Source of the DNA: Immundisolibacter sp.
Lineage (GTDB): Bacteria > Pseudomonadota > Gammaproteobacteria > Immundisolibacterales > Immundisolibacteraceae
Direction: 5' to 3'
DNA length: 35,966 bases
Assembly (NCBI RefSeq): GCF_028696615.1
Contig: NZ_JAQVGQ010000003.1
Coordinates: 1 to 35,966 of the forward strand
A model generated the notes under the pieces. It had not been told where the DNA came from and ran no database searches. It saw only the letters and a program-made list of their open reading frames with translations. Positions 1 through 35,966 of this stretch are shown piece after piece (positions within the stretch are counted from its first letter, which is position 1; each line of letters starts with the position of its first letter). The position numbers and the translations under genes were made by a program.

Positions 1-472
1 CCGCTTCGGTCAGCCAATAGCCGCCGGCCAGCTTGCGCCGATCTGCCTGCGCCAGCACCGGCAGCAGCGGCAGCTCGGCCGAGGTGGCGAGCCCGCTGAC
101 GGGTGCGGCCGGCGCCAAGCGCTGCACCCGAAACGGCTGGTCGCCCTCCGCCGCGAATACCACCAGATCGGCCGGCGGCGCCATCAGCAATTCGACGCGC
201 CCATCGGCGTGGCGGCGCGCCAGGTGAAACCCGGTGATGGTGAATGGTCCGGGTGCGGCCGGCGTGCCCAGGCTCGGGTGATCCACTTCGCCGCGCCCGA
301 AGGCGAACAGATCAAGCCCCGCGTCGGCCAGCATGCGCGAGCGCAGCGCGCCGGACGCCACCGAGGGCCAGGGCGGGATCAGCGCCTCGCCATGGCTGCC
401 CGGGTCGCCAAACAGCTTGTTGCCGCGCAGGAACAGCACATCCAGCGGCTCGATGAAAACGCTCGTGCTCAT
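1..472 (-). CDS. cmr3: Type III-B CRISPR RAMP protein Cmr3, N-terminal part (truncated by window edge)
   Basis: Reverse translation from ATG at 472-470 gives MSTSVFIEPLDVLFLRGNKLFGDPGSHGEALIPPWPSVASGALRSRMLADAG..., a Cmr3-like N-terminus. ATGA overlap with the cmr2 stop at 469-471. Not in the ORF track because it runs off the window. Confidence 0.88.
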   Translation of the reverse strand, partial: MSTSVFIEPLDVLFLRGNKLFGDPGSHGEALIPPWPSVASGALRSRMLADAGLDLFAFGRGEVDHPSLGTPAAPGPFTITGFHLARRHADGRVELLMAPPADLVVFAAEGDQPFRVQRLAPAAPVSGLATSAELPLLPVLAQADRRKLAGGYWLTEA

Positions 473-3400
473 GCGGTGGCTCCCTCGGCCGCGGTGGCCG
501 GTTGCGTGTCGGGTACGCCGGCGCGGGTCTCCCGGGCCAGGAATTCGGCCACCGACAGGAAGTTGCGCAGCCAGTCGAGGCCGTTCCTTTCCTGCTGGCT
601 GGCCAGCGCGGCGAGCCGGCGCGCCAGCTCGGGCGCCTGCGATTTGGCCGCGCTCTGCGCCTGCCGCGCGAGCTGGTAGCCGAGCAGGGCGCGCAGCATG
701 TCCGGGTGCGCCTTGGGGTCGGGCAGGTCGGTCAGCCACTCCAGGCTGTTGTAGACGGCCCGGCGCGACACGCCCGGATCGGCCAGAAAGCGGATGCTGT
801 GGTCGAGCAGCGCCACCGGCTCGCCCCATTTTTCGGTGAGGTGCAGCGCTCCGCCGGAGCGCTTGATGACGGTGATCGAGAACGCATCGCGATCGACCCA
901 TTGGCCGTGTTCATCCGGCCGGCGATACGCCTTGGCGCGCTTTTCCGCCGCCCGTAGCTCGCGCAGCACCGCGGACAGCGGCGCCTGGTGATGGGCGATC
1001 ACGGCGCCGGTGGAGGCGGTGGCGTGGCGGCCCATCATGCGCAGCAGTCGGCCGTTCAGGTACGCGAAACCGTTCTTGCAGTGCAGCGCCTTGCGATCCG
1101 CGCGCAGCTCGCGCCAGCTCACGTCCGCATCCTCCGGCAAGGTGCCGCTATAGGCGTGGCGCAGCCGCTGCATGGCCGGTAGCAGGTCGGCCACTGGCAG
1201 CATGGCGAGCACGTCGTCGCCACCGGCGTAGATCACGCGGCCGAGGTACTCGGTCTCGACCACATGGCGCACCACGGCCTGCGAAAAGTCGTTGAGTGCG
1301 CCGGACACGGCGAGGTGACGGTTGGGCGAAATGGCGCGTTTCTGTTCGCCGTAGCGGCGGATTAGCGGCTGCGTGGCCGCGCGTTCGTCGAAGCCCTTGC
1401 GCACCTGCGGGTGGAAGCTGTCGCGGTAGCTGATGCTGGTCTTGTCGTCGCCCGACAGGATCGCACCCATGCGGTCGCCGTCCATCATCAGCAGCGCGTA
1501 GTAGGTTTCGAGCCTGACTTCTGACTTGTCCGACGCCGTTGCCAACGTCGCTCGCACCAGGCGGCGTGCAGACTCGACAGCGGCGTCATCGTCGCCGTCC
1601 TGCGCCGCTTCCAGCAGGCCGGGGATGCGCTTGGCATCGGCGAGCGCGGCCGGGTTGCTCTTGTGGCGCAGCATCAGTGCCCGCGGCAACGCGACCGCCT
1701 CGGCGCTGTGCTTCCGGCATTCGGCATCGAGGCCCGGCGCGGTGTGGCCGCCTTTCTCCAGCCAGCGGTCGAGCTGGCTCGCCAGCGCCATGGTGTGCGT
1801 GGAGACCACGAAGCGGTCGATGCGCCGCGCAGCGCCGTCGTCGCGCGGGTTGAGCACCCGGCCCACTTCCTCGGCAAAGATCGTCGGCCACAGGCGCTTG
1901 ATGGCCGGCAGTGCACCCAGGTGCTCGCCCTTTTTCGCCCAGGAAGGTTTGCTCGCGGCCACGCGCGCCCACAGCGTGTCGGTCTGCTGGCGGTAGGACT
2001 TTTTCAGTTGCTCGCGGTCCGTGGTCAGCCACTCCGTCTCGCCGGTCAGCGAACAGCGCCAGCCCTGCTGCGCGCTCTGCGCGAACGGGCGCGTGCTCTT
2101 GGCCGCCGCCAGTACGCGCTCGGCGAGGTCGTACACCGCCGGGTAGAGCACGCCTGGGTTGGGGGCAAAGAAGGTGGTGCCGTCGCCCCAGGCAATGTCC
2201 TTTTGCAGCGCCTGCCAGGCCGGAGTGGCGAGAAATCCGCTGGGCTCGCCGGGCTGTACGCCGAAGAAAGGCGCCATCGCCGCCGAAAGCGCACTGGTAT
2301 CGAGATCGCGCTGTTTCGCCGCATCCCGGCAGCGGATGACCGAGAACGGCACCGCGGCCCAGTGCACTTCGGGAAAGCCGGCGAGCTGCTCCTTCATTTG
2401 TTCGTAGGGCGTCAGCGTCGTTTCCTTGTCGAAGCCAGCTTCGTGCAATAGCCGCATCACGACGTCTTCACCCAGTCGTGCGAGCCAGTCGCGCACCTGC
2501 CGGGTGACGTTCTCGGCAATCTGCCGCGCCCGGCTCGCCGGCACCACGGCCACGAAGCGGTTGGGCAGCGCGGCCGCGAACAGCGGGTTGGCGTCGGTCG
2601 CGCCCTTGTTCCATTCACAATGCCGGAACAGCGCATCGGGCAGGCCCATCGCGTCGCGCAGCCACAGATCCACCTGCGCGATGCCGCGCAGGCGCGGAAA
2701 CAGAATCGCGTCCGGCCCCAGCTCTTCGCACACCGGGCGCATCGCTTCCCAGGCCAGGCGCGACAGCAGGTGCGATCCAGCCCACAGGTCCGAGGTCGAG
2801 CGCGCGGCGGCGATGAAGCCCTGCACCGGGCCGATCGAGAGCGCCAGCAGCGCCGCCTCGCCGTCCGGATCGGCAGCAAAGGCGCCGGCGAAGGCGGAGG
2901 TCAGATCGAGGTGATCCCAGATGCTGTGATCCGGCACCCGGGTGTCGACCGGCAGCACTTCCCACAGCGCGCCGAGCTTGTGGTTGTCGTCGGTATCGGC
3001 GCCGGTGGCGGCCAGGTCCGGCCCGAAGCGCCAGTAGGCGAGCAGCGTCTTGCGCCAGTCCTGCGGCGCATCGCCCTGGGCGCCGAGCTTGATGAGCAGC
3101 TCGGAGAAGTGATCGGAGCTGCGCTGCTTGAGCGCGTCGAGTTTGGTGTCGGACAGGTCGTGCAGGTCCACGGCATCGCCGGTCAGCGGGTGGATCAGCA
3201 CCGGCTGCTGCGTCCAGGGCACCCGAGCCCAGTCGGCCACGGCGAGCGTCCGGGTGTCGCCGGTCTTGGTCTTGACGGTGATCTCGTCCATCGGCCACTG
3301 CGGCCGGTCGGCAGCGGCGGCCCACCAGTCGGCGCGCTGCACCTGACGGTAGATGTCCGCCGGCAGGCCCTGCCTGAACAGCAGGTTGGCGAGCGCCTGG

Positions 3401-3576
3401 TCGTTGTCCGGGTCGATGTCGCCGGCTGGCAGCGCATCTAGCCCGAGCAGCCGGCGCAACGCGCGCGAGGTGCCGTTCTCGTGCCCGGCCGGGTCGCGCA
3501 ACAGCACCAGCGCCTTTTCCGCCGGGTCGTGGAGGCGGGCAGCGAGTTTGGTTTGCCAAATCTTGTCGTCGTTCAT
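469..3576 (-). CDS. cmr2: Type III-B CRISPR large subunit Cas10/Cmr2 (HD-like and GGDD motifs present)
   Basis: 1035 aa. N-terminal KLAARLHDPAEKALVLL (HD motif), palm motif VIYAGGDDVLAMLPV (GGDD), and IGPVQGFIAAARSTSDLWAGSHLLS typical of Cmr2. Confidence 0.96.
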   Translation of the reverse strand: MNDDKIWQTKLAARLHDPAEKALVLLRDPAGHENGTSRALRRLLGLDALPAGDIDPDNDQALANLLFRQGLPADIYRQVQRADWWAAAADRPQWPMDEITVKTKTGDTRTLAVADWARVPWTQQPVLIHPLTGDAVDLHDLSDTKLDALKQRSSDHFSELLIKLGAQGDAPQDWRKTLLAYWRFGPDLAATGADTDDNHKLGALWEVLPVDTRVPDHSIWDHLDLTSAFAGAFAADPDGEAALLALSIGPVQGFIAAARSTSDLWAGSHLLSRLAWEAMRPVCEELGPDAILFPRLRGIAQVDLWLRDAMGLPDALFRHCEWNKGATDANPLFAAALPNRFVAVVPASRARQIAENVTRQVRDWLARLGEDVVMRLLHEAGFDKETTLTPYEQMKEQLAGFPEVHWAAVPFSVIRCRDAAKQRDLDTSALSAAMAPFFGVQPGEPSGFLATPAWQALQKDIAWGDGTTFFAPNPGVLYPAVYDLAERVLAAAKSTRPFAQSAQQGWRCSLTGETEWLTTDREQLKKSYRQQTDTLWARVAASKPSWAKKGEHLGALPAIKRLWPTIFAEEVGRVLNPRDDGAARRIDRFVVSTHTMALASQLDRWLEKGGHTAPGLDAECRKHSAEAVALPRALMLRHKSNPAALADAKRIPGLLEAAQDGDDDAAVESARRLVRATLATASDKSEVRLETYYALLMMDGDRMGAILSGDDKTSISYRDSFHPQVRKGFDERAATQPLIRRYGEQKRAISPNRHLAVSGALNDFSQAVVRHVVETEYLGRVIYAGGDDVLAMLPVADLLPAMQRLRHAYSGTLPEDADVSWRELRADRKALHCKNGFAYLNGRLLRMMGRHATASTGAVIAHHQAPLSAVLRELRAAEKRAKAYRRPDEHGQWVDRDAFSITVIKRSGGALHLTEKWGEPVALLDHSIRFLADPGVSRRAVYNSLEWLTDLPDPKAHPDMLRALLGYQLARQAQSAAKSQAPELARRLAALASQQERNGLDWLRNFLSVAEFLARETRAGVPDTQPATAAEGATA

Positions 3577-3579
3577 GGA

Positions 3580-4779
3580 TTACTCCTGCACGCGCTGCAC
3601 GGTGAGGCTGTCGAGAACGGACTTGAGCGCTGTGCGGCGCTGCAGGTCCCTGATCGAGGCATAGGCGCGCTTGCCTTTTTCCTGCGATAACTCGTCCAGC
3701 AGTTCATGTACGCGCTGCCAGACGCCCTCGATGGCCTTGCGATCCGGGCGGAACGCAGGGGGCGGCAGACAGGGCACATGGAAGATCACGCCGACGAGCC
3801 TGCCGTCCGGCAAGGCGCGGACCTTGAAGCGCAGGGTGTTGGGCAGGCGCAGATTGAGGCTGTTTCTCCTGCCGTGGACGATGTCGTAATCCCACGGCTG
3901 CACGGAATGATTTGTTATCGGGTACGAGAGCCAATGCCGATCCTGCGGTCTGCCGTGGTCGATCCCGACTTGCTCGCCCTTTTTATTTGTCTTGGGTTTA
4001 TCCCCGTGAGCTGGCCGTAGTTCCAATGCAAACTGCGTACGCAGCCCGATCTTGATGATCGCCAGCGTCCTCATCAGTGCCTTCCAATCGGCGTGTGGCG
4101 CGGTCTGCCAGATCAGCGGACCCCGTTCGTCGCGGCCGATGGCGTGCGGCCAGTCGCGATCCAGGCAGTCGCGCCACGGTCGCAGCGGCAGGTCTAAAGC
4201 CAGCGGGCCGGTGTCGCCCTGCGGCATGAGCACGAACGAGCCCCAACCATTACGGCTGCGCCCGCCGAGCGTGCCGAAGCCGTGCATCAGCGCCAGCGCG
4301 CGTTCAACGGCCAGCAGGGCCGTGTCCGGTACGGCGACCGAGAACATGGCGGACTCGGCTGCCTGTATCGCGGTGTTGGCCTTGAGCGCCGGTGCCCTCG
4401 CGCCCTTCGGCAAGGTCAAGGGGCCGTAGCCGAGATACAGGTCGCTGCCGACCGCAAACCTCACTTCAGGATGGGCGACTGTCGGCAATGCCTGCCATGC
4501 GGTCAGCCGGCCTTCATCCCATCGATCTAGCCGCAGGCGAATGCGGCTTTTACGGCTGTCACCTTCGCCATCACTGGCGACGCCGAACAACATCCCCTCC
4601 TCACGCCGCATTGCCGGCACGTTGTCGCGAAAACCATGCTCGGCCGCCCACACCACCCGCCACCACTGGCGCAGCAGCGCCTTGATGGGCGGCGTGCGCC
4701 ACTGGGCGCTCTGCTCGGCGTTGCCGAGAAAAGCCGGGGTCAGGAAGCGCAATTCGTATTCGAGCGTTTTCATCTTCAT
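3580..4779 (-). CDS. cmr1: Type III-B CRISPR RAMP protein Cmr1
   Basis: MKMKTLEYELRFLTPAFLGNAEQSAQWRTPPIKALLRQWWRVVWAAEHG... is Cmr1-like. The tracked ORF begins at 4932, but homology starts at ATG 4779 (or 4773). 3-nt gap to cmr2. Confidence 0.92.
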   Translation of the reverse strand: MKMKTLEYELRFLTPAFLGNAEQSAQWRTPPIKALLRQWWRVVWAAEHGFRDNVPAMRREEGMLFGVASDGEGDSRKSRIRLRLDRWDEGRLTAWQALPTVAHPEVRFAVGSDLYLGYGPLTLPKGARAPALKANTAIQAAESAMFSVAVPDTALLAVERALALMHGFGTLGGRSRNGWGSFVLMPQGDTGPLALDLPLRPWRDCLDRDWPHAIGRDERGPLIWQTAPHADWKALMRTLAIIKIGLRTQFALELRPAHGDKPKTNKKGEQVGIDHGRPQDRHWLSYPITNHSVQPWDYDIVHGRRNSLNLRLPNTLRFKVRALPDGRLVGVIFHVPCLPPPAFRPDRKAIEGVWQRVHELLDELSQEKGKRAYASIRDLQRRTALKSVLDSLTVQRVQE

Positions 4780-4840
4780 CGTTGGATTCCGTCGTGGCGG
4801 TCGACAGGATGAGGGCCGCAACCCGGCCCGTGGCGATTTC

Positions 4841-4850
4841 GCAAGCTTGC
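4841..4850. promoter_or_regulatory. Palindrome GCAAGCTTGC upstream of cmr1 (candidate operator, copy A)
   Basis: Perfect 10-bp palindrome 62 nt upstream of the cmr1 start; one of three RCAAGCTTGY sites in the window, all in cas-operon gaps. Confidence 0.45.
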
Positions 4851-4949
4851 CGCTGTCCGCCGGCACGCCCTGCGGTCCCCGGTGTGCCGCGGACCCTGTC
4901 GTCGCGGCAGCCCAGGCGCTACGCTGAAACACATTCGGAGGTGTATGCC

Positions 4950-5387
4950 ATGCGAACCAACGTCGTGATCGACGACGAACTGGTGGCCGAAGTCATGCGC
5001 GTTACCCATGCCCGCAGCTAGCGCGAGGCAGTTGATTTGGGGGCCGCGCCACGCCCGCGACCGCGCTGCTCGACGAGGGCGATGCCTGCATCGCGCCGGT
5101 GATCCTGCAGGAGTTGCTGCAGGGCGCGCTCGCCCCAGGCGCTGGCGGAACTGCGCCACCGCTTTGCCGCGCTGTCGATATTGGAGCCCGCGCCGGGTGG
5201 GACCACCCATGCCGAGGCCGGCGCGCTGTACGTGCGCTGCCGCTGGGCCGGCGTCACGCCGCGCAGCCCGCACGACTGCCTGATCGCCCGGCTCGCCGTC
5301 GAATACGAACTGCCGCTGCTGCACGACGACCGCGACTTCGAGGCCATCGCCGGCATCGAGCCGGCCCTACGACTGCTGCGAGGGTAG
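4950..5387 (+). pseudogene. Degraded VapBC-like toxin-antitoxin remnant (antitoxin nonsense codon, deletion, frameshifted PIN-type toxin)
   Basis: After an RBS (cggaggtgt), ATG 4950 gives MRTNVVIDDELVAEVMRVTHARS then TAG (5019-5021), with REAVDLG continuing in frame. Next come LLDEGDACIAPVILQELLQGA in another frame, then ALAELRHRFAALSILEPAPGGTTHAEAG...SPHDCLIARLAVEYELPLLHDDRDFEAIAGIEPALRLLRG* (PIN C-terminus) ending at 5387. Confidence 0.8.
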
Positions 5388-5412
5388 TCGCCGCGGCACG
5401 GGGCCATCGCCC

Positions 5413-6612
5413 TCACGCCGCCAACCTGTGCAAACACCTTTGAATCTCCGCAGCGAGCTTGTCTCGGTCGCGCAGCTTGGGCCGCAGCGCCTCGCGCGTG
5501 GGCGGCGTGCCGTGCGCCAGGGCGTTGCGCAGGTTTTTGAGTGTCAGAAACGCCTCGCGCTTCCAGTCGGCGTGCTCGCCGGCGTGCAGTTCCTCGCCGA
5601 ACGCGCGCGCCAGGCGCTCCCGCGCGGCGTAGTCGAGCGGATCGTGCCCCTGCTCGAGGCACAGCCGGCTGAGCAAGCTCTCGTAGCCGAAGATGGCGGC
5701 GCGCACGAAGTCACCCCGGTTCAGGTGCTGGTGCGCCAGCTTGCGCTGCCGGGTGGCGAGGTCCGGCTCGCGTGCCCAGGCCAGGCGCTCGCGCAGGCGC
5801 TTTTGGAACAACCCGCTGGCGCCGGGCAGCGGCGCATCGAGCGCCGGCAGGAAGGTGGCGAGCTGCCGGGCGGCATCGGCGACGTTGGACGTACGCTCGA
5901 AAAAGGCGGCCTCCTCCAGGCAGTGGGTCTTGTCGGCCGCCACGCCATCGGCGGCCAGCAGCGGCGCAAACACGCGGTAATCGCCACTGGCGTCGAACAC
6001 GGCCAGCGCCTCCACCCAGCGCTGGATGGCGAGCAGGCCGTCCAGGCGCAGCACTGGCGTGTGGCCGTCCGCGGTCATTTCGAGCGCGCCGTAGTAGATG
6101 CCGGTGACCGTGCGCCCCAGGCGCTCGAGCACGAAGGCCGACACCAGGCTCAGCATCGGCAGATGCCGAAAGCCGTGCGTCACGTCCAGGCTGACCTCGC
6201 CGCGCCCGGCGGCCTGCTCGATACACTCCAGAATCTGCCGCTGCTCGGCCGCATCGCGGCCGAAGGGGATCAGCTTGAGGCGCACCGACCGGCCGATGGC
6301 GCGCTCGATCAACGGCTGGGCGCGCCCGAGCAGGTCCGCGGTGACGCGCCCGGCGGCGACGGCCTCCATCAGTTCGAGCCGCAGCGCCTCGTCGGCCTCG
6401 CCGATGCCGGGCAGGTTCTCGACCAGCACGTCCCACATGCTGGACTCGGTGCCGAGCAACACCAGCAGGTCGGGGTCGAGATGCCGCGCCAGCGCCAGGC
6501 CGAAGAACGGCGTGGTTGCCGTGCGGCCGTCGGCAAAGCGATAGCTCGCCTCGCGGTAGCCCGAAGTCGGATTGTCGCGGCCGCGGCCCAGAAAGCTCAC
6601 CAGGGTGTGCAT
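5413..6612 (-). CDS. Csx1/Csx2-type (TM1812/TIGR02221-like) CARF-HEPN ribonuclease
   Basis: DVTHGFRHLP (DxTHG motif) in the CARF region; C-terminal LKNLRNALAHG gives the HEPN R-x4-H motif; within the III-B operon. Confidence 0.9.
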   Translation of the reverse strand: MHTLVSFLGRGRDNPTSGYREASYRFADGRTATTPFFGLALARHLDPDLLVLLGTESSMWDVLVENLPGIGEADEALRLELMEAVAAGRVTADLLGRAQPLIERAIGRSVRLKLIPFGRDAAEQRQILECIEQAAGRGEVSLDVTHGFRHLPMLSLVSAFVLERLGRTVTGIYYGALEMTADGHTPVLRLDGLLAIQRWVEALAVFDASGDYRVFAPLLAADGVAADKTHCLEEAAFFERTSNVADAARQLATFLPALDAPLPGASGLFQKRLRERLAWAREPDLATRQRKLAHQHLNRGDFVRAAIFGYESLLSRLCLEQGHDPLDYAARERLARAFGEELHAGEHADWKREAFLTLKNLRNALAHGTPPTREALRPKLRDRDKLAAEIQRCLHRLAA

Positions 6613-6618
6613 CGGCGT

Positions 6619-7755
6619 TCAGTCCTCGCGCAGGATGATGGCGTTCGGTGGCAGGTCGAGACGGTACTCTTTCGGCCGCCCCTCGCCCCGGATGAGATAG
6701 GGCGCCGCGTGGCGCGGCGCCCCCAGCGCGTCCACCAGAGCCTGATTGACGCGTGTGCGGCGTTCGTCGAAATCGCCCTTCGACATGCCGTTGCGGTAGC
6801 GGGCGTCGGTGCGCGCGTTCCTTCCTTGCAGGCGGTCGTATTCGACGAGGTAGTCGCGCGCGTAGTCGGCATCCGGCACGCCATCGGCCGGGCGGCGCAG
6901 GCCCGGCAGCCCTGCGCGGGCGCGGCGCGCGAACCAGAGCAGAAAGGCCAGGTCTGCCGGGCGCATGGCCACGGCCTGCCCGCCGGCCTCGACCCGCCCG
7001 TCGACGACGTCGATCACCAGCCGTGGCGGCGCCAGCGCCCGGTTGAGCGCGGCGACCACCTCCGAAAAGCGCGCGCTGCCGGCGAGCAGTGCCGCCGGCT
7101 GGCCCTCGCGCAGGCGCACGAAGGGAATCTCGGCCAGCGTCACCTGCGCCTGCTGGCAGTCGAGCGGGCGCGGGTTGGGGCCGAGCGTGTGGATCACCCG
7201 CTCGGTCGGGCTCGGGTAGTAGAACTGCGGGTGGCCCTCGAAACCTTCGTCCACCAGCACGTGGGAGAGCCGGTCCTGGGCGCGGCCGAACAGAGACAGC
7301 GCGTAGCCGAGGTAATAGCCCATGGTCTTGCGCCCGCCGGCGATCGACACGTGCAGCGCGCAGTCGGGCTCCCTGGTGAGCGCGCGCACGGCTTCGGTCA
7401 GCGCGTCGGCGGTGGCGTCGTTGTCGGCCTGGCTGCGGATATCGGCCAGCGGCGCGCCGGCGGCGTCGCGGATCACCTCGATGCAGTCGGCATCGAAACG
7501 GATCGGCGGCAGGCCGTAGTCGGCACGCAGGCGCTCGAACCAGCGATCGCCGGACAGCAGATTCAGCCGCGCGTGCTCGGCGCCGCGCGCTGTGGTGAGC
7601 AGGCGGATTTCCGTAGGAATCCACGGCCGCTCGCCACGCACGGCGAGCGCGTACAGCGTCTCGGTGACGATCTGCGGCGACAGGCCGCTGACCGCCAGCA
7701 GCACGCGGCGCGGAAAGTCGGCGGGGTCGCGGACAACGGCTTCGGGTGTGTTCAT
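6619..7755 (-). CDS. CARF-domain CRISPR-associated protein, TIGR02584 (NE0113) family, putative ring nuclease; C-terminus resembles a winged helix
   Basis: RRVLLAVSGLSPQIVTETLYALAVRGERPWIPTEIRLLTTARGAEHARLNLL and HVSIAGGRKTMGYYLGYALSLFGRAQDRLSHVLV are characteristic. Start placed at MNTPEAVV (7755); the tracked ORF starts at 7782. Confidence 0.85.
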   Translation of the reverse strand: MNTPEAVVRDPADFPRRVLLAVSGLSPQIVTETLYALAVRGERPWIPTEIRLLTTARGAEHARLNLLSGDRWFERLRADYGLPPIRFDADCIEVIRDAAGAPLADIRSQADNDATADALTEAVRALTREPDCALHVSIAGGRKTMGYYLGYALSLFGRAQDRLSHVLVDEGFEGHPQFYYPSPTERVIHTLGPNPRPLDCQQAQVTLAEIPFVRLREGQPAALLAGSARFSEVVAALNRALAPPRLVIDVVDGRVEAGGQAVAMRPADLAFLLWFARRARAGLPGLRRPADGVPDADYARDYLVEYDRLQGRNARTDARYRNGMSKGDFDERRTRVNQALVDALGAPRHAAPYLIRGEGRPKEYRLDLPPNAIILRED

Positions 7756-7796
7756 GGCCCCAGTCTGCCGCCGATCGTCCATCCCCTCCTCCCGCT

Positions 7797-7806
7797 ACAA
7801 GCTTGT
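7797..7806. promoter_or_regulatory. Palindrome ACAAGCTTGT in the cas6-CARF gap (candidate operator, copy B)
   Basis: Perfect 10-bp palindrome 42 nt upstream of the CARF gene start (7755), just past the cas6 stop. Confidence 0.45.
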
Positions 7807-7808
7807 CG

Positions 7809-8786
7809 TTACATGCTGAGTCGATAGCGACCCAGACCCATCACCGCGCCCTTGCCGGCGTGCGTCCACTGGCCGAGCCACAGATAGGGCCACAACGGCG
7901 CCAGCGCCGCGCCCGGCAGCACGAAGGCGCCGACCAGGCCGCCCATCTGCAGCAGCGCATCCTGGCGCGCCGAGTAGCGCGTCCAGTCGTGCCAGCGCAG
8001 GTCGGCATCCTCGATGGGAACCGCCTCGGCGGCCTGCACCAGGGCGCGGAAATCGGTGTCGAGCGGCGTGTCGGTGTGGAAATAGGAGAGCAGCGACAGC
8101 CGCCGCAGCAGCGCCGAGAAGAAATCCCGAAACCGCAGCCGCTCGGCCGTGACCAGGTCCTCGGCCACCTTCAGGCGCAGCGGCGTCGAGAGTTCCACGC
8201 GCACCAGGCCGGCGGGCGGCGGTGGAATGCTCGGCACGCGCGCAGGCTGCGACTGCAGCCGTCCGCCGCTGGCGTAGATCGTCTGCCAGCCGGCGGCGGT
8301 CTGCTGCTCGACGCGGGCGAGCGCATAGCGGCCGGCTCCCTGCGCCGCGCCCTGGCCGACGCCGCCTTGGCCGGCGCGACGCAGCGCCTCGATGAAATAG
8401 GCGAGCTGGGCCTGGCCGCGCCCGATCAGCACCAGGTCGACGCCAAAGGTTTCACCGGGCGCGACATCGCGGCAGTCGGGCCAGGGTTCGACTACGAACG
8501 GATGCGGCGCCGCCGGGTACTTGCGCAGCTTCTCGGCGCGCTCCGGCGGCGGCGTCTCGAACACGTAGGGATAGACGCAGGAGCGGTACAGCAGGCAGTC
8601 CGGGCAGTGCCGCGCGCCGGTGACGCACACCGTGCGTTTGAGCGCATGCCCCAGCGCGCCGCGCCAGGCAGAGCCGGCATAGGCCGGCAGGCGCACGGCG
8701 CTGTCGGCGATCAGATGCAGGCGGTAACGGGCCACCGGCAGCGCAACGAGCGTTGTAGCGGCTGCGGTGAACGACACAGGTTCCAT
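7809..8786 (-). CDS. cas6: CRISPR pre-crRNA processing endoribonuclease, RAMP protein Cas6
   Basis: Cys cluster CVTGARHCPDCLLYRSCVYPYVFETPP and C-terminal Gly-rich HAGKGAVMGLGRYRL typical of Cas6. Start at MEPVSFTAA (8786). Confidence 0.88.
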   Translation of the reverse strand: MEPVSFTAAATTLVALPVARYRLHLIADSAVRLPAYAGSAWRGALGHALKRTVCVTGARHCPDCLLYRSCVYPYVFETPPPERAEKLRKYPAAPHPFVVEPWPDCRDVAPGETFGVDLVLIGRGQAQLAYFIEALRRAGQGGVGQGAAQGAGRYALARVEQQTAAGWQTIYASGGRLQSQPARVPSIPPPPAGLVRVELSTPLRLKVAEDLVTAERLRFRDFFSALLRRLSLLSYFHTDTPLDTDFRALVQAAEAVPIEDADLRWHDWTRYSARQDALLQMGGLVGAFVLPGAALAPLWPYLWLGQWTHAGKGAVMGLGRYRLSM

Positions 8787-8892
8787 GAGCACCCCGGGGC
8801 AGGAAGGCGGGCAGTCTGTCGGCCACCACCCGCGCGGCCTTGAATCGGCCGATGCCACAGCATCTCGCCGCCAGCCACAGCCAGCTCATCCT

Positions 8893-8902
8893 GCAAGCTT
8901 GC
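8893..8902. promoter_or_regulatory. Palindrome GCAAGCTTGC upstream of cas6 (candidate operator, copy C)
   Basis: Perfect 10-bp palindrome 107 nt upstream of the cas6 start, between the anbu terminator and cas6. Confidence 0.45.
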
Positions 8903-8919
8903 CGGGTGAAGTCGGGCCT

Positions 8920-8938
8920 AAAAAAAACCTCAAGAGGT
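8920..8938 (-). terminator. Rho-independent terminator of the Anbu gene
   Basis: Minus strand reads ACCTC-TT-GAGGT-TTTTTTT; the stem abuts and overlaps the anbu stop codon (8938-8940). Confidence 0.75.
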
Positions 8939-9675
8939 CATCCCCCCAACTCCCAGTCGAAGCGCGGCAGGTCCAAAAAGGCGCGCTTGAGGCCCTCGTT
9001 CCAGCCCTGCTGGATACCTTGGTACAGCGGTGAGTCGGCGGCCAGCGTCAGGCGGCGGGTGACGCGCAGCGCGCCGGCCTCGCACACCGCCAGGTCCAGC
9101 GGCGGGCCGACCGAGACGTTGGCGCGGATGGTGGAATCCAGCGACACCAGCGCGCAGCGGGCGGCGTCGTCGAGCGTGGTGTCGGGCGCGATGATGCGGT
9201 CCAGGATCGGCTTGCCATACTTGGTCTCGCCGATCTGCAGGTAGGGGGTTTCCGGCGTGGCGCTGATGTAGTTGCCCTGCGCGTACACCAGGCACAGCTC
9301 GTGGGTACTGCCGGCGACCTCGCCGCCGATGATGAAGGTGGCCTCGGCGCTGACGCCGCTGCGCGCCAGCGCGTCGGCGTGCTCCTGCTGGATGCGGTAA
9401 CTGAGCTTGCCAAGGTAGTCGGCCGCCTCGAACGGGTCGCGCACCTGCCGCAGGCCGGGACCGGCCGGGTCGTTGAACTCGCGCCGCAGGGCGTTGATGA
9501 CCGCCTGGCTGGTGGCGAGGTTGCCGGCGCTGAGCACAACGAACACCCGCTCGCCCGGCTGCTCGAACACGTGCATCTTGCTGTAGGTGCTGATGTGGTC
9601 GACGCCGGCGTTGGTGCGCGAGTCGGAGGCGAACACCAGCCCGGCATTCACCTTGATGCCGACACAGTAAGTCAT
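8938..9675 (-). CDS. Anbu-type proteasome-like peptidase (bacterial beta-subunit homologue)
   Basis: MTYCVGIKVNAGLVFASDSRTNAGVDHISTYSKMHVFEQPGERVFVVLSAGNLATSQAVI... is characteristic of Anbu, with candidate Thr nucleophile after Met1. Confidence 0.92.
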   Translation of the reverse strand: MTYCVGIKVNAGLVFASDSRTNAGVDHISTYSKMHVFEQPGERVFVVLSAGNLATSQAVINALRREFNDPAGPGLRQVRDPFEAADYLGKLSYRIQQEHADALARSGVSAEATFIIGGEVAGSTHELCLVYAQGNYISATPETPYLQIGETKYGKPILDRIIAPDTTLDDAARCALVSLDSTIRANVSVGPPLDLAVCEAGALRVTRRLTLAADSPLYQGIQQGWNEGLKRAFLDLPRFDWELGG

Positions 9676-9715
9676 GACACAGTCCCGCGGACGTGAAAGG
9701 GCCGGCGATTATAGG

Positions 9716-9731
9716 AAAGCGCCGGCGCTTT
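9716..9731. repeat. 16-bp perfect palindrome AAAGCGCCGGCGCTTT between divergent genes
   Basis: Direct reading; lies between anbu (minus) and the permease gene (plus). Confidence 0.7.
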
Positions 9732-9871
9732 TCTTTGGCCGGCAAGTCCTGAATCATTGGCGCCCGGCGCCGATCGGTCCGACCGGCCGGCACCGATGTT
9801 GCTGATGTTGCTAAAGCACGCCCATACCCGCCGCACGCCGTGCGCGGCTCCGCCACCTGACCCAGGGAACC

Positions 9872-11260
9872 ATGCCAATGACGCAGGGCCTGATGCGCCG
9901 CAAATCCATCGCCGCCGCGCTCGCCAACGGCGATCAGGGCCTCGCGCGCAGCCTGTCGGGGCTGGACCTGACCCTGCTGGGCATCGGCGCCATCATCGGT
10001 GCCGGCATTTTCGTGCTCACCGGCGTGGCGGCCGCCACCAAGGCGGGGCCGGCGCTGGCGCTGTCGTTCGTGATGGGGGCGCTGGCCTGCGGCTTCGCGG
10101 CGCTGGTGTATGCCGAGCTCGCCTCCACCGTGCCGTTGTCCGGCAGCGCCTACACCTACACCTACGTCACGCTCGGCGAACTGCCGGCGTGGATCATCGG
10201 CTGGGACCTGATCCTCGAGTACGCGCTGGCCTGCGCCACGGTGGCGATCGGCTGGTCGGGCTATTTCCTGCGCCTGCTGGAGGGCATCGGCATCACGCTG
10301 CCGGCGGCGCTGACGCACGGCCCGGCCGAGGGCGGCATCGTCAACCTGCCGGCGTTCGCGGTGATGCTGCTGATCAGCCTGCTGCTGGCGGTCGGCGTGC
10401 GCCAGACCAGCGTCGCCAACGCGCTGATCGTGATCCTGAAACTGGCCGTGATCGGCATCTTCCTGTACGCCGCCGTGCCGCACGTGCAGCCGGCCAACTG
10501 GCAGCCGTTCATGCCGTTCGGCTGGTCGGGGGTGATGGCCGGCGCCGGGCTGATCTTTTTTGCCTACATCGGCTTCGACGCCGTCTCCACCGCCGCCGAG
10601 GAAGCCAAAAACCCGCAGCGCGACATGCCGATCGGCATCATCACCTCGCTGGTGCTGTGCACGCTGCTGTACATCGCCGTCACCGTGGTGCTGACCGGCA
10701 TTGCGCCGTACAGCACGCTCGACGTGGCCGACCCGATCGCCTTTGCGCTGGTGCAGGTCGGCGAGCACTTCGCCGCCGGCGCCACCGCCGTGGGCGCGGT
10801 GGCGGGCCTGACCTCGGTGCTGCTGGTGATGATGTACGGCCAGACGCGGGTGTTCTACGCCATGTCGCGCGACGGCCTGCTGCCGGCGGCGTTCAGCGAG
10901 GTGCACCCGCGCTTTCGCACGCCGGCGCGCACCACGCTGGCGACCGGGCTGCTGATCGCCATCGCCGCCGGCGTGCTGCCCATCCACGAGGTGGCATCGC
11001 TGGTCAACGTCGGCACGCTGGCGGCGTTCGTGATGGTGTCGGTGGCGGTGCTGTACCTGCGCCGCGCGCAGCCGGACCTGCCACGGCCGTTTCGCACGCC
11101 GTGGATGCCGTGGACGCCCATCTTCGCCATCGTGTCCTGCGGGTATCTGATCGCCAGCCTGGAGGCCGTCACGCTGTGGCGGTTCGTGATCTGGATGGCG
11201 ATCGGCGTGGTGGTGTATTTCGCCTACGCGCGCCGGCACAGCGCGCTGCGCCAGGCGTGA
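9872..11260 (+). CDS. APC-family amino acid permease
   Basis: LSGLDLTLLGIGAIIGAGIFVLTGVAAATKAGPALALSFV..., FAYIGFDAVSTAAEEAKNPQRDMPIGI; many hydrophobic helices. Confidence 0.93.
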   Translation: MPMTQGLMRRKSIAAALANGDQGLARSLSGLDLTLLGIGAIIGAGIFVLTGVAAATKAGPALALSFVMGALACGFAALVYAELASTVPLSGSAYTYTYVTLGELPAWIIGWDLILEYALACATVAIGWSGYFLRLLEGIGITLPAALTHGPAEGGIVNLPAFAVMLLISLLLAVGVRQTSVANALIVILKLAVIGIFLYAAVPHVQPANWQPFMPFGWSGVMAGAGLIFFAYIGFDAVSTAAEEAKNPQRDMPIGIITSLVLCTLLYIAVTVVLTGIAPYSTLDVADPIAFALVQVGEHFAAGATAVGAVAGLTSVLLVMMYGQTRVFYAMSRDGLLPAAFSEVHPRFRTPARTTLATGLLIAIAAGVLPIHEVASLVNVGTLAAFVMVSVAVLYLRRAQPDLPRPFRTPWMPWTPIFAIVSCGYLIASLEAVTLWRFVIWMAIGVVVYFAYARRHSALRQA

Positions 11261-12744
11261 AGGCCGGCGAGGGACTGCTGAAAAAGTCCGCCCCCGAGAG
11301 GGTTCGGCGCGCAGGCGCGCGCTGCGGGCCGGCGCTGCGCCGCGCAGGCGCCGCGGCGCTGGCGCTGTGGCTGGGCGCCTGCTCGCTGGCCCCGCACCGG
11401 AACCCGCCGCTGCCGGCGCTGCCGGCCGGCTGGAACGACCCTGTGCTCGACGGCGCCACCCGGCCGCCCGCCGCCGACTGGTGGCGACAGTTCGGCGATG
11501 CCGAGCTCGACCGCCTGGTCGCCCGCGCGCTGGATGCCAACCTCGACCTGGCGCTGGCCGCCGCGCGCGTGGAGGAAGCCCGCGCGCTGCTGGCCGGCGC
11601 CCGCGCCGAGCTGTGGCCGACGCTCGACGCGCAGGCCGACGCCTCGCGCCAGCGCGGCGCCGCCACCACCGGCAGCGGCCAGGTGCGCAATCTGTACAGC
11701 GTGGCCGGCGTGCTGGGCTACGAGCTCGACCTGTTCGGGCGCCTGCGCAGCGCCAGCGACGCCGCCCGCGCCCGCCTGCTCGAATCCGCCTACACCGCCG
11801 AGGCGGTGCGCCTGACGGTGGTCACCGACGTGGTCGGCGCGTACCTGGACCTGCGCTCGGCCGAGCGCCAGCTGGTCATCACCGATGCCACCGTCAGCGC
11901 CCGCGAGCAGGCGCTGGAACTCGAACGCGCGCGGCTGCGCCTTGGCGCCGGCACGGAGCTGACGCTGCGCCAGGCCGAGGCGGAGCTGGCCAGCAGCCGG
12001 GCGCTGGCCGCCAGCCTGCGCGATCTGGTCTCGCGCAGCGGCACGGCGCTGGCGGTGCTGACCGGCGCCACGCCGAAGGCGCTGATCGAATCCGCGCCGC
12101 CGCCGGGCGAGTTTTCCACCCTCGCCCTGCCCGGCGCGCTGCCGCGCGTGCTGCCGAGCGAGCTGCTGCAGCGCCGGCCGGACATCCGCGCCGCCGAGGC
12201 GGCGCTGCGCGCCGCGGATGCCGACATCGGCACCGCGCGGGCGCAGTGGTTCCCGCGCATCAGCCTGACCGCGCTCATCGGCAGCGACGCGCTGCGCGTG
12301 GGCGATCTGTTCGGCGGGGACGCGTACAACTGGTCGCTCGGCAGCTCACTGGTGGCGCCGCTGCTCGACTTCGGCCGCGTCAAGGCGCAGGTGCGGGGCG
12401 CCGAGGCCAGACGCCAGCAGGCCGAAATCCTGTACCGGCAGACCGTGCAGACGGCGTTCGCCGAGGTGCGCGACGCGCTCACCCTGCTGCGCGAGGCGCA
12501 GGCCCGCGAGCAGGCACAGACCGACGCGGTGCGCGCGCTCGAGCGCGCACTGGCGCTGGCCGAGCTGCAGTACCGCAGCGGCCGCGGCCTGTATCTGGAC
12601 GTGCTGGTCGCCCAGCGCAGCCTGCTGTCGGCCCAGCTCGACCAGACCACCGCCGCCCACGACGCGCGCCTGGCGGCGGCGACGCTGTTCAAGGCGCTCG
12701 GCGGCGGCTGGGCGGATGCGTCAGCGGCTGCCGCCCCCGGCTGA
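11257..12744 (+). CDS. RND-type efflux system outer-membrane lipoprotein (NodT/OprM family)
   Basis: Lipobox ALWLGACS; WWRQFGDAELDRLVARALDANLDLALAAARVEEARA; PSELLQRRPDIRAAEAALRAADADIGTARAQWFPRISL. Start inferred (GTG at 11257 overlapping the permease stop); the tracked ORF is over-extended upstream. Confidence 0.9.
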   Translation: MKAGEGLLKKSAPERVRRAGARCGPALRRAGAAALALWLGACSLAPHRNPPLPALPAGWNDPVLDGATRPPAADWWRQFGDAELDRLVARALDANLDLALAAARVEEARALLAGARAELWPTLDAQADASRQRGAATTGSGQVRNLYSVAGVLGYELDLFGRLRSASDAARARLLESAYTAEAVRLTVVTDVVGAYLDLRSAERQLVITDATVSAREQALELERARLRLGAGTELTLRQAEAELASSRALAASLRDLVSRSGTALAVLTGATPKALIESAPPPGEFSTLALPGALPRVLPSELLQRRPDIRAAEAALRAADADIGTARAQWFPRISLTALIGSDALRVGDLFGGDAYNWSLGSSLVAPLLDFGRVKAQVRGAEARRQQAEILYRQTVQTAFAEVRDALTLLREAQAREQAQTDAVRALERALALAELQYRSGRGLYLDVLVAQRSLLSAQLDQTTAAHDARLAAATLFKALGGGWADASAAAAPG

Positions 12745-12837
12745 GAGCTTGTGAATTTTTCAAGCTCCGAGGCCGGCCAGGGATGGCCGCACGGGCGACG
12801 CAAGCAATGCGCAGGACGCGCATTTCGTCACAAACTC
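12745..12837. other. Structured intergenic element with outer inverted repeat GAGCTTGTGA...TCACAAACTC and nested hairpins
   Basis: Outer arms 12745-12754/12828-12837 (9 of 10 complementary); hairpins 12745-12767, 12774-12789 and 12806-12824 (AATGCGC-AGGAC-GCGCATT). Confidence 0.65.
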
Positions 12838-12910
12838 TGAGGAAATCTGATGGCGGTTTCAAATCCCTGACGCGCCGCCGGCGCCGCTTGGGGAACGCTT
12901 ACGTCTCGAC

Positions 12911-13035
12911 GTCCGGGGCAGGATGCCCCGGCCTGAATCGAGGGCGTAACTCCTTGATTCAATCAGCGTCGCGCGGGCCTATACCGCGCGACGGCGAGCT
13001 GAAAATTCCAGGGAGGGAATTTTTCAGCATTTTCC
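12911..13035. repeat. 125-bp palindromic intergenic element, copy 1
   Basis: Hairpins 12913-12931 (CCGGGGCA-gga-TGCCCCGG), 12935-12960, 12968-12992 (GTCGCGCGG-gcctata-CCGCGCGAC), 12998-13028 (GCTGAAAATTCC...GGAATTTTTCAGC). Aligns almost gap-free with 14156-14280. Confidence 0.75.
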
Positions 13036-13980
13036 TTACACGCAGGGAAACAGGCTGCCGCCGTTGTGCTCGTGCCAGCGCAGGATGCCGTCCCAGATTT
13101 CCTGCGCCGTCTCGGCGTACCAGAACAGGTCGCGGTCCTCGGGGTCGATGACGCCCTCGTCGACCAGGAAATCGAAATCGACTGCCCGGCGCCAGTAGCT
13201 CTCGCCGACCAGCACCACCGGCACCGGGTGAATCTTGCGGGTCTGGATCAGCGTCAGGGTCTCGAACAACTCGTCGAAGGTGCCGTAACCGCCCGGGAAC
13301 GCCACCAGCGCCCACGCCCGCTGCAGAAAGTGCAGCTTGCGCAGCGCGAAGTAGTGGAAACGAAAGCACAACTCGGGCGTGATGTAAGGATTCGGGTACT
13401 GCTCGCGCGGCAGACTGATGTTCAGCCCCACCGACTTGGCGCCGACGTCGAAAGCACCGCGGTTGGCCGCCTCCATGATGCCGGGGCCGCCGCCGGTCAT
13501 CACCACCAGGCTGCAATCCTGCGGCCCGGCACCGGAACGGCCGACCAACTGACCGAATTCGCGTGCCACGTCGTAATAGCGGGCCTTGGCGGCGCGCCGC
13601 TCGGCCACGGCGAGCTGCCGCGCCAGCTCGGCGTTGCCCGGATCGGCCGCCAGCGCCGCGCGGTGCTCGTCCAGCTCGCGCGCCGCCGCCGTCGCTTCAT
13701 GGATGCGCGTGCCGCCGAACACCACGATGGTGTGCTGGACGCCGTGCTGGCGCAGCAGCATCTCCGGCTTCAGGTAATCCACGTGCAGGCGCAGGCCGCG
13801 GTTCTCGTCCAGGCGCAAAAAATCCGGGTCCTGGTCGGCGATGCGGTAGCTTGGGCTGCTCATGATGGCCGCCACGCGCTGCGGCGCGGTGGGATCATCC
13901 GAGACCGGCTTCGGGCGCTGTTCGGGCAGCGGCCGGACGCGCTGCGCGGCCGGCGGCAGCGGCGGCTTGCGGGCGGCCAT
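13036..13980 (-). CDS. TIGR00730/LOG-family Rossmann-fold protein (lysine decarboxylase-like)
   Basis: MTGGGPGIMEAANRGA and FPGGYGTFDELFE motifs. Start at MAARKPPLPP (13980); the tracked ORF starts at 14100. Confidence 0.9.
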   Translation of the reverse strand: MAARKPPLPPAAQRVRPLPEQRPKPVSDDPTAPQRVAAIMSSPSYRIADQDPDFLRLDENRGLRLHVDYLKPEMLLRQHGVQHTIVVFGGTRIHEATAAARELDEHRAALAADPGNAELARQLAVAERRAAKARYYDVAREFGQLVGRSGAGPQDCSLVVMTGGGPGIMEAANRGAFDVGAKSVGLNISLPREQYPNPYITPELCFRFHYFALRKLHFLQRAWALVAFPGGYGTFDELFETLTLIQTRKIHPVPVVLVGESYWRRAVDFDFLVDEGVIDPEDRDLFWYAETAQEIWDGILRWHEHNGGSLFPCV

Positions 13981-14155
13981 CAGGCGGCTCCCGCGGCGGA
14001 AACGAGCGGCCTGCGAGCAGCCGACGGCAAGGCGAGTGAAGCGGACATGGAAATTTCTGTGACCGTGAGCGATGACGACCGACGCGCGGGCGCCGGTCAA
14101 AGCCTTTTCTTATAGCACGGCCGCGTGCGGCGGCCCGGCCAGCACCTGCACCACC

Positions 14156-14280
14156 GTCCAGGGCGGCATGCCCTGGCGTCGCTCGAGGGCCTCCGCCATT
14201 GACCGACGGAGCACGGCGCCGGCATGTACCGCGCAGCGCGAGCCGAAAAATTCCAGGAAAGGAAGTTTTCAGCGTTTACT
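14156..14280. repeat. 125-bp palindromic intergenic element, copy 2 (diverged)
   Basis: GTCCAGGGCGGCATGCCCTGG...TGTACCGCGCAGCGCGAGCCGAAAAATTCCAGGAAAGGAAGTTTTCAGCGTTTACT parallels copy 1; includes the last codons of the adjacent minus-strand CDS. Confidence 0.72.
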
Positions 14281-14990
14281 TGCCGGCTGCCACGGCCGCT
14301 GGCCGCGCAGCGCCGCCTGCCGCTCCCGGTGATCGGGCAGTGCCGCCGCCAGCAGGGCGTAGAAACGCGGGCCGTGATTCAGCTCGGCGAGGTGACACAG
14401 CTCGTGCAGCAGCACGTAGTCGATCAGCGCCGGCGCCAGCAGCACCAGGCCGACGTTGAGCGTGATGCGCCCGGCGGCGCTGCAGCTGCCCCAGCGGCTG
14501 CGCAGGCGCACCAGCCGCGGCGGCGGCAGTGCGCGCCCGGCAGTCCACGGCAGCGCGGCCGCGAGCGCCGTCAGCCGTGGCGGCAGCAGCATCTCGGCCT
14601 GCGCCCGGTACCAGGCGTCGAGGGCGAGGCTGACCGCCGCCGCGTCGTGCGGCGCCGGCACCGCCACCTGCAGCGCGCCGTCCTGCAACTGCACCTGCCG
14701 GCGGCCGCTGGCGAGCTGCAACGGGTAGCTGTCGCCCAAATAGCGCTGCGCGCTGCCGGGACCGAAGTCCGGCGCCGCCGGTGGCTGGGCGCGCCGCTGC
14801 AGCTGACCGGCGATCCAGCGCCGATGCCGGTGCAGGATGTCCGGCACCAGCCGCGCCGGCAGCCGCTGCGGCAGGCGCAGTTCGAGCACGCCGTCGGCCA
14901 CCACGCGCAGCGCGTACGTGCGCCGGCGCGCCCGCAGCAGCCGGCAGGTGAGGCGCTGGCCGTTCAGCTCGAACCACAGCTCGGCCTCGC

Positions 14991-14994
<4 letters not shown>
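14269..14994 (-). CDS. YgjP/SprT-like zinc metal-dependent hydrolase (DUF45)
   Basis: HExxH-like LLHELCHLAELNHGPRFYALL; SRWGSCSAAGRITLNVGLVLLAPALIDYV. Start MSEAELWFELNGQ overlaps the glgX stop. Confidence 0.87.
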
Positions 14995-17144
<2,150 letters not shown>

Positions 17145-17217
17145 GACGGCCTCTCGTGACTGCGGTGCGGCCGGGACCGCTCGAACGGCGCCGCACCGGC
17201 CAGCGCGGACACGCTGT

Positions 17218-17703
17218 TCAGTCGCGGAAATTCACGAACTGCAGCGGCAGGTCGAAGTCTTCCAGCTTGCGCAGCAGCGCGATTGCCGCCTGCAGGTCGT
17301 CGCGGCTCTTGCCGGACACGCGCAGCTCGTCGCCCTGGATGGCGGCCTGCACCTTCAGCTTGCTGTCCTTGATCAGCTTGACCAGCTTGCGCGCGTGCTC
17401 GGCGTCGATGCCCTGACGCACGGTGATGGTCTGCGTGGCGCGCTGGCCGGCTTCCACCACCTTGCCGTAATCGAGCGCCTTCAAGTCCACGCCGCGCTTG
17501 GCCAGGCGCGTGCGCAGCACGTCGAGCAGCTGCTCGATCTGGAACCGGCTCGGCGCCTGGGCCGTGATGACCGCCTCGTTCAACTCCACCTTGGCGCCGG
17601 TGTCCTTGAAATCGAAGCGCGTGCCGAGCTCGCGGTTGGTCTGGTCGACCGCGTTGGCCACCTCGTGCAGGTCGGCCTTGGAAACGACATCGAATGACGG
17701 CAT
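17218..17703 (-). CDS. yajQ: YajQ family cyclic-di-GMP/nucleotide-binding protein
   Basis: MPSFDVVSKADLHEVANAVDQTNRELGTRFDFKDTGAKVELNE... matches YajQ; start at 17703 rather than ORF start 17802. Confidence 0.95.
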   Translation of the reverse strand: MPSFDVVSKADLHEVANAVDQTNRELGTRFDFKDTGAKVELNEAVITAQAPSRFQIEQLLDVLRTRLAKRGVDLKALDYGKVVEAGQRATQTITVRQGIDAEHARKLVKLIKDSKLKVQAAIQGDELRVSGKSRDDLQAAIALLRKLEDFDLPLQFVNFRD

Positions 17704-17808
17704 GACGGGCCTCCGTCGGGTCCACTGCTGACGTTCGCCACGGCGCGAGGCGCCGGCGTGAAGCGCCGGGCGACACCCCTTGATGCCGCCCGGCACCGTC
17801 ACCGCCGC

Positions 17809-20271
17809 TCAACCGGTCCGGGCGTCCTTGTCCTGCTGCTCGGCCGCTACGGTCTCGACCTGCATCAACCCACCGACGGCCGGTGTCGGGGAGCGCAGCG
17901 GCGCCGCCACGTCCTGCGCCGGCGGCTGTGGCGCCTGGCTCGGCTCGACGACCGCCGTGACGCTTGGCGCCGCTACCGGCTCTGCGGCCGGCGCGGCCTC
18001 TACCGTGGCCACCTCGGCCAACACCGGCGGCTCGACCGGTGCCGCCGGAACTGGCGCCGCCGGCTCGGCCACCGGCTCGAACGAGGCAGCGGACTGCGGC
18101 GCTGGCGCCACCGGCTCGGCCGCGGCGACGGGCGCCGGCGCGGGCACCGTCAGCAGCTCGGCCACCGGCGCGACGCTCGACGGCACCACCGCCGCGGCCG
18201 GCACCCGCTGGCCGGTCGCGCGTTCGCGCGGTTCTTCGGTACGCGGCTCGGCGTGCTGCGGCGCACGCGCCTCACCACCGGCCTGACTGCGCTGACCGCC
18301 GCGGCGACCGCGCCGCCCCGAGCGCCCCTCGCGCTGACCCTCGCGCGGGGCGTCCCGCTGAGCTTCGCGCACCGCAGCCTCGCGCGCGGCCGGCTGCGCT
18401 TCCCGCACCGCCGGCTGGGCGCGGGGTGTGGCTGGCGCCTGCGCCCGCGGCGCCGCAGCCTGCCGACCACGTTCGCCGCGCGCCTCGGCCCGCGCCGCCG
18501 GCGCCTCACTGCGGGCCGGCTGGGCTCGCGCCGGGCGTGGCGACGGCTTGGCGGGCGCCGGCGCGGGCGCCGCCACCGGTGCCCCGAACAGGCTGCGCCA
18601 CAGGCGGGTGAACAGGCCGGCCTGGGCCTGCGCCGCCGGCGCCTGGGCCTCGGCCGGCGCTGGCGCCGCCGCCGGCGTCGGCGGCGGCGCGCTGCGCACC
18701 ATCCGCTGCACGGCTGCCGGCTGGGCGGCCGCCGCCGCCGGCGCCGCCGCCGCTTCCGGCGGCGGCACGGCCAGCGCCAGCTCGTGGCTGGGCGTTTCCA
18801 GCAGGCGTTTGTTCAGGTCCTGCACGCGCGTACGCTCGAGTTCGTAATGCGGCGTCTCGAGCGCCGGGTTCGGCAGGATGATGGGGTTCACCCCCAAGCG
18901 CTGGCCGAGCTCGACCACCGCCTCGCGTTTTTCGTTGAACAGATAGGTCGCCACCGCCACCGGCACCTGCACCTCGAGCCGCCCGGTGCGCTCCTTGAGC
19001 GCCTCTTCTTCCAGCAGGCGCAGCACGTGCAGGGCGGTCGATTCCACGCTGCGGATGGTGCCCTGGCCGTTGCAGCGCGGGCAGGTGATGTGGCTGGTTT
19101 CCTTCAGCGACGGGCGCAGGCGCTGGCGCGACATCTCGAGCAGGCCGAACCGCGACAGCTTGCCGAGCTGGATGCGCGCCCGGTCGTACTTGACCGCATC
19201 GCGCAGGCGGTCTTCGACGGCGCGCTGGTTGCTGGCCTTCATCATGTCGATGAAGTCGATCACGATCAGCCCGCCCAGGTCGCGCAGACGCAGCTGGCGG
19301 GCGATCTCGTCGCAGGCCTCCAGGTTGGTGTTGGTGGCGGTTTCTTCGATGTCGGCGCCCTGCGTGGCGCGCGCCGAGTTGATGTCGATGGCGGTCAGCG
19401 CCTCGGTGTGATCGATCACCAGCGCGCCGCCGGAGCGCAGCGGCACCTCGCGCCGGTGCGCGGTCTCGATCTGGTGCTCGATCTGGTAGCGCGTGAACAG
19501 CGGCACCTTGTCCTGGTACAGCTTCAGGCGCGGCAGGCTCTGCGGCATCAGCTGCTGCATCAGCGAACGGGCCTCCTCGTAGGTGGCCTCGTCGTCGATC
19601 AGGATCTCGCCAATGTCGTCGCGGAAGTAGTCGCGGATGACCCGCGCCACCACGTTGTTTTCCTGGTAGATCAGGAACGGCGCCGGACGGCCGGTGCTGG
19701 CGGCATCGATGGCATTCCACAGCTCGACCAGGTGATCGAGGTCCCACTGCAGCTCGGCCAGGCTGCGCTCGGCCGCCACCGTGCGCACGATCACGCCCAT
19801 GTGGGACGGCAGCTGCAACTGCCCGAGCAGTTCCTTCAGCTCGGCGCGGTCTTCGCCTTCGATCTTGCGCGACACGCCGCCGGCGTCGGGGCTGCACGGC
19901 ATCAGCACCAGATACCGGCCGGCCAGACTCACGTGGGTGGTCAGCGCCGCGCCCTTGGTGCCGCGCTCCTCTTTTTCCACCTGGACGGTGATTTCCTGGC
20001 CTTCGCGCAGCGGCCGCGGCTCACCGTTCGGCCCCTGCAGGTAGATCGGCGCGACTTCCTTCAGCGGCAGAAAGCCATGCCGGGCGCCGCCGTAATCGAC
20101 GAAAGCGGCCTCCAGGCTAGGCTCGACGCGGCGCACCACGCCACGGTAGATGTTGCCTTTTTTCTGATTGCGATTCGGAGATTCGATGTCGAGGTCAAAC
20201 AGGTACTGACCGTCGACGATCGCCACCCGCAGCTCCTCCGACTGGCGGGCGTTGAACAGGATGCGTTTCAT
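17809..20271 (-). CDS. rne: Ribonuclease E with low-complexity C-terminal half
   Basis: [60 protein letters not shown] Zn-link. C-terminal Ala/Pro/Arg-rich region with [14 protein letters not shown] amphipathic segment. Confidence 0.95.
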
Positions 20272-20601
20272 CAGGGATTTCTCTTGGCAGACGCCGGGCG
20301 GCGTAGCGCGTGCCGGACGGCAGCGCCCCCAATGGCGGGGGCAGATAGGCCGGCACGCCGCAACGCGGCGCGACGCACGGATCGGGGTCGGGGCCTCCGG
20401 CGGGCGCCGTCCGCGGGGACGGGCCGAGGAGGAATAGAATGACGTGCAGAAAATCGGTAGCAGCGGCACTGACACGCTGCATCAGCCTGACCGACGCGAG
20501 CAACGCCAGCAGGCCCAGGGCATGCCGCCCGAGGCGCCGGATCGCCGCAAAAGTCGTTTTGATCATCATGATGGCCACTGCGCCGCCAACATTAACACGC
20601 G

Positions 20602-21594
20602 ATGACGGGGCTTAATACTGGACCGGCGAGCGCGCGCGAGCGCGCCGTCACCTACGTCGACGTCGCCCCGGACCAGGCCGGCCAGCGGGTCGACAATTTC
20701 CTCATGGCGCGCCTGCGTGGCCTGCCGCGCACGCGCGTGTATCGCCTGCTGCGCCGCGGCGAGGTGCGCGTCAACGGTGGCCGCATCGGCCCCGAACACC
20801 GCCTGCAGGCCGGTGACCGGGTGCGCCTGCCGCCGGTCGACCTGCCACCGCCGCGAGCGCCCGCGCAGGCGCCGGACTTTCGCCTGCGTCAACTGGAAAG
20901 CGCCATCCTGTTCGAGAACGACCGCCTGCTGGTGCTGGACAAGCCGGCCGGACTGGCCTGCCATGGCGGCAGCGGCGTCGACTTCGGCGTCATCGAGGCG
21001 CTGCGCCAACTGCGCCCCAAGCAGCCGTTTTTCGAGCTGGTGCACCGCCTGGACCGCGACACCTCGGGCTGTCTTCTGATCGCCAAGCGGCGCAGCACGC
21101 TGCGCGCGCTGCACGAACAACTGCGCGGCGGCGTCATCGAAAAACGCTACCTGGCGCTGCTGGTCGGCCCGCTCGCCGGGCGCCGGCAGCGTGTCGCCGC
21201 CGCGCTCGACCGCTACGAGCGCGGCGGCGAGCGCCTGGTGCGCGTCAGCGACGCCGGCAAGCCGGCGGTGACCGTGTTTCACGTCCGCGAGCGGTTTGCC
21301 AACGCCACCCTGGTGGAAGCCGAACTGCTGTCCGGGCGCACGCACCAGATCCGCGTGCACGCCCAGCACCTGGGCCATCCGCTGGCCGGCGATCCCAAAT
21401 ACGGCGACCCGACCGCCGACGCGGCGCTGCGCGAGTTGGGGCTCAGACGGCTGTTCCTGCACGCCGCGCGGCTGGTCATCGGCCCGCTCGACGACGACAC
21501 GCCACGTCACTTCGAGGCGCCGCTGCCGGCCGCCCTGGAGCAGCCGCTCGAGCGCCTGCGCAGCGCCCATCCCCCCACCGCGAGGACGGCATGA
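20602..21594 (+). CDS. rluC: 23S rRNA pseudouridine synthase RluC
   Basis: S4-like DQAGQRVDNFLMARLRGLPRTRVYRLLRRGEVRVNG; FELVHRLDRDTSGCLLIAK; next to rne. Confidence 0.93.
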   Translation: MTGLNTGPASARERAVTYVDVAPDQAGQRVDNFLMARLRGLPRTRVYRLLRRGEVRVNGGRIGPEHRLQAGDRVRLPPVDLPPPRAPAQAPDFRLRQLESAILFENDRLLVLDKPAGLACHGGSGVDFGVIEALRQLRPKQPFFELVHRLDRDTSGCLLIAKRRSTLRALHEQLRGGVIEKRYLALLVGPLAGRRQRVAAALDRYERGGERLVRVSDAGKPAVTVFHVRERFANATLVEAELLSGRTHQIRVHAQHLGHPLAGDPKYGDPTADAALRELGLRRLFLHAARLVIGPLDDDTPRHFEAPLPAALEQPLERLRSAHPPTARTA

Positions 21595-22535
21595 ACGACG
21601 ACACCCAACCGCCTGCCTGGGAGCGGCAAGTGCTCGAGCGCCTGCTGCGCGACACGTTGATCGAACAGCGCCGCGCCCGGCGCTGGCGGATCTTTTTCCG
21701 CCTGCTGTCGGTGGTGCTGATCCTGCTGGTGCTCGGCCTGCTCGGCACCGACGTCGGCGTGCCGCAGGTCACCAGCCGGCACACCGCACTGGTGCAGCTG
21801 AACGGCATCATCGCCCCCGGCACCGAGGCCGACGCCGATCTGGTCATCGAGTCGCTGCGCGCCGCCTACGACAACAGCCACGTGGCCGGCGTGGTGCTGC
21901 GCATCGACAGCCCTGGCGGCAGCCCGGTGCAGGCCGGGCGCATCAACGACGAAATCCGCCGCCTGCGCAAGCTGCACCCGAACGTGCCGCTGTATGCCGT
22001 GATCGACGACATCTGCGCCTCCGGCGGCTATTACGTGGCGGTGGCGGCGGACCGCATCTACGCCGACAAGGCCAGCGTGGTCGGCTCCATCGGCGTGCTG
22101 ATGAACGGCTTCGGCTTCGTCGGCGCGATGGACAAGCTCGGCATCGAGCGGCGCTTGCTGACTGCCGGTGCGCACAAGGGCTTCCTGGACCCCTTCTCAC
22201 CGCAAAACCCGGACGACGTGGCGCACGCCCGCGAACTGCTCGCCAGCATCCATGGCCAGTTCATCGACGTGGTCAAACAAGGCCGCGGCGAGCGGCTCAA
22301 GGACGACCCGCGGCTGTTCAGCGGGCTGGTGTGGACCGGCGCGCAGGGCGTCGAGCTGGGCCTGGTCGACGCGCTCGGCGACGCCGACACGGTGGCGCGC
22401 GAGGTGTTCAAGGCCGACAAGGTGGTCGACTACACCGTGCGCCCGGCGTATTTCGAGAAACTCATCCGCAGCGCCGGCAGCGAGGCCACCGCCGCCGCGC
22501 TCGACACGCTGTCGAACACCCTGCGCTGGCGTTGA
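21591..22535 (+). CDS. S49 family signal-peptide-peptidase-like membrane protease
   Basis: VVLRIDSPGGSPVQAGRINDEIRRL; CASGGYYVAVAADRIYADKASVVGSIGVLM. Confidence 0.92.
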   Translation: MNDDTQPPAWERQVLERLLRDTLIEQRRARRWRIFFRLLSVVLILLVLGLLGTDVGVPQVTSRHTALVQLNGIIAPGTEADADLVIESLRAAYDNSHVAGVVLRIDSPGGSPVQAGRINDEIRRLRKLHPNVPLYAVIDDICASGGYYVAVAADRIYADKASVVGSIGVLMNGFGFVGAMDKLGIERRLLTAGAHKGFLDPFSPQNPDDVAHARELLASIHGQFIDVVKQGRGERLKDDPRLFSGLVWTGAQGVELGLVDALGDADTVAREVFKADKVVDYTVRPAYFEKLIRSAGSEATAAALDTLSNTLRWR

Positions 22536-22580
22536 GGACATGCCCGCGACGGGATGCCGCAACGCCAGCACCCGGCCCGC

Positions 22581-23171
22581 TCAAGGCAACACCACCCCCT
22601 GCGCGCGCAGCAACTCGCACAAGGCGATCAGCGGCAGGCCCAGCAGCGCGGTCGGATCATCACCGCTCATGCGCTCGCACAACGTAACGCCGTAGCCCTC
22701 GGAGCGCAGCGAGCCGGCGCAGCCGAACGGCTGCTCATGGTCCAGATAACGCTCGATCTCGGCCGCCGCCAGGCGGCGCACGGCGACCTCGAACGGCACC
22801 CGGCGCACCGCCGCCCGGCCGGTGGCGCTGTCGAGCAGGCACACGGCCGTCTCGAACACCATCACCCGCCCGGCGGCGAACGCCAGCTGTTCGGCCGCGC
22901 GTGCGCGATCGCCGGGCTTGCCGAGCACGCGCCCTTCGACCACCGCCACCTGATCCGAGCCGATGATCAAATGTGCCGGACAGACCGGCGCCACCGCCTC
23001 GGCCTTCCGGCGCGCCAGCCGCTCGGCCAAGGCCGCCGGCACCTCACCGGGCAAGGCCGCTTCATCCACCTGCGGGGCACGGCATTCGAACGGCAGCCCG
23101 AGCCGCGCCAGCAGCTCGCGCCGGGTGGGCGAGGTCGAGGCCAGGACGAGCGGCGGCGTGGCAGCGGACAT
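22581..23171 (-). CDS. Maf-like nucleotide pyrophosphatase (YceF type)
   Basis: LVLASTSPTRRELLARLGLPFECRAPQVDEAALPGE; IIGSDQVAVVEGRVLGKPGD. Confidence 0.93.
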   Translation of the reverse strand: MSAATPPLVLASTSPTRRELLARLGLPFECRAPQVDEAALPGEVPAALAERLARRKAEAVAPVCPAHLIIGSDQVAVVEGRVLGKPGDRARAAEQLAFAAGRVMVFETAVCLLDSATGRAAVRRVPFEVAVRRLAAAEIERYLDHEQPFGCAGSLRSEGYGVTLCERMSGDDPTALLGLPLIALCELLRAQGVVLP

Positions 23172-23298
23172 GGAGGGGTCGGAGCGGGCGATGGGGCGTG
23201 CATTTTAGACGGCGGATTGGACAGGCGGATCGCACGGTCGGGGCCGCCAAAGGCGGCTTTGACACCGGCTCGACCGCGCCACTACACTTCGCGCCCTT

Positions 23299-23823
23299 AT
23301 GTCGGGGCTCCTACCAGACTCGATCGACCCGCTGGAGTGGGCCAAGACCGGCCAGCGTGTCGGCGGTGCGCTGCCGCTGGCCGGCATGGATCGCTTGAAT
23401 GCGCTGGTCGAGGCTGGCGTGGCTGAGGTCGAAATCACCCTTGCCGGACAGCTGCTCGCAGGCGGCCGGCCGGTGCTGAGCGGCCATGTCGCCTGTACGG
23501 TCACGGTGCGCTGCCAGCGCTGCCTGGCGCCGTTCGAATTGCGCCTGGAGGCGCCGATCCGACTCGGCGTGCTCGCCGACGAGGCCGACCTGGCGCGTCT
23601 GCCGAAGGGTCATGAGCCGCTGATCTGCCCGGCCGGCGCGACCGTGTCGCTGGCCGAACTGATAGAAGACGAATTGCTGCTGGCGCTGCCGGACTACCCG
23701 CACCATGCCGAGGGCATGTGCAGTGCGTCAACGGTGCCGGCGCAGGAGACGGGCAAGCGGCAGCCGTTCGCGGCGCTTGCCTCCCTTCGGAAAAACGGCC
23801 CGCAAAGCGGGCAAGACGACTGA
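23299..23823 (+). CDS. yceD: YceD/DUF177 family protein
   Basis: [25 protein letters not shown] and [19 protein letters not shown]; directly upstream of rpmF. Confidence 0.92.
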
Positions 23824-23834
23824 CAGGATCATCC

Positions 23835-24017
23835 ATGGCCGTTCAACAAGACCACAAGAGCCGCTCCAAGCGCGGCATGCGCCGTTCCCACGACGCGCTC
23901 AAGCCCCCCGCGCTGTCGATCGAGCCGACCACCGGCGAGACGCACCGCCGGCATCACGTCAGCGCCTCCGGTTACTACCGCGGCCGCAAAGTCATCGACA
24001 CCGGCAAGGGCGAGTAA
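23835..24017 (+). CDS. rpmF: 50S ribosomal protein L32 (Cys-free form)
   Basis: [54 protein letters not shown]. Confidence 0.96.
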
Positions 24018-24020
24018 GCA

Positions 24021-25037
24021 TTGAGCCTGGTGGTTGCCGTGGATGCCATGGGGGGTGATCACGGCCCCTCGGTGGTGGTTCCCGCGGCGATCGGCTTTGT
24101 GCGCCGCCACCCCGGCGTGCACCTGGTCCTGGTCGGCGACGAGGCGACCGTGCGCGGCCTGTTGCCCGCCGATGCCGACGCGCTGCCGCTACAGGTGCAG
24201 CACGCCAGCCAGGTAGTCGGCATGGACGAGCCGCCGGCCAAGGCGCTGCGCGGCAAGAAGGACTCGTCCATGCGCGTGGCCATCGACCTGGTGGCCGCCG
24301 GGCGGGCGCAGGCCTGCGTGAGCGCCGGCAACACCGGCGCACTGATGGCCACCGCCCGCTTCGTGCTGCACATGCTGCCCGGCATCGAGCGGCCGGCCAT
24401 CGTGCGCGCCCTGCCGACCCTGCGCGGCGAAACGCACGTGCTGGATCTGGGCGCCAACACCGAATGCAGCGCCGAGCAGCTGTGCGAGTTCGCCGTCATG
24501 GGCGCGGTGCTGGTGGAGGCGCTCGGCAAGCAGACCAACCCGAACGTGGGCCTGCTGAACATCGGCAGCGAGGCAACCAAAGGCACCGACACCGTGCAGC
24601 GCGCCGCCGAGCTGATCCGCGCCACCGGCCTCAACTTTTACGGCTACGTCGAAGGCGACGACATCTATGCCGGCACCACCGACGTGGTGGTGTGCGACGG
24701 CTTCGTCGGCAACGTGGCACTCAAGACCAGCGAGGGACTGGCGCGCATGATCGGTCAGGTAATGCGTGAGGAGTTCACGCGCACGCCACTGCGCCGGCTG
24801 GGCGCGTTGCTGTCCCGGCCGGCGCTGCAGGCGCTGCGCAAGCGCCTGGACCCGCGCGCCTACAACGGCGCCAGCCTGCTGGGTCTGCCGGCGCCGGTGA
24901 TCAAGAGCCACGGCGGCGCCGACGTGGTCGGCTTCACGCAGGCCATCGCCGAAGCGGCGGCGCAGGCCAGGGCGAAGGTGCCGCAACGCATCGGCGAACG
25001 CCTGGCCGAGTTCCTGCCGCAGACGCTGACGGCCTGA
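24021..25037 (+). CDS. plsX: Phosphate acyltransferase PlsX
   Basis: [24 protein letters not shown] (TTG start); [18 protein letters not shown]. Confidence 0.95.
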
Positions 25038-26002
25038 TGTACTCGCGCATCATCGGCACCGGCAGTGCCCTGCCGGAACGCGTGCTCACCAACGCCGAGC
25101 TGGAGGCGATGGTCGACACCAGCGACAAGTGGATCTTCGAGCGCACCGGCATTCGGCAGCGGCGCATCGCCGCGCCCGGCGAGACGTCGACCGACCTTGG
25201 CGACACTGCCGCGCGGGCGGCGCTGGCCATGGCGGGGCTGGCGCCGTCCGACGTCGGCCTGGTGGTGGTGGCCACCTGCACGCCGGAGAAGGTTTTCCCC
25301 AGCACCGCCTGTCTGCTGCAGAACCGTCTGGGCATCGCCGGCGGTCCGGCCTTCGACGTGGTCGCCGCCTGTGCCGGCTTCATCTATGCGCTGTCGGTGG
25401 CCGACAGCCTGCTGCGCGGCGGCGTCGCCGACACCGCGCTGGTGGTCGGCACCGAAACCATGTCGCGCATCATCGACTGGCAGGACCGGCGCACCTGCAT
25501 CCTGTTCGCCGACGGCGCTGGCGCCGTGGTGCTGCGGCGCGACCGGACGCCGGGCATCCTGTCCACGCACCTGCACGCCGACGGTAAATACAAAGACCTG
25601 CTGTGGGTGCCCGGCTGGGTGTCGGACGACTACGCCACGCTCGCCGAACATCCACCGCACATGGTGATGGAGGGCTCCGAGGTGTTCCGCGTGGCGGTGG
25701 AAAAACTCGGCGAGTCGGTGGAAGAGGCGCTGGCGGCCAACGGCCTCGACAAATCCGCCATCGACTGGCTGATCCCGCACCAGGCCAATCTGCGCATCAT
25801 CGCCGCCATTGCCAGACGGTTGCGCCTGCCGATGGAGCAGGTGGTGCTCACCATCGCCGAACACGGCAACACCTCGGCCGCATCGGTGCCGCTGGCGCTC
25901 GACGTGGCGGTGCGCGATGGGCGCGTCAAGCCCGGTCAGACGCTGCTGCTCGAGGCCTTCGGCGGCGGCTTCGCCTGGGGTTCGGCGCTGCTGCGCTTCT
26001 GA
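25037..26002 (+). CDS. fabH: Beta-ketoacyl-ACP synthase III FabH
   Basis: [71 protein letters not shown]. Confidence 0.96.
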
Positions 26003-26034
26003 TTGCCCCGCCTTCCTCGCTGCGGATTTCGGAC

Positions 26035-26970
26035 ATGAGTTTGGCATTGGTATTTCCCGGACAGGGCTCGCAGTCGGTCGGCATGCTCACCGCGCTGGCG
26101 GGCGAGTTCCCGCAGGTCGAGCAGACCTTCGCCGAGGCGAGCGAAGCGCTCGGCTACGACCTGTGGCAGCTGGTGCAAAACGGCCCGGAGAGCGAGCTGC
26201 AGCTCACCGCCGTCACGCAGCCGGCCATGCTGACCGCCGGCGTCGCGGTGTGGCGGGTGTGGCAGGCCGCCGGCGGGCCGATGCCGGCCGTCATGGCCGG
26301 CCATAGCCTTGGCGAATACAGCGCGCTGGTGTGCGCAGGGGCGCTGCCGTTCGCGCAGGCCGTGCAACTGGTGCGCCAGCGCGGCGAGTACATGCAGCAG
26401 GCGGTGCCGCTCGGCACCGGTGCCATGGCCGCCGTGCTCGGGCTCGAGCGCGCCGCCGTCGAGGCCGCCTGCGCCGCCGCCTGCACTGCCGACGAGATCG
26501 TCGCGGTCGCCAACTACAACGCGCCGCTACAAAGCGTGGTCGCCGGCCACACCGCCGCGGTGGCGCGAGCCGGCAGCGCCGCCCAGGCGGCCGGTGCCAA
26601 GCGCGTGGTGACGCTGCCGGTCAGTGCCCCTTTCCATTGCAGCCTGATGCGCCCGGCGGCCGACGCGCTGGCGCCGGCGCTCGCCGCCGCGCACATCACC
26701 CCGCCGGCCATTCCCGTCATCAACAACGTGGATGTGGCGGCCGCCAGCGAGCCCGAGGCCATCCGCGATGCGCTGATCCGGCAAATCTACTCGCCGGTGC
26801 GCTGGGTGGAAGTCATCGAGGCGATGGCGGCGCGCGGCGTCACGCGGGTGGTCGAGTGCGGACCCGGCAAGGTGCTGGCGGGCCTCACCAAGCGTATTTG
26901 CAGCGAGCTCGACAGCCTGTTCGTGCAAGACCCGGCCAGTCTGCGCCAGGCGCTGGCGGCGTTGGCCTGA
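26035..26970 (+). CDS. fabD: Malonyl-CoA ACP transacylase FabD
   Basis: MSLALVFPGQGSQSVGML; VMAGHSLGEYSALV. Start at 26035; the tracked ORF starts upstream. Confidence 0.95.
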   Translation: MSLALVFPGQGSQSVGMLTALAGEFPQVEQTFAEASEALGYDLWQLVQNGPESELQLTAVTQPAMLTAGVAVWRVWQAAGGPMPAVMAGHSLGEYSALVCAGALPFAQAVQLVRQRGEYMQQAVPLGTGAMAAVLGLERAAVEAACAAACTADEIVAVANYNAPLQSVVAGHTAAVARAGSAAQAAGAKRVVTLPVSAPFHCSLMRPAADALAPALAAAHITPPAIPVINNVDVAAASEPEAIRDALIRQIYSPVRWVEVIEAMAARGVTRVVECGPGKVLAGLTKRICSELDSLFVQDPASLRQALAALA

Positions 26971-26990
26971 ACATTTCGAGGAACGCAGCG

Positions 26991-27740
26991 ATGGAGATTC
27001 GACTGGACGGCGAAGTCGCGCTGGTGACCGGCGCCAGCCGCGGCATCGGCCGGGCCATCGCGCTCGAGCTGGCGCGGGCCGGGGCGACGGTCGTCGGCAC
27101 CGCCACCAGCGAGGCCGGCGCACGGCGCATCGGCGAGGAGCTGGCTGCCGCCGGCCTTTGCGGCAGCGGCATGGTGTTCAACGCCGCCGACCGGGAAGGC
27201 ACCGCGGCGCTGGTCGACGCCATCAAGACCGCCCACGGCGCGGTGTCCATCCTGGTCAACAACGCCGGCATCACCCGCGACAACCTGCTGCTGCTGCTCA
27301 AGGACGAGGACTGGGACGTGGTGCTGGACACCAATCTCGGCGCGGCGTTTCGTCTGGCGCGTGCCTGCGCCCGCGGCATGACGCGCGCCCGCCGCGGACG
27401 GATCATCAACATCGGCTCGGTGGTCGGTGCCATGGGCAACGCAGGACAGGTAAACTACGCCGCCGCGAAGGCGGGCCTGGCCGGCTTCACCCGCGCCCTG
27501 GCGCGCGAACTGGCCAGCCGCACCATCACCGTGAACACGGTAGCACCGGGCTTCATCGAAACCGACATGACCGCCGCCCTGAATGCCGACCAGCGCGATG
27601 CGCTGCTGCAATCGGTGCCGCTGGCCCGCTTCGGCGAGCCACGGGAAGTGGCGGCGCTGGTCACGTATCTGGCCTCGCCGCTGGCGGGCTATATCACCGG
27701 CCAGACGCTTCACATCAACGGCGGCATGTACCTGGCCTGA
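26991..27740 (+). CDS. fabG: 3-oxoacyl-ACP reductase FabG
   Basis: ALVTGASRGIGRAIALELARAGATVVGTATS; VNYAAAKAGLAGFTRALARELASR. Confidence 0.95.
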   Translation: MEIRLDGEVALVTGASRGIGRAIALELARAGATVVGTATSEAGARRIGEELAAAGLCGSGMVFNAADREGTAALVDAIKTAHGAVSILVNNAGITRDNLLLLLKDEDWDVVLDTNLGAAFRLARACARGMTRARRGRIINIGSVVGAMGNAGQVNYAAAKAGLAGFTRALARELASRTITVNTVAPGFIETDMTAALNADQRDALLQSVPLARFGEPREVAALVTYLASPLAGYITGQTLHINGGMYLA

Positions 27741-27795
27741 GCAGGTCGTGCCGTTTCAGACCTTTTTGTTTTTCCCCTGGGAGGGTTAGTGAGCC

Positions 27796-28044
27796 ATGAG
27801 CAGCATCGAAGAGCGCGTCAAGAAAATCGTCGTCGAGCAATTGGGCGTCAAAGAGGACGAGGTCACCAATGACTCGTCGTTCGTCGACGACCTGGGCGCC
27901 GACTCGCTGGACACGGTCGAGCTGGTGATGGCGCTCGAGGAAGAGTTCGAGTGCGAGATCGCCGACGAGGCCGCCGAGAAGATCACCACCGTCCAGGAAG
28001 CCATCGACTACGTCGAGAAGGAACTGGCCTCGCGCGGCAAGTGA
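27796..28044 (+). CDS. acpP: Acyl carrier protein
   Basis: [52 protein letters not shown]. Confidence 0.97.
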
Positions 28045-28081
28045 GCTTGGCCGGCACATTCCACCGCGGGACGGCCAAAAT

Positions 28082-29323
28082 TTGAGCAAGCGACGGGTCG
28101 TCATCACCGGGCTTGGCATGCTCAGTCCGCTCGGACTGGACGTGCCGACCTCCTGGGCCGGCATCCTGGCCGGCCGCAGCGGCATCGGGCCGATCACCGC
28201 ATTCGATACCAGCGCGTTCAGCGTGCGCATCAGCGGTGCGGTCAAGGGTTTCGACGTGGGGCGCTACCTGTCCCCCAAAGAAGCCCGCAAGATGGACCCG
28301 TTCGTGCATTACGGCATTGCGGCAGCGGAGGAAGCGCTGCGCGATGCCGGGCTCGAGGTGACGCCCGACAATGCCGAGCGCATCGGCGTGGCGATCGGCT
28401 CCGGCATCGGCGGCCTGCCCGGCATCGAGGCCGGGCACCTCGACTACCTGAACGGTGGCCCGCGTCGCATCTCGCCGTTCTTCGTGCCGGGCAACATCAT
28501 CAACATGGTGGCCGGCAACGTCTCGATTCGGTTCGGCCTGAAGGGCCCGAACCTGGCGGTGGTGACGGCCTGCGCGTCGGCCACGCACAGCATCGGCGAC
28601 TCGGCGCGGCTGATCGAATACGGCGATGCCGACGTCATGTTGGCCGGCGGGGCCGAGATGGCCACCTCGCCCATGGGGCTTGGCGGCTTTGCCGCGGCGC
28701 GTGCGCTGTCCACCCGCAACGACGAGCCGGAGCGCGCCAGCCGCCCCTGGGACCGCGACCGCGACGGCTTCGTGCTGGCCGACGGCGCCGGCATCCTGGT
28801 GCTGGAAGAACTGGAACACGCCAAGCGGCGCGGTGCCCGCATCTACGCGGAGTTGCTCGGCTACGGCATGAGCGGCGACGCTCACCACATGACGCAGCCC
28901 GACGCCAGCGGCGACGGCGCCTACCGCTGCATGCGCCTGGCGCTGCACAACGCCCGCCTGGACCCGACCGACGTCCAATACGTCAACGCCCACGGCACCT
29001 CCACGCCGGCCGGCGACGTGGCCGAGACGGTGGCGATCCGCCGCGCCTTCGGTGCCCACGCCGACCGCCTGGCGGTCAGCTCCACCAAGTCCATGACCGG
29101 CCACTTGCTGGGCGCCGCCGGCGGCGTCGAGGCCATCTTCAGCGTGCTGGCATTGCGCGACCAGGTGGCCCCGCCGACCATCAACCTCGACCATCCGGGC
29201 GAGGGTTGCGACCTGGACTACGTGCCGCACAGCGCGCGGCCGATGCGGCTCGAGCGGGTGATCAGCAATTCCTTCGGTTTCGGCGGCACCAACGCCACGC
29301 TGGTGTTCGGCCGCCTGCGCTGA
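28082..29323 (+). CDS. fabF: Beta-ketoacyl-ACP synthase II FabF
   Basis: [38 protein letters not shown] (TTG start); [33 protein letters not shown]. Confidence 0.96.
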
Positions 29324-30385
29324 GTGTCCCGGCGCGCCTGCCCCATGCCGCGCCCCATGCCCCGTGTTGGTGTCATCACCGCGCGTCGCCTCGGCACCGC
29401 GCTGGCGCTGGCATGCTGCATCGTGGTGGCGACGCTCAGCTGGATCGGCCACCAGGCGGCGACGCCTTTGCAGCCGATCGGCGGCGACAGCGTCGAGGTC
29501 CTGCCCGGCCAGACCCTGGCCGGCGTCTTGAATGCGCTGTCCGCCGAGGGACGCCTCGCCCATCCGGGCGCCATCCGCGTATGGGCGCGCCTGACCGGCC
29601 GCGGCGATCGCATCGTCGCCGGTGAGTACGCCATCACCGCCACCACCACGCCGGCCCGGCTGCTGGCCGACTTTGCCGCCGGGCGGGTGCGCCAGTACGC
29701 CGTGCGTGTGCCGGAAGGGGCGACCTTTCGCGAAGCGCTGGCGGCACTGTGGGCCTCGCCGGTGCTCCGGGCCACGCTGGGTGGGGCCAGCGACGCCCAG
29801 ATCATGGCGGCGTTGGGCTCACCGGGCCTGCCGGCCGAGGGTTGGTTCCTGCCGGACACCTATTTCGTCACCCGCGGACAGAGCGATCTGGACGTGTTGC
29901 GCCGCAGCCATGCCGCCATGCGGGCGCACCTCGACGCGCTGTGGCAACGGCGCGGGCCGGGTGCGCCCGCCGTCATGGGCGATGCCGTCACACTCGCCTC
30001 GCTGGTCGAGAAGGAAACCGGCCGCGACGACGAGCGCCCGCTGGTCGCCGCCGTGCTGCTGAACCGGCTGCGCCTGGGCATGCCGCTGCAGATCGACTCG
30101 ACCGTCATCTATGGCCTTGGGGCGCACTTCGACGGCAACTTGCACCGCCGGGACCTGCGCACGCCCACGCCGCACAACACCTACACCCAGCGCGGGCTGC
30201 CGCCGACGCCGATCGCCTTGCCGAGCTTGGCATCATTGCGCGCCGTGCTGCACCCGGCGGCGGTCGATTATCTGTATTTCGTCGCCCGCGGCGACGGCAG
30301 TCATGTGTTTTCGAGCTCGCTCGACGAGCACAACCGGGCCGTCGACTGCTATCAGCGGCGACGCGCCGAGCGCTGCCGGTCGTGA
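29324..30385 (+). CDS. mltG: Endolytic transglycosylase MltG (YceG)
   Basis: LPAEGWFLPDTYFVTRGQSDLDVLRR; LASLVEKETGRDDERPLVAAVLLNRLRLGMPLQIDSTVIYGLG. Exact start uncertain. Confidence 0.93.
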   Translation: MSRRACPMPRPMPRVGVITARRLGTALALACCIVVATLSWIGHQAATPLQPIGGDSVEVLPGQTLAGVLNALSAEGRLAHPGAIRVWARLTGRGDRIVAGEYAITATTTPARLLADFAAGRVRQYAVRVPEGATFREALAALWASPVLRATLGGASDAQIMAALGSPGLPAEGWFLPDTYFVTRGQSDLDVLRRSHAAMRAHLDALWQRRGPGAPAVMGDAVTLASLVEKETGRDDERPLVAAVLLNRLRLGMPLQIDSTVIYGLGAHFDGNLHRRDLRTPTPHNTYTQRGLPPTPIALPSLASLRAVLHPAAVDYLYFVARGDGSHVFSSSLDEHNRAVDCYQRRRAERCRS

Positions 30386-31002
30386 ACGAGGGGCGCTTCA
30401 TCACGCTCGAGGGCTTGGAAGGCGCCGGCAAGACCAGCCGGGCCGGCGAGCTGAAGGCGTTTCTCGAACGGCGCGGCAAGCGTGTGCTGCTCACCCGCGA
30501 GCCCGGCGGCACGGCGCTCGGCGAGCGCCTGCGCGAGCTATTGCTGAGCCCGACCGCCGAGCCGATGGCGCCGCTGACCGAGCTGCTGCTGATGTTCGCC
30601 GCCCGCAGCGAGCACGTGATACAGGTCATCCTGCCGGCGCTCGCCGGCGGCCAGTGGGTGCTGTGCGACCGCTACGTGGATGCCAGCTACGCCTACCAGG
30701 GTGGCGGACGTGGCCTCGGCGAGGCGCCGGTGGCGGCGCTCGAGGCGCTGCTGCCGGCCCGCGCCCGCCCGGACCTGACCTTGCTGCTCGACCTGCCGGT
30801 CGAGATGGGCCTGGCGCGCGCCAAAGGTCGCGGCCCGGTGGATCGCTTCGAGCAAGAAACGCTCGCCTTTCACCAGCGCGTGCGCGACGCTTATCTCACG
30901 CGCGCCCGCCGCTGGCCACAGCGCTACCGCATCATCGACGCCAGCGCCGATCCCGAAACCGTGCGCGGCGCCATCGAGGCCGCCGTGGAACCGCTGTTGT
31001 GA
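30382..31002 (+). CDS. tmk: Thymidylate kinase
   Basis: GRFITLEGLEGAGKTSRAGELKAFLERRGKRVLLTREPGGTALGERLRELLL; GTG start overlapping the mltG stop. Confidence 0.95.
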   Translation: MNEGRFITLEGLEGAGKTSRAGELKAFLERRGKRVLLTREPGGTALGERLRELLLSPTAEPMAPLTELLLMFAARSEHVIQVILPALAGGQWVLCDRYVDASYAYQGGGRGLGEAPVAALEALLPARARPDLTLLLDLPVEMGLARAKGRGPVDRFEQETLAFHQRVRDAYLTRARRWPQRYRIIDASADPETVRGAIEAAVEPLL

Positions 31003-32048
31003 ACACGCCGCTGCCCTGGCATCAGGCCCAGTGGCGTGCCGTGCTCGGCGCCCATGCCGCAGGGCGCCTGCACCACGCCCTGCTGGCGGCGGGCCCGCCC
31101 GGCGTCGGCAAGGCGGCGTTTCTGGCCGCCCTGGCGGCTCGTCTGCTGTGCGAGTCGCCCCACGACGGACAACCGTGCGGCCACTGCCGTGGCTGCCGCC
31201 AGCACGCCGCCGGCAGCCACCCCGACTGCATCGTGTTGAGCCCGGATCACCTGAACCGGCCGGTGCTCAGCGCCTACCCCGGCCAGCGCTGCCAGTACGA
31301 CACCGCGCGCAAGAAACCATCGACCGTGATCAACGTCGAGCAGGTGCGCGAGCTCGGCGAGCGCCTGCACGCCAGCGCGCACTACGGCGGCTACAAGCTG
31401 GCCGTGCTGCTGCCGGCCGATGCGCTGAACACGGCCGCTGCCAACGCGCTGCTCAAGCTGCTCGAGGAACCGCCCGACAACACGCTGTTCCTGCTGCTGT
31501 CGCAGCGCTTGACGCAGCTGCCGGCCACCGTGCGCAGCCGCTGCCAGGTGCTGCGGTTTCACACGCCAACACCGGCGCAGGCGCGCGCCGCGCTGGAACC
31601 GGGCGAGCACGCGCCGCTGGCGCTGGAGCTCGCCGGTGGCGCGCCGCTGCGGGCGAGCGAACTGCTGGCGCTCAACATCGGCGCGGTATGGCGGGCGGTG
31701 TGCGCCGGACTCGATGCCCTGCTCGGTGGTGAAACCGACCCGCTGCAGCTGGCGCGTGACTGGCTGAAGCTGCCGCAGGAGGCGCTCGACGCGGCCTTGT
31801 ACGGCTGGCTGCGCCGGGCGCTGCGCCGCGCGGCCGGACTTGCCGGCGGCGAGCCGGTGCCGCTGGCGCGCCTGCACGCTTTCTGGCGCGAACTTGAGGA
31901 TTTTCTTCGCCTGCGCGAGCATCCGCTGGTCAAGGAACTGGCCTTGCAGCGCCTGCTGTATACGCTGTGGACAGCGGGCGGCGCGCCGCGAATGCCGCCC
32001 CCTACTGCGACACCCCGGAGCCGTCATGGCGGATCACCCCTCACCTGA
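30999..32048 (+). CDS. holB: DNA polymerase III subunit delta'
   Basis: HHALLAAGPPGVGKAAFLAALAARLLCE; CGHCRGCRQHAAGSHPDC; NTAAANALLKLLEEPPDNTLFLLLSQ; GTG start overlapping the tmk stop. Confidence 0.93.
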   Translation: MNTPLPWHQAQWRAVLGAHAAGRLHHALLAAGPPGVGKAAFLAALAARLLCESPHDGQPCGHCRGCRQHAAGSHPDCIVLSPDHLNRPVLSAYPGQRCQYDTARKKPSTVINVEQVRELGERLHASAHYGGYKLAVLLPADALNTAAANALLKLLEEPPDNTLFLLLSQRLTQLPATVRSRCQVLRFHTPTPAQARAALEPGEHAPLALELAGGAPLRASELLALNIGAVWRAVCAGLDALLGGETDPLQLARDWLKLPQEALDAALYGWLRRALRRAAGLAGGEPVPLARLHAFWRELEDFLRLREHPLVKELALQRLLYTLWTAGGAPRMPPPTATPRSRHGGSPLT

Positions 32049-32388
32049 AACACCCACCGGCGTGCTGGCGGTCACCATTCGCGACAAGAACGCGCTGTAT
32101 GCGTCGTACATGTCGTTCGTGAAGGGCGGCGGCCTGTTCATCCCCACCACGCGCGCGGTGCGGCTGGGCGACGAGCTGATCCTGCTGCTCACCCTGATGG
32201 ACGAAACAGAGAAGATTCCGGTCGCCGGCAAGGTGGTGTGGATCACCCCGCGCGGCTCGCAAAACGGCAAGGTGGCCGGCGTCGGCGTGCAATTCGTCGA
32301 CGACGAGAGCAGCCGCGTGGCGCGCAACAAGATCGAGACCTACCTCGCCGGCACGCTGGCCAGCGAGCGGCACACCCACACCATGTGA
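32026..32388 (+). CDS. pilZ: PilZ domain protein
   Basis: ALYASYMSFVKGGGLFIPTTRAVRLGDELILLLTLMDETEKIPVAGKVVWITP; canonical holB-pilZ-tatD position. Confidence 0.93.
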   Translation: MADHPSPETPTGVLAVTIRDKNALYASYMSFVKGGGLFIPTTRAVRLGDELILLLTLMDETEKIPVAGKVVWITPRGSQNGKVAGVGVQFVDDESSRVARNKIETYLAGTLASERHTHTM

Positions 32389-32390
32389 AC

Positions 32391-33197
32391 ATGCTGGTCG
32401 ATTCGCACTGCCACCTGGACCTGATCGACCCCAGCCTCGAACGGGTCGCCGCTGTGCTGGCGCAGGCCGCGCAGGTCGGCGTGGGGCACATGCTGTGCGT
32501 GAGCGTGAGCCTGGCCAACGCGCCCGTGGTGCGCACGCTGGCGGCGCGCCATGCGCAGGTGTCGGCCTCGGTCGGCGTGCACCCGAACCACCTGGGTGAC
32601 GACGAGCCGGACGTGGACGCGCTGGCCCGCCTGGCGGCCGATCCGCTGATCGTCGCCGTCGGCGAAACCGGCCTCGACTATCACTACGGCGCCGACCACG
32701 CGGCGCTGCAGCAGACGCGCTTTCGCAGCCACATCCGTGCCGCGCGCGAAGTGGGCAAGCCGCTCATCGTGCACATGCGCGAGGCCACCGACGACACGCT
32801 GCGCATCCTCGCCGAAGAGCGTGCGCAGGACATCGGCGGCGTGATGCACTGCTTCACCGAAGACTGGCCGACCGCGCAGCGGGCGCTCGAACTGGGCTTC
32901 CACATCTCGTTCTCGGGCATCGTCACCTTCAAGAGCGCCGAGCCGATCCGTGACGCCGCCCGCCGCGTGCCGGCCGAGCGCCTGCTGGTCGAGACCGACG
33001 CGCCGTATCTGGCGCCCGTGCCGCACCGTGGCAAGCAGAACCAGCCGGCCTACGTGCGCCAGGTGGCCGATTGCGTGGCGGCGCTGCGCGACCTGACGCC
33101 GGCCGAGCTGGACGCGCAGGTGACGGAAAACTTCTTCAAACTGTTCCCGCTGGCACGGCGTGGTGAGCCGGCTTGCGCGCCGCCAGCAGGTAGTTGA
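32391..33197 (+). CDS. tatD: TatD family deoxyribonuclease
   Basis: MLVDSHCHLDLIDPSLE; VAVGETGLDYHYG; LLVETDAPYLAPVPHRGKQNQPAYV. Confidence 0.94.
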   Translation: MLVDSHCHLDLIDPSLERVAAVLAQAAQVGVGHMLCVSVSLANAPVVRTLAARHAQVSASVGVHPNHLGDDEPDVDALARLAADPLIVAVGETGLDYHYGADHAALQQTRFRSHIRAAREVGKPLIVHMREATDDTLRILAEERAQDIGGVMHCFTEDWPTAQRALELGFHISFSGIVTFKSAEPIRDAARRVPAERLLVETDAPYLAPVPHRGKQNQPAYVRQVADCVAALRDLTPAELDAQVTENFFKLFPLARRGEPACAPPAGS

Positions 33198-33879
33198 CGT
33201 CCACCGAGCGGCGCAGGAAGGCGCGCCGCCGCAGCGGGTCGTAGCCCAGACCGCTCACGTCCACCACCTCGAGGCCGGCCGCCCGGCACAGGGCGCCGAG
33301 CTCGGCCGGACGCAGGAAGCGGGCGTAGTCGTGCGTGCCGCGCGGCAACAGGCGCAGCACGTACTCGGCCGCCAACACCGCCTGCAGGTAGGCTTTCGGC
33401 GTGCGGTTCAGGGTCGAGAAAAACGCCAAACCGCCCGGCGCCAGCAGGTCCGCGCAGGCGCGCACCAGACCGGCCGGGTCGGGCACGTGCTCGAGCAGTT
33501 CCATGCAGGTGACCACCTCGAAGCGGCCAGCCGCCTCGCGCGCCAGGTCCGCTGCCGCCACGGCGCGATAGTCGATCGCCAGCCCCTGCTCGGCGGCGTG
33601 TTCGCGCGCCACCGCCAGTGCCTCGGCGGCCAGGTCGATACCGGTCACGTTGGCCCCGGCGCGCGCCAGCGCCTCGCTCAGCACCCCGCCGCCGCAGCCG
33701 ACGTCCACCGCCCGCGCACCGCGCAGGCGCACGTGACCGGCGATCCACGCCACACGCACCGGATTGATGTCGTGCAGCGTGCGCAGCGGGCCTGTCACGC
33801 TCCACCACTCGGCCGCGTGGGCGGCGAACTTGGCGGTCTCGGCCGGGTCGACGTTGGCATGCATGGTGGACTCCGTCAC
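33136..33879 (-). CDS. ubiG: Ubiquinone biosynthesis O-methyltransferase UbiG
   Basis: NVDPAETAKFAAHAAEWWSVTGPLRTLHDINPVRVAWI; AVDVGCGGGVLSEALARAGANVTGIDLA. GTG start 33879 (overlapping the hemH stop) or ATG 33864. Confidence 0.93.
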   Translation of the reverse strand: MTESTMHANVDPAETAKFAAHAAEWWSVTGPLRTLHDINPVRVAWIAGHVRLRGARAVDVGCGGGVLSEALARAGANVTGIDLAAEALAVAREHAAEQGLAIDYRAVAAADLAREAAGRFEVVTCMELLEHVPDPAGLVRACADLLAPGGLAFFSTLNRTPKAYLQAVLAAEYVLRLLPRGTHDYARFLRPAELGALCRAAGLEVVDVSGLGYDPLRRRAFLRRSVDVNYLLAARKPAHHAVPAGTV

Positions 33880-34850
33880 GCGTCGCTCGGCCCCAGCCGC
33901 GCGCGCACCAGGCCGGCCAGCGCATCCAGCCAGGCCGGGCTGTCGTTCAAACAGGCAATGTAGCGAAATTCACCGCCACCGGCGGCCTGAAACGCGTGCC
34001 GGCCGCCGATGGCGATCTCCTCCAGCGTCTCCAGGCAGTCGGCCACGAAACCGGGGCAGATCACGTCGGCGCGGCTCAGCTTCTGCTCGCCCCAGTCGCG
34101 CAGCACAGCGTCGGTGGCGGGCGTGAGCCAGCGCGCGCGCCCGAAGCGGGACTGGAAGGCGAGTTGCCAATGGTCGGCACCAAGACCGAGCGCCTGCGCC
34201 AGCGCCTGCGCCGTGCGCCGGCACTGCTCGGCATAGGGATCGCCGCGGTCGACGTTGCGCTGCGGCAGGCCGTGGAAGGACATCAACAGCCGCTCGCCGC
34301 GGCCGTGTGTGGCCCAATGCGCGCGCACGCTCGCCGCCAGCGCCCCGACGTAGCCGGGGTGATCGTGGAAATCGGCGACGAAATCGAGATGCGGCAAACG
34401 CATGGCGCGCCGCAGCGCGCCGGCCAGCGCATCGAACACCGCCCCCTGCGTGCTGGCGGACTGCTGCGGAAACAGCGGCAGCACCACGATCCGCTCACAC
34501 CCGGCGAGCTCGCCTAGACCCTCCGCGAGCGCCGGCGCGCCATAAGTCATGGCGTACGCCACGCGCACGCCCTGCCCTGCCAGTCGCGCCGCCAGGCCCT
34601 GCGCCTGCCGGCGGGTGTTGACCAGCAGCGGCGAGCCCTCGGGCGTCCAGATGGAACGATACAAGCGCGCCGAGCGGCGCGGGCGGGTGTTCAGGATGAT
34701 GCCGCGCAGGATCGGCTGCCACAGCAGCGCCGGCAGGTCGACCACCCGCCGGTCGCTCAGGAATTGCTTGAGGTATTGGCGCACCGCCGCCGCGGTGGGC
34801 GCGGCGGGACTGCCGAGATTGACCAGCAGCACGCCGGCACGATCACCCAC
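33876..34850 (-). CDS. hemH: Ferrochelatase
   Basis: GVLLVNLGSPAAPTAAAVRQYLKQFLSDRRVVDLPALLWQPILRGIIL; LLMSFHGLPQRNVDRGDPYAEQC. Confidence 0.95.
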   Translation of the reverse strand: MGDRAGVLLVNLGSPAAPTAAAVRQYLKQFLSDRRVVDLPALLWQPILRGIILNTRPRRSARLYRSIWTPEGSPLLVNTRRQAQGLAARLAGQGVRVAYAMTYGAPALAEGLGELAGCERIVVLPLFPQQSASTQGAVFDALAGALRRAMRLPHLDFVADFHDHPGYVGALAASVRAHWATHGRGERLLMSFHGLPQRNVDRGDPYAEQCRRTAQALAQALGLGADHWQLAFQSRFGRARWLTPATDAVLRDWGEQKLSRADVICPGFVADCLETLEEIAIGGRHAFQAAGGGEFRYIACLNDSPAWLDALAGLVRARLGPSDA

Positions 34851-34887
34851 GGGCGAGGCTCTGCGATCGGCCGGCGCTTGTGCGACC

Positions 34888-35910
34888 TCAGGCCGCCTGC
34901 TCCATCTCGGGCCGGTACTCGCCGCGGCAGGCGGCGCTGTTGAGCCGCGCCCGCTTGAGCAGCGCCCGCTGCCCGGCGGCGACGTTTTCCTTCTTGCCGC
35001 CCCAGGCCTTCAGTGCCGGCGCCTGCAGCGCGCGGCCATAGGAGAAGCTGAACACCCACGGATGCTGGACGCCCATGGCGTTGATGGCGTTCAGGTTTTC
35101 GGTAGCCTGCACGTCGCCCTGCCCACCGGACAAGAACATGATGCCCGGCACCGCCGCCGGCACGGTGCGCCGGAAACAGCGCACCGTGGCCTCGGCCACC
35201 TGCTGGGCGCTGGCCTGCACCGGACAGTCCTTGCCGGAAATGACCATGTTGGGCTTGAGCACCATCAGCTCCAGCACCACGCCCTCGGCCACCAGCGCGT
35301 CGAACACGGCGTGCTGCACCGCCTCGGTGACCTCGAAGCAGCGCTCGATGGTGTGGGCGCCGTCCATCAGCACCTCCGGCTCGACGATCGGCACCAGCCC
35401 GGACTGCTGGGTGATGGCGGCATAGCGCGCCAGGCCCTGGGCGTTGAGGCGAATGTTGCGCCACGACGGCAGCTGGTCGGTGATGCTGTACACGGCGCGC
35501 CATTTGGCGAAGCGCGCGCCGAGCTGGTAGTACTCCTCGTAGCGCTTGGCCAGGCCGTCGAGCCCCTCGGTCACCTTCTCGGCGCTGCCTGGCGCCATCG
35601 GCACCGTGCCTTTGTCAACCTTGATACCCGGCACGATGCCCTTGGCCTGCAGGATGCTCACCAGCGTGCGGCCGTCGTCGGTGCGCTGGCGGATGGTTTC
35701 GTCGTACAGGATGACGCCCGAGATGGCCTGCTCCAGGCCCTCGGTGGTGAACAGCATCTGCCGGTAATCACGGCGGTTGGCCTCGGTGGACTCCAGGCCG
35801 ATGCTGTCGAAACGCTTTTTGATGGTGCCGCTGCTCTCGTCGGCCGCCAGCAGGCCCTTGCCGCGGGCGATCATGGCGCGGACCGTGGCTTCGAGTTCAG
35901 TGGTATTCAT
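34888..35910 (-). CDS. Class I fructose-bisphosphate aldolase
   Basis: MNTTELEATVRAMIARGKGLLAADESSGTIKKRFDSIGLESTEANRRDYRQMLFTT; PIVEPEVLMDGAHTIERC; MFLSGGQGDVQATENL. Confidence 0.95.
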   Translation of the reverse strand: MNTTELEATVRAMIARGKGLLAADESSGTIKKRFDSIGLESTEANRRDYRQMLFTTEGLEQAISGVILYDETIRQRTDDGRTLVSILQAKGIVPGIKVDKGTVPMAPGSAEKVTEGLDGLAKRYEEYYQLGARFAKWRAVYSITDQLPSWRNIRLNAQGLARYAAITQQSGLVPIVEPEVLMDGAHTIERCFEVTEAVQHAVFDALVAEGVVLELMVLKPNMVISGKDCPVQASAQQVAEATVRCFRRTVPAAVPGIMFLSGGQGDVQATENLNAINAMGVQHPWVFSFSYGRALQAPALKAWGGKKENVAAGQRALLKRARLNSAACRGEYRPEMEQAA

Positions 35911-35966
35911 GGGAATGGACTCCTGAGACTGGCTGGACGGGCCTGGGCTGCATGCGCAGGCATGGT

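Follow-up and report, generated by a model that had tools for sequence, protein, structure and literature searches.

The closest studied regulator is Csa3, in which an N-terminal CARF domain is joined to a C-terminal winged helix-turn-helix (wHTH), which is encoded in cas loci and for which palindromic sites in cas promoters are expected, as for the protein described here. Csa3a activates the adaptation genes and the CRISPR arrays, and Csa3b activates the cmr genes (reviewed in PMC8844856; also PMC7480081). The Csa3 proteins studied so far come from archaea and are associated with type I systems, whereas the protein considered here is a CARF5/NE0113 protein of bacterial type III-A/III-B systems, with an OmpR/PhoB-like wHTH and a promoter geometry of the sigma70 type. 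Direct transcription regulation was predicted for both Csa3 and NE0113 proteins by Makarova et al. in 2014 (PMC4012209), and for NE0113 this role has been only a prediction since then. A literature search, which did not cover the 2020 CARF classification, brought up no operator, regulon, sign or promoter architecture published for NE0113, and a search with the literal motif described below gave, among the matches listed, only titles unrelated to CRISPR regulation. A 2024 survey deliberately omitted regulators (PMC11229360), and the transcriptional control of bacterial type III CRISPR remains largely open.

The C-terminal domain of the protein is predicted to share the fold of OmpR/PhoB-type domains (PhoB, RstA, KdpE, BaeR, CadC). 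Regulators of this type are mostly controlled by phosphorylation, whereas the system here has a CARF sensor domain. They usually recognise direct repeats and not palindromes, whereas the element here is a symmetric palindrome, which counts against pairing it with CARF5. PhoB-like activators act at promoters with poor -35 boxes. The CapW-type WYL-wHTH regulator is described as a repressor, whereas activation is predicted for the CARF5 system. It resembles this system in being the ligand-sensing transcription factor of a defence operon (PMC9122588), and differs in its WYL sensor. We rate the CARF5-wHTH protein as a variant of the CARF-wHTH cas regulators (Csa3-like).

Organization of the type III-B operon and its palindromes

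The window, that is, the whole stretch of 35,966 nucleotides that was analysed, carries a type III-B operon on its minus strand. This operon starts with cas6 (7809..8786, PF10040), followed by the gene of the CARF5-wHTH protein, proposed here as the cognate regulator (6619..7755), the gene of a Csx1/Csm6-like CARF2-HEPN effector (5413..6612, TIGR02221), a gap with a decayed vapBC pair, a cmr1-type RAMP gene (3580..4779, assigned from a family match and homologues), cmr2/cas10 (469..3576, TIGR02577) and the 5' part of cmr3 (1..472), which is cut by the window end.

Three palindromes of the form RCAAGCTTGY are present in the window, every one within a gap of the cas operon: GCAAGCTTGC at 4841-4850, ACAAGCTTGT at 7797-7806 and GCAAGCTTGC at 8893-8902. 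The initial annotation had placed them correctly and had rightly read all three as cgRCAAGCTTGYRR on the operon strand; its statement that AAGCTT occurs nowhere else was also borne out, with zero further copies across the window. Dinucleotide shuffles of the window contained on average 0.15 RCAAGCTTGY matches, and none of 100 shuffles reached three. The 2.72-Mb assembly as a whole has seven copies, and the chance that three of the seven land in the window is about 1e-4. On contig C291, one of the four copies outside the window sits within the 3' end of a cmr3 gene; two others fall in ordinary reading frames, for instance a gyrB-like one, and the context of the fourth was not resolved. The observation of the palindrome is real and not a matter of chance.

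Each of the three sites, extended to 14 nt and read on the minus strand, is followed by a -10-like box, whose distance is counted from the operator. Operator 1 (CGGCAAGCTTGCGA, 4839..4852) lies 61 nt upstream of the cmr1 ATG (4779) and has a weak box, CATCCT (4806..4811), at +39. Operator 2 (CGACAAGCTTGTAG, 7795..7808) is 41 nt upstream of the CARF5 ATG (7755), with the box CAGACT (7762..7767) at +39 and 6 nt before this ATG. Operator 3 (CGGCAAGCTTGCAG, 8891..8904) is 106 nt upstream of the cas6 ATG (8786), with GATGCT (8859..8864) at +38. The boxes of the window are weaker than those of the wider set of loci, and two of the three stand at +39.

A conserved element with a fixed promoter geometry

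Eighty named loci were fetched by the CARF protein alone, not by the motif, and 63 of them carry RCAAGCTTGY within 300 bp upstream of the CARF5 gene. The taxa with such a site include Gamma- and Betaproteobacteria as well as bins assigned to Acidobacteria, Binatota and Planctomycetes; the element is kept across phyla, as the initial annotation had demanded of orthologous loci. When all 1024 possible 10-bp palindromes were counted, GCAAGCTTGC was the sole strongly enriched one (46 of 79 upstream regions against 0.93 expected from the remainder of the loci), ACAAGCTTGT was found in seven of the 79 regions, and every other palindrome in at most one. After clustering of the CARF5 proteins at 75% identity, 36 of 51 lineages retain RCAAGCTTGY. 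Upstream regions with a site number 65 out of 81, compared with 0.06 in shuffles, and the same element is found ahead of cas6, cmr1, csm1, csm2, cas2 and a csx gene. That this is a conserved cis-element is close to certain, and the conserved palindromic site at cas promoters, which membership among the CARF-wHTH factors would imply, is present.

Alignment of 104 sites gives CG-RCAAGCTTGY-CG as the full element. Since loci without the perfect palindrome often have CGGCAACCTTGCCG or CGACAACGTTGTCG instead, CAA and TTG are the half-sites, and the centre between them is variable. A TATAAT-like hexamer follows at a fixed position, +38 from the start of the palindrome: the pattern NANNNT is found there at 65 of 103 sites on the downstream strand versus three of 103 on the other strand (p=2.5e-22), and against its background of 4.6% the same 65 sites give p ~1e-59. 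When a -35 box was sought in the aligned sites, no signal comparable to the -10 was detected, and almost none is present. With the hexamer set as -12 to -7, positions -50 to -41 are occupied by the palindrome. The TTGCCG of the palindrome itself was ruled out as a -35 box, since this would leave 26 bp between it and the -10. An ATG stands 5-9 nt after the -10 box in about a third of the sites, usually 6-7 nt, and the distance to the start codon varies otherwise. From this short distance a leaderless mRNA is predicted, also for the CARF5 gene of the window (7755-7767); a leaderless regulator mRNA is likewise predicted in about 30 loci of the L042-L121 set.

A -10 box fixed at +38 with almost no -35 box corresponds to the geometry of an activator-dependent promoter. 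It combines the features of a class-II-type activator promoter: the operator is fixed immediately before the -35 region, a -10 box is present and the -35 is poor. Because the operator keeps this position and a -35 box is missing, activation through direct polymerase contact is favoured over repression, and activation is the sign of regulation that we infer as likely. The evidence for a binding site would be identical if the CARF5-wHTH protein bound the palindrome as a repressor released by cOA; autorepression is common, and relief by cOA is possible. However, repressor sites usually overlap the promoter core and vary in position, whereas the palindrome lies upstream of the core at one fixed offset of +38 to the -10 box, overlaps neither this box nor the start and goes with a missing -35 box, which makes repression unlikely.

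The element is also found inside cmr3, about 95-115 nt before the stop and upstream of cmr4, in 16 genes of the set and in the cmr3 of contig C291. NANNNT stands at +38 in 17 of 17 of these internal sites. Furthermore, every cmr3 with Lys-Leu at the site uses CTT, which makes up only about 10% of the Leu codons in these genes, and such synonymous constraint argues for a regulatory element within the coding sequence. The equivalent cmr3 position of this operon lies beyond the window edge, and the homologous 3' end on contig C291 holds the further operator. Because of this internal site upstream of cmr4, the number of controlled starts in the operon is probably four or more, not three. The initial annotation had taken the palindromes as binding sites of one regulator that divides the operon into three controlled segments; the binding sites are supported, from sequence only, and none of the conditions stated for their refutation was fulfilled as far as sequence can show, whereas the three segments probably do not hold. 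It did not identify the regulator, for which the CARF5-wHTH protein is the most likely candidate, and gave no sign of regulation, activation being the likeliest.

A CARF protein with a predicted winged helix as the likely binder

The product of the gene at 6619..7755 is a member of NE0113/CARF5, with 235.5 bits for TIGR02584 (cut-off 80.65) and 153.2 for PF09623 (cut-off 23); its PADLOC match, CARF5--CARF, reaches 411 bits. No Csa3 model was found among its family matches, the best being CARF5/NE0113, and it does not qualify as a Csa3 member. The AlphaFold model has a pLDDT of 93.9 for the whole protein and of 96.5 for the C-terminal domain alone. This domain (residues 240-378, encoded by 6619..7038) was assigned as an OmpR/PhoB-type wHTH from the structure model, Foldseek and profiles: the best Foldseek matches are the DNA-binding domains of BaeR, PhoB and RstA (probability 0.91-0.98, E 0.014-0.08), and a profile search returned OmpR-family domains as well. 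The fold and profile scores behind the assignment are weak to moderate (best Foldseek E 0.014). The model of the C-terminus as a wHTH is confident, and the protein as modelled meets the requirement for a C-terminal wHTH DNA-binding domain, with a putative recognition helix at about residues 326-344. The N-terminal domain satisfies the requirement for a CARF fold, its top Foldseek matches being the Cad1 CARF, of which the structure has been solved with cA4, Cam1 and Csm6. Among the families shared by the loci, the CARF protein alone has a plausible DNA-binding domain, and no other DNA-binding family common to the loci was found. Although no binding data are at hand, CARF5 is very probably the binder of the element.

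Genome-wide matches to the operator together with its -10 box concentrate in cas loci, which agrees with the dedicated cas operator suggested at first. For the 12 CARF5 genomes searched, 39 matches were listed, and about 27-29 of them are in cas loci; the slack in this count comes from two palindromes read on both strands and from one match located 10 kb from its CARF gene. In five genomes all matches are within cas loci. A pattern with ANNNT only as the -10, run over 369 genomes of the class, was too noisy in the AT-richer genomes for a comparison of CARF5-positive and CARF5-negative ones, and the comparison was therefore based on loci. Cas10 loci were drawn independently with PF22335, which also matched many probable diguanylate cyclases, and strong matches alone were kept. 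Where the genome encodes a close CARF5 relative, 12 of 12 such loci have sites; without one, five of 19 do, the other 14 being site-free. The site is also absent with divergent CARF5 proteins that have different recognition helices; proteins of this kind were noted at five loci. This absence may be taken as supportive only of binding by CARF5, because the relatedness of the whole loci confounds it; an alternative operator was sought for the divergent CARF5 of two genomes, and no clear palindrome was apparent.

Some exceptions would suit a host regulator that binds the element in place of CARF5, or a promoter of an alternative sigma factor of which the element is part. Indeed, three site-bearing genomes (G016 with two loci, G197 and G278 with one each) have no CARF5 found in the assembly, one 4.3-kb contig is likewise an exception to the pairing of site and CARF5, and the fixed spacing could fit an upstream sigma-contact element. 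These three assemblies are fragmented and two of their loci are truncated near cmr1; their operators point either to missing sequence or to a different regulator. Both possibilities, host regulator and sigma factor, are nevertheless quite improbable: the element tracks cas loci across phyla and is rare elsewhere in the genome, it goes with close CARF5 relatives, the -10 resembles that of sigma70 promoters, and the distance of the palindrome (26-bp spacer from its TTG) is too great for a -35.

The window has only three copies and the initial annotation picked the motif after looking, but the idea that the palindrome arose by chance or from base composition, is left over from a HindIII site or belongs to a repeat element is already refuted by the conservation across phyla at one place, together with the fixed promoter geometry, the enrichment over all other palindromes, the mere seven copies genome-wide and the flanks, which are not repeated. 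The position upstream of cas6 and other cas genes could suggest an RNA element, either a hairpin or one resembling a CRISPR repeat, that serves Cas6 or crRNA-guided autoregulation, but this was rejected as having next to no probability, since CAAGCTTG is absent from all CRISPR repeats found in the loci, so that the repeat-like sequence in a cas promoter by which repeat-derived autoregulation is recognised is missing, there is no Rfam match, the palindrome has no loop and no conserved flanking stem, and, being located ahead of the predicted transcription start, it would not be transcribed from that promoter.

Proposed activation by the CARF5-wHTH protein

We propose that the element is the operator of a dimeric, class-II-like, cOA-dependent CARF5-wHTH activator, an explanation that, taken as a whole, we hold to be fairly probable. 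It builds on the conserved element, the fixed promoter geometry, the cas-specific distribution and the association with close CARF5 relatives, all seen in sequence comparisons. Each palindrome would bind a dimer of the operon-encoded CARF5-wHTH protein, which, located at about -50 to -41, would probably recruit RNA polymerase as a class-II-like activator to a sigma70 promoter with a -10 box and almost no -35. The targets would be its own gene (often leaderless), cas6, cmr1, an internal start before cmr4, csm1, csm2, the CARF-HEPN effector and cas2. With binding, expression and TSS data absent, direct binding to DNA, activation and control by cOA are inferences. The N-terminal CARF domain would probably make activation depend on cOA produced by Cas10 during infection. 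This control by cOA is somewhat favoured, from the CARF domain and its homology to Cad1 only; in vitro, Csa3 bound its promoter whether or not cA4 was present (PMC8844856), which counts against it.

The whole could amount to a horizontally mobile, cOA-gated positive-feedback circuit, in which cOA from Cas10 acts on CARF5-wHTH and, through it, on one conserved operator-promoter module that drives the leaderless gene of the regulator itself, the interference complex with the cmr3-internal promoter, the HEPN effector and cas2; for this circuit in its entirety we see the chances as evenly balanced. If it is true, detection of a phage transcript would cause the defence island to be transcribed as a whole, with adaptation as part of the response. 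A defined operator, e.g. CGGCAAGCTTGCCG DNA, together with the promoter geometry and the cognate protein makes the 2014 prediction testable, and the operator-promoter signature could serve for the prediction of type III regulons across phyla.

Other features of the operon and its surroundings

The NCBIfam title of TIGR02584, "CRISPR-associated ring nuclease Csm6", is ill-suited to a protein that combines a CARF domain with a winged helix and has no HEPN domain; PADLOC assigns CARF5 no effector domain, and our findings flag this database name as misleading. The decayed vapBC pair (4950-5387) lies on the plus strand in the gap between the HEPN effector gene and cmr1; its VapB has an in-frame TAG (PF09957 match, 4e-11) and its PIN domain is frameshifted (PF01850 match, 5e-5). 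A second copy of cmr3, followed by cmr4, is carried by contig C291 (L007) and is 90% identical to window positions 3-387. Either the type III-B module is duplicated or the bin contains sequence from a related strain; the contamination figure of the assembly is 5.96%. Among the genomes scanned, a Wenzhouxiangella MAG came out as the closest named relative. Directly upstream of cas6, on the minus strand, lies a proteasome-like peptidase gene (8938-9675, PF00227), and a homologue of this peptidase is found a few kb upstream of cas6 in a related genome (G001, positions 3793-4524 of locus L018).
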